From Flavobacterium aestivum (GTDB lineage: Bacteria; Bacteroidota; Bacteroidia; Flavobacteriales; Flavobacteriaceae), in contig NZ_CP113977.2 of NCBI RefSeq assembly GCF_026870175.2, positions 1,674,001 to 1,738,000 on the forward strand: a stretch of DNA of 64,000 nt, in the 5' to 3' direction. The position numbers and the translations under genes are program-made. Every line of letters starts with the position of its first letter. The first letter of the stretch is position 1. The notes below the pieces were generated by a model. That model did no database searches. It was not told the DNA's origin and saw nothing but the letters and a program-made list of their open reading frames with translations. Shown one piece after another: positions 1 through 64,000 of the stretch.

Positions 1-630
1 TTAACGCAATATTGGTACCATCGTTTGCATCATCAAGTACCGTTTTTATGGCGTTTTCATAGAACACATCATTCGGCTCCGTATATGGGAATGGCGATGG
101 CTTCAAGACAAAATTTTATTTATACCGTGTTTTTCTCCCAAATTTATTTGACGGCTACATTGACTTACTTAGGCTTAGGATTGCCAGCTTTGTTTGTTAC
201 CGTTATAAAAAGTTTTATCACCTTGGGAGCACATTCCAGTATAGCTTGGGACAAACCGTTTTATAAATACAAAGCATTACACCCGATAGCATGGGTTTTG
301 GAACGTTTGATTTCGACTCCAGCAACGCATCATGCGCATCATGCTGATACAAGCGGTGACGGAGTAGGTCATTTTAAGGGAAACTTTGGGAATATGTTTT
401 TCCTGTGGGATGTGATTTTTGGAACGGGTTTAATCACTCGAAAATTCCCTGAATCATACGGTACGAAATCATATAAAAGCGAAGAATGGTATGCACAATT
501 TCTTTGGCCTATATTCAAGTCTAAAAAAGAGGGAAGTCCATTAGTAGAGGGTGTACTTGCGTTGCCAATTTCTCAAAAAAGAGATATTGTTCCAACGAAT
601 CAAAGTTATTATGAACCATTACAATCTTAA
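1..630 (+). CDS. Sterol desaturase / fatty acid hydroxylase family protein (5' end missing)
   Basis: The frame is open from base 1, so the gene enters from the left edge; the first TTG inside it (base 25) is not a credible start. The visible part carries the histidine boxes of this di-iron membrane hydroxylase superfamily: YWYHRLHH, then FHRTHHS, then THHAHHADTSGDG, followed by the usual NFGN..FLWDVIFGTG end. Hydrophobic stretches between the boxes fit membrane helices. Members hydroxylate or desaturate sterols, carotenoids or fatty acids using O2; the substrate cannot be told here. It lies 6 bp before the next gene, so the two are probably cotranscribed. Confidence 0.9.
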   Translation, partial: LTQYWYHRLHHQVPFLWRFHRTHHSAPYMGMAMASRQNFIYTVFFSQIYLTATLTYLGLGLPALFVTVIKSFITLGAHSSIAWDKPFYKYKALHPIAWVLERLISTPATHHAHHADTSGDGVGHFKGNFGNMFFLWDVIFGTGLITRKFPESYGTKSYKSEEWYAQFLWPIFKSKKEGSPLVEGVLALPISQKRDIVPTNQSYYEPLQS

Positions 631-636
631 AGTATT

Positions 637-1353
637 ATGAAAAATAGAACATTAAAAAAAAGTATTACAGCAGTAGTCTTGCTGTTAGGAATTGTTGGTT
701 TGGCTCAAAATCAACAAATAACATTGCCTTTGGATTCTTTTTACACGAAAATTAAGAGTGAAAAAAATCCACAGCTAATAGACGCTCGAAGTCCCGAAGA
801 GTTTGCGTTAAACCATATTGATGGTGCGGTTAATTTTAATCTGCAAACGGAAAATTATGCAAAATATGTAGCTTCATTAGATAAATCAAAACCAGTATTT
901 ATTTATTCAATCAACATAGGAAGAAGTGGGGCATTGGCAAAAGAGTTATTAAAAAATGGTTTCTCGGAAGTGCATGATTTAGAAGGAGGAATAGCCAATT
1001 GGATTGGAGGAGGAAAGCCCTTTTATTCTAATTCAAAAAGTAAACTGTCATTAGCAGATTATAAAAAAATCATTGCAGAGAACGATTTCGTTTTGGTCGA
1101 TATTGGTTCGCAATATTGTGGTGCCTGCAAAAAAGTGAAACCTGTTTTAGAAAACATCAAAGCTCAGTATGGATCACATCTAAAAATTATAGAAATAGAT
1201 TTAGAAGATAATCCGCAAGTTATAGCTGATTTAAAAACGGTAAACGTATTCCCGTATTTGATCTTATACAGAAAGGGGAGAATTGCTTTCAAGAAAGAAG
1301 GTTTGGGGGATTTAAAAAATGATGTTGATGTGGCTTTGGTACAAAATAATTAA
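637..1353 (+). CDS. Exported rhodanese-like / thioredoxin fusion protein
   Basis: 238 residues. An N-terminal signal peptide (about residues 1-23, ending GLAQ) predicts export to the periplasm. Residues 35-130 form a rhodanese-like domain (LIDARSPEEF, then DLEGGIANW). The catalytic loop normally has Cys; here it reads IYSINIGRSG with Ser91, so sulfurtransferase activity is unlikely. Residues 135-235 form a thioredoxin domain with a CGAC active site (161-164) and the cis-proline region VFPYLILY. The likely role is periplasmic thiol-disulfide exchange with an inactive rhodanese module used for binding. It sits 6 bp after the hydroxylase gene. Domain calls are firm; function is inferred. Confidence 0.88.
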   Translation: MKNRTLKKSITAVVLLLGIVGLAQNQQITLPLDSFYTKIKSEKNPQLIDARSPEEFALNHIDGAVNFNLQTENYAKYVASLDKSKPVFIYSINIGRSGALAKELLKNGFSEVHDLEGGIANWIGGGKPFYSNSKSKLSLADYKKIIAENDFVLVDIGSQYCGACKKVKPVLENIKAQYGSHLKIIEIDLEDNPQVIADLKTVNVFPYLILYRKGRIAFKKEGLGDLKNDVDVALVQNN

Positions 1354-1452
1354 ATAAAACAGTCATCAATAGTCTCAATAGCTATTTGTAAAGAATATTG
1401 TAATTCTAACCATTTTATGATAGTTAAGTATGATAGACTTTCAATTTTCCTT

Positions 1453-1507
1453 GTAATGTAATAGTAATGTAATAGTAATGTAATAGTAATGTAATAGTAA
1501 TGTAATA
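1453..1507. repeat. Five perfect copies of an 11-bp tandem repeat
   Basis: The unit gtaatgtaata occurs five times head to tail without a mismatch. It lies about 100 bp after the thioredoxin-fusion gene. Perfect short tandem arrays of this kind tend to vary in copy number between strains. Confidence 0.9.
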
Positions 1508-1671
1508 ATATTTTAGCTATTGGGACGATGGATGATGACGAATGGGAAGTAAGAAAATAACTCAGGAAGGAGAAAAAAAATCTGAGGTTGTAAGAGGTAA
1601 TTAATTGGGCTTGTAAGAATGAATAGAGTTAGTTTGTTGATTAACAAGGTTTAGTTTTTTTTGATAGTTGG

Positions 1672-1709
1672 GCCCCGTAATTTAGATTTTAAATTATGGG
1701 GCTTTTTTT
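1672..1709 (+). terminator. Rho-independent terminator
   Basis: A 12-bp stem (gccccgtaattt pairing with aaattatggggc, one G-U pair) is followed by a run of seven T. It ends transcription from the left before the LRR promoter. Confidence 0.85.
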
Positions 1710-1764
1710 GTAAGATATGTAGTTGTTAAAATAATTATTATGTTAATTTATCGATTTTATCTTG

Positions 1765-1793
1765 TTTGTTAGCGGAGTTTTTAAGTACTTTTG
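1765..1793 (+). promoter_or_regulatory. Bacteroidota-type promoter of the LRR gene
   Basis: TTTG (1765-1768), a 17-bp spacer and TACTTTTG (1786-1793) match the flavobacterial housekeeping promoter pattern TTTG/TAnnTTTG. The -7 box lies 24 bp before the ATG at 1818. Confidence 0.7.
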
Positions 1794-1817
1794 GGCAATA
1801 AATTCTAAACAAAGTAA

Positions 1818-2645
1818 ATGAATAAAAAAATTACTCTAATTCTTACTATATTATTTTCACTTTCTGTTTCCGCTAACGTGTCCCAACCGGAAAAAGAAGT
1901 TTTGATGAAATTGTACCAAACAACTAATGGTGCTAAATGGATCAAAAAATGGGATATGTCATTACCAATAACTAAATGGTATGGCGTGAAAGTGGTTGAT
2001 GACAAAGTAATTTCTATAAATTTAAAAAATAATAATCTAACGGGACGTATTCCTGTTGAGATTACTACATTGTTAAATTTACAAGAATTAAATTTGAGTG
2101 ATAACTTATTAAATGGTGAAATACCTGCTAATATAGGGAATTTGCAATCTTTACTTATTCTAGATCTTTCGTCAAATAAATTGACTGGGAATATACCAGC
2201 TTCAGTTTGTAAGATTAAAAGTTTAAAATCTATGCTTTTGGATAGAAATATATTATCTGGTGAGTTGCCTCAGCAATTGGGTAATCTTTCGAGCTTAGAA
2301 ATGTTGTCTTTGTATGAAAACTCATTTTTTGGACCACTACCAGATTCTATATATGGACTTAAATCATTGAAATCGATGATTTTATATAGTAATAAATTTA
2401 CTGGAATATTAAGTTCAGCTATAGTAAATTTAAATAGTTTAGAGAATATAAATTTATTTGATAATGATTTTAAAGGTAAAGTGCCTTTGGAATTAGAAAA
2501 ATTACCAAATTTAAAAAAGTTAAATATATCCTATAATTTGTTCACAGGGTTGGTTTCGAATAAGTTGTCATTATTAGACAAATTGAATATGACCATGAGA
2601 AATGAAATGGGAAATGTAGTTTCTTTATCCGTTATAAAAGGATAG
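1818..2645 (+). CDS. Exported leucine-rich repeat protein
   Basis: 275 residues. A signal peptide (about 1-19, ending SVSA) is followed by the cap typical of plant-type LRR proteins (LYQTTNGAKWIKKWDMS, then WYGVKV). About seven repeats of the form LxxLxLxxNxLxGxIPxxIxxL follow, such as NNNLTGRIP and NKLTGNIPASV. This is the plant-like LRR class that is frequent in Bacteroidota surface proteins. There is no type IX sorting domain at the C terminus, so surface anchoring is not shown. The role is probably protein binding; the partner is unknown. It stands alone with its own promoter and terminator. Confidence 0.88.
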   Translation: MNKKITLILTILFSLSVSANVSQPEKEVLMKLYQTTNGAKWIKKWDMSLPITKWYGVKVVDDKVISINLKNNNLTGRIPVEITTLLNLQELNLSDNLLNGEIPANIGNLQSLLILDLSSNKLTGNIPASVCKIKSLKSMLLDRNILSGELPQQLGNLSSLEMLSLYENSFFGPLPDSIYGLKSLKSMILYSNKFTGILSSAIVNLNSLENINLFDNDFKGKVPLELEKLPNLKKLNISYNLFTGLVSNKLSLLDKLNMTMRNEMGNVVSLSVIKG

Positions 2646-2721
2646 TAGAAAAATAAAGTTTATAAAACGATTGTTGTTTTATATAAAAGAGAGTTGTTTG
2701 TTTTATACATTTAGTTAGAAT

Positions 2722-2760
2722 ACCCTGTAACTTCATACATTACAGGGTTTTTCGTTTTTA
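2722..2760 (+). terminator. Terminator after the LRR gene
   Basis: A perfect 9-bp stem (accctgtaa with ttacagggt) is followed by a T-rich tract, 77 bp after the LRR stop. Confidence 0.85.
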
Positions 2761-2771
2761 TTGGGTGCGGT

Positions 2772-3956
2772 TTAGTTGTTCTTTTTCTGAAAGAGTAAAG
2801 CAAAGGATTGATCAGGGGATTTAGAATCGGTTGCTTTTTTGGAATTGTGTAAGCCAAAAAGCGGTCGGATCAAGAACCATCTTCTAATTAAGAATTCATA
2901 AATTACCCATGATAGTAAAAACGTCCCTGCACACATAATAGAATATTTGTAGAAAGAATTCCACTGTAAATTCATTAAGTAATACCCTAAAATAACAGTT
3001 ATCGTTTGGTGCAGTATGTAAAAAGGATATACAGCCTCATTACAGTAGGATAATGTTTTGCTTGGTTTGTTGAGGTATCTGGAGGCATAACCAAAAAGGG
3101 TTAGAATCCATGACCAAAAAGAGAAGACTTTAATTAGCGCTTCGGTAAAATGTCTAGTGTAACTATCCTCAAAAGCAGTAATGATAGACATAAGCAACGT
3201 AAAGCCAATAATACCATATATTAGATACGTTTTTCGGTTATTTTCTACAGTTTTCCAGAACGTTTCCTTTACGGAGATTAACAAAAATCCAAAAAAGAAC
3301 AAAGTGATACTGTTGATGATAACAAACCAATCACCGACTAAAGCATGAGTTTCTTTAAAAAAAGGCTCTATGAAAGATTCAATCAGATATAATGGTACTA
3401 TGAACCAGTACAATCCCCATCTTGTGCTGCTTATTTTAGCAGTTGTTCTTAGGATAGCATTGTTTGGGTTGTTTCTCAAAAATACAAACACAGGAATAAG
3501 TACCAATGAGAACAAAAGTAAGTAGGGGATAAACCATAAATGATGCCAACTTAAATTTCCTTCAGGATATTTACCAATAAAGGCTTGTGCAGGCCAGAAG
3601 TCGAGATAGCTACTTTTGATCATTCCTTTTGAAAATTTTTCAAGATATACTTGTGGAGGAACGATGACCAACATTCCAAAAATTAGGGGAAGCAGTAATT
3701 TTTTGGTTCTTTCGAAAGCAAATTGAACAGCAGTTCTTTTTGAAAGAGCATAGGATGTTCCCATTCCGGAAATGACGAAAAGAATAGGCAATCGCCATTG
3801 GTTTAAAAATAACATGGGATATTTAATCCACTCATAAGTAATGTTGTTCTTGATGTGCCACTCCCAATCCGGAGCTACAAAAAACATTCCCACATGATAA
3901 AAAATGAGTAATCCAAATACTATTACTCTGAGCCAGTCTAAATCATATCTACGCAT
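2772..3956 (-). CDS. Acyltransferase family 3 (OafA/OpgC-like) membrane protein
   Basis: 394 residues from the ATG at 3956 (MRRYDLDWLRVI). A longer frame reaches 4025, but its first 23 residues are polar and unlike the family, which normally begins close to the R.xxDWLR motif. About ten membrane helices are visible. The early LRVIVFGLLIFYHVGMFF region contains the family's conserved His, followed by WRLPILFVISGMGTSYAL. These integral membrane enzymes transfer acetyl or succinyl groups to periplasmic or surface glycans; the acceptor is not known. The convergent LRR gene ends close by; the LytTR gene lies upstream on the same strand. Confidence 0.85.
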   Translation of the reverse strand: MRRYDLDWLRVIVFGLLIFYHVGMFFVAPDWEWHIKNNITYEWIKYPMLFLNQWRLPILFVISGMGTSYALSKRTAVQFAFERTKKLLLPLIFGMLVIVPPQVYLEKFSKGMIKSSYLDFWPAQAFIGKYPEGNLSWHHLWFIPYLLLFSLVLIPVFVFLRNNPNNAILRTTAKISSTRWGLYWFIVPLYLIESFIEPFFKETHALVGDWFVIINSITLFFFGFLLISVKETFWKTVENNRKTYLIYGIIGFTLLMSIITAFEDSYTRHFTEALIKVFSFWSWILTLFGYASRYLNKPSKTLSYCNEAVYPFYILHQTITVILGYYLMNLQWNSFYKYSIMCAGTFLLSWVIYEFLIRRWFLIRPLFGLHNSKKATDSKSPDQSFALLFQKKNN

Positions 3957-4092
3957 AGTTCTAAATTTTTTTTGCAAATGTGTGAGCAAAAAATTAGTGC
4001 TGCAAATACTTGTTCTAGAAGACAAGATTATGTGACGAAAGGCATTGTTTTGGGGCAGTTAGCAACACTCTGGGATAAACAACAAGGTGTTT

Positions 4093-4971
4093 TTATCGTG
4101 ATGCAGCTGCTAAATCGAATGATTGAATGAAGCTTCTGGAAACAGGAACCGTATCCGGACAGTCTTTTAATTGTACTTTATATCCCTGTGCATTTCCGGT
4201 AACTTCTTCTATGTAATTCAGATTTAATAAAACCGATCGGTGGGTTTTTATGATAAAAGGAAAAGTACTCAGTTGCATTTCTAGATTTTTGATAGGAATA
4301 CGTTTGATGAGTTTATGTACTTTCTCTTCTTTTTTTAGGAATATTTCAGCGTAGTTCCCTTCAGCTTTGGCATAAATAAAACTATCGCTTTCGAAAACAA
4401 ACTTTTCTGATTTTACTTCCGTTTCAATAGTAACAGCTGTATTGTTTTGAGGTTTCTTAGCATCGGTTAAGGTCAAAGAAATATGATCAGCTTTTTGTCT
4501 GTTTTTTAGTTGTTGTTGGTTTAAATTGATGGAAATAATGATTGGTCCAAGAAAAACACCGGCAATAAATGAGTTAGAAATTTCTTCAGAAAAATACCGC
4601 CATGACCAATTCATGGGATTGTCATAAATGATATCACGAATCAAAAATTGGGTTATTCCGGTAAAAAGAACCAAAAAGAAAACAAGAATACATTCATTTT
4701 TAATTTTCCAGTCTTCAGTCGTTTTTGGAAACAGTTTACAAATTCCCGCAATAATCAGTAATATAAAAATAGGAGAGGAGGAATGGATGAAGCATATCCA
4801 AAAAAAAGGCATTTTTTGTTCTTGGGGATTGACATCAAAAGGTTGGAGCATGTAATTGAAAAATAGAGAAATCAAAAACAATATACTTATTATTTGAAGT
4901 AGTTTTTTACCTTCATAATAAAACGGATAGGGCTGTTTCAAAAAGGGAATGGGAGATGTCTTGTGGTTCAT
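4093..4971 (-). CDS. Membrane-anchored LytTR-type transcriptional regulator
   Basis: 292 residues. The N-terminal half has four predicted membrane helices (around residues 25-45, 52-75, 92-112 and 130-150). The C-terminal 100 residues are a LytTR DNA-binding domain (FIYAKAEGNYAEIFL, then FIIKTHRSVLLNLNYIEEV, then VPVSRSF). There is no receiver domain, so this is a one-component regulator that may sense a membrane signal directly. LytTR proteins bind paired short direct repeats, often in front of their own gene. It lies about 136 bp upstream of the acyltransferase on the same strand, so it may control that gene. Confidence 0.85.
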   Translation of the reverse strand: MNHKTSPIPFLKQPYPFYYEGKKLLQIISILFLISLFFNYMLQPFDVNPQEQKMPFFWICFIHSSSPIFILLIIAGICKLFPKTTEDWKIKNECILVFFLVLFTGITQFLIRDIIYDNPMNWSWRYFSEEISNSFIAGVFLGPIIISINLNQQQLKNRQKADHISLTLTDAKKPQNNTAVTIETEVKSEKFVFESDSFIYAKAEGNYAEIFLKKEEKVHKLIKRIPIKNLEMQLSTFPFIIKTHRSVLLNLNYIEEVTGNAQGYKVQLKDCPDTVPVSRSFIQSFDLAAASR

Positions 4972-5451
4972 TTCTTTGGATTAGTCTTAATTTTGTACAA
5001 TGTCCTCGCTCTTGGTTTGGTTGCTATGTATTTCTTTGTTAAACGAAAATACAAATTAAAACGATAATTCTACAAAGGGGTTGATCTTGGTAAAGTAATG
5101 TTATTGGCTTGCTGTTGGGTTTCTGTTTCTTTCATTATTGTCTAATTTTTTTAAAAAATCATACTTGCTGCGAGAAAATCATCTGTAAAATTAAGTATAT
5201 CAGGAAAATGTTACATAGCTGGAAACATTCTTCTGAGGCATGATATTTTGTTTTGGCATATTGAAGAATTTATGAAAGTTTTAGAGTCTTAAATGAGTTC
5301 GAAACCATTTTATTAATTAGATTTGTTATAAAGGATAATTCAAGGAGAACAGTTGCAATGGTTGCCTTTTATAACTTTAACTATAGAATTCAACTAATAT
5401 AAAAGTTGAGGCTATAAATTTTAATTTAACCACGTTTTAATATTAAGAAGT
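4972..5451. other. Intergenic region between divergent genes
   Basis: 480 bases between the LytTR gene (minus) and a small plus-strand gene. It is AT-rich with no open frame of note, no tRNA-like fold and no clear terminator. It must carry the promoters of both flanking genes, but no box was convincing enough to mark. Confidence 0.5.
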
Positions 5452-5757
5452 ATGGTAGTACAATATCAAGGAGAGCAAAACGGAATTCCAACAACATTTA
5501 CTATAAAAATTAACGGAAACAATTTATCAAAAAGTAGTTCGAATTACCAAATAGATTTATTGATTGGTGATAAACAGTTGCCAACTTTTACAACATTAAT
5601 TCACCAGAGCTTATCTAATTGTCTAAAAGAAGTTTATTTGTTTAGAAAATACAACAAGATTAAGTTTGATGCTTCTTCAGAAAAGCTAGAGTCAACAGTA
5701 ATTCCTTATGATTTGGTTTTATACAATCATAACAAGCATGCCTTGTTCATGGCATAA
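5452..5757 (+). CDS. Small uncharacterised protein (101 residues)
   Basis: I do not recognise a family. The protein is soluble, with no signal peptide or membrane helix, and has an alternating polar/hydrophobic pattern suggesting beta strands (FTIKINGNNL, then YQIDLLIGDKQL). Codon use and composition resemble neighbouring genes, and a strong terminator follows 24 bp after the stop, which supports a real single-gene unit. The upstream 480 bp are free of genes. Confidence 0.6.
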   Translation: MVVQYQGEQNGIPTTFTIKINGNNLSKSSSNYQIDLLIGDKQLPTFTTLIHQSLSNCLKEVYLFRKYNKIKFDASSEKLESTVIPYDLVLYNHNKHALFMA

Positions 5758-5780
5758 ACCAATTTCTTCAATGTATAAAA

Positions 5781-5816
5781 AAGACTGTTCAGAATTTTTG
5801 AGCAGTCTTTTTTTTG
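5781..5816 (+). terminator. Terminator after the 101-residue protein gene
   Basis: A 10-bp stem (aagactgttc with gagcagtctt, one G-U pair) is followed by eight T. Confidence 0.85.
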
Positions 5817-5928
5817 AGATTAGTATAAATCTTGTCTAATGAAGGGAGACACTATTTTTATTAAATAGTATAATCATCAGTATAGTTCTCTAACAAGTAG
5901 AGTCTTGTAAACTATAACTCCTGATTAA

Positions 5929-6396
5929 TTAAACCCTGATCTCCGAGTTATGTTTCACAGGAAAGTTCACAGAATTAGCAATAAAACACAATTTATTGGC
6001 TTCTTTATGCAATTCATTTGCTTTTGCTAACTGCGATTCATCGGTAATGGTTACGATTGGATTTAATGTTACTTCTATAAATTGCCCGGAACCGTCGTTA
6101 TTTACAACCATAATTCCGGTAGCATTGTCAATATAATCGGTAACTACAATTCCGGCTTTGACACAAACGTGCAAATAAGACATCATATGACAGGCCGAAA
6201 GTGAAGCCAGTAATAAATCTTCGGGATTGTGAACCGTCTTGTCACCATGAAAAGTAGGATCAGCTGAACCTAATAAAGTAGTTTTTCCTTCAATTATAAT
6301 TTCATGGTTTCGATCATAAGCCCGATAACCCGAAGTTCCGGTTCCTTTATTTCCTGTCCACTTTAGAGTCAGTTTATAGTTGTGATTGGGATGCAT
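5929..6396 (-). CDS. OsmC/Ohr family peroxide-reducing protein
   Basis: 155 residues, usual for the family. The two redox cysteines are at C69 (LLLASLSACHMMSYLH) and C137 (NKLCFIANSV), and the N-terminal part has the EIIIEGKTTLLGSADP and HNPEDLL motifs. Members reduce organic hydroperoxides or fatty acid peroxides in the cytoplasm, usually with lipoyl or thiol donors. The sequence resembles the OsmC branch with a C-terminal hydrophobic strand rather than classical Ohr. It is the last ordinary gene before the toxin locus. Confidence 0.9.
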   Translation of the reverse strand: MHPNHNYKLTLKWTGNKGTGTSGYRAYDRNHEIIIEGKTTLLGSADPTFHGDKTVHNPEDLLLASLSACHMMSYLHVCVKAGIVVTDYIDNATGIMVVNNDGSGQFIEVTLNPIVTITDESQLAKANELHKEANKLCFIANSVNFPVKHNSEIRV

Positions 6397-6465
6397 TTGA
6401 AGTTGAATTTAAGCTTTACAAACCTAATTATTTTTAGAGGATTTATCTTTGATATGAATCTAAGA

Positions 6466-7545
6466 TTATTGAAATAGTTCTTTATACTTAATGAGTTTTT
6501 GATAAGCATATCCTTTGTCAGGTACTGTTTTATAGAGATTAGATTCAATTAGATTTTTCTTAGATTCTAAATTATAGATTATGAAAGGATGTGATAAAAG
6601 TATAATTGAAAATTTGATGTATTTTTTTGCATCCTGTTCTTTTAAAAATGATAGGAAATTAATGAACTCATCAGGTTGTTTTGAGAATCTAAAGATATAA
6701 GAATCGATGATGTATTCACTTTTAAACTTAACTTTAGAATTCCTTTTAGCTAAATTTACTATTTCCAAAGGTTTTTCTGATTGATAGTAAAGTGATGCTG
6801 TTTTATTATCTACTTTGTTGTTTATAAGAGTGAAATAATCTATAGATTTTAGTAAAGAATCGTATAGCTTTTTTTCGTTTTTCAAAATGTTCTCGAATTT
6901 TAAATACTCTTTAGGTAATGTATTGGGTTGAGCTTCAAAAACAGTACTTATGAGTTCTTTTAAAATTGCATATAATAATTCTATATCGCCTTTAGCAATT
7001 CTGTGATAGGCGTTTTTTTCTTTTTTTAGTTTAAAGATAGCCTCAAAAATATCCTCAAAGCAACTATAGAAATTAATTAGTCTTTCATTATTTAAATACT
7101 CTCCATTTCTTAGCTGATTTCTATTGATGAATTCTTCGGAACAAGGATTGAAAAATAATAGGTTTTTAAAACTTAAATCTACGTCTTCTGTAGAAACATT
7201 TTTTGAGTTGTTTAATAAAATGTTTACATAGCAGAAATTCTTTAATCGGTCATTTATGTAAAAGGGTTCATGAAATTTAAAAATTCTTAAAAGTATTTCC
7301 ATGATATAGAAAATATCTTCAAAAACATTTTTGGTAAAACTTTCGGATTTTAAATTATTATATAAAGTTTCATTTTTTAATGAATATAAAATTTCTTCAA
7401 AATCCAGTCTTTTAGAAAGTACACCTAAAGAATAAATACCATTACCATTTTCATAATTTGATAACTTTAATTTTCTATTCTCTAACGTTTCTTTTTTTCC
7501 TGAAAATCTCAAAATATTGAAATTCAAAGCTTCATTAATATACAT
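6466..7545 (-). CDS. Uncharacterised protein, candidate immunity or orphan cassette gene
   Basis: 359 residues with no recognised domain, largely helical, Lys/Asn/Phe-rich and without signal peptide or membrane helices. Its start overlaps or abuts a decayed toxin-end remnant (7549-7664), the arrangement expected of an immunity gene left beside a displaced RHS toxin tip. It is longer than most immunity proteins, so another cassette role is possible. Base composition is much more AT-rich than the RHS gene or the flanking housekeeping genes. It is the promoter-distal gene of the minus-strand array. Confidence 0.6.
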   Translation of the reverse strand: MYINEALNFNILRFSGKKETLENRKLKLSNYENGNGIYSLGVLSKRLDFEEILYSLKNETLYNNLKSESFTKNVFEDIFYIMEILLRIFKFHEPFYINDRLKNFCYVNILLNNSKNVSTEDVDLSFKNLLFFNPCSEEFINRNQLRNGEYLNNERLINFYSCFEDIFEAIFKLKKEKNAYHRIAKGDIELLYAILKELISTVFEAQPNTLPKEYLKFENILKNEKKLYDSLLKSIDYFTLINNKVDNKTASLYYQSEKPLEIVNLAKRNSKVKFKSEYIIDSYIFRFSKQPDEFINFLSFLKEQDAKKYIKFSIILLSHPFIIYNLESKKNLIESNLYKTVPDKGYAYQKLIKYKELFQ

Positions 7546-7548
7546 AAA

Positions 7549-7664
7549 TCACTTGCGTTTAATTGATTTGATTTTTTTCCAGTTATCTTTTTTATCTTTT
7601 TTGAATTTTGTGATGGATTCGCTGGATGAACACGAACTTCGAATCTATTCCCAGTTGTTTTTAC
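7549..7664 (-). pseudogene. Remnant of an RHS-type toxin C-terminal end
   Basis: A frame without a start codon, bounded upstream by a stop, encodes TTGNRFEVRVHPANPSQNS. This looks like the end of a secreted polymorphic toxin. Reading straight on, the frame runs over the start of the 359-residue gene and stops inside it. A one-base shift in the A-runs instead gives a stop at 7549-7551, three bases before that gene. No core sequence precedes it. It is interpreted as the stump of a displaced toxin module; the family is not identified. Confidence 0.5.
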
Positions 7665-7674
7665 TTATTCCTAG

Positions 7675-8070
7675 CTAAATAGAATTTCTATAAAATATTT
7701 CTGTTTCTTTATTCGGGAAAACTTTTCGATATGGATCTCCAATCTCTATTGGAGACCATATGCCGTATTCCCATTTTATAGTCTTTTTTAGGATCTCCTT
7801 TATAAGGTTTTCATTAGCCATATAATCTAACGATTCCTTGTATTCAAAAGTTAATTCCAATGTATGATAATCGTCACAAAGCATTTCGCTTAAATCATCA
7901 TAACGATCAATTACTGTTATTTTGAAATTCTCAGTTTCAGATTTTGCAACAAATCTCCCTTTTTCATTTTTAAAAGGTAATGGGGTATTAAAGACTTTTT
8001 CAATTTTTGAAATTAATTCTTCAAATGAAATGTCTTCTAATAAAACTATGCTTAATTTATTTTTATTCAT
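7675..8070 (-). CDS. Uncharacterised small protein, candidate immunity protein
   Basis: 131 residues with no recognised domain. It is soluble, mixed alpha/beta in appearance (KLSIVLLEDISFEELISKIEKVF at the start in two strands and a helix), with Trp residues near the C-terminal KWEYGIWSPIE. Size, composition and position between other cassette genes suggest an immunity protein. The ATG overlaps a TGA of an upstream open stretch (ATGA), which is compatible with a lost toxin end, but that stretch has an internal stop and was not called. Confidence 0.6.
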   Translation of the reverse strand: MNKNKLSIVLLEDISFEELISKIEKVFNTPLPFKNEKGRFVAKSETENFKITVIDRYDDLSEMLCDDYHTLELTFEYKESLDYMANENLIKEILKKTIKWEYGIWSPIEIGDPYRKVFPNKETEIFYRNSI

Positions 8071-8253
8071 ATCTTTTTTAATGACATTTTAGTCTAATTT
8101 GAATATAGTTGCTGGAAATTCTTGTAACAAATAAAGGTATTACTTTATTAACCATATAGTTTTTAGATTCGTAAAAACAAGCTTCTAGGCATTCCTACAA
8201 TATTTTGTTAGAATATATAATTATGCTTATACTCCAATACATAATATCTTATT

Positions 8254-8721
8254 TTATTTCCATTCCTTTTGTTCAATCGCAATAATCTCTGGATTTGTTA
8301 AATTTACTTTGTATAGCAAACTATTTGAAGAATATGCATAAATCTCATTATTATTAAACTCGATTTTATAGAATGGATTTGAATCTGTGAAAAAAAGAGC
8401 CCATAAGAAATTATTAGAACTATCTGTGCAAGCTATAAAACCCTCGTTTCCCATTCCGCCTTCACCATCAAATACAATATACTCGTTATTAATCTCTATT
8501 CTATTTGAAAGAACTTCAAAAGTTGTCCAAATGTCAGGATTAAATTTTTCTAAACTCTCTATAGTAGTTTCGCAAAGAGGAAATGAATAATATAAAGGGT
8601 TGTTTTTATTAGTCACATTATAACAATTTAATACTATAATTTCACCATTACTTTTTTGCAAAGAATTTATTCCTATTAATTCTTCATTTAACCAGTGCTC
8701 TAACATTATTTTATTTTTCAT
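8254..8721 (-). CDS. Uncharacterised cassette protein, paralogue of the one at 12776-13243
   Basis: 155 residues, the same length as its paralogue in the RHS-proximal cassette. The two align end to end: GEGGMGNEGFIACT here and GEGEMGNEGFIVCT there, SNPFYKIEFNNNEIYA and SNPFYKLELINNEIHA, and both end in a KW pair. A third, broken copy is at 9111-9292. The acidic, compact, Gly-rich motif and the repeated occurrence in the array suggest an immunity family, but I cannot name one. It follows the 110-residue gene by 44 bp. Confidence 0.65.
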   Translation of the reverse strand: MKNKIMLEHWLNEELIGINSLQKSNGEIIVLNCYNVTNKNNPLYYSFPLCETTIESLEKFNPDIWTTFEVLSNRIEINNEYIVFDGEGGMGNEGFIACTDSSNNFLWALFFTDSNPFYKIEFNNNEIYAYSSNSLLYKVNLTNPEIIAIEQKEWK

Positions 8722-8765
8722 TACACAGTTCTAAAAGGAAAAATCAGTTTTACACATAATTGTAT

Positions 8766-9098
8766 TTAAAACCATCTTCTTACAGGGGAGTTATTGTTGA
8801 AAATTTCATATACATATTCATCAACAATATTTTTATCAATTAAATCATTTAAAATTTCTCTAGATATAAACAAATCCTCTGAACAACCTGTGAATTTAGA
8901 CAAAAGTTTAACACTACTCTCTATAAGTTCTTTTTTTTCTGCATCTAAAAGCTCTTGATCATTAAATATTTTTAAAATAATTTCTTTTAATTTAATTTTT
9001 TCAAGTTTGTTTTCTTCGAACGTAGATAATGGATTTGTTTTTATAAAATATGTCCATTCTTTTTTTAAGATTTTCAAATCCTTCAGGTATTTATCCAT
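8766..9098 (-). CDS. Uncharacterised small helical protein in the toxin array
   Basis: 110 residues, mostly helical, rich in Lys, Glu and Leu, ending in NNSPVRRWF. No domain is recognised. Its C-terminal part (DLIDKNIVDEYVYEIF) faintly resembles the end of the 242-residue protein encoded just upstream (NLDKNIIDQLFINEF), and both contain a TNPL/KNPL motif, so the two may be distantly related. It begins 13 bp after the stop of the broken gene copy at 9111-9292. Candidate immunity protein by context only. Confidence 0.55.
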   Translation of the reverse strand: MDKYLKDLKILKKEWTYFIKTNPLSTFEENKLEKIKLKEIILKIFNDQELLDAEKKELIESSVKLLSKFTGCSEDLFISREILNDLIDKNIVDEYVYEIFNNNSPVRRWF

Positions 9099-9110
9099 AA
9101 TAATATATGT

Positions 9111-9292
9111 TTATTTACACTCAATAATCTTGTGAGTGTCTTTTGATATTTTTCCCTCTATAAGAACCTCAAAAGTTGTCCAAATGTCAGGATTAAATTT
9201 TTATAAACTCTCTATAGTAGTTTTGTAAAGAGGAAATGAATAATATAAAGAGTTATTTTAATTTTTCATTGCGTGGTTCTTAAAAGGAAAAA
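9111..9292 (-). pseudogene. Broken copy of the 155-residue cassette gene fused to another end
   Basis: Bases 9163-9254 repeat the middle of the gene at 8254-8721 almost base for base (SLYYSFPL, then KFNPDIWTTFEVL). Bases 9258-9292 repeat that gene's start region and upstream sequence, so about 100 bp in between are deleted. A GAA-to-TAA change gives an in-frame stop. After TTFEVL the sequence switches to an unrelated frame ending IEGKISKDTHKIIECK and a stop at 9111. This records duplication, deletion and recombination inside the array. Confidence 0.75.
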
Positions 9293-10008
9293 TAATTTAA
9301 ACTCTTTCCAAACTCATTTATAAATAATTGATCAATGATATTCTTATCTAGATTCGTATCTAATTTTTTCCAAAATTCAATTTTTCCTAGTGTCGAAAAC
9401 ATATTACTGAAATCTTGGAATCCCACTGGTTCAGTGAGTGGATTTTTTTTATACAAATTTTTCATTCTGTTTATACTCGCTAAATCCATTTTGATAACCT
9501 CATACAACATTGCATCATGTTTGGTGGGGGGTGCGTTAAACTCATCGTAACCCAATAACTCACTGTTTTCATTTATTATGGGATCATTAATTTCTCCAAA
9601 AAGTACTTTTTGAATGATTAATGAAATATAAGTTTTTGAATAATTTAATAATTCATCTTCAATTTCAATTTTTGATTGCTTGTCGAAATTAATATGAGCT
9701 CTTAATAATTCAAATTTATCCTTTATGTCATTTTCTTTAAAATTACAATTTGTTATAAATAGATAGAATATAGAGTCTAATAAATCACAATATTCAAAAG
9801 TTTCTTCTTCTTTATTTTTAATTATTTTATCGACATATAAACTAAAATACTCTAACGAAATTGTTTTCAAGTTTTGAAATGAATAATCAAGACAAAATTT
9901 TAGTTGTATCTCCTTTTTTAGCTTCTCTATAGTATCACTACCTTTTATTTCGTTTTGAAAGGATATCAATGCTTCTCTGTTAGAGTAAAAAAAACGAATA
10001 TTCTCCAT
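9280..10008 (-). CDS. Uncharacterised protein in the toxin array
   Basis: 242 residues, helical, Asn/Lys/Phe-rich, with no signal peptide, membrane segment or recognised domain. A central GYDEFNAPPTKHDAMLYEVIK segment is the least low-complexity part. Its last codons overlap the duplicated upstream region of the broken gene copy (9258-9292), so the present C terminus may have been created by that recombination. It starts 41 bp after the 164-residue gene on the same strand and may be cotranscribed with it. Confidence 0.6.
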   Translation of the reverse strand: MENIRFFYSNREALISFQNEIKGSDTIEKLKKEIQLKFCLDYSFQNLKTISLEYFSLYVDKIIKNKEEETFEYCDLLDSIFYLFITNCNFKENDIKDKFELLRAHINFDKQSKIEIEDELLNYSKTYISLIIQKVLFGEINDPIINENSELLGYDEFNAPPTKHDAMLYEVIKMDLASINRMKNLYKKNPLTEPVGFQDFSNMFSTLGKIEFWKKLDTNLDKNIIDQLFINEFGKSLNYFSF

Positions 10009-10049
10009 AAATTCAAATGCTACTTTACTACCTTTTAGTAATGATAAAA

Positions 10050-10544
10050 CTAACCTTTAGCATAATCAGGAGTCAGTTCAGGTTTAAACCACCATGAAAA
10101 ATCACCTATGCAAACCTCATTTAAGACTAATGAATCTGGTAAATGATTTATAGTGTCACCAATTTCATCATAAGGTGAAGGTAATACATAACAAATGCCG
10201 TAATCGCCATTTAAAAATAAAGACCCATGAAGAATAGATTGTTTTTCTGTTTTCTTTTTTAATTCTACAACTGTGATGCCCGAATATAAATCATCGTTAA
10301 ATTTCGTTTCTAAAGAATTCATACAAGTTATATTTAATATAGAACCATCATTTAAGGTGTTAATTTTTACATTACCATTAATGATGTAATTATGAAGTTC
10401 ATTTTTTTTATTCTCATTATAAATTTTAATTGCAACTGAAACATTTTTTGAATATAATTCAGTCAAATAATTATTAATGTTTGAGCCTATTTCTATACCT
10501 ATTAAAGATTTTCCAGAAATAACTTTAGCTTTATAATCTATCAT
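10050..10544 (-). CDS. Uncharacterised protein following an RHS core remnant
   Basis: 164 residues, predicted beta-rich (KVISGKSLIGIEIGSNI, then GSLFLNGDYGICYVLP), ending GDFSWWFKPELTPDYAKG. There is no recognised domain or signal peptide. The ATG lies about ten bases after the end of a decayed RHS core fragment (10550-10693), the place an immunity gene would occupy. Candidate immunity protein by position; the biochemical role is unknown. Confidence 0.6.
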   Translation of the reverse strand: MIDYKAKVISGKSLIGIEIGSNINNYLTELYSKNVSVAIKIYNENKKNELHNYIINGNVKINTLNDGSILNITCMNSLETKFNDDLYSGITVVELKKKTEKQSILHGSLFLNGDYGICYVLPSPYDEIGDTINHLPDSLVLNEVCIGDFSWWFKPELTPDYAKG

Positions 10545-10549
10545 GTTTA

Positions 10550-10693
10550 AAAAAAATACTGTATTTAATTATCTCTAACAATTTTCTCACTCAGTGCAAA
10601 AGTTCTATTTTGATGCACTCACGTAATTAAATTCTTAATTGGATCCGATTTATCATAAACCAAATCATCACCATGAGTTATGGGTTTAGTTTT
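10550..10693 (-). pseudogene. Decayed fragment of an RHS core
   Basis: Translated on the minus strand it reads GDDLVYDKSDPIKNLIT, stop, VHQNRTFALSEKIVRDN, stop. This matches DEDDLVYDKPEPVENLITWVYEG and the following KIVGDN of the intact RHS protein. The conserved Trp codon has become TGA, and a one-base insertion near 10565 gives the second stop. Base-level similarity continues to TACAGTATT at about 10556-10564. It is a second, older core remnant beside the 164-residue gene. Confidence 0.8.
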
Positions 10694-10799
10694 ATAGAAA
10701 AAACAAAGAAAACATTACCTTATTCTTTTCTATAAAACCTAATGTTTACAACACCTTACGAGATTTCAAAAACTCACCATTTACTTTGATAACATTATC

Positions 10800-11462
10800 C
10801 TATTCAAGTTCTTCATTCAAATAAAATATTTCTTCGTTTAAAAACTTAATAATACTTTTATCTAGATTATGTGTATTTTTAATGAAATTTGTTATTTTAT
10901 CAATTATAGATTTTATTTCAATTTTATTATTCTGATTGTAAGTATAAATGCTAAAATATAATTTAATAATATTCCTCCTTATTTCAGAATCTATATTATC
11001 TAAATCATTATCTATATTTAGATAGTTAAATGTTGATATATTTTCTATAATCAGATACCTCAAAATTAATTGCTCATTAAAAATTATATTGACGCCTTCT
11101 GCTAATTGTTTAAATATAAACTTTTCTTTATCATTGAATTCATTTTTAGCTTGATATGAAAAAATAATATTATCTTCAAATAATGATTGATGAATGTTGC
11201 CGAAATGTTTATTTGTTTTTAAAAATTCTGAAAATATTAATTCTGTCTTTTCATTTTTATTTTGATGCAATAATTTTAATATTTCAGGTTCTTCTGTTAA
11301 AATGTCAGAATCTGAATTATATAGCAATTGAACGTTTATTTTACAAACATATCCGTTTTCATCGACCTCCCAATAGTCTTGTAGTTGGTCTGAGCTAAAA
11401 ACAGGCACGCCCCATTCTATTTTAAAATACCCACCATTTGCAGTTTTTGTTATATTCTTCAT
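10800..11462 (-). CDS. Uncharacterised protein following an RHS core-tip remnant
   Basis: 220 residues. The N-terminal part looks beta-rich (GGYFKIEWGVPVFSS, then NGYVCKINVQLLY) and the C-terminal 130 residues helical. No domain is recognised and there is no signal peptide. The ATG is 4 bp after the stop of the RHS remnant at 11467-11820, so this is the presumed immunity gene of that lost effector. After its TAG the same frame stays open for 17 further codons, which may be more cassette debris. Confidence 0.62.
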   Translation of the reverse strand: MKNITKTANGGYFKIEWGVPVFSSDQLQDYWEVDENGYVCKINVQLLYNSDSDILTEEPEILKLLHQNKNEKTELIFSEFLKTNKHFGNIHQSLFEDNIIFSYQAKNEFNDKEKFIFKQLAEGVNIIFNEQLILRYLIIENISTFNYLNIDNDLDNIDSEIRRNIIKLYFSIYTYNQNNKIEIKSIIDKITNFIKNTHNLDKSIIKFLNEEIFYLNEELE

Positions 11463-11466
11463 TACT

Positions 11467-11820
11467 CTATTTTATAAGTATAATTGCGGGTTTGTCAGTA
11501 ATAGATTCTAAAGTTTCATAAACTCCGTCCATACCAGACTTTCTACAGGAGGACCAATATAGTTGTTTAATAATACTGTATTTATTACCTCCGACAATCT
11601 TAGCACTTGGTACAAAATTTCTTCCCTGATACACCCAAGTGATTAAAATCTCAACGGGTTCGGGTTTATCATAAATCAGATTATCGCCGTCAACGATGAG
11701 TTTTGGTCTATCCTTTAGGTCATATTTCCATTCGTGAATAAGAACGTTGCCATCCCAAACATAACGATTTATTTTTTTGTTTGTGATCTTATTTTTAATT
11801 TGTCGATACGCTTTAGCAGT
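11467..11820 (-). pseudogene. Truncated RHS core with a short different C-terminal end
   Basis: From about 11810 the frame encodes KITNKKINRYVWDGNVLIHE and on through PKLIVDGDNLIYDKPEP to KIVGGNKYSII, nearly identical to the intact RHS core. Just after KYSII there is a one-base shift and a small deletion relative to the intact gene. RHS similarity is detectable in the other frame to about 11525. The frame that stays open ends with ESITDKPAIILIK and stops at 11467, 4 bp before the 220-residue gene. There is no start codon. It is the stump of a displaced or duplicated RHS effector. Confidence 0.85.
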
Positions 11821-11854
11821 ACAAAGTCTAGAAACCTCTAAAAACTTTGTAATT

Positions 11855-12469
11855 TTATGATCTAGGTTTTAAAAAATAGTCTTCTATAAATTCCTTTAAT
11901 TGTTCAAGATTTGTAAAGTCATAAATGGTAATCTCTTCAAGTTCTTGACTGTTGATAAAATCTGAATTGTTTTTATGCTTTGTTTTTCCAATGCTAACTA
12001 TATATTTAGATGATTCTATCCAACTTATTTCTATTATTTGATTATCTCTCTTTGCAAAAAATAAAAATTCGATTTCATCATATTTTTTATTCGTATTGAA
12101 TAATCTATTCAAAAGTATTTTCCAGCCCCCACTTATTTTAAGATGCATTAAATCTAAATCGTTTGGATTGATTTTTTTATTTAAAGATTCTAATAATACA
12201 TCAATATTTGTATTTGATGAAATTTGATTGTAGATTTTAGAATTTTCACTTAGATTCAAACAAAAATTGCTTCTGCTCAGTATAACTTCATTTAGTACAT
12301 AACCAATTTCATCATTTTCAAATTCTATGTAAAATTCTTTTCCTATTGTTTTGTTAATTGCACTAAATACAATAGTATTATCAAATATAGGAAATGAATT
12401 ATACGAGTTTATCTCAACTTGCCAACCTTGTTCTAATTGTAAACTAATTAGATAATCTTTAATATTCAT
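11855..12469 (-). CDS. Uncharacterised protein coupled to a toxin-end remnant
   Basis: 204 residues with no recognised domain. Strand-rich N-terminal half (WQVEINSYNSFPIFDNTIVF, then KEFYIEFENDEIGYVL) and an acidic C terminus with EQLKEFIEDYFLKPRS. Its ATG overlaps the stop of a toxin-end remnant as TAATG, the translational coupling seen between toxin and immunity genes, which makes it a good immunity candidate. The 3' end overlaps the start of the decayed RHS core fragment. Strongly AT-rich. Confidence 0.65.
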   Translation of the reverse strand: MNIKDYLISLQLEQGWQVEINSYNSFPIFDNTIVFSAINKTIGKEFYIEFENDEIGYVLNEVILSRSNFCLNLSENSKIYNQISSNTNIDVLLESLNKKINPNDLDLMHLKISGGWKILLNRLFNTNKKYDEIEFLFFAKRDNQIIEISWIESSKYIVSIGKTKHKNNSDFINSQELEEITIYDFTNLEQLKEFIEDYFLKPRS

Positions 12470-12543
12470 TATTTACAGCTTTTTAAATATTTTTTTGCAT
12501 CTGCCTGGGAAATTGGGTGACTATGAATAGTTCCTGATGTTAT
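12469..12543 (-). pseudogene. Toxin-end remnant coupled to the 204-residue gene
   Basis: A 24-codon frame bounded upstream by a stop and lacking a start codon encodes TSGTIHSHPISQADAKKY followed by LKSCK. Its TAA overlaps the next ATG (TAATG). The HSHP motif and the position suggest the last residues of a polymorphic toxin whose main part has been deleted. No RHS core sequence is left next to it. Confidence 0.5.
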
Positions 12544-12644
12544 TTATATTCGAATTTATAAAGTTCTGTTCTATCATAATTATTTTATTGATATTGCAAT
12601 AAATAAGAAAAGATTAAAAGATAGTTTTTCTGTTTTAAGCTTAT

Positions 12645-12672
12645 AAAAAGCCGTCATTAATGACGGCTTTTT
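12645..12672. terminator. Perfect palindromic terminator
   Basis: A perfect 14-bp inverted repeat (aaaaagccgtcatt/aatgacggcttttt) with a T-run on either side works on both strands. It lies about 105 bp after the end of the RHS, 170-residue and 155-residue gene unit, separating that operon from the orphan cassettes downstream. The rest of the gene-free stretch 12470-12775 holds only the toxin-end remnant. Confidence 0.85.
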
Positions 12673-12775
12673 GTTTTATTTTTTTAGATAGGATAATTAT
12701 TATCTAAAAATAATTTAACTAAATAAGAATGTGATATTGGTTTTATTGAAAACTCTTAATATGAAACAGTGCCTT

Positions 12776-13243
12776 TTACCTCCATTTATAATGAGAAATA
12801 TTAATGTTTTCAGGTTTTTTTAAATTAATTTTATAAACTAAATCCAATGATGAAAATGCATGAATTTCATTATTAATCAATTCTAATTTATAAAAGGGAT
12901 TCGAATTTAAAAAGAATAAAGACCATATAAAATCATTATCCTTATTTGTGCAAACAATAAACCCTTCATTTCCCATTTCTCCTTCGCCTCCAAAAATCAT
13001 GTCACCATCTTCTGTTTCTACTTTATTCGTAAAAACATCAAATTGAGTCCATAATTCATTATTATATTTTTCTAAATTTTCAATTTTAGTATCACAAAAG
13101 GGGGTGCATGAATTGAATTGCTCATTATCTGTTTTGTAGCAAAAACAATCTAATAGTATTACTTCTCCTTTATTATTAACAAAACAATTTAGCCCTCCTA
13201 AAATTTTTTGTTCTTCCCATTTTTTCAATATAAATTCTGTCAT
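12776..13243 (-). CDS. Uncharacterised cassette protein, second gene after the RHS effector
   Basis: 155 residues, paralogous over its whole length to the protein at 8254-8721 (shared GEGEMGNEGFIVCT and SNPFYKLELINNEIHAFSS). Its ATG overlaps the stop of the 170-residue gene by four bases (ATGA), so RHS effector, 170-residue protein and this protein are translationally linked. The family therefore travels with toxin cassettes and is a candidate immunity or accessory protein. No known domain is recognised. Confidence 0.65.
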   Translation of the reverse strand: MTEFILKKWEEQKILGGLNCFVNNKGEVILLDCFCYKTDNEQFNSCTPFCDTKIENLEKYNNELWTQFDVFTNKVETEDGDMIFGGEGEMGNEGFIVCTNKDNDFIWSLFFLNSNPFYKLELINNEIHAFSSLDLVYKINLKKPENINISHYKWR

Positions 13244-13752
13244 AAAATTAAATATCTATCTAAATTCTCTAATAAGTAGTAGTCTTCCAAATTCTTATTA
13301 TTGTATCCAACTTTAGTTAAGTCTTCTTTTAATTGATTCAATAATTTAAGCCACTCTTTTACATATAGATTAATATCTATTGAAATTTTGTTATTTGTGT
13401 TTGTTTTATATTTTTCATTTAAATTAGTCCATTCAATGGTAATGATGTTTTTTTGAATGCTACATTTCCATGCTTCAAAAAAACTATAACTAGGAAAAAT
13501 TACCTTAAAATAAGGTTCTTTTTTTTTAATAAGTTCTAACATATTTATAATATCTGAAAAGCAATCCCCTAGATCATTTTTCAGATTAAATGAGACTAAA
13601 AAATTATCCCATTTTATTTTAGCATCGTCTTCAAGTTCATATATAGAAAATGTTGCCTCTGATATTGTGGTATCATCAATATCACGAGTTTTCAGTTTTA
13701 CATCTGATTTTAAAATTATTTCAAAATACATATTTTTAGTGTTTAAGTGCAT
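13240..13752 (-). CDS. Probable immunity protein of the RHS effector
   Basis: 170 residues. The ATG at 13752 lies inside the last codons of the RHS gene, whose stop it overlaps; a second ATG eight codons in (MYFEII, at 13731) is an alternative. The first part looks beta-rich (MYFEIILKSDVKL, then EATFSIYELEDDAKIKWD) and the end helical. Immediate overlap with the toxin end is the standard location of the cognate immunity gene. The family is not recognised. Very AT-rich compared with the RHS core. Confidence 0.7.
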   Translation of the reverse strand: MHLNTKNMYFEIILKSDVKLKTRDIDDTTISEATFSIYELEDDAKIKWDNFLVSFNLKNDLGDCFSDIINMLELIKKKEPYFKVIFPSYSFFEAWKCSIQKNIITIEWTNLNEKYKTNTNNKISIDINLYVKEWLKLLNQLKEDLTKVGYNNKNLEDYYLLENLDRYLIL

Positions 13753-16700
13753 GGTGTTTTTAATTTGGCATGTGAATCGGCTCTTATCGGTTCTACTGTA
13801 CTGTCAATAGGGAATCCGTGAAATGATCCATTTCCATTATTACGAAGTCTATAGTGAGTTGCAGGGTTTGGAGTAGCTATATCTGGATCTATTCCTGGAT
13901 GGAAAACAACACTTTTACTATCTGAATTTACAGGAAAGTCCATAAATCCACCTGGCTCTAAAGTATCAGCTAGTTTTCCTGCATATGCCAAATCTGCTTT
14001 GTTTCCCCATTTCCCATGTGGAAGAGGCTTTTGGGGATTATTTGCTAATATTTGAGCGTCTTTGTTAGATAATTTTAACCCATGTCGTTTCCCTCCTAAG
14101 TATCCATTTTCAGGTTTTAAATCCAGTCCAAATGGATCGACCTGTATATTAGCATCATACACATACGCATAAAAATTCGGATTATTTCCTGCTAGGCCAA
14201 TAGGGTCTTGGCTTATGTAAAGTCCTGACAAGGCATCATAATACCTAAACCTATTATAATAAAGATCGGTTTCTACATCTTCATATTGCCCCAATTGTCT
14301 AAAAGGTATGAAACGTCTATCACCTTTTAAGTTCCTTAAGCCGCCATAAATGTCATAATCGGTTTCCCAAACTAACTCACCAATATCATTGTAAGCCTGT
14401 ACAGGGCGTCCAATATAATCGTTAATAATACTGTACTTATTGTCTCCAACAATTTTAGCACTCGGTACAAAATTTCCTCCCTCATACACCCAAGTGATTA
14501 AATTTTCAACAGGTTCGGGTTTGTCATAAACCAAATCATCCTCATCAACTATGAGTTTTGGTCTATCCTTTAGGTCGTATTTCCATTCATGAATAAGAAC
14601 ATTGCCATCCCAAACATAGCGATTTATTTCTTTGTTTGTAATTTTAGCGGTACGTCTTCCTAATGCGTCGTACTCAAAACTCACGACTTTACCATCAGAA
14701 TTTGTTACGCTTTCCAGCATTCCGTTGACGAGCCAAGTATAGGTTGTATCGCCGCTTTGCCACTGTTCGTGTTCTTGTTGTAAGCGTTTTTCTTCTTCCC
14801 TGTTACCCGCCAGTTTGTCTATCCAATTGGTTGGTTTTTCAAAAACCAGTGGTTTGTTAATATCGCGTGGGCTTTTGTGTATCAAGTTACCCAGCTCGTC
14901 GTATTTGTAATAATACTTTTCGTCTTTTAGCAGTTTACCTCCTTTGCCATATGTACGGTCGCTGCGGTCATGGGTTTTGTAAAGATTCCCCACAGCATCG
15001 GGGGTTTTGTATAATTCTCCTTTTCCATCATAATCAGCTCTGGCAAGGTTACCAAATGCATCATAATCAAAATAGGTCATACTTTTGGTTAGCTGGTTTA
15101 CCGCACTGCGCAGTTGCTGATTGGTGTCCCAGTTGTAATAACGGGAACCCGTGCGTTTGCCGTTAGAAAACACTTCCTGTTCTTTTTGCTTACCACTACT
15201 GTTGTAACTGGTTTTTATGTGCAGTCCACCTGTGGCGTAGCGTTCTATCTCGCGACCCAATTCGTCTCGCTTTAGCGTGGTTTCCCAAGCTTGGTGCTGC
15301 TCTTTGAGTTCATTGCTTTGGGCTTCTATGCGTTCGAGTTGTCCATTTTGGTTATAATGGGTGTTTATATTGGCTCCTAATGTGGTGCTAATATTGGTAC
15401 GTTGTCCTATGACATTGTAAGTTGAGGTAATGACTATGGCATTCTCATCTTTATCTAAAGCTTGCTTTTGGGTTTCCTGTACAACACGTCCGTTGGCATC
15501 TCGCTCTAGGCGTATGTTCACGTTTTGGTTAGTGGCTTCTACCAATAGTCCGTTTTTATTATAGGTGTAAGTTTCCCAAGTGCCATCGTGATAGTCGGCT
15601 CTGGTAATACGTCCCAAGGCATCTTGTTCGTACTCGGTAAATTTTCCGCCTCCATGGTCTATTCGGGTTATTTCACCCACTAAGTTGCGGTTGAATTTTT
15701 TTACGATGCCATCAAAAGCGGTTTCTTTTATAATGTGTCCGGATTTATTTCGGTCAAAATAATAGGCTTCGTTATCTTCGTTTTTTATGCTGGTTAGCTG
15801 CTCCATCCTGTCGTAGTCAAAACGTACTTTTACGCCGTTTTGCTCTCTACTGGCAAGGCTTCCCATTGGAGTATAGCTAAACTTAATATGGTTCTTGCTG
15901 TCTTTTAGGGCTATTACTTCATCATAATTGTTATAACTAAATTCTATGATGTTGCTGTCTTTCTCCACGATTTGTTGTACCCTGTCCAGTGCATCATAGG
16001 TAAAGTAATCCGCCATTTGCATCGGAGTATAGACCGCTCGTACACGCCCTCTATGGTTGTACTCCCAGGATTTTAACTTTTGGTCATTTTCACGCCATTC
16101 TACTAGGTTGTACTGTTGGTCATAAATCAATTCGAGTTGGTTATTGTTCTTGGCTACAGTTGCCAATAGTCCGTTTTTATTGTAGGTAAAATGGGTACTG
16201 GTTTTGTCTGGCGCTATTATGGTTTTGAGCTGGTGCGCTTTTTGGTCGCTGTACAAATAGATTGTTTTTTGCCCTTCTGGATCTATAGCTATCGATGGAC
16301 GGTTTTCATCATCATAAAGCATCATATCTTCGGTACCATCAGGATAAGTGGTACCTGTTTGATTACCCATTTCATCATAACTGAATCCCAAGATACGACC
16401 TTCTTGGTCGATCTCACGATACAGTTCCATAAACTCGGTATAGTCATAAAAAGTGCTGTTGCCCATTGGGTCTTTTACCTGAGTTACAAGTTGGCTTGGT
16501 TCGTAATAATAAGTGGTTACGGCTCCGTTGGCATCGGTTACCAAGTTGTAGCCTTTCTCGGCATGGTACTCGATCCAACCTTCCTGCCAACCGCCATCAC
16601 CCCAAGTGTGGATACAACGGTTTTGTGCATCGTACTCCCAGTAAAAGGTTTGTCCGTTACGGTCGGTTTTCTTAACCATCAGGTGGTTGCGGTACTCAAT

Positions 16701-17933
16701 CTGGGTTGGTTTTTGCAGGGCATCTAGAATTGCCACCATATTATAGTGCTCATCGTACTCATAGGCTACCAACAGTTCATCCTGTTCCGGAGCTACGAGT
16801 TCCAGTTTTTGAACGAATCCATCCTTGGTGCTTACTTTTATTTCTCTTCCCGAGGCATCTATAATTTTGCTTAAGCCATATCCTGTAAATTCAAAAATGA
16901 TGGCTAATCCATCATGATTGGCTATTTGTGTGAGTTGGTATTTTTTACCGTCAAACAAGGTAAAATCATAAAAGAGTCTGCTGCTATGATCATAGGCTTG
17001 ATAGCCGTTTGAAGTTCTTTTTAGGGTTATTTTTTCCTGACGCAGGTAAAACTCTTCTTCCGGCAGCAGGGCAGGAAATGCCACGAGTCTACCATCCTCC
17101 ATACGTAGTCCCAAGGCTCCATCTTCTGGATATAATTCTACTGCGCGATCGTAATTACAGTGTACACCATGCCCAAGCCAGCCCACATAGTCTGAATCGG
17201 AGTACCAACTGCGTTCCCAATTGAGCGCAATAGGACCTGCAATATCAAAATCGCTTCCTTCATAAATCACTGCTCCATTGATAAGGTTTACGGGTTCGAA
17301 TCCTGCTTTACACAACAATCTACTGAGCCAGTTAGGACCAACGGCTCCTTTAAGAAGTTTATTGAATGCTTTTTTCCCGAGTTTTAACAAGGTACTAAAC
17401 CCTATACTGGTTAATAAGCCTGTAAGCATTCCTCCCCAATCCGGTGGATAGGGTCCACCCACCATTACAGGTTTTCCGGTTGGGATTGGCAATGAAAACG
17501 AAGTTGGAGCAAATAGTGTTGGTGCAAAGGGCAACATTTTCTTGCCTACTTTGACTTTCCCTACTGATAACGATAACGGAAGTCCAATATCATTACAGGT
17601 CATCAGCATATGTCCTTTGGGACTCATTCGAGTACCGTCTGAGAATACGGTTTGCGAAGCAAAAAAGTTCATACTCTCATGCCCGATAATCGGTGTCATA
17701 AGCCATGGTGGTGTAAAAAGCGGAATGTGTACCAGTGGAATTATAATCCCGCTGGTGTCTGAGTTCCCACGCTTAAAACCATTTACATGCACACTGGTGC
17801 CTAAAAACGGAATATAATCTGCTGGATCAATGACAATACCAATATAAGGATGAAAAGGATTAAAAGGAGGTAAGGTAGTAAAATGTATATCTATACCGAC
17901 CACAATGGTCAGGTGATTATCAGTTAATAACAT
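13743..17933 (-). CDS. RHS-repeat polymorphic toxin with N-terminal PAAR-like region
   Basis: 1396 residues. Residues 1-170 look like a PAAR-like/DUF4150-type spike region (FSDGTRMSPKGHMLMT, then Gly/Pro-rich turns), which points to delivery by a type VI apparatus. Residues about 205-1240 are RHS/YD repeats (repeated YDxxGNxxxxxxxDG types), forming the shell that encloses the toxin. The core ends with YISQDPIGLAGNNPNFYAYV and DPFGL, where such proteins usually self-cleave. The last 126 residues (13743-14123) are the variable toxin: GGKRHGLKLS, then GKWGNKADLAYAGKLA, then PATHYRLRNNGNGSFHGFPI. I cannot name its family. No VgrG, Hcp or chaperone gene lies nearby. Confidence 0.92.
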   Translation of the reverse strand: MLLTDNHLTIVVGIDIHFTTLPPFNPFHPYIGIVIDPADYIPFLGTSVHVNGFKRGNSDTSGIIIPLVHIPLFTPPWLMTPIIGHESMNFFASQTVFSDGTRMSPKGHMLMTCNDIGLPLSLSVGKVKVGKKMLPFAPTLFAPTSFSLPIPTGKPVMVGGPYPPDWGGMLTGLLTSIGFSTLLKLGKKAFNKLLKGAVGPNWLSRLLCKAGFEPVNLINGAVIYEGSDFDIAGPIALNWERSWYSDSDYVGWLGHGVHCNYDRAVELYPEDGALGLRMEDGRLVAFPALLPEEEFYLRQEKITLKRTSNGYQAYDHSSRLFYDFTLFDGKKYQLTQIANHDGLAIIFEFTGYGLSKIIDASGREIKVSTKDGFVQKLELVAPEQDELLVAYEYDEHYNMVAILDALQKPTQIEYRNHLMVKKTDRNGQTFYWEYDAQNRCIHTWGDGGWQEGWIEYHAEKGYNLVTDANGAVTTYYYEPSQLVTQVKDPMGNSTFYDYTEFMELYREIDQEGRILGFSYDEMGNQTGTTYPDGTEDMMLYDDENRPSIAIDPEGQKTIYLYSDQKAHQLKTIIAPDKTSTHFTYNKNGLLATVAKNNNQLELIYDQQYNLVEWRENDQKLKSWEYNHRGRVRAVYTPMQMADYFTYDALDRVQQIVEKDSNIIEFSYNNYDEVIALKDSKNHIKFSYTPMGSLASREQNGVKVRFDYDRMEQLTSIKNEDNEAYYFDRNKSGHIIKETAFDGIVKKFNRNLVGEITRIDHGGGKFTEYEQDALGRITRADYHDGTWETYTYNKNGLLVEATNQNVNIRLERDANGRVVQETQKQALDKDENAIVITSTYNVIGQRTNISTTLGANINTHYNQNGQLERIEAQSNELKEQHQAWETTLKRDELGREIERYATGGLHIKTSYNSSGKQKEQEVFSNGKRTGSRYYNWDTNQQLRSAVNQLTKSMTYFDYDAFGNLARADYDGKGELYKTPDAVGNLYKTHDRSDRTYGKGGKLLKDEKYYYKYDELGNLIHKSPRDINKPLVFEKPTNWIDKLAGNREEEKRLQQEHEQWQSGDTTYTWLVNGMLESVTNSDGKVVSFEYDALGRRTAKITNKEINRYVWDGNVLIHEWKYDLKDRPKLIVDEDDLVYDKPEPVENLITWVYEGGNFVPSAKIVGDNKYSIINDYIGRPVQAYNDIGELVWETDYDIYGGLRNLKGDRRFIPFRQLGQYEDVETDLYYNRFRYYDALSGLYISQDPIGLAGNNPNFYAYVYDANIQVDPFGLDLKPENGYLGGKRHGLKLSNKDAQILANNPQKPLPHGKWGNKADLAYAGKLADTLEPGGFMDFPVNSDSKSVVFHPGIDPDIATPNPATHYRLRNNGNGSFHGFPIDSTVEPIRADSHAKLKTPCT

Positions 17934-18305
17934 AATTTAAAATAGGGGTTATTTTATTGTGGGAAAATACAACTATTTCGAATCATGACCAAAAATAGTT
18001 CTAATATGCTTGGCTTTTTTTTGGAGTAATTTCCTAAGTCGCGTTGAATCAGCTAAATTCTGACATAAATAATTTAGTATTTCAAAAATGATGTTCCAGT
18101 TTTGAGAATTACTTGAATATCATTGTCTCAAGATTTGTGATTGGATTCTTTCGCATTATATGTGCAACTTCAATTAATTATTTTATGGATAAAATTTGCA
18201 AGAAGTATAAGTAATAAATGTTTGTTAATTTTTTGTAAGAAATATCTATTTTGTAATAAAATGGTCTTAATTCGCGCTTTTTTATTAACTATTAACAGTT
18301 TCTTT
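17934..18305. other. Intergenic region between divergent RHS and TonB-type genes
   Basis: 372 bases. An open frame extends upstream of the plus-strand gene to 18141, but it lacks a signal-peptide start until 18306. No tRNA or terminator was seen. Promoters of both divergent genes must lie here. Confidence 0.5.
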
Positions 18306-21083
18306 ATGATTAAGACTCTTAATTTCTTATTTTTCTTGCTTCTGGGTTGCTCTTTATTCGCTCAAAACAATTTAACAATTAAAGGTAGGATTCTAAAAGA
18401 TGGAACACAGGTTTCCATTGAATCTGCAACGGTTTATCTTACTTCTGTAAAAGATTCTACAGTAATTGATTATACAATTACTGATAAAAATGGATTTTTT
18501 AAATTGAACGTTAAAAAAATAGACTATCCAGTATTCTTAAAAGTTTCTTCTTTAGGGTATAAAACATTTAAACAAGAAATGAAGGAAGTAGCAGGAGATA
18601 AAGATTTTGGAACTTTACATCTGTTAGAGAATGAGAATATTTTAGGAGAAGTTGTAATCAAATCCGATGCACCACCAATTCGGATAAAAAAAGATACCTT
18701 AGAGTTTAACGCTACCTCATTCAAAGTGCGACCTGATGCCAACGTTGAAACATTATTAAAACAATTGCCCGGTGTTGATGTTTCTGCAGACGGAAAAATA
18801 ACCGTAAATGGGAAAGAGGTTAATCAAGTTTTGGTAAACGGAAAACCTTTTTTTGACAAAGACGGTAAAATTGCACTTCAGAACTTGCCTTCGGATATTA
18901 TAAAAAAAGTACAAATCACGGATACGAAAACTAAAAAAGAAGAGTTGAGTAAGCAAACCGCTTCTTCCAATAATTCAAGTATTAATCTGACCATTGATGA
19001 AGATAAAAACAAAGGTTTTTTTGGAAAATTTATGGGAGGATTTGGATCTAGTGATCGATACGAAAGTAGTGCCTTGATTAATTATTTTAAAAATAAAAGA
19101 AAGCTTAGTGTTTTGGCTTCATCGAACAACATCAATTCTGTTGGATTCTCGATGGATGAAGTTTTTGACAATATGGGAGGAGGTAGAGGCTCTTTTTATA
19201 CTTATACTGATGGTAGTTTTGGAATGGGTAATATGCGTTTTGGTGGCGGAACAGGAATAATACGCTCGGATATGCTTGGAGTGAATTATTCGGATGAATG
19301 GTCTAAAAACTTTGATGCTAACGGAAGTTATTTTTTTAATGATTCAAATGGGAAAAACACCAATAGAACCAAACAAGCTAATTTGTTGCCTACCAACGGT
19401 TTTGTAACAGAATCTAAGTCTGATACAAAAGAGGATCGTATGGGACATAATATGAATTTAAATTTTGAGTATAAAATAGATTCTACTACTACTTTAAATT
19501 TTTCTCCAAAGTTTATAAAGACTAATCGAAAGTACAGTAAGAATTCCTCACAAGTATCTAATGACTTAAATGATCAATTATTGAACGAAAGCACCTCTAG
19601 TACATTTGATGAAAATGATAAAACTAATTTTAACAATGAAATTAATTTCAATAAAGCATTCAAGCGTAAAGGCCGTATTTTAAGCTTAGTATTAGAAAAT
19701 GAGAATGAGAAAGAAAATATAAATTCATTAAATAAATCAAAGACTACGTTTTATCAGGACGGAATTTCGAATGATATTCGGGATCAAAAAATTGACAATA
19801 AAAATTTGAAAGATAGTTATAGCACTGAATTGGAATTTATTGAACCAATAAACGATTCTTTAAAAGTTAAAATAGGAGCACTGTATAATTGGAAAAAAAC
19901 GTCTGATGATCGAAATGCTTTTGATTATGATGTAGCGACACAATCCTATACCAATGAGAATGATACCTTATCTAGTTACCAAACTTCTAATGTTAAAACA
20001 ATTACTCCAAAGGCTGGTTTTGGTATTGGGAAAAAGAAATTAACGTTTGATGTGAATTTGGGGACTTCAATTACACAATTTGATAATCATTCTTTGTATT
20101 TAAATAAGATAGTAGATTTGAATAAAGAGTATGCGCTACCATTTGCTAGTGCACAACTAAGTTATAAGTTTGGTAAGTCCATGTCGATTTGGTCTAATTA
20201 TAATTATAGAGTTGAGTTTCCAACAGCCAGTCAGGTTTTACCAGTAGTAGATTTGACTAATCCGTTGAATACTCTTATTGGAAATCCAAATCTAAATCCA
20301 GATAGGATGCATTCTGGATTTATTAGCTTTAGAAATTTTGATATGGCAACTAAATCGGGATATAGTGTTTATTGTGGTATGCAGTTTTTTGATAATCAAT
20401 TTGTTGAGTCTTCTTTTTATGATGAAAACAGGAAACAAACAACTACATATACCAATGTCGATGGAACTTATTATTCTTATTTTGGAGTGTATTGGAACAA
20501 AACAATCAAAAAAGAGGCTAATTTGTTTAAATTAAGATTTTCTTTAAATAATAATATATCTTTAGACAAAGGGTTTACTAATGGCGTTTTATATGATGCC
20601 AAAACATTTAAAATAACACCAGGTGTTAACTTTAGCTATGAGTATGGAGAACTTTTGGTTATTAACCCTTCGTATAGTTTTACCTATAATGAAACCAATT
20701 ATACGAACTACTTGATTAATTCAGCGTCGAATGTGTTGCATAAAATCAATATTCAAACCACCAATTATTGGCCTAAAAATTGGGTTTTTGGGAATGATTT
20801 TGGATACACTTACAATTCTAATATTACAGATGGTTTCAAAAAAGACTTTTATCTATGGAATACCAGTTTAGCGTATAGTTTTTTTAATAAAAAAATGTCA
20901 GCTAAAGTAAAGGTCTATGATGTTTTGAACCAGAATCAGAGTGCTACCAGAACAATTACGCCAACAACCATTCGTGATGAAGAGAATCTTGTTTTGAAAC
21001 GTTACGTGATGTTTTCTTTAACCTACAAAATAGAGAAGTTTGCAGGTAAAGAAAAACCAGCAAGGAATAGAATGGGATTTTAA
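18306..21083 (+). CDS. TonB-dependent receptor-like outer membrane barrel protein
   Basis: 925 residues from the ATG at 18306, chosen because it begins a clean signal peptide (MIKTLNFLFFLLLGCSLFAQ). Residues 20-110 form a carboxypeptidase-regulatory-like beta domain (GRILKDGTQVSIESATVYL). Residues 120-215 resemble a plug domain (VETLLKQLPGVDVSADGKI, then NQVLVNGKPFF). The rest is an outer-membrane barrel of the family common in Bacteroidota, with many aromatic-girdle strands. The substrate is unknown; no SusD-type partner is adjacent. It ends before a long bidirectional terminator. Confidence 0.88.
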   Translation: MIKTLNFLFFLLLGCSLFAQNNLTIKGRILKDGTQVSIESATVYLTSVKDSTVIDYTITDKNGFFKLNVKKIDYPVFLKVSSLGYKTFKQEMKEVAGDKDFGTLHLLENENILGEVVIKSDAPPIRIKKDTLEFNATSFKVRPDANVETLLKQLPGVDVSADGKITVNGKEVNQVLVNGKPFFDKDGKIALQNLPSDIIKKVQITDTKTKKEELSKQTASSNNSSINLTIDEDKNKGFFGKFMGGFGSSDRYESSALINYFKNKRKLSVLASSNNINSVGFSMDEVFDNMGGGRGSFYTYTDGSFGMGNMRFGGGTGIIRSDMLGVNYSDEWSKNFDANGSYFFNDSNGKNTNRTKQANLLPTNGFVTESKSDTKEDRMGHNMNLNFEYKIDSTTTLNFSPKFIKTNRKYSKNSSQVSNDLNDQLLNESTSSTFDENDKTNFNNEINFNKAFKRKGRILSLVLENENEKENINSLNKSKTTFYQDGISNDIRDQKIDNKNLKDSYSTELEFIEPINDSLKVKIGALYNWKKTSDDRNAFDYDVATQSYTNENDTLSSYQTSNVKTITPKAGFGIGKKKLTFDVNLGTSITQFDNHSLYLNKIVDLNKEYALPFASAQLSYKFGKSMSIWSNYNYRVEFPTASQVLPVVDLTNPLNTLIGNPNLNPDRMHSGFISFRNFDMATKSGYSVYCGMQFFDNQFVESSFYDENRKQTTTYTNVDGTYYSYFGVYWNKTIKKEANLFKLRFSLNNNISLDKGFTNGVLYDAKTFKITPGVNFSYEYGELLVINPSYSFTYNETNYTNYLINSASNVLHKINIQTTNYWPKNWVFGNDFGYTYNSNITDGFKKDFYLWNTSLAYSFFNKKMSAKVKVYDVLNQNQSATRTITPTTIRDEENLVLKRYVMFSLTYKIEKFAGKEKPARNRMGF

Positions 21084-21090
21084 TCCCTAT

Positions 21091-21139
21091 TCAAATCATA
21101 AAAAAAGCTCCAATAACTGGAGCTTTTTTTATGATTTGA
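21091..21139. terminator. Long bidirectional terminator
   Basis: A perfect 22-bp inverted repeat with a 5-base loop. The GC-richer tip (agctcca/tggagct) is flanked by A and T runs, so it can end transcription from both the TonB-type gene (plus) and the TPM gene cluster (minus). Confidence 0.9.
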
Positions 21140-21182
21140 AATGTTTTTAATAATAGGCATTGGCTTTTTGTAATTGAATAAA

Positions 21183-22025
21183 CTACCAGTTTCCGCCTGA
21201 ACCTCCACCGGAGAATCCGCCTCCGCCAAAACCACCGCCGAAGCCTCCGCCTCCGCCACCAAATCCACCACCGGAAGATCCTCCTCCGAAACCTCCACCA
21301 CCACCTCTTCCAAGGCTGCTTAGGATAATAACATCGAGTAGGCTAGGACCTCCGCCACCGCCACGGTTTCCGAAATTTCCACCACCACTACTTCTGTTTT
21401 TGGATAGTAAAACCAAAATGATAACAATAATAACAATGAATGGTAAAATAGGAAAATCTTTTCCTTTGGTCTGTTTGCGTTCGCCTTTGTATTTTCCTTT
21501 GAAAACATCAATAATAGCATCAGTACCTTTGTCTAAACCTCGGTAATAGCTACCCGCTTTAAACTCTGGAATAATAATATTTCGGGTTATTTCTCCACCA
21601 ATTCCAGCGGTTAGTCTGTCTTCTAATCCATAACCAGGTGAAATCCATATTTTTCTTTCGGCTTTTGCCAATAAAATAAGAACACCATTATCATCTTTTG
21701 CAGTTCCACCAATTCCCCATTTATGAGCCCATTTTGGTGTTAAGATTCCAATGTCTTCGTTTTTTAGACTTTCTATAGTGATTATAACAATTTGAGTTGT
21801 AGTAGAATCGGAATAGTTGATTAGTTTTTCTTCGAGTTGCCCTTTTTCCTCAGGGCTTAAAAGGTTGGCATAATCATAAACCGAAGTTTGAAAACTGGGT
21901 TTTTCCGGAATGTCAAATTGTGCAAATAGAAAACTGCTATTTAAGAGAACTAAAACATAAAGAAACAGGCTTAATCTCTTTTTTGTTTTCTGATTTTTGC
22001 TTTCTGACTTTTGACTTATTTTCAT
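21183..22025 (-). CDS. TPM domain protein (YgcG type) with Gly-rich tail
   Basis: 280 residues. A signal-anchor near residues 18-35 is followed by a TPM domain (about 50-185: VYDYANLLSPEEKGQLEEKL, then NGVLILLAKAERKIWISPGYG). A membrane helix lies around 198-216 (ILPFIVIIVIILVLL), and then comes a tail made almost only of Gly, Phe and Ser. TPM proteins face the periplasm; some act in photosystem repair or membrane stress, with no settled bacterial function. The ATG overlaps the stop of the next TPM gene (TAATG). The cluster with LemA is conserved in Bacteroidota. Confidence 0.9.
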   Translation of the reverse strand: MKISQKSESKNQKTKKRLSLFLYVLVLLNSSFLFAQFDIPEKPSFQTSVYDYANLLSPEEKGQLEEKLINYSDSTTTQIVIITIESLKNEDIGILTPKWAHKWGIGGTAKDDNGVLILLAKAERKIWISPGYGLEDRLTAGIGGEITRNIIIPEFKAGSYYRGLDKGTDAIIDVFKGKYKGERKQTKGKDFPILPFIVIIVIILVLLSKNRSSGGGNFGNRGGGGGPSLLDVIILSSLGRGGGGGFGGGSSGGGFGGGGGGFGGGFGGGGFSGGGSGGNW

Positions 22026-22462
22026 TATCCTTTTGATATTTCGTTTGATAATTCATTGGTGTCACCTTCTTGCCAAGGGAAATGCTTTTTGAGTTCATCT
22101 CCGGCTTTCAAAATGCCATCGATTAGCCCTTGCTTGAAATTTCCTTGTTTGAATTGGGCTACCATAACATCACGGGTACTGTCCCAAAATGTATTGGTGA
22201 CAATATCGTTAATGCCCTTGTCTCCGCAAATCACAAAGGTTTTGTCCTCCACGGCCAAATAGATTAAAACACCGTTTTGTAATTCGGTTTCATCCATTCT
22301 TAATTCGTGGAAAACTTCTTTGGCGCGATCATACGCATCTAGGGAAGTTGTTTTTTCGATATGAACCCTAATTTCGCCAGAAGTGTTTTTTTCAGCTATT
22401 CGAATAGCTTCAACAATTTCTTGTTCTTCTTCTTTGCTTAAAAAATCTTCTACTTTTGACAT
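22025..22462 (-). CDS. TPM domain protein without signal peptide
   Basis: 145 residues, essentially a TPM domain alone (EEQEIVEAIRIAEKNTSGEI, then NGVLIYLAVEDKTFVICGDKG). It has no signal peptide or membrane segment, so it probably acts in the cytoplasm or at the inner membrane surface through its partners. It is translationally coupled to the YgcG-like gene downstream and preceded by the LemA gene; the three form one minus-strand unit interrupted only by a palindrome. Confidence 0.9.
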   Translation of the reverse strand: MSKVEDFLSKEEEQEIVEAIRIAEKNTSGEIRVHIEKTTSLDAYDRAKEVFHELRMDETELQNGVLIYLAVEDKTFVICGDKGINDIVTNTFWDSTRDVMVAQFKQGNFKQGLIDGILKAGDELKKHFPWQEGDTNELSNEISKG

Positions 22463-22480
22463 GGGAATTATTTTTTTTAA

Positions 22481-22530
22481 AACACGAATTTCACAAATTT
22501 TAATCTGTGTAAATTTGTGAAATTCGTGTT
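22481..22530. repeat. Perfect 20-bp palindrome between LemA and TPM genes
   Basis: Arms 22481-22500 and 22511-22530 are exact inverted copies around a 10-base loop, built from aacacgaatttcacaaattt. There is no T-run after it on the minus strand. Its wording resembles the palindrome at 29390-29452. Confidence 0.9.
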
Positions 22531-22543
22531 AGATTTTTTGTGT

Positions 22544-23131
22544 CTAGAATTTTACTTCAACTGGTTTTTCAGCACCTGTTACTGCTTGGAAATATGCTTT
22601 TTCTTTGAAACCAAACATTCCTGCAAACAAAGAGTTAGGGAAGGTTTTGATATGAGTGTTGTATGGCATAACCGCTTCGTTAAAACGGGTTCTTGCTGTC
22701 AAGATTTGATTCTCAGTACTAGCTAATTCGTCTTGTAATTTCAAGAAGTTAGCATTGGCTTTTAATTCTGGGTAACGTTCTACAGATACTAATAATTTAG
22801 ACAAAGAACTGCTTACACCACTTTGAGCCGAATTGAATGCTTCTAATTGTTCTGGAGTTATTTTACTTGGGTCAATTGTTATGGCAGTAGCTTTCGCACG
22901 TGCTTCGATTACAGCGGTTAAAGTGCTTTTTTCAAAATCGGCAGCTCCTTTTACTGTATTTACTAAGTTCCCGATAAGGTCATTTCTTCTTTGATACGCA
23001 GTTTGCACATCTCCCCATGATTGTTCAACGGTTTGACTCAATGTAACTGCTGTGTTGTTAATTCCTTTAACCCAGCTGTAAATTCCAATTAGTACAACTG
23101 CTACGATAATCCAAGGCAAAAATCTTTTCAT
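22544..23131 (-). CDS. LemA family protein
   Basis: 195 residues. An N-terminal membrane anchor (about 4-22, LPWIIVAVVLIGIYSWVKG) is followed by the long helical LemA domain (VEQSWGDVQTAYQRRNDLI, then RFNEAVMPYNTHIKTFP near the end). LemA proteins are membrane-anchored with a periplasmic helical bundle; their biochemical role is unsettled. The gene stands first in the LemA-TPM-TPM unit, a very common Bacteroidota arrangement. Confidence 0.93.
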   Translation of the reverse strand: MKRFLPWIIVAVVLIGIYSWVKGINNTAVTLSQTVEQSWGDVQTAYQRRNDLIGNLVNTVKGAADFEKSTLTAVIEARAKATAITIDPSKITPEQLEAFNSAQSGVSSSLSKLLVSVERYPELKANANFLKLQDELASTENQILTARTRFNEAVMPYNTHIKTFPNSLFAGMFGFKEKAYFQAVTGAEKPVEVKF

Positions 23132-23187
23132 GTTTGTTTAATTTAATGTTTGTTGTTTTGTTTTAATGTTTAATTATTGATTGGTTT

Positions 23188-23520
23188 TTATAATTCGTTT
23201 TTAATGTTTACCAACTGCATTCTGATGGCTTCTAATTTACTGATAATTTCAAATTTATCCATTGTTTTCTTTTGACCTTCTTTCAGATGGATTTTGGCTC
23301 CTTCTAAAGTGAATCCTCTTTCTTTGACCAAATGATAAATAAGCTGTAGGTTCTTGATGTCTTCGGGTGTGAACATTCGGTTACCTTTGGCATTTTTCTT
23401 AGGCTTTAGAATGTCAAATTCACTATCCCAAAAACGAATCAGGGAAGCGTTAACGTCAAAAGCTTTGGCGACTTCGCCTATGCTGTAGTATCTTTTGTCT
23501 GGTGATAATTCTATGTGCAT
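23188..23520 (-). CDS. MerR family transcriptional regulator
   Basis: 110 residues with an N-terminal winged helix of MerR type (YYSIGEVAKAFDVNASLIRF, then NRMFTPEDIKNLQLIYHLV) and a helix for dimerisation. There is no C-terminal effector domain and no metal-binding cysteines, so it is a short one-domain MerR. Its target is unknown. It lies between the M23 peptidase gene and the LemA cluster on the same strand, possibly transcribed with them. Confidence 0.9.
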   Translation of the reverse strand: MHIELSPDKRYYSIGEVAKAFDVNASLIRFWDSEFDILKPKKNAKGNRMFTPEDIKNLQLIYHLVKERGFTLEGAKIHLKEGQKKTMDKFEIISKLEAIRMQLVNIKNEL

Positions 23521-23639
23521 GTTTTTATAGTTTTTTAGTTGCCAGCTTTTAATTGTTAGTCATTTGCTACTCACTAATCGCTTTTACCTTATAACTTTTT
23601 ATCTATATTCTTTATTCTTTCCTCTTTTTTTCTAAACCT

Positions 23640-24617
23640 CTAATCCAAAGATTGATTCTCTTGATTGGCTATTTTTGAAATGGCTACGTATTCAACTGCT
23701 GAAATATTGCCATAATAAAAATTAAGCGGGTTCACGACCTTTCCGTTTTTGTGAACCTCATAATGCAAGTGTGGTGCCTCTGATCGTCCTGTGCTGCCAA
23801 CATAGCCTATAACGTCTCCTCGTTTTACCGATTTTCCTGCTCGACAATTGTATTTGCTTAAATGACCGTAGAGGGTTTCATATCCGTAACCGTGTCGGAT
23901 TACGATATGGTTTCCGTATCCAGAAGCTGTATTGTCTGCTCTCGCAACGACTCCATCGCCAGTGGCATAGATTGGTGTTCCTGTTTTAGCCGTAAAATCC
24001 ATTCCTTCGTGCATTTTTCTTGCTTTGGTAAATGGGTCAGTTCGGTATCCGAAACCGGAAGCCATTTGTTTTAAATTTTCATTTTTTACGGGTTGTATTG
24101 CCGGAATTGCCGAAAGCAGTTTGTTTTTGGCTTTGGCCAATTTTACTATTTCATCCAATGATTTAGATTGAATAGCAAGTTCTTTGCTTAAGGCATCCAC
24201 TCTTTCGGTGGTGCTGGTCACCAATTTAGAATTGTCATATCCCTGCAGGGTAATATAACGGTTCATTTTAGAATAGCCTGCTTTTCTTTCTTCTTCAGGT
24301 ATGGCAGCCGTGTTGAAATAAACACGATATAAATTATTGTCTCTATCTTCAATATCTTCAATAACATCATCTACCTGATCCATTTTTTTGTTTAAAATGG
24401 CGTAATTCAATTTTAAATTTTCTATTTCCCGTGCTAATAAGCGATCTTTAGGAGTGTCAAAATAAGGAGTGTTCAGTAATATTATGAAAGTCAGAAATCC
24501 AAACAATGCAGAAGCTAATAAAAATAGAACGACGTAACCTGCTTTTCGTCTTTTTCTGATTTTTATTTTTCTATATGCCAGATTTACGGAATCGTAATAA
24601 TATTTTACTTTCGCCAT
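23640..24617 (-). CDS. M23 family metallopeptidase (cell wall endopeptidase)
   Basis: 325 residues. An N-terminal membrane anchor (about 28-50) and a coiled-coil stretch are followed by an M23 (LytM) domain around 190-300. It has the zinc ligands of HEGMDFTAKTGTP and HLHYEVHKNGK, with TLYGHLSKY between. Complete ligands suggest an active endopeptidase cutting peptidoglycan cross-links in the periplasm, unlike the degenerate LytM activators. It is divergent from alaS. Confidence 0.93.
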   Translation of the reverse strand: MAKVKYYYDSVNLAYRKIKIRKRRKAGYVVLFLLASALFGFLTFIILLNTPYFDTPKDRLLAREIENLKLNYAILNKKMDQVDDVIEDIEDRDNNLYRVYFNTAAIPEEERKAGYSKMNRYITLQGYDNSKLVTSTTERVDALSKELAIQSKSLDEIVKLAKAKNKLLSAIPAIQPVKNENLKQMASGFGYRTDPFTKARKMHEGMDFTAKTGTPIYATGDGVVARADNTASGYGNHIVIRHGYGYETLYGHLSKYNCRAGKSVKRGDVIGYVGSTGRSEAPHLHYEVHKNGKVVNPLNFYYGNISAVEYVAISKIANQENQSLD

Positions 24618-24704
24618 ATTTTAAAATACCCTATTTTTGCAAATTCGTTAAAGGTAAGTCGAACAAATTTAATAAATGTTTCAGTTGTTCTGCTCTTTTT
24701 TTTT

Positions 24705-24771
24705 AAGATTCTAAGTTTTCAAGATTCTAAGTTATCTAGACTCTCAGAAACTTAGCATCTTAGAAATTTAA
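24705..24771. repeat. Direct and inverted copies of aagattctaagtt
   Basis: The 13-mer aagattctaagtt occurs at 24705 and 24721, followed by loosely inverted counterparts (cttagcatcttagaa). It lies between the divergent M23 and alaS genes. Similar low-complexity 'ctaagtt/aatctaa' words recur near 37440-37480, 38370-38440 and 40310-40375. Confidence 0.6.
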
Positions 24772-24808
24772 TAAAAAATAATTCACAAATTACTGAATAT
24801 ACAGCAAA

Positions 24809-27439
24809 ATGAAATCACAAGACGTACGTAAACAATTTTTAGATTTTTTTGAAAGTAAAGGGCATTTAATTGTTCCATCGGCTCCGATTGTTCTTAAGGA
24901 TGATCCAACCTTGATGTTTAACAACTCAGGGATGGCACAGTTTAAAGAATATTTTCTAGGTCACGGAACTCCAAAAAGTAATAGAATTGCCGATACACAA
25001 AAATGTCTTCGTGTTTCCGGAAAGCATAATGACTTGGAGGAAGTAGGGATTGATACGTATCATCACACAATGTTTGAGATGTTGGGGAACTGGTCTTTTG
25101 GTGATTATTTCAAGAAAGAAGCGATTCACTGGGCTTGGGAATTATTGACTGAGGTGTATAAAATTCCAAAAGACATTCTTTACGTTTCCGTTTTTGAAGG
25201 AAATCCAGATGAGAATGTGCCTTTCGATCAGGAAGCTTGGGATATTTGGAAGGAATTAATAGATGAAGACCGAATTATTCTTGGTAACAAAAAAGATAAT
25301 TTCTGGGAAATGGGTGATCAGGGACCTTGCGGACCTTGTTCTGAAATTCACGTTGATATTCGTTCTGCTGAAGAAAAAGCACTGGTTTCCGGTAAGGATT
25401 TGGTGAATAACGATCACCCACATGTGGTTGAGATTTGGAACAATGTATTTATGGAATTCAATCGTAAAGCCGATGGTTCTCTAGAAAAATTGCCAGCACA
25501 ACACGTAGATACAGGTATGGGATTTGAGCGTCTTTGTATGGTTTTGCAAGGAGTTCAGTCTAATTACGATACTGATGTTTTCACTCCGCTAATCAGAGAA
25601 ATCGAAACGATTACCGGAACTAAATATACTGTTAAAGCAAAAGACGAAGCTGAGGAAAAAATAAATATTGCAATTCGTGTAATTGCAGATCACGTTCGTG
25701 CGGTGGCTTTTGCTATTGCAGATGGTCAGTTGCCATCAAACACGGGAGCTGGTTATGTAATTCGTAGAATTTTACGTCGTGCTATTCGTTACGGTTTTAC
25801 ATTCTTGAACACAAAAGAGCCTTTCATATACCGATTGGTTGACACTCTGAGCGCACAAATGGGTGGTTCTTTTCCAGAGATTCGTTCGCAAAAAGCATTG
25901 TGTTCAAATGTGATTCGTGAGGAAGAAAGTTCTTTCTTGAGAACTCTAGATCAAGGATTAGTGTTGTTGGATGCTGTTATTAATACCAATTCTGGTACTG
26001 TAATTGATGGTAAAAAAGCATTTGAATTATATGATACTTATGGTTTTCCAATTGACTTAACGGCTTTGATTCTGTCTGAAAAAGGATTGGAATTGGATGA
26101 AAAAGGATTCCAGGAACAATTGCAATTGCAAAAGGAACGTTCTCGTGCAGCTTCTAAAGTTACCGCTGGAGACTGGAATGTTTTGGTTGAAGATGACGTT
26201 CAGGAATTTGTAGGTTACGATCGATTGAAACACAATGTAAAAATCACAAAATACCGTAGAGTAGATAGTGTGAAAGATGGTGAAATTTATCAATTGGTTT
26301 TCAACGCTACGCCATTTTATGGAGAAAGCGGTGGACAAACGGGAGATAAAGGATATCTGGAAGCTTCAAACGGTGATATTATCTATGTGATTGATACTAA
26401 AAAAGAAAACAACCAAACGATACATCTTGCTAAATCGCTTCCTGATAATTTAACCGATAGTTTTGTAGCTGTTGTGGATGGAATCCAGAGAGCAAAAACA
26501 TCTTCGAATCACTCGGCAACTCACTTGTTGCACCAAGGATTAAGAAAGATATTGGGAACTCATATTGAGCAAAAAGGATCGATGGTACGTAGTGCTTCTT
26601 TGCGTTTTGACTTTTCTCATTTCTCTAAAGTAACTGATGATGAACTTAAAGAAGTAGAGGATTTTGTGAATGCAAGAATCCGTGAGAGTTTACCTTTGGT
26701 AGAAAAAAGAGGAATTCCAAAAGACCAAGCGTTGCAGGAAGGTGCAATCGCCTTGTTTGGTGAGAAATATGGTGACTTGGTTCGAATGATTAAATTTGGT
26801 GATTCGGTAGAATTGTGCGGAGGAACTCACGTTCCGAACACAAGTGATATTTGGCATTTCAAGATTGTATCAGAAGGAGCAGTTGCAGCAGGAATCAGAC
26901 GTATTGAAGCAATAACCAGCGAAGCAGCTAAAGATTTTTTTGAATCACAATTGCTTTCGTTTTATGAAATAAAAGAAGTGCTGAAAAATGCCGTAGATCC
27001 TGTAAAAGCCATTCAGGCAATGCAAGACGAAAATACTTCGCTTAAAAAACAATTAGAAGCTTTATTGAAAGATAAAGCCAAGAATATGAAAGGGGAGTTG
27101 GCTAAGGAATTGCAAGAGATTAATGGAATTCAGTTCCTCGCTAAGCAAGTAGATTTGAATCCGGAAGGAGCTAAAGATCTGGCGTATGAATTGGGTGCAT
27201 TAGGCGATAATTTATTCTTGGTGTTGGCTACTGCGGATGGAGGAAAACCAATGTTATCTTGCTATATATCAAAAGAATTAGTAGCTGATAAAAAATTAAA
27301 CGCGGGCCAGGTGGTTCGTGAATTAGGTAAATACATCCAAGGTGGAGGAGGAGGACAGCCTTTCTTTGCTACTGCAGGAGGTAAAAATGCAGACGGAATT
27401 GCAGAGGCTTTGGCTAAAGCGGTTGAGTTTGTGAAGTAG
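24809..27439 (+). CDS. alaS: Alanine-tRNA ligase
   Basis: 876 residues, normal length. The class II aminoacylation domain is N-terminal ([19 protein letters not shown], then [16 protein letters not shown]). The editing domain has its zinc/catalytic motifs HSATHLLH and [13 protein letters not shown]. The C-terminal DHHA1 part contains the Gly-rich [14 protein letters not shown]. It charges tRNA-Ala and removes mischarged Ser or Gly. It is a single-gene unit, divergent from the M23 gene and followed by palindromic repeats. Confidence 0.98.
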
Positions 27440-27465
27440 TCCCCGCTGAGTTTTCTATAATATTG

Positions 27466-27544
27466 TCTCGCAAAGGCGCGAAGACGCAAAGTGTATGTGT
27501 GAAAATTAGTGATCACATTTTTGTTTCTTTACGACTTTGCGAGA
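27466..27544. repeat. Imperfect palindrome of 'cgcaaag' words after alaS
   Basis: tctcgcaaaggcgcgaagac is answered by the inverted ctttacgactttgcgaga at 27527-27544. There is no T-run directly after it. The same vocabulary returns in the palindrome at 27720-27771. The gene-free stretch 27440-27815 holds only these two elements. Confidence 0.75.
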
Positions 27545-27719
27545 TTTTTAGTATATTGATTAAAAAAAGATGACTGAGAATGAGATTTCTAAAATTGTTG
27601 TTGATTAATTTCAATGAATCATTAATAAAAAATGGAATTACAAGAATTGTAAACAATCTTTAGCTTTTACACTGCTCTGTTTTTGCGGGATTTCTCGCGA
27701 AGATTTTACTAAATTTGTA

Positions 27720-27771
27720 TCGCAAAGGCGCTAAGATTAGTATTTTTCTTTGCGACTTAGCGCCTTTGCGA
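27720..27771. repeat. Perfect 16-bp palindrome of 'cgcaaag' words
   Basis: tcgcaaaggcgctaag (27720-27735) and cttagcgcctttgcga (27756-27771) are exact inverted copies around a 20-base loop. An open frame running through it into the next gene is an artefact; the real start is at 27816. Confidence 0.9.
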
Positions 27772-27815
27772 GACAAAAGACTTTGCCTGAAATTTCAGCT
27801 TTAGAAAGAATAACT

Positions 27816-28757
27816 ATGAATTTTACAACCAAAATAGATATCTCAAAAAATCCCAATCCCATAGACTACAACTCCAAGATTGTCTCGTTGGGTTCTTGCT
27901 TTGCTGAGAATATGGGAGATAAATTTCAGTATTTTAAATTTCAAAGTACTATTAATCCATTCGGGATTATTTTTAATCCGGTTTCTATCGAGAAAATTAT
28001 GGATAGAGTGGTTAATGACGTTTTATTTACTGAGGAAGATATTTTTTTTCATAACGAACGTTGGCATTGTTTTGAGGTGCATTCGGATTTAAGTCATTCA
28101 GATAAAGATGAATTATTGACGAATCTGAATCAAACTTTGGTGGAAACCAAAAAGCAATTGCAGGAAGCAAGCCATATTATTATTACGTATGGAACTTCCT
28201 GGGTGTATCGAAATATTGAAAGAGATGTTTTAGTGGCTAATTGCCATAAAGTGCCTCAAAAACAATTTTCTAAAGAATTGCTTACTGTTCGAGTAATTCA
28301 GGAAAGTATCGAAAATACAATCCGTTTAATTCAATCTATAAATTCTAATTGTAATTTCATTTTTACTGTTTCACCAGTGCGTCACCTTAAAGATGGCTTT
28401 GTAGAAAATCAAGTCAGTAAATCACATTTGATTACAGCTACTTATCATGTTTTAAAGGAATCTATAATCTATTTCCCTTCTTACGAAATAATGATGGATG
28501 AACTTCGCGATTATCGTTTCTATGCCGAGGATATGATGCATCCAAGTCAAGTGGCTATAGATTATATTTGGGAGCGATTTAAGGAATCTACTATTTCGGA
28601 AACATCTTATTCAACAATGGATGCTGTTGAAGGAATTCAAAAAGGGTCACAACACCGCCCGTTTAATCCAAATTCGGAGAGTCATAAAAAATTTGAGTCT
28701 AATCTTCGATTGAAAATAGCTACATTAGTGGCTCAGTATTCATTTATGAAATTTTAA
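27816..28757 (+). CDS. GSCFA domain protein
   Basis: 313 residues from the ATG at 27816. The name-giving motif is present as VSLGSCFAENMG near residue 25, followed by FQSTINPFGIIFNPVS. Later come HIIITYGTSWVYRN and the SPVRHLKDG and DMMHPSQVAIDYIW motifs, all typical of this SGNH-hydrolase-related family. Members are presumed esterases or lipases; the substrate is unknown. It is followed after 2 bp by the DUF4230 gene, so the two form an operon. Confidence 0.93.
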   Translation: MNFTTKIDISKNPNPIDYNSKIVSLGSCFAENMGDKFQYFKFQSTINPFGIIFNPVSIEKIMDRVVNDVLFTEEDIFFHNERWHCFEVHSDLSHSDKDELLTNLNQTLVETKKQLQEASHIIITYGTSWVYRNIERDVLVANCHKVPQKQFSKELLTVRVIQESIENTIRLIQSINSNCNFIFTVSPVRHLKDGFVENQVSKSHLITATYHVLKESIIYFPSYEIMMDELRDYRFYAEDMMHPSQVAIDYIWERFKESTISETSYSTMDAVEGIQKGSQHRPFNPNSESHKKFESNLRLKIATLVAQYSFMKF

Positions 28758-28759
28758 GT

Positions 28760-29380
28760 ATGTTAAAGAGAGTTTTAGTTGGAGCAGCAATTGTAGTGGC
28801 AATAATTTTGGCATTCAAATTTTGTGAGTTCAAGAAAGGGGATGATTCATCATTAGATTATAATACCAATTTAATCCAGCAACAAATTGTTAATGTGGGT
28901 AAATTGGTGGTTACCGAAGGACATTTCTCCGAAGTTGTGACTTATAAAAACCAACAGAAATACATGATGGATATGCTTTCTTTTGAGAAAAAAGCACTTG
29001 TAATTGTCAATGCAGATGTTACAGTATCTTATGATTTGCATCAAATGAAATACGATATTGATGAAGCGAACAAAACCATCACGATTTTAAGTATTCCGAA
29101 AGAAGAAATAAAGATAAGTCCAGACATCAAGTTTTATGATGTAGAACAAAGCCAGATGAATCCATTTACTGGCGATGATTACAATAAAATCAATAAATCA
29201 GTAAAGGCTAATTTGGCTAAGAAAATAGAAAAGTCTTCGTTGAAATCCAATGCCCAAAACCGCCTGATAAGCGAACTCTCCAAGATTTTAATTCTAACGA
29301 ATACAATGGGCTGGAAACTGCAATACGAGGGGAAAAATATCACAAACGAAAAAGAATTACAACAGGATTTGAAATTATAA
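28760..29380 (+). CDS. DUF4230 membrane-anchored protein
   Basis: 206 residues. One N-terminal membrane helix (about 5-22) is followed by a DUF4230 domain (LVVTEGHFSEVVTYKNQ, then ALVIVNADVTVSYDL). The function is unknown; the family is widespread and surface- or periplasm-exposed. It starts 2 bp after the GSCFA gene stop and ends before a palindrome shared in wording with others in the window. Confidence 0.9.
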   Translation: MLKRVLVGAAIVVAIILAFKFCEFKKGDDSSLDYNTNLIQQQIVNVGKLVVTEGHFSEVVTYKNQQKYMMDMLSFEKKALVIVNADVTVSYDLHQMKYDIDEANKTITILSIPKEEIKISPDIKFYDVEQSQMNPFTGDDYNKINKSVKANLAKKIEKSSLKSNAQNRLISELSKILILTNTMGWKLQYEGKNITNEKELQQDLKL

Positions 29381-29389
29381 GGATAATTT

Positions 29390-29452
29390 AAACACAAATT
29401 TCACTAATTATCACAAATTAATTATTCGTGTCAATTAGTGAAATTTGTGTTT
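29390..29452. repeat. Perfect 20-bp palindrome between convergent genes
   Basis: Arms 29390-29409 (aaacacaaatttcactaatt) and 29433-29452 are exact inverted copies. A further partial palindrome sits in the loop. It lies between the converging DUF4230 and aromatic hydroxylase genes and may act as a two-way terminator, though T-runs are short. Confidence 0.9.
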
Positions 29453-29458
29453 GTGATT

Positions 29459-31222
29459 TTAATGTGTCGTTTCTTCATTCTCGAAAATCAATTCCAAACC
29501 GTTTGAAATTAATTTTTTGATTTCTGGACGTTGTTTTTTTAGATTTTCCAAATGTAACATCACTTGTTGCATTAACTCTGGCTCGTTTCTGGTATTTAAA
29601 AGTTCAACAATTTCTACAGCTAATAACCAATCTTTAGGATGATTGTTTTGTAGTTTAGTAAAAATAGCTTCTAGGGAAGTCGTTGTATCATTAGATTCAC
29701 GAATGCTTCTAACGGTTTGGTATAATACTTCTAAGTCGTCTCTTTCGGCAGTATGTTTAGCTTTAATGGTTTTGCTAGAAGGAACATGTGAAATTAGATC
29801 GAAGCTATTCACATCGGCTGGACCAGAAAATGCCGAAACCAGTTTTTTACCAACAGCCATATCGTAATTCCCCCATTCTGGTTGGAACAATATAGTGTCT
29901 CCGTGTGTTACTGTACAATTTTTAAAAGAAATTAAAATAATCTCACCGTGTAGGTTTCTTTTACCAGTAATGATTTCTCCAACAACGGTTATGTTACCTT
30001 CAAATTCTAAAGTAGCAGTTTGACCTTCATAAACGCCATATGCTTTTAAGTCTCTTGGACTCATGTCTTCGATGGCTAAATTGATTCCTTTTAGTTTTCC
30101 TATCGGGCTTCCAAAACCTTCCGGATGTGTGCTGGTTCCATGTCCAACCAGTTCTTTTTCACGATAGGATAAAGCTGTTTTTCCTGTGGTTTGAAAGTAA
30201 ATTGGTCTTCCGTCTTCTTCAATAACATTCGTGAATATTCCCGAAATCTGTAAGCCGGTACTCAATTCAGCAGTTCCTAAAGCTTTAGAATGAATTAATT
30301 TGTTTATTCCAGACAGTCCACCGGTGCGTAAAGCCATAGTGTTGGCAAACTCTTCCAGAATCAAGCTCAAGTAAGCAAAATCTGGAGTAACATATAGTTG
30401 AGGTTGCAATTTTGTAATATCAAAACTTTGATTTACTGCCCCAAAACCATAAGGGATTTTCTTTACATTGTCAGTCATGCACCAAGCGCTTTCCCCTATA
30501 GAGGACAATAATCCGGCACCATATATTTTTGGGTTTTCAATAGTTCCAATCAACCCGTATTCTACTGTCCACCAGTGTAGGTTTCTAATTTGGGCCATTT
30601 CGGATAATTCACCCATATTGTTTTGTAAGTCTTCCACTGCTTTTTCGGCAGCTTCAATTTCAGCTTGCGGTGTGTCTTCTGCTTCTTTCAAAATAGAAAG
30701 TAAACGAATGGCTTCGTACATTTCGTAATCTTTATGCGAAGAAATGGCTTTGCAACCTATTTCTCCAAAACGGCGTAGGTATTCCGCATATTCTGGATTC
30801 GCAATAATAGGAGCGTGACCAGCACCTTCGTGAATGATATCTGGCGCTGGAGTGTATTCTATATGTTCGAGTTGACGAATGTCTGATGCTATAACCAAAA
30901 CGTTATAGGCTTGAAATTCCATAAAAGCATTTGGTGGGATAAAACCATCTACGGCTACTGCAGCCCAACCAATTTCGCTTAGTATGCGGTTCATACCATA
31001 CATACTCGGAATATGGTCTACTTCAATCCCTGTTTTTTTCAAACCTTCTAGATAGGAACTATGTGCTACTTTCGAAAGATAATTCACGTTTTTGCGCATT
31101 ACATATCGCCAAACCGCTTGATTGATAGGAGTGTAGTCACTGTAATCCTGTGGTTTGATGAATTGTTTTAAATGCTTGGGCAATCTTTCTAATAAGGGAT
31201 TGCTTTCTATGTTTGTGTTCAT
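29459..31222 (-). CDS. Aromatic amino acid hydroxylase (phenylalanine 4-hydroxylase family)
   Basis: 587 residues from the ATG at 31222 (MNTNIESNPLLERLP); a longer frame to 31249 has an unlikely start. The catalytic domain includes the iron ligands in DIIHEGAGHAPIIANPEYAE and a Glu further on, plus WWTVEYGLIG. It is much longer than bacterial PhhA (about 260-300 residues), with an extra C-terminal region of about 300 residues typical of Bacteroidota members. It probably converts Phe to Tyr with O2 and a pterin cofactor. The role of the extra domain is unknown. Confidence 0.92.
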   Translation of the reverse strand: MNTNIESNPLLERLPKHLKQFIKPQDYSDYTPINQAVWRYVMRKNVNYLSKVAHSSYLEGLKKTGIEVDHIPSMYGMNRILSEIGWAAVAVDGFIPPNAFMEFQAYNVLVIASDIRQLEHIEYTPAPDIIHEGAGHAPIIANPEYAEYLRRFGEIGCKAISSHKDYEMYEAIRLLSILKEAEDTPQAEIEAAEKAVEDLQNNMGELSEMAQIRNLHWWTVEYGLIGTIENPKIYGAGLLSSIGESAWCMTDNVKKIPYGFGAVNQSFDITKLQPQLYVTPDFAYLSLILEEFANTMALRTGGLSGINKLIHSKALGTAELSTGLQISGIFTNVIEEDGRPIYFQTTGKTALSYREKELVGHGTSTHPEGFGSPIGKLKGINLAIEDMSPRDLKAYGVYEGQTATLEFEGNITVVGEIITGKRNLHGEIILISFKNCTVTHGDTILFQPEWGNYDMAVGKKLVSAFSGPADVNSFDLISHVPSSKTIKAKHTAERDDLEVLYQTVRSIRESNDTTTSLEAIFTKLQNNHPKDWLLAVEIVELLNTRNEPELMQQVMLHLENLKKQRPEIKKLISNGLELIFENEETTH

Positions 31223-31292
31223 GACGAAATCGATATAGTTTATGTACAAAATTACAATTTTAAGAAGCGAAAAAATACTTTTGCAATAGAAA

Positions 31293-32072
31293 TTATTTTT
31301 CGACTTTCTCTAAATCTTCTGCTTTCGTTTTGGCTAAATTTAGTTTGTTGAAATCTTCATTATCAGGAATGTGTAATTCAAAATCATCCATAGTGTCTAT
31401 TTCGATTTCAAAATTAGTGCCCGATAAATCCAATACGTGCCCACCAGTTTTTTTATCATCCGAAAGAAAATGAAAATGATAACCGGGAACATTCAAGCCT
31501 TTCATGTATTCCGGAAATCGAAAGCCAACAAGTGTTCCGGAAATGGTTCCCAAATCAAAAACAGATTGATTTTTTGCAGCATCAATCAACAATGGATAGG
31601 GCTTAGCTTGTTTAGGGACACTTCTGGTTTTTAGAGTTTGGCATTTTATTTTGATTTTATATCCCACATATAAATTTTTATTGGGAGATAAACTGTCTAA
31701 CAAAGTGTAGAGTTTTTGTAGGTTTAATGCTTGTGAAATAGTAGCGGTTTTGTCTTTTGCAAAATTTGCCACCACTGCAAAAGGTGTTTTTTGTGAAGCA
31801 GTTACAGCGTAGGCTTTCCCATCTGATTTGATTTGAAAAAAATGATTGTCAAACCCAATCATTTCACCGTCTAATTCATTAAAAGTACCAATTCCGAAAC
31901 TCCCTTTCTTTTGTAATGCCGCTAGAGTCATATCGCCATCAAAACCGCCCTCCATTAAGGCATTGATCGTGGCGTATTGATATACAGCTGTGTTTTTGTC
32001 TTTTTGGGCATTACTCTTAAAAAAAGAAAGTGCAATGCATATAAATCCGATGGTTTTTAAAGTGTTGGTCAT
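31293..32072 (-). CDS. Acetolactate decarboxylase, exported form
   Basis: 259 residues with a signal peptide (about 1-22). Family motifs are clear: GSFGIGTFNELDGEMIGFD, then the zinc-binding GYHFHFLSDDKKTGGHVLD near the C terminus. The enzyme turns 2-acetolactate into acetoin. Secreted versions occur in Firmicutes and Bacteroidota; a periplasmic location here would act on leaked acetolactate. It lies near ilvA and an ilvN-like gene, enzymes of the same pathway, but is separated from them by a hemoglobin gene. Confidence 0.88.
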   Translation of the reverse strand: MTNTLKTIGFICIALSFFKSNAQKDKNTAVYQYATINALMEGGFDGDMTLAALQKKGSFGIGTFNELDGEMIGFDNHFFQIKSDGKAYAVTASQKTPFAVVANFAKDKTATISQALNLQKLYTLLDSLSPNKNLYVGYKIKIKCQTLKTRSVPKQAKPYPLLIDAAKNQSVFDLGTISGTLVGFRFPEYMKGLNVPGYHFHFLSDDKKTGGHVLDLSGTNFEIEIDTMDDFELHIPDNEDFNKLNLAKTKAEDLEKVEK

Positions 32073-32178
32073 TGTAATTTGGTTTTGTTAGTGTAGCAAA
32101 AGTAATACAATGGTTTTGAATAATGTAGCGGCTTTACTAACAGTAGGAATTTTTGTTGTTATTTTAGGAAATGAAAAA

Positions 32179-32227
32179 GCCACAAATTCATAGATTTTAA
32201 AAAATTTATAATCTGTAAATCTGTGGC
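32179..32227. repeat. Imperfect palindrome gccaca.att / aat.tgtggc
   Basis: gccacaaattcatagatt and the inverted aatctgtaaatctgtggc pair with three mismatches. It resembles in style the other palindromes built from short repeated words in this window. It sits between the hemoglobin and acetolactate decarboxylase genes. Confidence 0.7.
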
Positions 32228-32281
32228 CAATTTAAATTTTGATCTTATGAAGAAAAATTAATAGTTTGTCATTTTAAAACT

Positions 32282-32674
32282 TTACAAAAGAGGGTGTTTT
32301 GCTTCATGCCTGAAATACTCAATTTTATGATTGAACATTACTGCCATATTTTGACCTCTTAATTTGGCTTCTTCAGCAAGTGATCCTACAAACAAACTAT
32401 CTACGGTATTGGTGAAAATTTCCATCCATCGTGTAAAATGTTCTTTCTCTACCGGTAGTTGTTTGTGAGGCGGGAAAGGGCTTCCAGAATACGTGTGTTC
32501 ATCAAGGAGTACAGTTTGCCAAAAGCGGTACATTTTTTCCAGATGCTCTGGCCAACGATCGCCAATTTTCTCGTCAAAAATAGAACCAATAAGTTCGTCT
32601 TTTCGCACATTTGAGTAGAAAGTATCTACCAATAATTTAATGTCTTCTATATTTGTAATGTCTTTATTTGTCAT
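32282..32674 (-). CDS. Group III truncated hemoglobin
   Basis: 130 residues from the ATG at 32674; an upstream in-frame ATG (32704) lies inside the preceding hairpin. Signature of class III: LVDTFYSNVRKDELIGSIF, then YRFWQTVLL, then FPPHKQLPVEKEHFTRWMEI. These small heme proteins bind O2 or NO and are linked to nitrosative or oxidative stress. A second class III copy is at 48904-49275 beside the nos genes. On the minus strand a TATCTTTG box lies in the hairpin upstream. Confidence 0.93.
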   Translation of the reverse strand: MTNKDITNIEDIKLLVDTFYSNVRKDELIGSIFDEKIGDRWPEHLEKMYRFWQTVLLDEHTYSGSPFPPHKQLPVEKEHFTRWMEIFTNTVDSLFVGSLAEEAKLRGQNMAVMFNHKIEYFRHEAKHPLL

Positions 32675-32683
32675 TGTTTTTGG

Positions 32684-32715
32684 GAATAAAAATAGCCTAT
32701 TCAAAGATAGGCTAT
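32684..32715 (-). terminator. Terminator after ilvA
   Basis: On the minus strand a perfect 9-bp stem (atagcctat/ataggctat) is followed by a T-rich tract, 34 bp after the ilvA stop. The hairpin loop also contains a possible -7 box for the hemoglobin gene. Confidence 0.8.
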
Positions 32716-32748
32716 AATTAGAAAATCGACAGAAAAAGATCTGTTAAT

Positions 32749-33993
32749 TTATCCTATTAGTTGGGTGAACAGATCATGTCTTTCGTTGAGATATTGGTAT
32801 TCAAATCCTTTGGTATTCATATTGTTTTTGATGGCATGAATGTCATTTGGATTCTTCAATTCTAACCCAACAACTACCGATCCTACTTCGCGACTATTCT
32901 TTTTGGCAAACTGAAAATAAGTAATGTCATCATCTGGACCTAAGATGTCGTTTACAAACTCTTTTAATGCTCCGGGACGTTGCGGAAACTGGATCATGAA
33001 ATAGTGCATTAATCCTTCATAGAGCAAAGAACGTTCTTTGATTTCGGCAGTTCTTTCGATATCATTGTTGCTACCGCTTACAATGCAAACTACCGTTTTG
33101 CCTTTTATTTGTTCTTTATAAAAATCTAATGCGGCTATGGTCAATGCTCCTGCGGGTTCTACTACCATAGCTTCTTCATTGTACAGACGCAATATTGAGG
33201 TGCATACTTTACCTTCAGGAACTAGTATGATGTCATCCAGGTTTTTTTGGCAAATTTCAAAAGTCAGGTCGCCAACTTGTTTTACAGCCGCTCCATCTAC
33301 AAACTTATCGATAGTATCTAATGCCGTGTTTTTGTTATTGGCAATTGATGTTTTCATCGAAGGGGCGCCTAGTGGTTCTATACCAATAATTTTGGTAGTA
33401 GGACTCAGGTGTTTGAATACAGTCGAAAGCCCGGAAGCCAATCCGCCACCACCAATAGGTACAAATACATAATCGATTGGTTCTTTATAAGTATCCAGAA
33501 TTTCTAAACCAACTGTTCCTTGACCCGCAATGACTTTTAAATCATCAAAAGGATGGATAAATGCTTTGTTGTTTTGTTTGGCATCTGCTACCGCTTTTGC
33601 GTAAGCATCATCAAAGGTATCGCCAGTCAATACAATTTCTACATATTTTTTTCCAAACAACTGTACTTGTTTGACTTTTTGTTTTGGGGTAGTTTTTGGC
33701 ATGTAAATTTTACCCATTATTTTCAAAAGGTGGCAAGAAAAAGCAACGCCTTGCGCATGATTCCCAGCACTGGCACATACGATTCCGCTTTCTTTTTCGG
33801 GATCTGTTAAGGAACTAATTTTGTTATAAGCTCCTCTTATTTTGTAGGATCGAACGACTTGTAGGTCTTCGCGTTTTAGTAAAACAGTTGCTCCAAATTC
33901 TTCGGATAAATTTAGGTTTTCAATCAGGGGAGTAGTGGGAACTACATTTTCTAATTGCTTTTGTGCTTGTTGTATTGCTGTAAATAAAGTCAT
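32749..33993 (-). CDS. ilvA: Threonine dehydratase (threonine ammonia-lyase)
   Basis: 414 residues. PLP fold-II enzyme with the lysine motif LLKREDLQVVRSYKIRGAYN, the Gly-rich PIGGGGLASGLS and CIVSGSNND for phosphate binding. A single short ACT-like regulatory domain follows (SLLYEGLMHYFMIQFPQRPG). It converts threonine to 2-oxobutanoate, the first step of isoleucine synthesis. It lies 31 bp after the ilvN-like gene and is controlled with it by two upstream leader-peptide attenuators. Confidence 0.95.
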   Translation of the reverse strand: MTLFTAIQQAQKQLENVVPTTPLIENLNLSEEFGATVLLKREDLQVVRSYKIRGAYNKISSLTDPEKESGIVCASAGNHAQGVAFSCHLLKIMGKIYMPKTTPKQKVKQVQLFGKKYVEIVLTGDTFDDAYAKAVADAKQNNKAFIHPFDDLKVIAGQGTVGLEILDTYKEPIDYVFVPIGGGGLASGLSTVFKHLSPTTKIIGIEPLGAPSMKTSIANNKNTALDTIDKFVDGAAVKQVGDLTFEICQKNLDDIILVPEGKVCTSILRLYNEEAMVVEPAGALTIAALDFYKEQIKGKTVVCIVSGSNNDIERTAEIKERSLLYEGLMHYFMIQFPQRPGALKEFVNDILGPDDDITYFQFAKKNSREVGSVVVGLELKNPNDIHAIKNNMNTKGFEYQYLNERHDLFTQLIG

Positions 33994-34024
33994 TTTTTTA
34001 GTTTTTGGAATTTATAATTTTGAA

Positions 34025-34465
34025 TTATAAGGAATTCATTGGTTCTAATTCGGCTATTTTAGTGGCTAATAGTTGGATTGTTTCGTTGTTTGTTTTACTG
34101 GTATAAACGCAATAATCAGTTTCTCGAATAATTGGAAAGGAATTGATAATTGATGTGACTTGTTTTTCTTTTTCGTCAGAATTCGGAAATTTTAACAGCA
34201 GAATTTGGTGAGTAGAAAGCTCAGCTTCAGTCTGTAAATAACATTTAAAAACTTCAATGACTTTTTCCATTTGATATACTATGTTTTGAACTGCTAATTC
34301 TGTTTCAATAAGTGTAATCGTAAAACGATATAAATTTACTGTTTTGCAAAAAAATACCGAGAAGCTGTTTATACTTATTTTTCTTCGAGTCAAAATAAGA
34401 GCTACTTTATTGATTAGTCCTTCCTGTTTTTCACTGAAAAGTGTTATTGTAAATTCTTGTTTCAT
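34025..34465 (-). CDS. Acetolactate synthase small subunit-like ACT protein (ilvN-like)
   Basis: 146 residues. The N-terminal ACT domain is that of IlvN: FTITLFSEKQEGLINKVAL, then ILTRRKISINSFSV, then LYRFTITLIETE, then VIEVFKCYLQTEAE. The C-terminal half is shorter and more divergent than in usual small subunits (about 170 residues). No catalytic subunit gene (ilvB) is in the window. It could regulate an acetolactate synthase encoded elsewhere or act on the threonine dehydratase encoded next. It is the first structural gene after the attenuators. Confidence 0.75.
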   Translation of the reverse strand: MKQEFTITLFSEKQEGLINKVALILTRRKISINSFSVFFCKTVNLYRFTITLIETELAVQNIVYQMEKVIEVFKCYLQTEAELSTHQILLLKFPNSDEKEKQVTSIINSFPIIRETDYCVYTSKTNNETIQLLATKIAELEPMNSL

Positions 34466-34489
34466 TACTGAATGGTTTGTTTTGGTTTT

Positions 34490-34533
34490 AAAAAAAAATA
34501 AAGCCTTTCTCTATTTTGACAGAGAAAGGCTTT
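34490..34533 (-). terminator. Attenuator hairpin 1, before the ilvN-like gene
   Basis: On the minus strand aaagcctttctct pairs perfectly with agagaaaggcttt (13 bp) and is followed by TATTTTTTTT. It lies between leader peptide 1 and the ilvN-like gene, so it must be read through for expression. This is the terminator half of a transcription attenuator. Confidence 0.88.
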
Positions 34534-34557
34534 ATTAGAAAATAGAATCCTGACTCG

Positions 34558-34614
34558 TCATGTGAAACGAATAATGATAATTACTATTATAATAATTGTT
34601 GTTATGTTTTTCAT
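34558..34614 (-). CDS. Ile-rich leader peptide 1 of the ilvN-ilvA operon
   Basis: 18 codons: MKNITTIIIIVIIIIRFT, with nine Ile and one Val codon in sequence. It is followed after 25 bp by a strong terminator hairpin and then the ilvN-like gene. This is the classical arrangement of ribosome-mediated attenuation: when charged tRNA-Ile is short, the stalled ribosome prevents the terminator from forming. No separate antiterminator was drawn with certainty. Confidence 0.85.
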   Translation of the reverse strand: MKNITTIIIIVIIIIRFT

Positions 34615-34623
34615 ATTTGTTTA

Positions 34624-34653
34624 AAATAAAAAACCTCCCGATGTGGGAGGTTT
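34624..34653 (-). terminator. Attenuator hairpin 2, between the two leader peptides
   Basis: On the minus strand aaacctccc pairs with gggaggttt (9 bp, 5-base loop), followed by TTTTTTATTTT. It follows leader peptide 2 by about 45 bp and precedes leader peptide 1, so the operon passes two conditional stops. Confidence 0.85.
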
Positions 34654-34699
34654 CATAAATTGTATATTGATTACTTATTTATATATCACCTCGCCATAA

Positions 34700-34753
34700 T
34701 TATCGAATGATAATTATAATAATAGCAATGATGATGTTAATTAAGTGCTTCAT
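34700..34753 (-). CDS. Ile-rich leader peptide 2 (promoter-proximal)
   Basis: 17 codons: MKHLINIIIAIIIIIIR, with eleven Ile and two Leu codons. It starts 18 bp after a good -7 box and is followed by its own terminator hairpin. Its likeness to leader 1 (MK, Ile run, Arg near the end) suggests that a whole leader-terminator module was duplicated. Confidence 0.85.
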   Translation of the reverse strand: MKHLINIIIAIIIIIIR

Positions 34754-34770
34754 TTCTCTTGTTTAGGCTG

Positions 34771-34798
34771 CAAATGTATAGATTTTTTAGTAATCAAA
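34771..34798 (-). promoter_or_regulatory. Promoter of the attenuated ilvN-ilvA operon
   Basis: On the minus strand TTTG, a 16-bp spacer and TACATTTG match the flavobacterial promoter pattern. The box lies 18 bp before the leader peptide 2 ATG. Confidence 0.7.
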
Positions 34799-34806
34799 GC
34801 AATAAA

Positions 34807-35376
34807 TTAATTTTTCTTTTCTGATTTTTCTTTATTTTGAGCTATTACTGGAGGATATTGAGCTAAAATTTGAGTGGCAAATTCTTTGATTCGTTCTTCT
34901 TTCTTATTGACATCTTGTGTCAAATAACCATTTCCTATTCCTTGCCAGAACAATTCATTCTTTTTAGCATCAATAAAGTCAATATATAATGCACCTTGAA
35001 TAGATGAGCTTACATAAGGATATCCGCCATATCCATAATAAGGATAATAGCCGTATCCCCAACCATAACCCCAGCCATATCCCCAACCGGAATAAACACT
35101 TACGTCTTCATATGATTTGGTGAAAATATTAACTAAAAAATCAGGATTGTCGCTTTTAACAAATCCTTTGGCTAGCATTTGCTCGTCTACAGCACGCAAA
35201 ATTCTTCTTTTATCCAAATCTGAAATTTCAAGCTTATTGATTCCTTCTTTCATATAAGCAAAAGTTTTGTATTTCGTGAAATCTACGGTTTTATCATAAT
35301 CAGCACTCACGGTTATCGAAGAGCATGAAGCTAATGTAAAAAACAGTAGTACTAATAGTGATTGAATTGATTTCAT
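34807..35376 (-). CDS. DUF4136 lipoprotein
   Basis: 189 residues. A lipoprotein signal peptide (LLFFTLASCSS, Cys18 to 20 region) is followed by a DUF4136 domain (VDFTKYKTFAYMKEG, then ILRAVDEQMLAKGFVKSDNPDFLV). A Gly/Tyr/Trp repeat (GWGYGWGYGWGYGYYPYYGY) interrupts it around residues 97-118, and ALYIDFIDAKKNELFWQG closes it. Members are outer-membrane or periplasmic lipoproteins of unknown role. Confidence 0.9.
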   Translation of the reverse strand: MKSIQSLLVLLFFTLASCSSITVSADYDKTVDFTKYKTFAYMKEGINKLEISDLDKRRILRAVDEQMLAKGFVKSDNPDFLVNIFTKSYEDVSVYSGWGYGWGYGWGYGYYPYYGYGGYPYVSSSIQGALYIDFIDAKKNELFWQGIGNGYLTQDVNKKEERIKEFATQILAQYPPVIAQNKEKSEKKN

Positions 35377-35450
35377 GACAATGCTTTTATAGGTTTAGAC
35401 TTGAATAAAGTTACGAAATTTCGCTTAGAATGCCTTACAAAGCGGCTACT

Positions 35451-37433
35451 TTAAGTTAAAAATAACGTTTCGTCAACAAGGTTTGGAAGGGTTACTTTTA
35501 ATAAAGGTTCTACCTCCATAGCTCGTTTTATTGCAAAAACAGCTCCTTCGTTTCTAGCCCAACTGCGTCTTGAAATTCCGTTATTGACATCCCAAAAAAG
35601 CATAGAAGCTAAGCGTCTTGAAGCTTCTTTTGTACCATCAAGAACCATACCAAAACCACCGTTGATTACCTCTCCCCATCCTACACCACCACCATTGTGT
35701 ATAGAAACCCAGGTTGCACCACGGAAACTATCGCCAATCACGTTTTGAATAGCCATATCTGCTGTAAATCGTGAACCATCATAAATATTAGAGGTTTCTC
35801 TATAAGGTGAATCGGTTCCGGAAACATCATGGTGATCACGACCTAAAACAACTGCTCCAATCTCACCTTTGGCAATAGCCTGATTAAAAGCTTCGGCAAT
35901 TTTTACACGACCTTCGGCATCGGCATATAAGATTCTGGCTTGAGATCCCACAACCAATTTATTTTCTTGTGCGCCTTTTATCCACTGAATATTATCCTGC
36001 ATTTGCTGCTGAATTTCGGCAGGAGCTGTTTGAGCCATTTCTTCTAATACTTGACAGGCAATAGCATCAGTTTTGGCTAAATCTTCAGGCTTTCCAGAGG
36101 TACAAACCCAACGGAATGGACCAAATCCATAATCAAAGCACATTGGCCCCATAATGTCTTGCACATAACTTGGGTATCTAAAATCAATATTATTTTCGGC
36201 CATAACATCTGCACCAGCACGAGAGGCTTCTAGTAAAAATGCATTTCCATAATCAAAGAAATACGTTCCTTTGGCTGTATGTTTGTTGATAGCGGTTGTG
36301 TGGCGACGCAAAGTTTCCTGTACTTTTTCCTTGAATAATTCAGGGTTGTTCGCCATCATGTCATTTGCTTCTTCAAATGAAATTCCAACTGGATAATAAC
36401 CACCAGCCCACGGATTGTGAAGCGAAGTTTGGTCAGAACCCAAATCAATATAAAGGTTTTCTTCATCAAATCGTTCCCAAACATCTACCACATTCCCAAG
36501 GTAAGCTATAGAAACGGTTTCGTTATTGGCTTTCGCCAAAGTTACTCGTTGTACTAAATCGTCAATGTTCTCAACAACTTCATTGATCCAACCTTGACTG
36601 TGGCGAATGTGGGTAATTTTTGGATTTACCTCTGCACAAACCGTGATACAACCTGCAATATTTCCCGCTTTGGGTTGTGCACCACTCATTCCTCCCAATC
36701 CAGAAGTCACGAATAATCCTCCTTTTGGACTGCGTTTTATTTTTCTAAAACCATTAAGAACCGTAATTGTAGTTCCATGTACAATTCCTTGTGGGCCTAT
36801 GTACATGTAACTTCCCGCAGTCATTTGCCCGTATTGGGAAACGCCCAAAGCATTCATTTTTTCCCAATCATCAGGTTGAGAATAATTTGGGATCACCATT
36901 CCGTTAGTAACCACAACTCTTGGTGCTTCTTTGTGAGAAGGAAACAATCCCATTGGGTGCCCAGAATACATTGTCAAAGTTTGCTCATCGGTCATTTCCG
37001 ATAAGTATTTCATCGTCAATAAATATTGTGCCCAGTTAGAGAAAACAGCACCGTTTCCTCCATAGGTAATCAATTCATGCGGATGTTGCGCTACTGCATA
37101 ATCCAGATTGTTCTGAATCATCAACATAATGGCTTTGGCTTGTTCGCTTTTTCCAGGATATTCAGAGATTGGGCGGGCATACATTTTATAATCAGGGCGC
37201 AAACGGTACATGTAAATACGGCCGTAAGTTTCCAGTTCGTTGCGAAATTCTGGAATTAGCTCAGCATGGTGCTTCGGGTCAAAATAGCGCAAAGCATTGC
37301 GAAGTGCTAGTTTTTTCTCGTCGTCAGACAAGATTTCTTTCCGTTTTGGAGCATGGTTTATGTTAGCTTCATACGGTTTTGGTTGCGGTAATATAGAAGG
37401 GATTCCTTGTTGTATTTGTTCTTGAAAAGTCAT
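35451..37433 (-). CDS. hutU: Urocanate hydratase
   Basis: 660 residues, longer than the roughly 555-residue proteobacterial enzyme, as usual in Bacteroidota. Motifs: TYGGNGAVFSNWAQY, then MYSGHPMGLFPSH, then the NAD-binding TSGLGGMSGAQPKAGNIAG, then YGFGPFRWVCTSGKP, and the C-terminal NGGFGMVLDGTKEASRRL. It converts urocanate to imidazolonepropionate in histidine breakdown. No other hut gene is in the window, so the pathway is scattered or the rest lies elsewhere. Confidence 0.96.
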   Translation of the reverse strand: MTFQEQIQQGIPSILPQPKPYEANINHAPKRKEILSDDEKKLALRNALRYFDPKHHAELIPEFRNELETYGRIYMYRLRPDYKMYARPISEYPGKSEQAKAIMLMIQNNLDYAVAQHPHELITYGGNGAVFSNWAQYLLTMKYLSEMTDEQTLTMYSGHPMGLFPSHKEAPRVVVTNGMVIPNYSQPDDWEKMNALGVSQYGQMTAGSYMYIGPQGIVHGTTITVLNGFRKIKRSPKGGLFVTSGLGGMSGAQPKAGNIAGCITVCAEVNPKITHIRHSQGWINEVVENIDDLVQRVTLAKANNETVSIAYLGNVVDVWERFDEENLYIDLGSDQTSLHNPWAGGYYPVGISFEEANDMMANNPELFKEKVQETLRRHTTAINKHTAKGTYFFDYGNAFLLEASRAGADVMAENNIDFRYPSYVQDIMGPMCFDYGFGPFRWVCTSGKPEDLAKTDAIACQVLEEMAQTAPAEIQQQMQDNIQWIKGAQENKLVVGSQARILYADAEGRVKIAEAFNQAIAKGEIGAVVLGRDHHDVSGTDSPYRETSNIYDGSRFTADMAIQNVIGDSFRGATWVSIHNGGGVGWGEVINGGFGMVLDGTKEASRRLASMLFWDVNNGISRRSWARNEGAVFAIKRAMEVEPLLKVTLPNLVDETLFLT

Positions 37434-37754
37434 CTTTTTTAGATTTTTAGATTTTCAGATTGTTGGATTATTAGAATTTTATAAACTCAATAATGCACAG
37501 CTGTTAATCTTTGTTTGTTGTATATAATTTTAGATTTTTTCGAACAGTCGAAAATAATCTAAAAAGCGAATAATCATTTTTTAATTAAAATGAGAAACTA
37601 AGGATACCGTATATCCGACCTGTGGTAGGACTTATGAATTTTAATTCTATATTTTAAAGAAATGATGTCCATTACTTTTATTGGATTTTTTATGATTTTT
37701 TAAAAAATACTGCAACCTGAAATCTAAATTCTGTGTTCTGTTACCTAAGGAAAA
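37434..37754. other. Intergenic region upstream of hutU
   Basis: 321 bases. Near hutU it contains low-complexity words (agatttttagattttcag, then ggattattagaatttt) whose inverted forms recur at about 40310-40360. No terminator, tRNA or gene is evident. Confidence 0.5.
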
Positions 37755-37931
37755 TTACTTTTTGATTTGTCCTGTTTTCTTATCAAACCCATAAGGGCAA
37801 TGACGGCAACCACTTTTACAACAATACCCTCTTTTTAAATGGTATTTTTCGGTAAAGCATTTGTATCCTTCGGGCGTGTAATAAAAATCTTCGCCTTCTA
37901 TTAGTTTATTTTCATTACCTTGTTCAGCCAT
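37755..37931 (-). CDS. DUF5522 small Cys-rich protein
   Basis: 58 residues: an acidic start, EGEDFYYTPEGYKCFTEKYH, then LKRGYCCKSGCRHCPYGFDK. The YCC..GCRHCPYG motif defines DUF5522, a small family often found fused to or beside other Bacteroidota and proteobacterial genes. The four clustered cysteines suggest metal binding, probably zinc or an iron-sulfur cluster. The gene lies divergent from the 114-residue protein gene. Confidence 0.88.
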   Translation of the reverse strand: MAEQGNENKLIEGEDFYYTPEGYKCFTEKYHLKRGYCCKSGCRHCPYGFDKKTGQIKK

Positions 37932-38024
37932 TCTGTTTTTATGCTTGAAATTCGCTACTAGGCGATTGTATTTTTCTTTTATTTGGACTAAATTGCCTGT
38001 ACAAATCTATAAATTTTATAACCA

Positions 38025-38369
38025 ATGTTTGTTATTGTTGCCAAATATTTAATTCCTAAAGGATATAGTGGGATAACAGTCTTTCCTTTTGTGATTGTAA
38101 AGTATCAGCCTGACTCCAATAATGAAGTATTGATCCATCACGAAAAAATACACCTCCGGCAGCAATTGGAACTACTGGTATTGCCCTTTTTTGTTTGGTA
38201 TTTTGTAGAATATGCGATACGTTTGTTGCAATATAAAAATGCCGGTTTAGCCTATAGAAATATCAGTTTTGAAAGAGAAGCTTACGCCAATGAATCTCAT
38301 TTGGACTATCTTAAAACGAGACCACTTTTTCGATTTTTGAACTATTTGAAAGGGAATGAGAAAGTTTAA
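38025..38369 (+). CDS. Small membrane protein with HExxH motif
   Basis: 114 residues. It has HHEKIHLRQQLELLVLPFF, where HEKIH fits the zinc-protease pattern HExxH, a membrane helix around residues 53-70, and then FEREAYANESHLDYL, whose Glu could be the third ligand. The arrangement is like the core of M56-type peptidases, but no complete family match can be claimed. Conserved small proteins of this look occur in flavobacteria. Activity is an inference. Confidence 0.72.
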   Translation: MFVIVAKYLIPKGYSGITVFPFVIVKYQPDSNNEVLIHHEKIHLRQQLELLVLPFFVWYFVEYAIRLLQYKNAGLAYRNISFEREAYANESHLDYLKTRPLFRFLNYLKGNEKV

Positions 38370-38479
38370 TTAAGGGTTTAAAGGTTTAAGAGTTTGAAAG
38401 TTTAAAAAACTTAGAATGTTTTAGAGATTTAAAATTAAAAATAACCGAAATAAATCTGCGTGCAATTTCCCCCTGATTA

Positions 38480-39400
38480 ATGACAATAAAAAATACCTCA
38501 TACATTTTGAACCAGAAAATAACACTTGAATTACCCAACGGAATTTCCCTCGAAATTAAGCGGGAAGATTTGCTTCATCCCTTTGTATCGGGAAATAAAT
38601 TCAGGAAATTAAAGTATAATTTACTTCAGGCAAAAGCCGAAAATAAGGAAACAATATTGACTTTTGGCGGCGCTTACTCTAACCATATTGCGGCGGTTGC
38701 CTATGCAGGGAAAGAACAGGGTTTTAAAACCATTGGTGTAATTCGAGGAGAGGAATTGGGCGATAAAATTACAGAAAACCCAACCTTGCAGTTTGCCCAA
38801 GAATGTGGCATGCAATTCGAGTTTGTGACCAGAGAAGCGTATCGGTTCAAAGCCGAACCGGATTTTATAGTGAATCTGCAACAGAAATTCGGGACGTTTT
38901 ATCTTGTTCCGGAAGGAGGTACCAATGAATATGCCATAAAAGGCTGCGAAGAAATATTGACCGAGGAAGATGCTAAGTTTAATTATGTATGCTGTGCGGT
39001 AGGAACAGGCGGAACCATCTCGGGGATAATCAACAGTGCATTGCCCCATCAAAAAGTTTTGGGATTTCCTGCATTAAAAGGAGACTTTTTAAAAGATGAA
39101 ATTCGTAAATTTGCCACCAACAAAAATTGGGAACTAATTACTGACTATCATTTTGGAGGCTACGGAAAGGTAAATGAAGAATTGATTCTGTTTATAAATC
39201 AGTTTTACAAACAAACAGGAGTGCCATTAGATCCTATTTATACCGGAAAGATGGTTTTTGGAGTTATAGATTTAATTCAAAAAAATTATTTCCCGGATAA
39301 TACCAAAATTTTATTGATTCATACCGGCGGATTACAAGGAATCCAAGGGATGAATGTGATTTTGAAAAAGAAAAACAAGACATTGATTGACGTTCAATAA
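38480..39400 (+). CDS. D-cysteine desulfhydrase / ACC deaminase family PLP enzyme
   Basis: 306 residues. PLP fold-II protein with the lysine motif IKREDLLHPFVSGNKFRKLK, then TFGGAYSNHIAAVAYAG, then YVCCAVGTGGTISGIINSA, and IHTGGLQGIQG near the end. The family covers D-cysteine desulfhydrase and 1-aminocyclopropane-1-carboxylate deaminase; the two cannot be separated safely here, and desulfhydrase is the commoner activity. The next gene starts 31 bp after it. Confidence 0.88.
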   Translation: MTIKNTSYILNQKITLELPNGISLEIKREDLLHPFVSGNKFRKLKYNLLQAKAENKETILTFGGAYSNHIAAVAYAGKEQGFKTIGVIRGEELGDKITENPTLQFAQECGMQFEFVTREAYRFKAEPDFIVNLQQKFGTFYLVPEGGTNEYAIKGCEEILTEEDAKFNYVCCAVGTGGTISGIINSALPHQKVLGFPALKGDFLKDEIRKFATNKNWELITDYHFGGYGKVNEELILFINQFYKQTGVPLDPIYTGKMVFGVIDLIQKNYFPDNTKILLIHTGGLQGIQGMNVILKKKNKTLIDVQ

Positions 39401-39431
39401 CGATAAGAATATAACGCCCAAATACTGCCTT

Positions 39432-40268
39432 ATGTTAAAAAAAATATTTTTACTCCTTCTAATCGGAACCATAATAGGATGTGGTTCATCAAAACCAGTT
39501 ATCGTTACTACAAAACAGCCTGTAAACTGGAAATACTCTAAGACAAAACAAAATGACAAGCCGGTAACAAGCGGGTCTAATTCTAATACAATTACGACTT
39601 CAAAAACAATGACAACTAATGAATTGATCAAAGCTTACATAGCTCAATACAGTTCTGTTGCCATGGGAAATATGAAAACATATGGGATTCCAGCCAGTAT
39701 TATTTTGGCACAGGGAATTTTGGAATCAGGAGCGGGAAAAGGAGATTTGGCATTAACAGCCAACAATCATTTTGGTATCAAATGCCATAATGATTGGACA
39801 GGAGGCAAGGTTTATAAAGATGATGATTCACTTCAGGAATGTTTTAGAAAATACAATCAAGCTTCTGAATCCTATCAGGATCACGCTATGGTATTGACTG
39901 GTAAAAAAAGATATTCCAGTTTGTTTACATTGCCTAAAGGAGATTACAAAGCATGGGCAAAAGGCTTGAAAGATGCGGGATATGCTACAGATCCTAAATA
40001 TCCTGAAAAATTAATAAGTTATATTGAATCATACAATTTAGGTCAATATGATGCCAAAGTTCTAGGAAAAGAAATTGCAAAAGAAGAGGCAAAAGTATTG
40101 CTTAATGACAATTTTAATGTAGATCAAGCGAGTTTATATGAAATTCAAAAAGGAGATACATTTTATTCCGTTTCGAGAAAGTTTAATTTAACGGTAGACG
40201 AATTAAAACAGAAAAATAATCTAACAGAGAACACCCTTTCGATTGGTCAGAAGCTAATCGTGAAGTAA
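39432..40268 (+). CDS. Glucosaminidase lipoprotein with C-terminal LysM domain
   Basis: 278 residues from the ATG at 39432, chosen for the lipoprotein signal LLLIGTIIGCGSS (Cys17). Residues about 65-210 are a glucosaminidase domain of GH73/FlgJ type (GIPASIILAQGILESGAGKG with the catalytic Glu, then NNHFGIKCHNDWTGG, then YKAWAKGLKDAGYATDPKY). Residues 232-278 are one LysM peptidoglycan-binding domain (YEIQKGDTFYSVSRKFNLTV). It cleaves cell wall glycan in the periplasm. Confidence 0.93.
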   Translation: MLKKIFLLLLIGTIIGCGSSKPVIVTTKQPVNWKYSKTKQNDKPVTSGSNSNTITTSKTMTTNELIKAYIAQYSSVAMGNMKTYGIPASIILAQGILESGAGKGDLALTANNHFGIKCHNDWTGGKVYKDDDSLQECFRKYNQASESYQDHAMVLTGKKRYSSLFTLPKGDYKAWAKGLKDAGYATDPKYPEKLISYIESYNLGQYDAKVLGKEIAKEEAKVLLNDNFNVDQASLYEIQKGDTFYSVSRKFNLTVDELKQKNNLTENTLSIGQKLIVK

Positions 40269-40309
40269 GTTATTGGTTATCTATCGGTTTTCAGTTATTG
40301 GTTTTTAAA

Positions 40310-40375
40310 ATATAAAAATCCAATAATCCCAAAGTCTAACAATCTAATAATCTAAGAAAGTCAAAAATTTAAAAT
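40310..40375. repeat. Low-complexity 'caatctaataatctaa' words upstream of hemL
   Basis: aatccaataatcccaaagtc and taacaatctaataatctaag repeat short words that appear inverted upstream of hutU (37455-37475). They lie in the gap between the glucosaminidase and hemL genes. Confidence 0.5.
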
Positions 40376-40386
40376 CATAAATCATA

Positions 40387-41673
40387 ATGATATACCAAAG
40401 AAGTAGTCAGCTTTTTGCTGAAGCAGAAAAAGTAATCCCAGGGGGAGTAAATTCACCAGTAAGAGCATTTAAAGCCGTGGGAGGAACCCCAATATTTGTA
40501 AAAAGTGCCAAAGGAGCTTATATGCTTGATGAAGACGGAAACCGATTGATCGATTATATCAATTCATGGGGACCAATGATTTTGGGTCACGCCTACGAGC
40601 CAGTTGTACAAGCCGTAATTGAGAAAGCTAAACTTGGAACATCTTTCGGGATGCCAACGGAACTAGAAACTCAAATTGCAGCTTTAGCGGTATCTATGGT
40701 GCCTAATATCGATAAAATCCGTTTTGTAAATTCAGGGACTGAGGCTTGTATGAGTGCAGTGCGTCTAGCTCGTGGATTTACCAAAAGAGATAAAATTATA
40801 AAGTTTGCAGGATGCTATCACGGACATTCTGATTCGTTTTTGATTCAGGCGGGAAGTGGTGCTGTGACTTTTGGAACTCCTAATAGTCCTGGTGTAACTG
40901 CAGGAACTGCCAAAGATACTTTGCTTGCTAAATACAATGATTTGGAGAATGTAAAGACTTTAATCGAAGCGAACAAAGATGAGATTGCAGCCATAATTAT
41001 TGAGCCAGTTGCTGGAAATATGGGATGTATTCCTCCAGTTAAAGGATTTTTAGAAGGATTGCGTGAGTTGTGTACAGCAAACGGAATTTTATTAATCTTT
41101 GATGAGGTAATGACCGGCTTTAGATTAGCAAGAGGTGGAGCACAGGAGCTATTAAATATCAATGCAGATATTGTTTGTTTCGGAAAAGTAATTGGAGGAG
41201 GATTGCCAGTTGGAGCTTTTGCCGCAAGAGAAGAAATTATGAATTACTTGGCACCATTGGGACCTGTTTATCAAGCAGGAACTTTATCAGGGAATCCATT
41301 GGCTATGGCAGCGGGATTAGCGATGTTGCAGGCATTAGATAATGATCGTGAAATTTTTAAGAGACTGGAAGAGAAAACCGCTTATTTAGGTGCAGGTATC
41401 GAAAGAGTATTGAAAGCCAATAATGTTGTCTTTACTATTAATAGAGTTGGTTCGATGATTTCAGTTCACTTTGATGCAAATCCAGTAACTGATTTTCAAA
41501 CTGCTGCAAATGGAGATAATGAAACCTTCAAGAAATTCTTCCATGGATTAGTTGCCGAAGGTGTTTATATCGCACCATCAGCCTATGAAACTTGGTTTAT
41601 CACTGATGCATTAACTTATGAAGATTTAGATTTTACTATTCAGGCAATAGATAAAGTTTCTAAAACGTTCTAA
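40387..41673 (+). CDS. hemL: Glutamate-1-semialdehyde 2,1-aminomutase
   Basis: 428 residues, normal length. Class III PLP aminotransferase with [18 protein letters not shown] at the start, then [19 protein letters not shown], then [17 protein letters not shown], and the PLP lysine in [16 protein letters not shown]. It makes 5-aminolevulinate for heme synthesis by the C5 pathway. It ends before a clear terminator. Heme supply fits the heme-rich region downstream, though linkage may be chance. Confidence 0.97.
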
Positions 41674-41696
41674 GTATTCAATAATAAAATAAAAAT

Positions 41697-41743
41697 TCCA
41701 CTAAATTACGCCAATTGGTTTGGGTAAATTAGTGGATTTTTTG
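41697..41743 (+). terminator. Terminator after hemL
   Basis: A perfect 13-bp stem (tccactaaattac/gtaaattagtgga) is followed by six T, 24 bp after the hemL stop. Confidence 0.85.
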
Positions 41744-41778
41744 CTTGAGGTCAAAAAGGATTTGATAGGAATTATTTT

Positions 41779-42204
41779 TTACATTCCTCTTTTTCTTTCT
41801 TTCATTTTTTCTTTGTTTTCTTCTCTCATGGTCATCCATTTCTGGTATTGGTCGGCTGATAAAATAGCTTTCATTTTAGCTTCGGTATCTGCTTTCTCAG
41901 CTTGTAAAGTATTTTTAAATGCTGTTCTTTCTTCTGGAGTCATTTTATCTCCGCTAGATTTACGTGCCTCTCTTTGAGTTCTTGCATCTTGAGCCTTTGC
42001 GCTTTTCTCAGCTAAAATTTTACCTACGGCTTCTTGTTGTTTAGCATCCAAATTCAATTCTTTGGTTAGATGAGCCAAATGTTTTTGTTGGCGTTGCTCA
42101 GGAGTCATTTTCTCCATGTCGGCTCTGTTGGGTTTTGTGGTGGTTTCCTGAGCAAATCCTGTTAACCCCATTCCGAATACTAAGGCAATAATTAATTTTT
42201 TCAT
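41779..42204 (-). CDS. Small exported Spy/CpxP-like or DUF4890-type protein
   Basis: 141 residues. Signal peptide (about 1-18, ending GFAQ) and then a highly charged helical protein with MTPEQRQQKHLAHLTKELN, then MTPEERTAFKNTLQAEKA, ending in basic KEKMKERKRGM. The repeated MTPEQR/MTPEER motif is shared with periplasmic Spy/CpxP-like and DUF4890 proteins, which are often chaperone-like or stress-induced. It is divergent from the nos operon. The exact family is uncertain. Confidence 0.8.
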   Translation of the reverse strand: MKKLIIALVFGMGLTGFAQETTTKPNRADMEKMTPEQRQQKHLAHLTKELNLDAKQQEAVGKILAEKSAKAQDARTQREARKSSGDKMTPEERTAFKNTLQAEKADTEAKMKAILSADQYQKWMTMREENKEKMKERKRGM

Positions 42205-42319
42205 GTTTGTTTTTTTTAAGTTGTTATACCTGTTAGATAATCAGAATGTTAAAAGGTTTAATTCTCTAATGAAAGTTTGATTTTTCCCGATTAAAATACG
42301 ATTTAAAAATGATAAAACT

Positions 42320-42363
42320 ATGATTATAATCATATTCTGATTGTTAATGTTTTCTGAAATTTG
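42320..42363 (+). promoter_or_regulatory. Fnr-type operator and -7 box of the nos operon
   Basis: A perfect 14-bp palindrome ATGATTATAATCAT (42320-42333; core TGAT-N4-ATCA) is followed after 23 bp by GAAATTTG (42356-42363), seven of eight matches to TAnnTTTG. The ATG is 27 bp further on. There is no TTTG at -33, as expected when an activator replaces it. The same 23-bp spacing occurs at 51868-51911 and 51986-52028. Confidence 0.72.
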
Positions 42364-42390
42364 TCTTAGAAATTTTAAAAACAAATCATT

Positions 42391-42876
42391 ATGTATAAAT
42401 TATCATTTATTGCAGCTGCCCTGTTAATGCTAATTTCTTGTGGGGATAAAAGTAAATCCACAGATAATTCTTCGAAAGAATCCACTTCAGAAGAAGCAAC
42501 TAAAACTGAAGCAGTTGATCCGTCAACCTACGATCCAAATAGAGGATTAGGAAAATTTACAACAGTTGATTTAGGCGATAAGCTTGATGTGGCTATGGCA
42601 AAAAAAGGTGAAGAAATTCAGACCGTAAAATGTTCTTCTTGTCATAAGCTAACAGATGAAAAATTAGTCGGTCCAGGATGGAAAGGGGTTACTTCTCGTC
42701 ATAAACCGGAATGGATTATGAATTTTATCACAAATCCTGACCCTATGATTGACAAAGATCCAAAACTTCAGGCACAATTAGAAATATGTCTAATGCGTAT
42801 GCCAAATCAATCTTTAAGTGATGATGATGCAAGACATGTATTGGAGTATATGCGTCAAAATGATGGTGTAAAATAG
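42391..42876 (+). CDS. Cytochrome c lipoprotein of the nos operon
   Basis: 161 residues. A lipoprotein signal (LLMLISCGDKS) and a Ser/Glu/Thr-rich linker are followed by one cytochrome c domain with the heme site CSSCH near residue 80. The axial Met is probably in CLMRMPNQSLSDDDARHVLEY. It is a membrane-tethered periplasmic electron carrier, and its place directly before nosZ (35 bp) suggests it feeds electrons to nitrous oxide reductase. Small c-type cytochromes are usual in clade II nos clusters. Confidence 0.92.
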   Translation: MYKLSFIAAALLMLISCGDKSKSTDNSSKESTSEEATKTEAVDPSTYDPNRGLGKFTTVDLGDKLDVAMAKKGEEIQTVKCSSCHKLTDEKLVGPGWKGVTSRHKPEWIMNFITNPDPMIDKDPKLQAQLEICLMRMPNQSLSDDDARHVLEYMRQNDGVK

Positions 42877-42911
42877 GTTAGAAAATAGAATAACAACTAA
42901 CAGAACATATA

Positions 42912-44888
42912 ATGAAAAATAAATTTTTGAAAGGAACTTTAGCTCTAGCTTTAGTTGCTGCTTTTTTTAGTTCATGTAAGCCTAAAGACTCTAATGATGT
43001 AGTAAGTGGTGATGCAGCTCAAAAAGCATACGTTGCGCCAGGTAAATACGATGAGTTTTATAATTTTGTGTCAGGTGGATTTAGCGGTCAGGTTTCCGTT
43101 TATGGTCTGCCAAGCGGAAGATTGCTTAGAGTAATTCCGGTTTTCTCTGCGGATCCTCAAAGTGGTTACGGATACAATGAAGAAACTAAACCAATGCTAA
43201 ATACTTCTAACGGGTTTGTGCCATGGGATGATCAACACCATACGGAGTTATCTCAAACAAATGGTGAAGTAGATGGACGTTGGCTTTTTGCCAATGCCAA
43301 TAATACTCCTCGTATTGCACGTGTCGATTTAAAAACGTTTACTACAAAGGAAATTATTGAATTGCCTAACAGTGCAGGGAACCACTCCTCTCCGTTTATT
43401 ACAGAGAATACAGAATATGTAGTGGCAGGTACCCGTTTTAGTGTTCCGCCAGATAATGTAAATGGAGATGTGCCAATTAATACCTATAAACAAAATTTTA
43501 AAGGCTATTTAAGTTTTGTAAAAGTAGGGAAAGAGGGTGAAATGGATATTGCTTTTCAAATTGCCGCTCCGGGTGTGAATTTCGATTTGAGTCATGCTGG
43601 TAAAGGAAAATCTCACGGTTGGTTTTTCTTCTCTTGCTACAATACAGAACAGGCTAACACTTTGCTAGAAGTAAATGCTTCTCAAAAAGACAAAGACTTT
43701 ATCATGGCTGTAAACTGGAAAAAAGCTGAGGAATACATCAAAGCTGGTAAAGGGAAAAAAGTGGCTACAAAATATGTTCACAACATTTATGATGAGAAAA
43801 CACATACTGCAAAATCTGAAACAAGAAATGAGGTTTTAGTTCTTGATTCTAAAGATTTCAAAGATATTTGTTATATGATACCTTGTCCAAAATCGCCTCA
43901 CGGTTGTGATGTGGATCCAACAGGGGAATACATTGTGGGTAGTGGAAAATTAGCAGCCTTAATTCCGGTATTTAGTTTTGATAAATTGCAAAATGCCATT
44001 AAAAACAAACAGTTTGATGGTGAGTATGACGGAATTCCGGTTATTAAATACGAAGCTGCTTTACATGGCGAAGTACAAAAACCAGGTTTAGGACCATTGC
44101 ATACAGAATTTGACGGAAAAGGAAATGCATATACTACATTCTTCGTTTCTTCTGAAGTTGTTAAATGGGATATCAAATCATTAAAAGTGTTAGATAGAGT
44201 TCCTACGTATTATTCAGTTGGACACCTTTGTATTCCTGGAGGAGACAGTAAAAAACCTTATGGAAAATACTTGATTGCCTACAACAAAATTACAAAAGAC
44301 CGTTATTTGCCAACTGGACCAGAATTAGCACAAAGTGCTCAAATATTTGATATTAGTGGTGATAAAATGCAACTGATATTAGATTTCCCAACCATTGGAG
44401 AGCCTCATTATGCTCAAGCAGCACCAGCTGATTTGATTCGAAATAATGGACAGTTGAAAATTTATAAAATTGAAGAAAACAAACATCCTTATGTTACAAA
44501 AGGAGAAAAAGAATCCAAAATTGTAAGAGAGGGTAATAAAGTTCACGTTTATATGACTTCAATTCGTTCTCACTTTGCACCAGATAATATAGAGGGAATT
44601 AAATTAGGTGATGAGGTGTATTTCCATGTTACTAATTTAGAGCAGGATTGGGATATTCCTCATGGATTTGCCATCAAAGGAGCAGACAATGGAGAACTAC
44701 TGATTATGCCTGGTGAAACTTGTACCCTAAAATGGATTCCTAAGAAAACTGGAATATTCCCATTCTATTGTACAGATTTCTGTAGCGCATTGCATCAGGA
44801 AATGCAAGGTTATGCAAGGGTATCTCCAGCAGGAAGTAGTGTTCCGTTAACTTTTAGTATAGGTACAAATTTGCCAGCAGCAAAATAG
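42912..44888 (+). CDS. nosZ: Nitrous oxide reductase, clade II type
   Basis: 658 residues. The signal sequence is of Sec/lipoprotein type (VAAFFSSCKP, Cys22) without a twin-arginine motif, the hallmark of clade II (atypical) NosZ. CuZ histidines appear in DDQHHTEL, GNHSSPF, SHGWFFFSCYN, SPHGCDVDPTG and LGPLHTEFDG. The C-terminal CuA cupredoxin has CTDFCSALHQEMQGY (Cys620, Cys624, His628, Met631). It reduces N2O to N2 in the periplasm. It is the second gene of the cytochrome c-nosZ-NosL-nosD-nosF-nosY operon. Confidence 0.97.
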   Translation: MKNKFLKGTLALALVAAFFSSCKPKDSNDVVSGDAAQKAYVAPGKYDEFYNFVSGGFSGQVSVYGLPSGRLLRVIPVFSADPQSGYGYNEETKPMLNTSNGFVPWDDQHHTELSQTNGEVDGRWLFANANNTPRIARVDLKTFTTKEIIELPNSAGNHSSPFITENTEYVVAGTRFSVPPDNVNGDVPINTYKQNFKGYLSFVKVGKEGEMDIAFQIAAPGVNFDLSHAGKGKSHGWFFFSCYNTEQANTLLEVNASQKDKDFIMAVNWKKAEEYIKAGKGKKVATKYVHNIYDEKTHTAKSETRNEVLVLDSKDFKDICYMIPCPKSPHGCDVDPTGEYIVGSGKLAALIPVFSFDKLQNAIKNKQFDGEYDGIPVIKYEAALHGEVQKPGLGPLHTEFDGKGNAYTTFFVSSEVVKWDIKSLKVLDRVPTYYSVGHLCIPGGDSKKPYGKYLIAYNKITKDRYLPTGPELAQSAQIFDISGDKMQLILDFPTIGEPHYAQAAPADLIRNNGQLKIYKIEENKHPYVTKGEKESKIVREGNKVHVYMTSIRSHFAPDNIEGIKLGDEVYFHVTNLEQDWDIPHGFAIKGADNGELLIMPGETCTLKWIPKKTGIFPFYCTDFCSALHQEMQGYARVSPAGSSVPLTFSIGTNLPAAK

Positions 44889-44915
44889 TATATTAAGGTT
44901 GAAATTAATGTTTTT

Positions 44916-44980
44916 GAACCATTAAGAAGTTAAGAATTTTAAGTGACACAATCTTAATCTGCTTAATTGCTTAGTGGTTC
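44916..44980. repeat. Imperfect palindrome between nosZ and the NosL gene
   Basis: gaaccattaagaagttaaga is mirrored by a looser tcttaatctgcttaattgct followed by tagtggttc. There is a T-run shortly after. It could lower transcription into the downstream accessory genes or protect the nosZ mRNA end. Confidence 0.6.
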
Positions 44981-45015
44981 ATTTTTTATGTCAATTTTAT
45001 ATTAAGAAATAAATT

Positions 45016-46032
45016 ATGAAAACTTTAAAGATATCTTTATTTTCAAAAGTGATTCTTTTGATAGTGAGCGCCTTGTTTTTTTTCTCTTTGTTGTTCCCAA
45101 TGTGGAGAATTGAACTTACTGCGCCTCAATATCCAGAAGGATTAGTATTACAATTGCATGCCAATAAAATTGCCGGAGATGTAGATATCATCAATGGATT
45201 GAATCATTATATAGGGATGAAAACCTTGCATACCGAAGATTTTGTTGAATTTTCGATATTGCCTTACGTATTTATTTTTTTTGGATTATTTACTTTGGCC
45301 ATGATCTTTATAGCCAAACGCAAAGGGGTGATTATACTTTTTGTTTCGTTTGTCCTTTTTGGAATTTTAGCAGCTTGTGATTTTTATAGATGGAACTATG
45401 AGTATGGACATAATCTGAATCCTAATGCAGCGATTGTTGTACCTGGAATGGCTTATCAGCCACCCTTGATTGGATATAAGCAACTGTTGAATTTTGGAGC
45501 CTTTTCTATTCCGGATGTTGGCGGATGGATGTTGATTCTTGCAGGAGTTTTACTTTTTGGTATTTTGGTAAAAGAAAATCAATGGATCCGTAGTATTAGA
45601 AAACCGAATATAGGACCAGTTTTATTGTTTCTGTTATCATTTACTCTTTTTTCATGTACTAATTACAATGCAGTTCCTTTGGAATTAAATAAAGATAATT
45701 GTGATTTCTGTAAAATGAGCATTGCCGATGGTAAGTTTGGGGCAGAAGTGATTACCCAAAAAGGGAGAGTTTATAAATTTGATGATATTCAGTGTATGGT
45801 CAATTATTGTAAAGCAAACCAGGATACAAAAATGAAAGTGTTTTACGTAAATGATTTTACTAAAGAAAATGTTTTAATTCCTGCAGAGACTGCTTTTTTT
45901 CTTTCGGGAGAAATGATTCATAGTCCAATGAGAGGAGGAATTATCGCATTCTCATCCAAGAATGAACTTGCAGCAATACAGCCAAAATTTAATGCTAAAT
46001 CAATACTTTGGGATGTAGTTTATAATAAATAA
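45016..46032 (+). CDS. nosL: Fusion of a four-helix membrane protein with NosL
   Basis: 338 residues. Residues 1-195 are a membrane protein with about four helices (8-28, 82-100, 104-122, 168-185) and a periplasmic loop containing APQYPEGLVLQ and HYIGM. Residues 200-214 (PVLLFLLSFTLFSC) look like a retained lipoprotein signal, and residues 225-338 are NosL with the copper-site motif CDFCKMSIADGKFGAEV (Cys229, Cys232) and FDDIQCMVNY. NosL delivers Cu(I) for NosZ maturation. The fusion puts the copper chaperone on its own membrane domain. Confidence 0.9.
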   Translation: MKTLKISLFSKVILLIVSALFFFSLLFPMWRIELTAPQYPEGLVLQLHANKIAGDVDIINGLNHYIGMKTLHTEDFVEFSILPYVFIFFGLFTLAMIFIAKRKGVIILFVSFVLFGILAACDFYRWNYEYGHNLNPNAAIVVPGMAYQPPLIGYKQLLNFGAFSIPDVGGWMLILAGVLLFGILVKENQWIRSIRKPNIGPVLLFLLSFTLFSCTNYNAVPLELNKDNCDFCKMSIADGKFGAEVITQKGRVYKFDDIQCMVNYCKANQDTKMKVFYVNDFTKENVLIPAETAFFLSGEMIHSPMRGGIIAFSSKNELAAIQPKFNAKSILWDVVYNK

Positions 46033-46102
46033 TGTAAAGAGCATACCAGTTAGTTAACTAGGTAAAATCTTTATTCAATAAATATAATTTTTCAATCAGT
46101 AC

Positions 46103-47332
46103 ATGAAAAATATTTTCTATTTCATTCTTCTTATTTCCACATTGCTTAAAGCCAACGTAGTTGAAGTTGGAGTGAATAAACCCATAAAATCGATAAAAAA
46201 AGCCATCGCCATCGCCAAAGTTGGTGATACCGTTTTGGTCCATAAAGGATTGTATAGAGAAGGAAATATAGTTATCGATAAAAAGATTGTTTTCTTAGGG
46301 ATAGGTTATCCGATACTGGACGGTCAAAAGAAATATGAAGTCCTCTCTGTAAAATCTGATGGTGTAATTGTAGATGGTTTCAAAATAATAAAATCCGGTT
46401 ATGCAACACTCGAAGATCCCTGCGGAATAAAAGTCTACAATAAAAACCATGTTACCATTCAAAACAACATTCTGGATAATAATTTCTTTGGAATTTATAT
46501 CCAAAACGGAAGGAATTGCATCGTAAAGAATAACAAAATAAGAGCTTACGGAAAAGAAGAGCAACGCATAGGTAATGGGATTCATTGCTGGAAAAGTGAT
46601 AGCCTTCAAATTACAGCCAATACAGTTTCTGGTCATCGTGATGGAATTTATTTTGAGTTTGTCACCAATTCTGTAATCTGGAGAAATATTTCGGTAAAAA
46701 ATATTCGTTACGGTTTGCATTTTATGTTTTCTAATGATGATGCTTATATTTCAAATGTTTTCAAAAACAATGGTGCCGGAGTAGCAGTTATGTTTACCAG
46801 AAGGGTAAAGATGTTTAATAATTATTTTGAAGAAAACTGGGGTGATGCCGCTTATGGATTATTATTAAAAGAAATCTCGGATAGCTATATCAGTGGCAAT
46901 AAATTTATCAAGAACACATCAGGGATTCATATGGAAGGGACGAGTAGAATTCTTATAGAAAGAAATATTTTTGAAGCCAATGGTTGGGGCATGAAAATTC
47001 AGGCCAGTTGCATGGATAATGTAATCAAGAACAATAATTTTGTTGGGAACACTTTTGATATTAGTACCAACGGGAGTTTAGTCCTTAATACTTTCAATAG
47101 TAATTATTGGGATAAATATGAAGGTTATGATTTAGATAAGAACGGAGTAGGAGATGTTCATTATCATCCATTGAGTTTATTTGCTGTACTTACGGAAAAT
47201 AACCCCTCAGCGATGTTACTTTTTAGAAGCTTTATGATTACGCTTTTAGATAAATCAGAAAAAATATTACCCAGTATCACTCCCGATAACTTTGTGGATG
47301 AAACCCCATTAATGCATTCTTTGTCTTTATGA
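46103..47332 (+). CDS. nosD: Periplasmic copper-processing protein NosD
   Basis: 409 residues. Signal peptide, then a right-handed beta-helix of CASH/NosD repeats (VIVDGFKIIKSGYATLEDPC, then NNILDNNFFGIYIQNGRNC, then SGIHMEGTSRILIERN). NosD works with the NosFY ABC transporter to mature the CuZ centre of NosZ. The stop overlaps the nosF start by four bases (ATGA). Typical length and order. Confidence 0.94.
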   Translation: MKNIFYFILLISTLLKANVVEVGVNKPIKSIKKAIAIAKVGDTVLVHKGLYREGNIVIDKKIVFLGIGYPILDGQKKYEVLSVKSDGVIVDGFKIIKSGYATLEDPCGIKVYNKNHVTIQNNILDNNFFGIYIQNGRNCIVKNNKIRAYGKEEQRIGNGIHCWKSDSLQITANTVSGHRDGIYFEFVTNSVIWRNISVKNIRYGLHFMFSNDDAYISNVFKNNGAGVAVMFTRRVKMFNNYFEENWGDAAYGLLLKEISDSYISGNKFIKNTSGIHMEGTSRILIERNIFEANGWGMKIQASCMDNVIKNNNFVGNTFDISTNGSLVLNTFNSNYWDKYEGYDLDKNGVGDVHYHPLSLFAVLTENNPSAMLLFRSFMITLLDKSEKILPSITPDNFVDETPLMHSLSL

Positions 47333-48042
47333 TTGAAATAAAAAATATTAGTAAAAAATTTGGAAAGTTAGAAGTTCTAAATGACATCAACCTAACTTTC
47401 AATAGTGGCGAATGTATTGCACTCATTGGCCCAAACGGTTGTGGAAAAACAACCTTAATAAAAAGTGTTTTGGGGATGGTCATTCCGTCTAAAGGAGATG
47501 TTTTATTTGATCAAAAATCTATTTTAGGTAAATACAGATACCGTGAGAATATTGGTTATATGCCACAAATGGGACGTTATCCGGATTATATGACCATTGG
47601 TCAAATTATCGAAATGATGAAGAAAATCCGCAATTCAAATCAAGAATTAGACGAAGATCTGATTAAAGATTTTGAACTGGAAAAAATGTTTGATAAACCT
47701 ATGCGAACCCTTTCGGGAGGAACTACCCAAAAAGTGAGTGCCACATTGGCCTTCCTGTTCAATCCAGATGTACTGATTTTAGATGAACCAACAGCGGGTT
47801 TAGATCCATTGGCTTCTGAGATATTAAAAGAGAAAATCATCAAAGAAAAGGAGAAAGGAAAATTAATCTTGATTACGTCACATTTATTGAGTGAGCTTGA
47901 CGATATGATTTCGCAAATAATTTTTATGCAGGAAGGAAAAGTACATTTTCATAAAACAATTGACGATTTATTGCTTTCTGCTAACGAACAAAAAATATCT
48001 AAAGCAATTGCTAAAATATTAAAAGAGAAAAAAAATGAATAG
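47329..48042 (+). CDS. nosF: ABC transporter ATP-binding protein NosF
   Basis: 237 residues. Walker A GPNGCGKTT, signature LSGGTTQKVSATLAF, Walker B DVLILDEPTAGLDP, and the H-loop LITSHLL are complete, so it is an active ATPase. With NosY and NosD it supports assembly of the NosZ copper-sulfide site. It overlaps nosD by four bases and nosY by eight. Confidence 0.95.
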   Translation: MIEIKNISKKFGKLEVLNDINLTFNSGECIALIGPNGCGKTTLIKSVLGMVIPSKGDVLFDQKSILGKYRYRENIGYMPQMGRYPDYMTIGQIIEMMKKIRNSNQELDEDLIKDFELEKMFDKPMRTLSGGTTQKVSATLAFLFNPDVLILDEPTAGLDPLASEILKEKIIKEKEKGKLILITSHLLSELDDMISQIIFMQEGKVHFHKTIDDLLLSANEQKISKAIAKILKEKKNE

Positions 48043-48802
48043 AATCATTAAAATTATTCTGCTCGACATTCTTAAGAATAAAATCATCATTGGGTATACC
48101 TTAATTTTGGGGCTGCTCTCTTGGAGTTCCTTTGGTTTAGAGGACAATTCTGCCAAGGGTTTGCTTACGATTCTAAACGTTATTCTGTTTACAGTGCCTT
48201 TGGTTTCGATTCTTTTTGCAACTATATATTTGTATAACAGTTCAGAGTTTATAGAGCTGTTATTAAGTCAACCCATAAAAAGAAGAAAGATTTGGTTGAG
48301 CTTGTTTTTGGGTTTGTCACTTTCTATGGTTTTGGCTTTCTGTGTAGGAGCCGGAATACCGCTTTTGATCAATGCTCCCAACGGGATAGGGACAATGATG
48401 CTTATTGTAGGATGCTTGATTTCGGTTGTTTTCGTGGCATTGGCTTTTTTGAGTTCAATTATCACTAGGGATAAGGCAAAGGGAATAGGAATAGCCATTA
48501 TGACTTGGTTGTATTTTGCATTGCTTTTTGATGGAATAGTTTTGTTCTTACTGTTTCAGCTTTCAGATTATCCTATAGAAAAAGCAATGGTTTTCATAAC
48601 CGCATTTAGTCCAATAGATTTAGCAAGAATACAAATATTGTTGCAACTGGATCAATCAGCAATGATGGGATATACAGGGGCAATTTTCAAGGATTTCTTT
48701 GGTACAACTTTAGGGCTAATAATGTCTTTCTTGTTGTTGTGTTTGTGGGGAGTTATTCCATTTTTTATTTCTTTAAAGAAATTTAAATATAAAGATTTAT
48801 AA
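48035..48802 (+). CDS. nosY: ABC transporter permease NosY
   Basis: 255 residues with six predicted membrane helices. The N-terminal MNRIIKIILLDILKNKIIIG and the later FLSSIITRDKAKGIGIAIMTWLY region fit NosY/ABC-2 permeases. It forms the membrane channel of the NosFY transporter. It is the last gene of the coupled nosD-nosF-nosY group; no terminator directly follows. Confidence 0.93.
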   Translation: MNRIIKIILLDILKNKIIIGYTLILGLLSWSSFGLEDNSAKGLLTILNVILFTVPLVSILFATIYLYNSSEFIELLLSQPIKRRKIWLSLFLGLSLSMVLAFCVGAGIPLLINAPNGIGTMMLIVGCLISVVFVALAFLSSIITRDKAKGIGIAIMTWLYFALLFDGIVLFLLFQLSDYPIEKAMVFITAFSPIDLARIQILLQLDQSAMMGYTGAIFKDFFGTTLGLIMSFLLLCLWGVIPFFISLKKFKYKDL

Positions 48803-48903
48803 TTCTTAGTTGAATTAATGTAGTTGAAAGTCTTGCATCATTTAGATGGTTTTGTCTTGTATCCTGTTGAAAAGAGTTTGTATTTAATGATAAATTTAAG
48901 TGG

Positions 48904-49275
48904 ATGAAATCAGATATAAAAAATAGAGCCGATATAGAAAAGTTAGTCAATGTTTTTTATGATAAAATAAAGACTGATACTGAAATAGGTTATTTTTTTT
49001 CGGATGTAGCCAAAGTAGATTGGGAAAAACACTTGCCTATAATGTATAACTTTTGGGAAAATATTCTGTTCTCAACCGGTAATTTTGAAGGAAATCCGAT
49101 GCTTAAACACAAAGAATTGCATCAGAAAAGCAAATTGAATCCAGCTCATTTTCTGCATTGGAATGTGCTGTTTAGTGATACAGTAGATGAGTTGTTTGCA
49201 GGTGATAGAGCTACAGAAATCAAACTAAGAGCAAAGAATATTGCTGCAGTTATGATGACAAAGACATTAGAGTAA
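48904..49275 (+). CDS. Group III truncated hemoglobin (second copy)
   Basis: 123 residues. Same family as the protein at 32282-32674: VNVFYDKIKTDTEIGYFFSD, then YNFWENILFSTG, then HFLHWNVLFSDTVDELFAG. It lies 101 bp after nosY and ends before a bidirectional terminator, so it may be read from the nos operon. A role in binding or removing NO next to N2O respiration is plausible but not shown. Confidence 0.92.
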   Translation: MKSDIKNRADIEKLVNVFYDKIKTDTEIGYFFSDVAKVDWEKHLPIMYNFWENILFSTGNFEGNPMLKHKELHQKSKLNPAHFLHWNVLFSDTVDELFAGDRATEIKLRAKNIAAVMMTKTLE

Positions 49276-49296
49276 TTGTTTGAAAAAAAAGATTTG

Positions 49297-49335
49297 AAAA
49301 AAGGAAGCCGTCTCAGTTGAGATGGCTTCCTTTTT
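49297..49335. terminator. Bidirectional terminator
   Basis: An 18-bp stem with one mismatch or G-U pair (ggaagccgtctca/tgagatggcttcc plus flanking A and T runs) stands between the converging hemoglobin and fasciclin genes. Confidence 0.9.
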
Positions 49336-49364
49336 CAATTTAGTATTTGAATTAATAATACCTT

Positions 49365-49928
49365 TTATTTTGGAGGCATTAGCACATCACCAATAACATG
49401 AATGATTCCATTTGAAGTTGGTATTGAAGCCGTAATTTCGGAACCGTTTACGAAGGTTTTGTCTCCTTTTTTGGTGATTTTTACTTTACCACCAAAAACC
49501 ATGTCAAACTCCTGACCATCTTGCATGTATTCAGTTTTCAAACTTCCTACATAGGTATGGTACCCCAATATGTTTTCTAAATCTCCTTTTTTCTCTGGTT
49601 TGAGTAAGCCTTCAACAGTTCCGGCAGGTAATTTATCAAAAGCAGCATTTGTTGGCGCAAATACTGTAAATGGACCAGCATTGCTTAATGCATCAACCAA
49701 TCCGGCAGCTTTTATGGCAGCCACAAGAGTGGTGTGGTCTTTGCTTCCAGATGCGACCTGTACAATATTGGGGTTTGAGGCGTCGTCTTTTACTCCAGAT
49801 TGTCCGGTTCCAGTTGTTTCTGTGCTTTCTGTTGTTTTTGCTTTTTCAGCGTTGGCGTCGTTATTTTGCTTGCAACTCAAGAAGCTCACAAAACTAACAA
49901 CTAATAATAATTGAATAGTTTTTTTCAT
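49365..49928 (-). CDS. Fasciclin-domain lipoprotein
   Basis: 187 residues from the ATG at 49928, which begins a lipoprotein signal (VVSFVSFLSCKQ). A Thr/Glu-rich linker is followed by one FAS1 domain (HTTLVAAIKAAGLVDALSNA, then GPFTVFAPTNAAFDKLP, then NGIIHVIGDVLMPP). Such single FAS1 lipoproteins sit in the outer or inner membrane facing the periplasm and may aid adhesion. The location within the denitrification region and a possible Fnr-type site upstream suggest regulation with it. Confidence 0.92.
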   Translation of the reverse strand: MKKTIQLLLVVSFVSFLSCKQNNDANAEKAKTTESTETTGTGQSGVKDDASNPNIVQVASGSKDHTTLVAAIKAAGLVDALSNAGPFTVFAPTNAAFDKLPAGTVEGLLKPEKKGDLENILGYHTYVGSLKTEYMQDGQEFDMVFGGKVKITKKGDKTFVNGSEITASIPTSNGIIHVIGDVLMPPK

Positions 49929-49953
49929 GATTATAATACTTTGGTTTATAGAA

Positions 49954-49996
49954 CAAATTACCAAAATATCTGGTTTTTATTTTATGAGTGAAATCA
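49954..49996 (-). promoter_or_regulatory. Possible weak Fnr-type promoter of the fasciclin gene
   Basis: On the minus strand TGAT-TTCA-CTCA (one mismatch to TGAT-N4-ATCA) lies 23 bp before GTAATTTG, which keeps the TTTG half of the -7 box. The spacing equals that of the three better sites, but both elements are imperfect. Confidence 0.35.
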
Positions 49997-51226
49997 TAAA
50001 GCAGGATTGTTTTTAACTTTTTTTAGCGAATGATAAGTAGTGATTCCTATACCCGAAAAGAGGATCAAAGCTGTAATAAACAACAGTTCGTTTGCATAGG
50101 GTATTGGCGTGTAACTAAAAGAAGCAATCCCTTGTATGGCCAAAATTATTTCATTTATTAAAACTCCAATGGAGAATAAGATTAAACCAAATTTTATTTT
50201 TTTTGTAATTAAAATCAAATGGCAGGCATAAATATAAAACAATAGAAATAATGAGATTACAGCCAATAAAACCAAGTGCAAATAGGCGATAACAATAGGT
50301 CGGAACCCAAATGCCAGCTGACTTACCGTTGGTAATGTTGACCCTAGTTGTAAAGCTAATTTTATGATTAAGGCAAGACCAACAAAGATTAAAATATAAC
50401 GTAAGACCAGAGCATAATCTTTTAGAAAACCCTTTCTTGTTTTTGTTAAAACACTAATGAATTTAAACCATACAACGACTTGTATAAACGCTGCTAATAC
50501 GGTAACACCATAGAGCCATAGCGGTAGTTTTAACCATAATGTAGATAAAAAATAGGCAGGGATACAAGCTATAGCAAATAGAGTAAAAAAAGTTCCGAAA
50601 AAAGGATGCTCGGATTTTTTTAGATTTAAAAAACCGTAAAATAAACCCATACAGGCAAAGAAAAACCAACCGTTATATTGAAAATGAAGATAAAAATATA
50701 CAGATGATAAATAGACATCCTGAACGATATTTTTGCTAATCATCATGTAAGCCAAATAAAAGCTTCCTAAAGAAGATAAGACATTGAACAATAATGCAGC
50801 GCAAAACCATTTTTTTGCCAAATAATCATTGTTCAGTTGTTTTAGGTCTTTTATAAATTGATAACAAAAAGTATAACTTACCAAAACAGATAGAGTAGTA
50901 AAAATAATAGAAAGCAAATCTAATTTGGGAATAATGTAACTAACTAAAAGGCCGTAGGAACAAACAAGATAGGCAATAATTATAGCCTTGTATTTGCTGC
51001 CATTAAAACCATTTATTTTAGTCTGGAGATAATGAATCATTAAGATTATTAAAGTATGGCTTATCCAACCGGAAAAGGCAAAATTGTAATGGGAATGCTG
51101 AAGTTTTTTTTGCTCTAAATAAGGAAAATCAAAGCCTATTTTATAGCGCATTAAAACACCAAGAAAAGCAACTATACAAAGATTTAACAGGGAGATTTTA
51201 AGCCAGAATTTGATGTTTAACTGCAT
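49994..51226 (-). CDS. Heme-copper-oxidase subunit I-like membrane protein
   Basis: 410 residues with about twelve membrane helices. Histidines sit where heme ligands fall in standalone CcoN-like and NnrS-like proteins: QHSHYNFAFSGWISHTLI, then YFYLHFQYNGWFFFACMG, then IAYLHLVLLAVISLF. No full set of copper-B histidines could be confirmed. The start directly follows the stop of the Crp/Fnr gene, so the two are cotranscribed. A role in NO or heme-linked stress is an inference from context. Confidence 0.7.
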   Translation of the reverse strand: MQLNIKFWLKISLLNLCIVAFLGVLMRYKIGFDFPYLEQKKLQHSHYNFAFSGWISHTLIILMIHYLQTKINGFNGSKYKAIIIAYLVCSYGLLVSYIIPKLDLLSIIFTTLSVLVSYTFCYQFIKDLKQLNNDYLAKKWFCAALLFNVLSSLGSFYLAYMMISKNIVQDVYLSSVYFYLHFQYNGWFFFACMGLFYGFLNLKKSEHPFFGTFFTLFAIACIPAYFLSTLWLKLPLWLYGVTVLAAFIQVVVWFKFISVLTKTRKGFLKDYALVLRYILIFVGLALIIKLALQLGSTLPTVSQLAFGFRPIVIAYLHLVLLAVISLFLLFYIYACHLILITKKIKFGLILFSIGVLINEIILAIQGIASFSYTPIPYANELLFITALILFSGIGITTYHSLKKVKNNPAL

Positions 51227-51820
51227 TTAATAATATATTTTATGGTTGATGATTTCTACTTTGTTGCAAGTATTCATTTTGCATAAAACACGAATTACGG
51301 TTTCAACTCTCAAGCCGGTATGATTGGCAATTTCCTGGCGCGTATACGGAATTATTAACCTTGTATCTTTGTTATCAGTATTCTTCTTGCATGAATTTAA
51401 AAAAGAAATAATTCGGTGCTCAGGTTTATGGTTGATAATCTCGTTAGATGATTTAGATTTAGAATATACTTTTTGAGCAAGTAGAAATAAAAAAGATTTT
51501 TGAACGGATGGATATTCATCAAGAATTTTCAAAAACTTGTCCTTAGATAATTTTATGATAGTGCTGTCTTGAGTGGCAACTGCTTTTGAGGGGTAGGTTC
51601 CGTCTATAAATAAAGGAGGTTCACCAAATCCTTCTCCGCTGCAAAAAAGTCCTTGTGTGTATTCTTTACCCTCAAGATTTAGATTAAACATTCGGACTCC
51701 TCCATCAATTATTTGATAATAGAAGTTCGCCGATTCTTCTTCTTCAAAAATAACTTCGTTTTTTTTGTATTTTTTAGCAACTGCTCCCCATGTAAAAAGT
51801 AAATCTATGTCTATTTGCAT
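51227..51820 (-). CDS. Crp/Fnr family transcriptional regulator
   Basis: 197 residues. An N-terminal cyclic-nucleotide-binding-type barrel (VIFEEEESANFYYQIIDGG, then GEGFGEPPLFIDGTYPSKAV), a dimer helix, and a C-terminal winged helix (YTRQEIANHTGLRVETVIRV). There is no N-terminal cysteine cluster, so it is not an iron-sulfur Fnr; a DNR-like heme or NO sensor is possible. The recognition helix keeps VET..R as in Fnr, predicting TGAT half-sites, and such palindromes occur before this gene and the nos operon. Confidence 0.92.
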   Translation of the reverse strand: MQIDIDLLFTWGAVAKKYKKNEVIFEEEESANFYYQIIDGGVRMFNLNLEGKEYTQGLFCSGEGFGEPPLFIDGTYPSKAVATQDSTIIKLSKDKFLKILDEYPSVQKSFLFLLAQKVYSKSKSSNEIINHKPEHRIISFLNSCKKNTDNKDTRLIIPYTRQEIANHTGLRVETVIRVLCKMNTCNKVEIINHKIYY

Positions 51821-51867
51821 AAGCTTTAAGGTTTTAGAGATGTCTAGTAAAACAAATTTATTGCCGA

Positions 51868-51911
51868 TAAAAATATAAATTTACAAAATTTAATTGTATG
51901 ATTTTTATCAT
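51868..51911 (-). promoter_or_regulatory. Fnr-type operator and -7 box of the regulator gene
   Basis: ATGATTTTTATCAT (51898-51911; TGAT-N4-ATCA) lies exactly 23 bp before TATTTTTA on the minus strand (51868-51875), seven of eight matches to TAnnTTTG. This suggests the regulator controls its own gene. Confidence 0.65.
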
Positions 51912-51985
51912 GTTATGTTTTTTGGTGATGTAATAAGCAGATACTGAGCATCATTAATTTCTTATCAAAAAATAACTTAAATAAC

Positions 51986-52028
51986 TGACATTTATCATGC
52001 AATTTTAAAAAGTGGAGTTCTATATTTG
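51986..52028 (+). promoter_or_regulatory. Fnr-type operator and -7 box of the small Cys/Met protein gene
   Basis: TGACATTTATCA (51986-51997, one mismatch) lies exactly 23 bp before TATATTTG (52021-52028), a full match to TAnnTTTG. The box ends only 4 bp before the likely GTG start, implying a leaderless or near-leaderless mRNA. Confidence 0.62.
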
Positions 52029-52032
52029 TGGT

Positions 52033-52407
52033 GTGAAAAAACTTATATTCATACTCATTCTAGCTATTTTTCTAAAGCCAATTTTCCCGGTAATAGAATA
52101 CATGGTCAATTATGAATACATTTCAATGGTACTTTGCGAAAACAAAGCAAAGCCAATGATGCACTGTAACGGAAAATGTCATTTGATGAAAGAATTGGCC
52201 AAGGCTAATGATAATGATAAATCAGATCCTTCAGATAAAAAAGGCTATACTCCTGTTGTCGAGCTGTTGTTTTTTCAAGAGATTAATGCTATTTCGCTTT
52301 TTTCATTATCTCTTTTAGATAAAGAAAAAATGAACTACAATTATTCTAATTTGTATTCTAATATGCATTTGGAATATCTTTTTAGACCACCCATTTTTAT
52401 ATCTTAA
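52033..52407 (+). CDS. Small exported Cys/Met protein upstream of copper genes
   Basis: 124 residues from a GTG at 52033 (VKKLIFILILAIFL); a GTG at 52012 is the only alternative and would add seven polar residues before the hydrophobic start. A hydrophobic N-terminal segment (about 3-20) is followed by VLCENKAKPMMHCNGKCHLMK, with Cys, Met and His that could bind copper, and a charged linker. Small proteins of this kind precede copper or TonB genes in flavobacteria. Function is inferred only. Confidence 0.7.
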   Translation: MKKLIFILILAIFLKPIFPVIEYMVNYEYISMVLCENKAKPMMHCNGKCHLMKELAKANDNDKSDPSDKKGYTPVVELLFFQEINAISLFSLSLLDKEKMNYNYSNLYSNMHLEYLFRPPIFIS

Positions 52408-52531
52408 ATTTTTAGGTTTCTACCGTTTGGATTTTTTCAAAGGGCAGAATTCTTATGGAATCAATTGTTTGCTTTTTTTTAGAATGTCAAACATTATCAA
52501 CATTAAATTTAAAATATAAAAAACACTCAAA

Positions 52532-53389
52532 ATGAAATTTCGATTCAAAAAAAATATTCTATTATTACTATCTATTCTATCTATTCTTGCTATTGCATCT
52601 TGTTCTTCTGACTCTAACGAACCTGTCGTGAATGAACTGGAAGGATTAAACAAATTCCAAGAAGTAACAAATACAACCCATACCATCGAGTTATATAAGC
52701 GCAAAGGTGGTTTAGAACAAGGATTCAACGAAGTAGCCTTTAGAATCAAGGATAATGCAACGGGAGAATATGTAAAAAATGCAACAGCAAGTTGGATGCC
52801 AGTGATGCACATGACTTCTATGACGCATTCTTGTCCTAAATCGGCAATTGAAAAAAAATCTACAGAAGGAACATTATATGAAGGGTATCTTGTTTTTCAA
52901 ATGGCACAAAATGCAACGGAATACTGGGATTTAAAAATTGATTATACCATCAAAGGAGTAGCTTATTCAGTTACTTTTAAAATTGATGTTCCAGCTTCAT
53001 TAAAAAGAAGAATTAATTCTTTTAAAGGTACGGATGGTATGAGATATATAGTTGCCTACGTAGAACCTCATCAGCCTAAAGTTGCGGTAAATGATGTAGA
53101 AGTGGCAATTTTTAAGATGCAGGATATGATGACTTTTCCAGTTGTGGATAATTTAAAATTGAAAATAGATCCAAGAATGCCAAGCATGGGAAATCATAGT
53201 TCTCCCAATAATGTAGATCTGACACAAGCTGTTGCAGGTAAATCGTATAAAGGCAAATTGGCACTTACAATGACAGGTTATTGGAAAATAAACCTGCAAT
53301 TGTTGAACGCTAATAATGAAGTTCTAAAAGGGGAAGCAATTACTGATGCGGTTCCTGAAAGTAGTATTTACTTTGAAATAGAATTCTAA
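52532..53389 (+). CDS. Lipoprotein with two YtkA/FixH-like domains, Met-rich
   Basis: 285 residues. Lipoprotein signal (LSILAIASCSSDS). Two beta-sandwich repeats of YtkA-like type are visible: one with WMPVMHMTSMTHSCPKS and YEGYLVFQMAQNATEYWDLK, one with DPRMPSMGNHSSPNN and YKGKLALTMTGYWKINLQL. The Met/His clusters fit periplasmic copper binding. It stands between the small Cys/Met protein and the TonB receptor, probably a copper-handling set serving NosZ. Family assignment is by pattern. Confidence 0.78.
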   Translation: MKFRFKKNILLLLSILSILAIASCSSDSNEPVVNELEGLNKFQEVTNTTHTIELYKRKGGLEQGFNEVAFRIKDNATGEYVKNATASWMPVMHMTSMTHSCPKSAIEKKSTEGTLYEGYLVFQMAQNATEYWDLKIDYTIKGVAYSVTFKIDVPASLKRRINSFKGTDGMRYIVAYVEPHQPKVAVNDVEVAIFKMQDMMTFPVVDNLKLKIDPRMPSMGNHSSPNNVDLTQAVAGKSYKGKLALTMTGYWKINLQLLNANNEVLKGEAITDAVPESSIYFEIEF

Positions 53390-53397
53390 TAAGAATT

Positions 53398-53436
53398 AAA
53401 AGGCCAAATTATCGATTGCGATTTTTGGCCTTTTTT
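53398..53436 (+). terminator. Terminator after the Met-rich lipoprotein gene
   Basis: aaaaggccaaa pairs with tttttggcctttt and is followed by further T. It lies 9 bp after the stop. Confidence 0.85.
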
Positions 53437-53537
53437 CAAAATTGTAAATCCGTTTTAAATTAAGTAGGATAGGATTACTATCATTAATAACGTTTGTATG
53501 GGTCAAATGATTGTGTACAAACCAATATTTTCGTTCA

Positions 53538-55535
53538 ATGAAAAAACCAATATTTTTCCTTTTGGTGAATTTCTTTATTTCAATAACTCTTTTTGCGCAA
53601 CAAGAACAGCAGGACTCAATTGCTCCCAAAACATTGAATGAAGTTATTGTAATTGGAAAAAAAACAAAGCTATATCAAAAACAAAGCAAACCATTAGCAT
53701 CTATTGATGAATACCTCCAGCAGTCTGCCAAAGTAGATATGATTAAAAGAGGAGGTTATGCTTGGGAACCGATAATCAATAGTATGGCGACTGAAAGAAC
53801 ACTTATCACTATAGATGGGATGCGAATCTTTGGAGCTTGTACAGACAAAATGGATCCTATAACTTCATATGTAGAAGTTTTAAATCTGGCTGAGGCCACA
53901 GTGGTTTCGGGACAACAAGGAGGTTGTCATGGCGCTACAATTGGTGGTGCTATTGATTTGAAAAAGAATCAAAGCAGTTTCACGAATTTAGGATGGAAAA
54001 CTGATTTTAATGCTGGTTATGAAACCAATGGGAATCAAAAAATTGCAGGGGCCGTTGTCAATTTTGTAGACAAATCATTTTATATCGACACTGATTTTAT
54101 GTTTCGAAAAGCGGATAACTATTTTGCGGGAAATAACAAAGAAATAGAATTTTCCCAATTTCAAAAGTTTAATATTTCGGCTTCATCAGGAGTTAAGTTA
54201 GATGCGAATAAAATGCTAAAGGCATCAATTATTTATGATAGAGCAACAGATGTGGGATATCCCGCTTTGCCTATGGATGTTTCTTTGGCAGAAGCATTGA
54301 TAACTTCTCTGAGTTATGAATATGTTCCTGTTGCAAGCACTATTCAATCTTGGGAAACCAAGTTGTATTACAATACGGTTACACACGTTATGGATGATAC
54401 TAAGCGTCCTAATGTGCCAATTCATATGGATATGCCGGGTCGGAGTGATACATATGGAATGTATTCTAAAGCAAAAGGTGTTTTTGGCAAACATAATTTT
54501 ACTGCAGATGTGAGTTCATTCTACAATCGTTCTATTGCCGAAATGACAATGTATCCTAATAATCCAAACGAAAACATAATGTTTATGTACACTTGGCCAG
54601 ACGTTAGGACTTTGTATTACGGATTGTTTCTGGAAGATAACCTAGTATTGAATACGAATTCTAGTTTACTCTTTACCGCAAGTATTGCCAGTCATAGTAA
54701 TAAAGTTGCTAGTCAGTTTGGATTAGAAAGTTTACAGATTTTTTATCCTAACATGAATGCTACTAATAATAGAATTCTAGGTAGTTTTTCAACCCATTAT
54801 AACTATAGTCACAGCGGTTTTGAATGCGGTTTGGGATTAGGATATGGAGAACGGGCACCATCCGTTTCTGAGGGTTATGGATTTTACTTATTCAATAGTT
54901 TTGATGGATACGATTATATAGGAAATCCAGAACTGAAAAACGAACAATCCTTAGAATCGAGTATGTCTTTTGGCTATTCAAAAAGTAAATGGAGTTCGAA
55001 ACTATCGGCAACAGTTTTTTATATGCCCAATTATATAGTAGGCACACCAGACCCTAGTTTAATCCCGATGACCATTGGAGCCAATGGAGTCAAAATATTC
55101 ACAGCTCTAGATTATGCGACTCTGTTTAATATGGATTTGAATTTGGAATATCAAATTTTAGAAACCTTAAAATGGCAAGGGCAGATGGTGTATGCCTATG
55201 GAAAGGATTGCAATAATAGGAATTTGCCTTTTATAAGTCCGTTTAGTTATTCGAGCGCTTTTAATTATTTAAAAAATCGATTTTCGGCAACCCTAGCGGT
55301 TGTTGGAAATGCTACTCAATCGCAATTCAGTCCGTACTATGGTGAAAATAGAACACCAGATTATGCTATTCTAAACAGTTTTATAGGTTATTCTTTTTAT
55401 GTGAAAAACAACAAATGGAATGTTAGGTTAGGAGTTGAGAATATTTTTGATGCTTACTATTCAACTTTTTCAAGTTGGAATAACATTCCGAGCAAAGGAA
55501 GAAATTTTGTTTTGAATTTAAATTTTGGATTGTAA
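53538..55535 (+). CDS. TonB-dependent receptor, NosA/OprC-like (probable copper)
   Basis: 665 residues from the ATG at 53538, which starts the signal peptide MKKPIFFLLVNFFISITLFA. The plug domain contains ITIDGMRIFGACTDKMDPIT and VVSGQQGGCHGATIGGAIDL. These Cys/Met positions resemble the NosA/OprC copper receptors of pseudomonads. A 22-strand type barrel follows and the C terminus ends in FVLNLNFGL. It likely imports copper across the outer membrane for NosZ. Substrate assignment rests on motif likeness and neighbours. Confidence 0.82.
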   Translation: MKKPIFFLLVNFFISITLFAQQEQQDSIAPKTLNEVIVIGKKTKLYQKQSKPLASIDEYLQQSAKVDMIKRGGYAWEPIINSMATERTLITIDGMRIFGACTDKMDPITSYVEVLNLAEATVVSGQQGGCHGATIGGAIDLKKNQSSFTNLGWKTDFNAGYETNGNQKIAGAVVNFVDKSFYIDTDFMFRKADNYFAGNNKEIEFSQFQKFNISASSGVKLDANKMLKASIIYDRATDVGYPALPMDVSLAEALITSLSYEYVPVASTIQSWETKLYYNTVTHVMDDTKRPNVPIHMDMPGRSDTYGMYSKAKGVFGKHNFTADVSSFYNRSIAEMTMYPNNPNENIMFMYTWPDVRTLYYGLFLEDNLVLNTNSSLLFTASIASHSNKVASQFGLESLQIFYPNMNATNNRILGSFSTHYNYSHSGFECGLGLGYGERAPSVSEGYGFYLFNSFDGYDYIGNPELKNEQSLESSMSFGYSKSKWSSKLSATVFYMPNYIVGTPDPSLIPMTIGANGVKIFTALDYATLFNMDLNLEYQILETLKWQGQMVYAYGKDCNNRNLPFISPFSYSSAFNYLKNRFSATLAVVGNATQSQFSPYYGENRTPDYAILNSFIGYSFYVKNNKWNVRLGVENIFDAYYSTFSSWNNIPSKGRNFVLNLNFGL

Positions 55536-55615
55536 TATAAACAAGATGAAATTGTCGATACGCTTTATTCGCTGCTTATAGAGATTTGAAAAAGAGAGAA
55601 GCTTAAGTATTAATT

Positions 55616-55667
55616 TTGCCATTATTTCCTCATTATTGTGTGATTAGGAAATAATGGCAATTTTTTT
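55616..55667. terminator. Bidirectional terminator
   Basis: A perfect 15-bp stem (ttgccattatttcct/aggaaataatggcaa) followed by seven T lies between the converging TonB receptor and DUF1905 genes. Confidence 0.88.
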
Positions 55668-55676
55668 GTTTAGGAA

Positions 55677-56174
55677 TTAAGGCTTTTCTCTACCTATAAA
55701 TCTTTCTTTACCAGTCAGGAAGTTTATGGCTCTTGTGATGTTTTTATCGAGGGTTTCTTTGGTTTTTAGTCTTGATAAATACCGTATAATTTCCTGTTGT
55801 AGAGAAGTGGATAATTGTTCAAAGACCAAATTTGCTTCTTGATTAGCTTTTAGTGCTGTTGCAAAATCATCAGACATTTCAATTGCTCTGCTTTCAGGAT
55901 CAAATGAAACGGTAATTGAAATGATTTCCCCAATTCGTTTTGGGGAATTTTTTAGCATGGTAGTATTTATGTATAGCCGCCATTCACCACTGTACTTCAC
56001 CAGAGTTTGTTTATATGGGTGGTTGTTAATAGTACCTCTTATAGGAATGTGGCCTTTGTCCTTACCTGCTTGCTCAAAAATGCTTTTGAGGATTTTATCG
56101 GGAACAAAAACGAACGGGTTTATCCCGATAATTTCAATTTTTGCTTCAAATGTTATTGTATTGTGTTGTTTCAT
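55677..56174 (-). CDS. DUF1905 / YdeI-type protein
   Basis: 165 residues. Residues 5-95 are a DUF1905 beta-barrel (FVFVPDKILKSIFEQAG, then GHIPIRGTINNHPYKQTL, then KRIGEIISITVSFDPE). The C-terminal half is the YdeI/OmdA-like helical part (FEQLSTSLQQEIIRYLSRLK, then RAINFLTG). Such proteins have been linked to bacteriocin protection or peptide response, without a known mechanism. A truncated copy of its first 19 codons lies at 56824-56901. Confidence 0.88.
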   Translation of the reverse strand: MKQHNTITFEAKIEIIGINPFVFVPDKILKSIFEQAGKDKGHIPIRGTINNHPYKQTLVKYSGEWRLYINTTMLKNSPKRIGEIISITVSFDPESRAIEMSDDFATALKANQEANLVFEQLSTSLQQEIIRYLSRLKTKETLDKNITRAINFLTGKERFIGREKP

Positions 56175-56315
56175 CTTTTGGATTATGGTTCGATTTCGAA
56201 CGCTTATGATTTAAATTCGAGTTATCGGTTAGAGAAGAAATTTACTGTAGCAGCGTGAGATCGGGGAGCGCTTTTCTAAAATAAAATGTAGTTTAATGCG
56301 TCTCTTAAGTAGCTA

Positions 56316-56774
56316 TTATCTCTTTGTGCTTTTATTCTCAATATTTTTTTTAAGATCTATTAACCGTTGTTTTACATTAGTTTGTAAATTATTCTTTGCA
56401 AATTTTGTAAATAGGTTAAACGGAAATCTTAGCGAAAATGAATATAGAAAAACTACTTCTGTTTTATCATTAGGTATTTCATTAAATGTCCATGAACCTA
56501 AAAAGGATTTGAATATAAAAGGTCCTTTGGTCATTTTTATAGCAGTGACTTTTGGTCGGTTGTAAGTCACATATTCGGTTACCATACCCATTCCGTTTTT
56601 AGCAACACAGTATGCTTTAACTCCTTTTTCTGCTTTGATAGCTCCTTCAATTAAGTCTGCTTTTTTTAAAAATGTATCCCAATTTAACCGTTTATTATAG
56701 TTTTGAGTATAATCGAAAACAGACTCTGGTTTTTCGAGAATTAATATAGATTCTGTAAATTTTGTGGCTTTCAT
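56316..56774 (-). CDS. SRPBCC (START-like) family protein
   Basis: 152 residues. A polyketide-cyclase/START-like fold: ESILILEKPESVFDYTQNYN, then LNWDTFLKKADLI, then SFLGSWTFNEIPNDKTEVVF, and a long C-terminal helix. Proteins of this group bind hydrophobic ligands in a deep cavity; the ligand is not predictable. It lies on the minus strand between the DUF1905 gene and that gene's truncated copy. Confidence 0.82.
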   Translation of the reverse strand: MKATKFTESILILEKPESVFDYTQNYNKRLNWDTFLKKADLIEGAIKAEKGVKAYCVAKNGMGMVTEYVTYNRPKVTAIKMTKGPFIFKSFLGSWTFNEIPNDKTEVVFLYSFSLRFPFNLFTKFAKNNLQTNVKQRLIDLKKNIENKSTKR

Positions 56775-56823
56775 TTATTCTAAGGTATGATTACAAATCG
56801 GTGTTATGTTTTCGAGAGAAAAT

Positions 56824-56901
56824 TTACGATATGTTTGCGAGCGGATTCACTCCGATAATTTCAATTTTTGCTTCAAATGTTATTGCATTATGTTGTTTCA
56901 T
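56824..56901 (-). pseudogene. Truncated duplicate of the DUF1905 gene 5' end
   Basis: A 25-codon frame begins MKQHNAITFEAKIEIIGVNP, the same as the DUF1905 protein start except for two changes, then diverges and stops. Base identity covers about 65 bp (56840-56904). The SRPBCC gene lies between the two copies. It is a remnant of a local duplication. Confidence 0.85.
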
Positions 56902-56988
56902 CTTATGGTTTGTGATGAAGTTAAGCTTTATTTTTTTATTGATGATAGCTAGGGTTTACAATTTTTATTGAATCTTATGATTATTGTA

Positions 56989-58077
56989 CTATTCTTCTAC
57001 TTTTTCGGGTTCAATCATTTCTATCCAGGAAAGGAAAAATTTATAGCCCAAGGTCAGGATAACAGCACCTAGGAATAAGCCAATGAATCCGTTGTATATG
57101 AAACCTCCAATGGCGCCAAGAAATATTACGAGCATTGGAGCAGGTGGATTCCCTCTTCCCAAAAAGATTGGTTTCAGGATATTATCAGAAACCAAGGTGA
57201 TACCTATCCAAATGGCAAGAATAGTAGCTGTAGTAGTATCGGTAACCGAAAACATATAGATAACAACAGGAATGGCAATAGGACCAATACCTACTTGTAT
57301 GGTAGCAAGGATAAGACAGATAATAGTAAAAATTCCAGCAAAAGGTACGCCTGCTAAAAAGAATCCTACTCCAACCATTAATGATTGAATTAAGGCTACT
57401 CCCAAAAATCCTTTTACAACATTGCGAATGGTGGCAACGGTGATAAAAGCGTAGTGTTCGCCATTTTTACCTATTAATTTGATGAAGATATTTTTAGAAA
57501 CCGATGTTAAGGATTCAGAATACAATAATAATCCCATAGCAATGATAATGGATATGATGAATTGTAAGATGCCTTTTCCTATTCCTGCCAAGGCAAGTAA
57601 TAACCATTCGCCAACTACTTTTAACTGGTCAGAATATTTAATTATGACCTTAGAAACGTCTACTGAGGCAGTTTGCCAAATCTCTAGTATGGGTTTCGTG
57701 ATAGTGGGCCAGTTCTTGGTGCTTTCTCCCGGTGGTGGAATCAGGTGCCCGTTTGATTGGTAGGAAGTGGTAAAGTTATTGATCTCTTCATATAAGGATT
57801 GGGTTACCAATATGCTGGGAATTACTAAAATGCTGATTAATAGTAAAGCCATAAAAATAATGGCAAAAATCTTTTTGCCTCTAAATATTTTAACTATCGA
57901 TTCGTATATGGGACTCATAGCCACGGCAATAACAATAGCCCATACAATGATTAAAACAAAGGGTTTCAGGATGTCATAACACCAACCGATTAACAAAAAT
58001 AGTACTCCAAGGCGTATAATGGTGTCTGCTATTTTTTCGAAATTAAAACTGTTGAAATTTGAGTTGTTTTGATTCAT
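56989..58077 (-). CDS. AI-2E family transporter
   Basis: 362 residues with about eight membrane helices and the family's conserved parts (FVLIIVWAIVIAVAMSPIYE, then GFLGVALIQSLMVGVGFFLA, then FLGAIGGFIYNGFIGLFLGA). The family (formerly UPF0118/PerM) includes exporters and Na+/H+ antiporters; export of AI-2 is shown only for a few. It stands alone on the minus strand, divergent from the glycogen synthase gene. Confidence 0.93.
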   Translation of the reverse strand: MNQNNSNFNSFNFEKIADTIIRLGVLFLLIGWCYDILKPFVLIIVWAIVIAVAMSPIYESIVKIFRGKKIFAIIFMALLLISILVIPSILVTQSLYEEINNFTTSYQSNGHLIPPPGESTKNWPTITKPILEIWQTASVDVSKVIIKYSDQLKVVGEWLLLALAGIGKGILQFIISIIIAMGLLLYSESLTSVSKNIFIKLIGKNGEHYAFITVATIRNVVKGFLGVALIQSLMVGVGFFLAGVPFAGIFTIICLILATIQVGIGPIAIPVVIYMFSVTDTTTATILAIWIGITLVSDNILKPIFLGRGNPPAPMLVIFLGAIGGFIYNGFIGLFLGAVILTLGYKFFLSWIEMIEPEKVEE

Positions 58078-58498
58078 AAGCGGATATTTTTTGATGAATA
58101 AAAAAACAGAAAATTATTATTAAGCTAATCTAGTTAAATTGTAGTAATTATCAGTATTAAATAATGATGTCTTTTGTGATAAATTTATGGTTTTTGAAAT
58201 ACTAATTTAACCTCGGTTGGTTACATACTTTTAAATTAGGGAGTGAGAAGCTACTTTTTTATGCTAAAATTTTCCAAAAAAATGGTTTGTTACCAGATGA
58301 ATTAAATCTCGGTTTCGTATTTTTACTAGATTGATATTTTTGTGTAGATCAAGGATTTAATCAGTATATTTCAGTTAGATCAAATTCTATAAGCTATAAA
58401 AGGGATTAGATGCAATGTGTATATTGTAAAATTGATTGGTAATGGTCAATAAAGATGTGTAAATTCCATATTCGATAAAAAACAAAAATTATTTGCAT
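58078..58498. other. Intergenic region between divergent genes
   Basis: 421 bases between the AI-2E transporter and glycogen synthase genes. TATTTTTG at 58335-58342 fits the -7 box, but no TTTG stands at the right distance. No RNA gene or terminator was seen. Confidence 0.5.
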
Positions 58499-59725
58499 AT
58501 GAAAATAGCGCTTTATTCTAATGAATTTCCGCCTAATATTTATGGTGGAGCTGGAGTTCATATTGATTTTTTAAGTCAAGAATTGGCTAAACTAACTCAA
58601 GTTGAAGTTAAGTGTTTTGGTGACCAAAATGAAGACAAGGGATCCATGCATATTGAAGGAATTAATTCTTGTTTGAATAAGAGTGATGATCCCGAAAACG
58701 AGCACATTAAGATGTTTCATAATTTAAGTAGAAATGTCGAGATGGCACAAGCGACTCCAGATGCAGATATTATTCATTGCCATACTTGGTATACGCATTT
58801 GGCGGGAGTCTTTAGCAGAGAATTATTGCAAGTACCGTTGATATTGACAGCGCATAGTTTAGAAACACATCGCCCTTGGAAATATGAACAATTAGGGAAT
58901 GGCTATTTTATGTCCAGATGGCTTGAAGCCAATGCCTATAAAACTGCGGATGGTGTGATAGCGGTAAGCGAACAAATGAAAAAAGATGTCATTGAAGCCT
59001 ATGGAGTAGATCCCAATAAAGTTACTGTAATCCATAACGGAATTGATTCTGAGTTTTACAAACCAACTTTTGATGATAATATATTGGCAGAATACGGGAT
59101 TGATCCAAATATTCCGTTTGTGCTTTTTGTAGGTCGAATTACACGTCAAAAAGGAATTTCGTTATTAGTAGAAGCAGCTCAACATTTTAATAGAAATTGT
59201 CAAATTGTACTTTGTGCCGGTGCTCCCGATACTGATGAAATTGCTGTTGAAACTGCAATGCTTATTAATCAGCTTAAGGCGAAAAGAGATGGGGTGATTT
59301 TAATTGCAGAAATGCTGCCTCGTGAAAAAGTCAAAGTGTTATATAGTCATGCCAGAGTTTTTGCTTGTCCCTCGTTGTATGAACCTTTTGGAATTATCAA
59401 TCTAGAAGCTATGGCATGCGGAACACCAGTAGTGGGAAGTCATGTGGGCGGAATTCCTGAAATAGTGGTAGAAGGAGAAACAGGATTTTTGATTCCGTTT
59501 GAAAGTTTTTCGAGGACAGATCTTAATCCAACTGACCCGAGAAGTTTTGAGAAAGCATTTGCTGCGAAAGTGAATATATTGCTGGATAATGAAAAATTAG
59601 CAACAACTATGGGTAAAGCGGGGCGAGTTCGTGTTTTAAAACAATTTAACTGGGAATCTATAGCTAGAATAACGTTTTGCTATTATCAGGAAGTAATTGC
59701 CAGATTTCAAAAAGAACAGGTTTAA
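58499..59725 (+). CDS. glgA: Glycogen synthase (GT4 family)
   Basis: 408 residues from the ATG at 58499; a TTG two codons earlier is less likely. Start MKIALYSNEFPPNIYGGAGV, the acceptor-side HTWYTHLAGVFSR, and the C-terminal sugar-nucleotide site EPFGIINLEAMACGTPVVG with its ExxFGxxxxE pattern. It resembles the short actinobacterial-type glycogen synthase (GlgA/GlgM group), which uses ADP- or UDP-glucose to extend glycogen or make maltose-1-phosphate. No other glg gene is in the window. Confidence 0.9.
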   Translation: MKIALYSNEFPPNIYGGAGVHIDFLSQELAKLTQVEVKCFGDQNEDKGSMHIEGINSCLNKSDDPENEHIKMFHNLSRNVEMAQATPDADIIHCHTWYTHLAGVFSRELLQVPLILTAHSLETHRPWKYEQLGNGYFMSRWLEANAYKTADGVIAVSEQMKKDVIEAYGVDPNKVTVIHNGIDSEFYKPTFDDNILAEYGIDPNIPFVLFVGRITRQKGISLLVEAAQHFNRNCQIVLCAGAPDTDEIAVETAMLINQLKAKRDGVILIAEMLPREKVKVLYSHARVFACPSLYEPFGIINLEAMACGTPVVGSHVGGIPEIVVEGETGFLIPFESFSRTDLNPTDPRSFEKAFAAKVNILLDNEKLATTMGKAGRVRVLKQFNWESIARITFCYYQEVIARFQKEQV

Positions 59726-59735
59726 ATAAATGTCT

Positions 59736-59805
59736 AACCACAAAGTGTACAAAATATTTGCAAAGGTTTGTGAGCCTTGAGATTTTCAATGTACACTTTG
59801 TGGTT
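59736..59805. repeat. Perfect 15-bp palindrome between convergent genes
   Basis: aaccacaaagtgtac (59736-59750) and gtacactttgtggtt (59791-59805) are exact inverted copies around a 40-base loop. It lies between the glycogen synthase and DUF5995 genes and may serve as a two-way stop, though it lacks a clear T-run. Confidence 0.88.
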
Positions 59806-59812
59806 ATAATTT

Positions 59813-60628
59813 TTATTCAATTTCCTCTAAATAAATTATTTTTTTAGAAACGGTTCCTCTTTCAAATAAACGTATGAATTTGAAAGCACTACTAACAAAA
59901 TATCCAGGATTTGAAATTAATCGGGCTACTTCAGTGATTTTGACATCTCTCTCCTGTATGGTGGCTTCTCTTTGATGTTCCGGAAGAGCCACAAACTCAT
60001 TAGCAAATTTCCAAGCGCCATCTCTTGCAGTTTTCATGCTAAAGTCAATAACGATATTGTCAATTTTACCCAATACTTTTAAAACAATAGTCATAGCAGG
60101 CCAAATTTTAGTTAAGGCTTTTTCTACGTTAGCCACGAGATCACTAAGAATGGTATTGATTTGATCGAAGTCTGATTTTAAGGTTTCAATGTTTTCTACA
60201 GTACTAACACGGGCAGAGGCTATTCCCAGATCTAGATTTACGTGAGCGTTGATTCCGAGTAATAGATGTTGCACAACGATAGGCCAAAAGATTTCGGTTT
60301 TTTGAAAAGAGAATTCCCAACACCCGGAAGGTTTTTCGTTTTTTTGGTATTGATAATAGGCGTCTAAATACCGATTAGCAAAAATAACATCCAGTTTTTC
60401 CATTCTTGGTCCATCTTGAAACAAACCATTGGCGATTCCATCTCTTATCTTATAAGTTACTTCTCGATACAATGCGGTAAATAAACCTATGGCACTTTGT
60501 TCTTGTTTTGATGTTTCTATTATTTCATCCAAAAACTGAATGACTTCCTCTATGGTGTTGGCTTGTTTCATACTCATCGATTTTTTAATGCTGTGTTGAA
60601 TTATGCTATGGGTCAAGTCTAAAATCAA
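59813..60628 (-). CDS. DUF5995 family protein
   Basis: 271 residues (possible later start at 60577, MSMKQANT). Helical protein with GLFTALYREVTYKIRDGIAN, then RYLDAYYQYQKNEKPSGCWE and HLLLGINAHVNLDLGIASAR. The NAHVNLDLG segment is characteristic of DUF5995. No signal peptide or membrane helix. The function is unknown. It converges with the glycogen synthase gene. Confidence 0.85.
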   Translation of the reverse strand: MILDLTHSIIQHSIKKSMSMKQANTIEEVIQFLDEIIETSKQEQSAIGLFTALYREVTYKIRDGIANGLFQDGPRMEKLDVIFANRYLDAYYQYQKNEKPSGCWEFSFQKTEIFWPIVVQHLLLGINAHVNLDLGIASARVSTVENIETLKSDFDQINTILSDLVANVEKALTKIWPAMTIVLKVLGKIDNIVIDFSMKTARDGAWKFANEFVALPEHQREATIQERDVKITEVARLISNPGYFVSSAFKFIRLFERGTVSKKIIYLEEIE

Positions 60629-60928
60629 AACAATATTTAGTTCGATGTTTTTATAGAAGCTTAAACCGAAAAATTATGGTGGCGAATATAATTCATTTTT
60701 CGGTTTGTTAAGCTGTTTTTTCTTACGTATTTCATTTGTGAAATTTGTTATTTGATTGTCATTGATAGTTGTTTCTACAAGTCATTCGGCACTATTGATT
60801 TTTTAGAAGAAGTGTCTTTGTTGTAGTTTAAATCTGTATATATTTACGTTCGAAATAATAAAAAACGGCTTGGCTGTATGTCTTCAAGATTTACAAGTGC
60901 TGACCAATAATTTAAAATAAAAAAGAAC
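60629..60928. other. Intergenic region between divergent genes
   Basis: 300 bases without coding frame, tRNA or terminator. It should contain the promoters of the DUF5995 and GNAT genes; no box fits well. Confidence 0.5.
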
Positions 60929-61531
60929 ATGAAAAACAATTGGATTCATCATCCTGTAATTTTAAAAGGCAATGAAGTAGAATTGATTCCTTTGGAGTCA
61001 GCACATTTAGATAGTTTGTTTCTTGCGGCATCTAATAAAGAAATCTGGGAACTAACATCTGTAGATTATTCTGTTAAGGAAATTTTTTATCCAAATTTCA
61101 ATAGTGCTTTGAATGAAAGAGAGAACGGGAGCGTTTATCCTTTTGTAATAATTCACAAAAGTTCTAATACAATTATAGGAACTACAAGATTACTTGAAAT
61201 ATGTCCCAATGACAAGAAAATAGAAATAGGGGTTACCTGGATTATGAAAGAGTTTTGGGGAACAACCGTAAACTTAGAAAGCAAATTGTTATTACTAGAC
61301 TATTGTTTTAAAACTTTAGAAGCGAATAGAGTTCAGTTTAGGGCAAAAGATAATAATCTGCGATCAAGAAGAGCAATAGAAAAGATTGGCGGAGTGTTTG
61401 AAGGAATTTTGAGAAAAGATAAAATCGAACCTAATGGAGTACCAAGAAACACGGCTTTTTACAGTATTTTGAATAATGAATGGGAAAAAGCAAAGGAGAG
61501 TATTGAGGAACAAATAGCTGTGAAAGTTTAA
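60929..61531 (+). CDS. GNAT family N-acetyltransferase (RimJ/RimL type)
   Basis: 200 residues. The RimJ/RimL pattern is clear: LIPLESAHLDSLFLAASNKE, then IIGTTRLLEICPNDKKIEIG, then the CoA-binding region near ESKLLLLDYCFKTLEANRVQ and RAKDNNLRSRRAIEKIGGVF. It transfers an acetyl group to an amine, either a protein N terminus or a small molecule; the target is unknown. Confidence 0.9.
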   Translation: MKNNWIHHPVILKGNEVELIPLESAHLDSLFLAASNKEIWELTSVDYSVKEIFYPNFNSALNERENGSVYPFVIIHKSSNTIIGTTRLLEICPNDKKIEIGVTWIMKEFWGTTVNLESKLLLLDYCFKTLEANRVQFRAKDNNLRSRRAIEKIGGVFEGILRKDKIEPNGVPRNTAFYSILNNEWEKAKESIEEQIAVKV

Positions 61532-61716
61532 TTCAGAAGTTTTGAATAAAAAATATTAGCTCTATCTGAATTTATTAAAATTTCCGAAGTAGTATTCAAT
61601 AGGATCGATAAAGTTTGCGTTTGAGAAAAGTTTTATTTGAGATAATTAGTACAGAAAATGTAACAATTTATAACAAAGGAGTCTAACTGTACATTAACTT
61701 AAAATAATCAACTAAA

Positions 61717-62049
61717 ATGGTAACAGAAATTCGAACATACAAATTAAAAAAAGGGTTAAGTGAAGACTTTCAAAAAATATTTATAGAAGTAGGCTTGCCA
61801 ATGTTAAAACGGTGGAAAGTAAATGTGGTAGATTATGGCCTGTCATTAGTCGATAATGAAAGTTTTTATGTTATAAGAGGTTATGATAGTGTTGAACAAC
61901 GTAAAAAAAGTCAAGAGGAGTTCTACGGTAGTGATGAATGGATCAACGGACCAAATGATTCCGTAATGAATTGTATTGAGACCTATAATACGGTAGTAAT
62001 AGAAAATGAAAAACTATCGATAACTAGATTATCGAGCGATTTAGAATAA
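61717..62049 (+). CDS. NIPSNAP family protein
   Basis: 110 residues. A dimeric alpha/beta-barrel pattern starts EIRTYKLKKGLSEDFQKIF, followed by YGLSLVDNESFYVIRGYDS and the polar C-terminal helix, as in NIPSNAP proteins. The function is unknown; some relatives are monooxygenase-like without a cofactor. It ends before a clear terminator. Confidence 0.85.
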   Translation: MVTEIRTYKLKKGLSEDFQKIFIEVGLPMLKRWKVNVVDYGLSLVDNESFYVIRGYDSVEQRKKSQEEFYGSDEWINGPNDSVMNCIETYNTVVIENEKLSITRLSSDLE

Positions 62050-62101
62050 AGAAAAAATGAATTAAAAAGACTTATTGTCAATTAAATTAAAATAGAATTT
62101 G

Positions 62102-62135
62102 AGCCCTGAACGAATAAGTTTCAGGGCTTTTTTTT
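62102..62135 (+). terminator. Terminator after the NIPSNAP gene
   Basis: A perfect 9-bp stem (agccctgaa/ttcagggct) is followed by eight T. Confidence 0.88.
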
Positions 62136-62686
62136 GCTTAAATCTGAGCTATTGGCATACTGTTTTTTGAGAGAAGAGGTCTTGTCTGCGCGCTTTTTTT
62201 TTAAAATAAGCTCGTTTGCTCCTCATTTTGAGTCTTTTTGATAAAAAACTAAGTGGGTAAGATAGTATTGCTGGTTTATTTTGCCTCTTGAAGTAATCAT
62301 TTAAATATTTTGTTATTTTTTTTGAATGTATTTTTTTAAGTGTAATTTATTACTAAATATATAATCAATTGCTTTAAATGGTAAAATAAATTCAAAAGAT
62401 AATATAGTATCAAAAAATAGAATATTTATTTTTGACTTATTTTCTTATAAAATATAATTTGTAATATTTTAGATGTCAAAAAGTTTGTTTTTTGCGATTT
62501 TATTGGGTTTTAATCCAGTAAAATCAATACTTGATGAAAAATAAAGTGAATGGCGAAAATTGAGATTATAATTAAATGATGAAATATTAACATAAATATT
62601 GATTTGATGTAAAGGTGTTTTACGTAACTTTACGAAGTCTTTTATTTACAAAAGATATCTATTTATTAATATTAAACTTATAATTT
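62136..62686. other. Gene-free AT-rich region upstream of the sugar dehydrogenase
   Basis: 551 bases, very AT-rich (especially 62300-62600), with no open frame, RNA gene or repeat that I can identify. It holds the promoter marked at 62603-62632. Confidence 0.5.
62603..62632 (+). promoter_or_regulatory. Probable promoter of the sugar dehydrogenase gene
   Basis: TTTG (62603-62606), an 18-bp spacer and TAACTTTA (62625-62632) match the Bacteroidota promoter except for the last base. The ATG follows 54 bp later. Confidence 0.5.
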
Positions 62687-64000
62687 ATGAAGCATTCTTT
62701 ATTTTTGAAAAAGCTTTATGACATCAAGTTTTCGCTATCCTTGTTCTTTGTTATAGGACTCGGTATTCTAAAAGTTGATGCACAAGCCCCCCCTTCGTTT
62801 ACCTACGAAGTTTACAAATCGGGATTCGATCAGGCAGTTGGTTCTGTTTTTGATGCCCAAAACAATCTTTATGTCTGGGAAAAGTCTGGAAGGATTTGGC
62901 GAATTGCACCAAATCAAGAAAGGACTGGTTCTACGCCATTGATTGATTTATCGGATGAGGTATACAACTTAGACGATCACGGATTATTGGGATTTGCTCT
63001 GGATCCTCAATTTGCGAGTAACGGATATGTTTACCTATGGTACTCAGTAGAGCGTTCTGTTTTGTATAATGAACCAGGAATTCCAAAAGATTCTGCTGGA
63101 GCTACACAAGGAAGATGTACTCGTTATACGGTAATTAACGGAGTTGCCGATTTGAATTCCAGAAAAGTCTTGCTAGGAGCTGTAAAAGGAGATGGACCAC
63201 CTATTATGGGTATTACACATGGTGTGGGTAGTTGTTTCTTTGGGAACGATGGTTCGTTGATGCTTACAGTGGGAGATGGTTCCTTAGGAGATGCTTATGG
63301 TCCAGAGGGTATTTCCAGAGGAGTTATTACACAGGAAATGTCTAATCTATTACAGCTTAGATCTCAGAACATCAATTCATTTAGTGGTAAAATATTGCGT
63401 CTAAATAAAGAAACAGGAGAAGGTATTCCTAGTAATCCTTATTATGATGCTTCTATTCCAAAAAGCCCTAAATCTATTATGTATGCCAGTGGGTTGAGAA
63501 ATCCTTATAGAGCAACATGTATTCCTAATACTGCTTTAGGAGCTAACCACCCTGGTTTTGTATTGATAAGTGATACAGGAGAGAACACTTGGGAAGAAGT
63601 GGCTCTTTATACCAATTTTGCGGATAACGGAGGATGGCCTTATTACGAAGGTTTTGATCGCGGAAGAGTAAACGGACAAATAGCTTACCCTCTTCCAGTA
63701 CCAGCCGTTAATTTTAGAAGTCCTTTGTATTCATGGCCTCATCCATTTAACCCAGTAGAAAATGGTAATGTTGGGAAAATAAGAGTAAATGGTCAGCCAG
63801 TACTTGTGACAGCCCTAAATAACTCACCAAATTATGAAGGTACCTCTTCTACCGGGAATACTTTTTATCCAGACGGAATTATAAATGACAGATATAATAA
63901 TCTTCTTGATAATGCAGTTCTGGTAGCAGATTATACTCAAGACAAAGTAAGAGCAATTTTGTATAATGGAGTTAATGGGGTTGTGGATTTCGAAAATCCA
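62687..64000 (+). CDS. PQQ-dependent sugar dehydrogenase-like protein (3' end missing)
   Basis: 438 codons are visible and the frame is still open at the right edge. A signal peptide (about 12-33, ending VDAQA) is followed by a glucose/sorbosone dehydrogenase-type beta-propeller: FDAQNNLYVWEKSGRIWRI, then DDHGLLGFALDPQFASNGYV, then GSLMLTVGDGS, then MYASGLRNPYRA, then ISDTGENTWEEV. Such proteins oxidise sugars in the periplasm using PQQ. In Bacteroidota these propellers are often large secreted proteins with sorting domains; the C terminus is not in view. Confidence 0.9.
   Translation, partial: MKHSLFLKKLYDIKFSLSLFFVIGLGILKVDAQAPPSFTYEVYKSGFDQAVGSVFDAQNNLYVWEKSGRIWRIAPNQERTGSTPLIDLSDEVYNLDDHGLLGFALDPQFASNGYVYLWYSVERSVLYNEPGIPKDSAGATQGRCTRYTVINGVADLNSRKVLLGAVKGDGPPIMGITHGVGSCFFGNDGSLMLTVGDGSLGDAYGPEGISRGVITQEMSNLLQLRSQNINSFSGKILRLNKETGEGIPSNPYYDASIPKSPKSIMYASGLRNPYRATCIPNTALGANHPGFVLISDTGENTWEEVALYTNFADNGGWPYYEGFDRGRVNGQIAYPLPVPAVNFRSPLYSWPHPFNPVENGNVGKIRVNGQPVLVTALNNSPNYEGTSSTGNTFYPDGIINDRYNNLLDNAVLVADYTQDKVRAILYNGVNGVVDFENP

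Follow-up and report, generated by a model that had tools for sequence, protein, structure and literature searches.

The 64,000-nucleotide stretch of Flavobacterium aestivum DNA analysed here, referred to as the window, carries on its minus strand a leader region that precedes ilvN2, a paralogue of the AHAS small-subunit gene, and ilvA. Read in the direction of transcription the order is promoter box, leader 1, terminator 1, leader 2, terminator 2, ilvN2 and ilvA. A preliminary description made from the letters of the DNA had placed two tandem isoleucine-rich leader peptides with two terminators before an ilvN-like gene and ilvA, the second hairpin being the stronger, and both statements hold when the region is gone through base by base. 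The features are as follows.

34771..34799, minus strand: promoter of flavobacterial type, with -7 box TACATTTG and upstream TTTG, read from the sequence
34700..34753, minus strand: leader peptide 1, MKHLINIIIAIIIIIIR, 10 Ile in 17 codons, stop codon TAA
34687..34695, minus strand: purine box 1 (GGCGAGGTG), which may serve as the 5' strand of antiterminator 1
34623..34654, minus strand: intrinsic terminator 1 (GAAACCTCCC-ACATC-GGGAGGTTTTTTATTTT), -15.1 kcal/mol, z -5.2
34558..34614, minus strand: leader peptide 2, MKNITTIIIIVIIIIRFT, 9 Ile in 18 codons, stop codon TGA
34549..34560, minus strand: box 2 (TGACGAGTCAGG), starting with the leader 2 stop codon, predicted 5' strand of antiterminator 2
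34491..34536, minus strand: intrinsic terminator 2, -23.8 kcal/mol, z -7.9 (fold of 34545-34491)
34529-34517, minus strand: 5' arm and loop of terminator 2, CCTTTCTCTGTCA, doubling as the predicted 3' strand of antiterminator 2
34025..34465, minus strand: ilvN2, AHAS small-subunit paralogue, 146 aa, with below-cut-off matches to ACT and AHAS small-subunit models
32749..33993, minus strand: ilvA, threonine ammonia-lyase, above the TIGR02079 and PRK08639 cut-offs

IlvA catalyses the first committed step to isoleucine. The protein encoded in the window scores 623 bits against TIGR02079 (cut-off 440.55), and its gene is the sole copy found in the genome, the next best match reaching 38 bits at 26% identity. 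The amino acid that dominates both leaders is the pathway product of the operon behind them, which joins ilvA to an AHAS small-subunit paralogue. The 4.58 Mb genome holds two ilvN genes and one ilvB, the latter away from ilvN2 and with a next match that is only 23% identical; the normal ilvN (ilvN1) is found elsewhere, within a leuA-leuB-ilvD-ilvB-ilvN-ilvC cluster. The ilvD gene of this main cluster is itself preceded by a leader, MKLIINLILIVSVIVITTYGKGLV, single as read, and by a terminator of the CCTCCC type, and the covariance model built for unit 1 matches at this leader as well.

Relatives of the locus were collected by scanning named bacterial genomes with an IlvN2 alignment, and the best 80 of 97 matching loci were used: 38 of these have no ilvB in their 4 kb flanks, 41 have ilvB preceding, and one (L085) lies at a contig end. 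The 38 loci without ilvB, the window and two close relatives make up the comparison set of 41 loci. In the window the -7 box TACATTTG occupies 34778-34771; a TTTG lies 16 nt before it, at 34798-34795, which corresponds roughly to position -33. The motif TANNTTTG, given as the sigma-A -7 consensus in PMC9723704, stands at most 70 nt before leader 1 in 41/41 loci, compared with 331 of 8200 mononucleotide shuffles. It falls between the starts of leader 1 and leader 2 in only 2/41, which led us to drop the idea of a second, internal promoter, and between the start of leader 2 and ilvN2 in 0/41. Since the box is present before leader 1 in every locus and rarely further down, one transcript seemingly must pass both units, in keeping with the single promoter initially assigned to the two leaders. 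A scan in the style of sigma-70 promoters gave nine matches against a shuffle mean of 3.2; such a scan is uninformative in the AT-rich DNA of this phylum, and TANNTTTG was used instead.

All 41 loci have the two leaders and the two terminators, arranged in the same order as in the window. Both leaders are Ile-rich in every one of them, with 330 Ile among 727 codons of leader 1, 313 among 755 codons of leader 2 and five to ten Ile per leader, while Leu and Val codons together are few (46 in leader 1 and 51 in leader 2). When leaders of equal length are compared, the synonymous fraction of single-base codon differences is 0.44 in frame against 0.33 and 0.18 out of frame for leader 1, and 0.46 against 0.21 and 0.15 for leader 2. 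Both units of 41/41 loci are accordingly predicted to contain a short leader ORF in which codons for the regulated amino acid form a run, and conservation of the two leader frames, on which the preliminary description had staked its reading, extends to the entire set. Searched with a DNA pattern for the Ile run, the window's own genome returned these two leaders, one low-complexity place and no others.

The terminators are equally constant. A terminator scan of 34400-34900 found exactly two, compared with a shuffle mean of 0.1, and 0/200 shuffles reach the fold energy of either; both are present in 41/41 loci, such that an intrinsic terminator is predicted between leader ORF and structural genes twice over. 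In terminator 1, counted over 40 distinct rows out of 41, 96.0% of the pair cells are retained, a value that drops to 85.8% after a one-column slide; two pairs, three cells in all, have changed on both sides. In terminator 2 the figure is 95.2%, and the 13 cells with changes on both sides belong to a single pair. The 5' arm of terminator 2, CCTTTCTC (eight bases CCUUUCUC), is invariant in 41/41 loci; of the columns that face it six of eight are invariant and two vary, and one of the opposite columns, column 66 (A25/T13/C3), breaks the terminator pair in 16/41. A 5' arm that stays invariant despite a varying opposite column is expected if this arm has a second partner.

That partner is predicted to be box 2. 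When RNAalifold is run on the 41 sequences without the 3' arm of terminator 2, it pairs UGACGAG..AGG, which starts from the leader 2 stop codon, with CCU..CUC.GUCA, contributed by the 5' arm and loop of the terminator itself. Folded singly, the sequences pair the CUC with the box in 41/41 cases and both arm C with GG in 40/41, while the helix forms in 173 of 2050 cases under spacer shuffling; within the ilvN2 set 95.0% of its cells are paired, compared with at most 55.8% when the strands are slid. This helix is almost constant within the ilvN2 set alone, where a single cell has changed on both sides, a level that shuffles also reach (89/500), and the covariation signal needs the units of the main operons. 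We therefore used 79 units, 37 from ilvN2 loci and 42 others after removal of duplicates, picked by a pattern that fixes the GRG box and the CTC arm and leaves the tested flanks free. The flanks co-vary, with a mean extension of 3.08 bp against 2.21 permuted (0/5000) and, over 34 distinct combinations, 2.26 against 1.63 (0/5000), in a comparison between leader classes that are related in groups, a relatedness which inflates such a test. The flanks of GAG/CUC change jointly, as UGAC with xGUCA, GAGU with AUUC, AC with GU and UGAU with AUCA. At least two units that escaped the pattern fit worse: L179 shows no pairing of the flanks, and in L165 the third unit has TAG for GAG. With both put back 0/5000 permutations were as good, though the L165 unit was then cut two bases off, and the figures relied on are those of the 79 units. 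The covariation support for antiterminator 2 is thus good but not final. The box of unit 2 begins at the stop codon and can compete for the 5' arm of the terminator, and a ribosome at the stop codon would be placed to mask it. In antiterminator 1 the minimum-energy fold holds at least four pairs between the purine box, which follows the stop codon, and the terminator arm in 41/41 loci, compared with 283 of 2050 shuffled spacers, and a permutation test detects no covariation (2759 of 3000 permutations are at least as good). The check for covariation in relatives that had been suggested at the outset came out in favour of the antiterminator of unit 2 and not of that of unit 1; support for the competing pairing is good in unit 2 and weaker in unit 1.

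The initial description regarded a double attenuator as unusual. The serial arrangement stands, while its status as a local peculiarity does not, because the units recur before flavobacterial ilv genes in series of up to three. The unit-2 covariance model matches in 125 of 398 same-genus genomes (E <=0.01), many of the matches being weak, and the unit-1 model in 130 of 398 (E <=0.003), counts that partly recover training relatives, both models having been built from the loci compared here. Strong unit-2 matches (>=55 bits) number 58 in 55 genomes, and 57 of the 58 have a unit 1 at most 250 nt upstream on the same strand, with unit-1 places taken at E <=0.003 in the genome scan and at E <=0.1 within fetched regions. 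The two units lie 34-49 nt apart in 55 of the 57 pairs, the exceptions being 75 and 131 nt. The sole strong unit-2 match without a unit 1 lies on a 3.8-kb contig. Given the origin of the models, this pairing of the two units is partly built in. An exact unit-2 pattern, which found 5/398 genomes, was too strict and gave way to the covariance model.

Behind the series, 40 fetched regions revealed several contexts, namely ilvN2 alone, ilvN2-ilvA, ilvB-ilvN-ilvA (L170 and L192) and ilvD-ilvB operons; four of these regions (L186, L187, L189 and L190) have weak unit-2 matches and no ilv gene was found in them. Among the 38 named loci, 37 have an ilvN-like gene behind the two units and no ilvA within 4 kb (tblastn, E <=1e-8), and the assignment of ilvN-ilvA as the target therefore holds for the window and has to be narrowed to the ilvN paralogue in nearly all named relatives. 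Three units occur in six same-genus genomes (L160 and L162-L166), where a leader with Ile and Val codons and a CCTCCC-type terminator is followed by two near-identical Ile units. In L162, L163 and L165 the Ile/Val leader of these triples was taken to start at TTG. L161 has two near-identical Ile units and no preceding Ile/Val unit. A mixture of Ile and Val codons is also what the main-operon leaders display. In L160 the gene behind the triple is by profile ilvE, encoding a branched-chain transaminase (PRK06606, 313 bits, cut-off 279), followed by ilvD, and the gene behind the other triples is ilvE-like, judging from its similar start. In a family-wide search at E <=5e-4, 11 of 349 genomes matched, among them two from the same genus; three other genera (L200, L201 and L202) have triples, identified by eye, L203 has one leader-like ORF (MKSNAILIYVIRNRSC) and a terminator before an ilvD-like start, and no leader was seen at the weak family-level matches L204-L208.

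The product of ilvN2 falls below the NCBIfam equivalog cut-offs, with 46.5 bits against 119 and 41.3 against 56.9. Its AlphaFold2 model has an ACT fold (mean pLDDT 85.2) and its best Foldseek neighbours, 6vz8, 2pc6 and 2f1f, are AHAS small subunits; the whole-chain TM is only about 0.49, and the IlvN structure 5ypp is matched over 83 columns with an rmsd of 2.7. According to PMC11893703, citing Kaplun 2006, valine binding in E. coli IlvH involves Asn11 and Asn29 with Leu9, Leu16 and Val35, and PMC13158618 reports the greatest effect on valine inhibition for G14 and the next two residues. These positions were anchored by alignment to 2pc6 and to E. coli 2f1f; in the chain of the latter, Asn11 and Gly14 of the papers are numbered 12 and 15, a shift of one. 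IlvN2 of the window has Lys, Gly and Ser at positions 11, 14 and 29. Asn11 and Gly14 are kept together in 0/41 IlvN2 and in 63/64 IlvN1, and Asn at position 29 in 5/41 and 56/64, respectively. Position 11 of IlvN2 is Asp in 36, Lys in 3 and Asn in 2 of the 41 proteins, and position 14 is Gly in 16, Arg in 15, Gln in 3, Asp in 3 (L103, L109 and L115), Lys in 2, Ala in 1 and Ser in 1. An IlvN1 from another family of the order (L010) has His at position 11. Asp11 by itself does not settle insensitivity, because Corynebacterium glutamicum IlvN naturally has Asp at the Asn11 position and yet is described as valine sensitive (PMC11893703, PMC8709942), and the retention of Gly14 in 16/41 IlvN2, that of the window included, argues against a loss of the site. 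Overall, IlvN2 seems to have lost its valine-sensing site.

In a tree of 41 IlvN2 and 57 IlvN1 (seven of the 64 IlvN1 were left out), 40 of the 41 IlvN2 fall on one side of a supported branch (95/100), and L124 sits on a long branch of unsure place. The ilvB-ilvN-ilvA operons of L170 and L192 lie behind the same two units, and the IlvN of their genomes (L069 and L070) keeps Asn11 and Gly14. This suggests that ilvN2 arose in ilvB-ilvN-ilvA operons behind the two units, ilvB perhaps being lost later. We propose that IlvN2 is an AHAS subunit induced by isoleucine starvation and insensitive to valine.

The architecture of a double, in-series leader-peptide attenuator that the preliminary description had put forward is strongly supported by the leaders, terminators and promoter box of all 41 loci and by the competing pairing. 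Positions 34798-34490 very probably constitute a serial, Ile-specific, ribosome-mediated attenuator of two complete units behind one promoter; from its elements we infer leader translation, ribosome stalling, termination, a dependence on the charging of tRNA-Ile and a steeper response. With charged tRNA-Ile in plentiful supply, the ribosome would reach the leader stop codon and cover the box, the terminator hairpin would form and RNA polymerase would stop. When isoleucyl-tRNA is short, the ribosome would halt upstream, in the Ile run, leaving the box free to pair with the terminator's 5' arm, and the polymerase would proceed to the next unit and face the same test again. A full-length transcript would thus take two successive readthrough events, and its fraction would be the product of two probabilities, which is a matter of arithmetic rather than data; a need for two such events would bring lower leakage and a steeper induction. 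The near-exclusive reading of isoleucine fits the targets, since it is with IlvA that carbon is committed to isoleucine, and an AHAS subunit blind to valine would help when valine causes isoleucine starvation. During such starvation IlvN2 might replace the normal IlvN, so that valine could not shut off the single AHAS catalytic subunit. A wider scenario is conceivable, albeit one that we hold with some doubt, in which two or three Ile attenuators in series form a digital-like starvation switch that, in the ilvN2 lineage, delivers the valine-blind IlvN2: with AHAS shut off by valine and isoleucine running short, both attenuators would open and IlvN2 would displace IlvN1 on the single IlvB, letting isoleucine synthesis resume. 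If true, this would be regulation by exchange of a regulatory subunit with no second isozyme, and isoleucine would be made despite an excess of valine.

Several other explanations have to be weighed against the serial attenuator. One of the two units might do all the work, the other being a leftover of a duplication or of an earlier operon structure that adds nothing to the steepness of the response. The antiterminator of unit 1, devoid of covariation, fits this account, and the units do duplicate, as is evident from the triples with their two near-identical B units in tandem; a dead unit should however decay, whereas the Ile-rich leaders and terminators of both units are kept in 41/41 loci despite divergence and the spacing between the units is confined to the narrow range given above, which makes a single working unit unlikely. 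The leader ORFs could alternatively encode small hydrophobic membrane or toxin-like peptides with incidental terminators behind them. Ile-rich peptides of 16-19 residues resemble small membrane peptides and an in-frame constraint would fit any coding role, but the gene behind complete units, where it was read, is ilvN-like, ilvA, ilvB, ilvD or ilvE-like, the box at the stop codon pairs with a terminator arm, and the main-operon leaders carry the Ile/Val mixture expected of sensors; in the light of these observations such peptides are highly improbable. Tandem T-boxes are known in amino-acid operons, and a T-box or another known riboswitch class might take the place of leader translation. In the 64,000-nt window, though, Rfam gives no match at gathering level, and the top sub-threshold match at the locus is Phe_leader, itself a leader-peptide attenuator, at 31.1 bits against a gathering score of 55, which leaves a riboswitch hardly credible. 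There is no T-box among the 24 sub-threshold Rfam matches listed at 34400-34860 (E <=1); we attribute these matches to chance or composition, Phe_leader at least being the same kind of element.

Turning to the gene behind the serial attenuator, ilvN2 could be a decaying pseudogene that has retained old leaders and has no function in valine sensing. Its fast evolution, the loss of valine-site residues and the shortening of the C-terminus in the clade of the window (146 aa, compared with 173 aa in IlvN1) are what such decay would produce. Yet the frame is open in 41/41 loci, dN/dS is 0.10-0.37 in 12 of 13 close pairs (the L195 pair, whose start was not found, being left out), and the structural model is a confident ACT fold whose best neighbours are AHAS small subunits; IlvN2 appears to be under purifying selection, and decay is a quite unlikely explanation. 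The thirteenth pair has a dN/dS of 0.46 from an ungapped comparison at 0.56 identity, which probably runs across an indel.

Leader-peptide attenuation is a textbook mechanism that usually involves one unit per operon, and the ilv leaders of E. coli are classical single leader-peptide attenuators with mixed branched-chain codons. A limited search of the open-access literature recognised no description of tandem leader-peptide attenuators for the same amino acid, whether isoleucine-specific or flavobacterial, and a search of the same literature on AHAS small-subunit paralogues or G14D found nothing. What did not appear in the open-access literature searched is the series of units for one amino acid, its doubling and tripling, and the paralogue with an altered valine site behind it. 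A natural series of two or three units allows the idea that repeating a graded attenuator yields a sharper switch to be tested directly, and the difference in unit number, two before ilvN2 and three before ilvE-ilvD-ilvB, offers a ready-made comparison. The ilvN2 paralogue, for its part, is a candidate escape from valine-induced isoleucine starvation in a bacterium with a single AHAS catalytic subunit. Such starvation has been studied in E. coli K-12 (PMC7066862), and clues for leader-peptide attenuation have been reported for amino-acid operons of F. psychrophilum (PMC9723704).

The alterations of IlvN2 have parallels in valine-resistant AHAS. C. glutamicum AHAS was made valine-resistant by G20D/I21D/I22F (PMC8709942), and a Methanothermobacter design carries G20D/V21D/L22F (PMC13158618); both share with the three natural IlvN2 of L103, L109 and L115 the Asp at the Gly14-equivalent position. 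As reported in these sources (PMC8709942, PMC13158618), however, the resistant mutants were engineered or selected, whereas IlvN2 are natural paralogues beside an intact IlvN1. The ilvBNC leader of C. glutamicum resembles the units described here in that ilv genes are preceded by a short ORF in which codons for the regulatory amino acids abound, part of an amino-acid-responsive attenuator (PMC8709942); it is described as a single unit with mixed branched-chain codons, unlike the two to three units found here, which in the ilvN2 type read nearly isoleucine only. Two leader-peptide attenuators on one operon are known from mefA/msrD, termed a double-lock system by the authors, but that system senses antibiotics (macrolide) and its second attenuator is reported to regulate msrD exclusively (PMC10314930). 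The tandem riboswitches of B. clausii metE likewise place two sensing elements with intrinsic terminators in series, with the difference that, in the account of PMC3641672, the RNA senses its ligands directly, responds to two different signals and works without leader translation. The closest precedent is Salmonella mgtCBR (Lee and Groisman 2012, PMC3641672), where one leader RNA carries two short ORFs, each belonging to a separate attenuator, one after the other ahead of a shared set of genes. Its two ORFs sense different signals, ATP and proline, and act independently and additively, and its stem-loops are described as not intrinsic-terminator-like (PMC3641672). In the flavobacterial series, by contrast, both units end in intrinsic terminators, both leaders read isoleucine, and the genes behind them belong to the very pathway that is sensed (compare PMC3641672).

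Series of attenuator units, each a leader peptide with its own intrinsic terminator, also stand upstream of an ilvE-like gene, where three units follow one another. These triple arrays were found in six genomes within the genus (loci L160 and L162-L166) and in three from other genera of the family (L200-L202), and their second and third units are near-identical to each other.

The third unit of L165 is a natural variant of the attenuator unit. Its leader stop codon has been lost from the usual place, and the leader frame therefore extends to 27 residues; in the box, GAG has become TAG, a triplet that lies out of the leader frame. A separate peculiarity is found in L201 (genome G513), where an interruption splits the ilvE-like frame that follows the triple array, giving two ORFs (1512-2498).

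In L194 (genome G174) some 85 additional nucleotides, which look like a small insertion, separate the first terminator from the second leader, and both units are intact. Genome G311 carries the double-attenuator ilvN-like locus in three separate copies (L175, L176 and L177), and behind one of them lies an ilvA that has diverged, at 60% identity.

In the window, the promoter of the double attenuator has a close upstream neighbour:

34807-35376, same strand as the leaders: DUF4136 gene, ending 8 nt before the TTTG of the promoter

A terminator scan of 34400-34900 detected no terminator between this gene and the TTTG, and therefore some transcripts may reach the leaders from upstream.

Two of the compared records deserve comment for their labels: the IlvN proteins of the ilv operons in L072 and L091 group with Flavobacterium, while the record titles read Sphingobacterium thalpophilum and Rhizobium sp., and the records are probably mislabelled or mixed metagenome bins. 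In the Flavobacterium davisii ilv operon (L122) the matches to ilvD and to ilvB are each split into several pieces, which suggests broken genes in the main ilv operon of that strain.

In L203 (genome G689, another genus) a single leader-like ORF, MKSNAILIYVIRNRSC, in the stretch from 1459 onward, contains Ile/Leu/Val and is followed by a terminator at most 318 nt ahead of the ilvD-like start. In the window's own genome a single leader, MKLIINLILIVSVIVITTYGKGLV, with mixed Ile, Leu and Val and a CCTCCC-type terminator, lies ahead of the main ilvD-ilvB-ilvN-ilvC operon (L003, 4350-4640).
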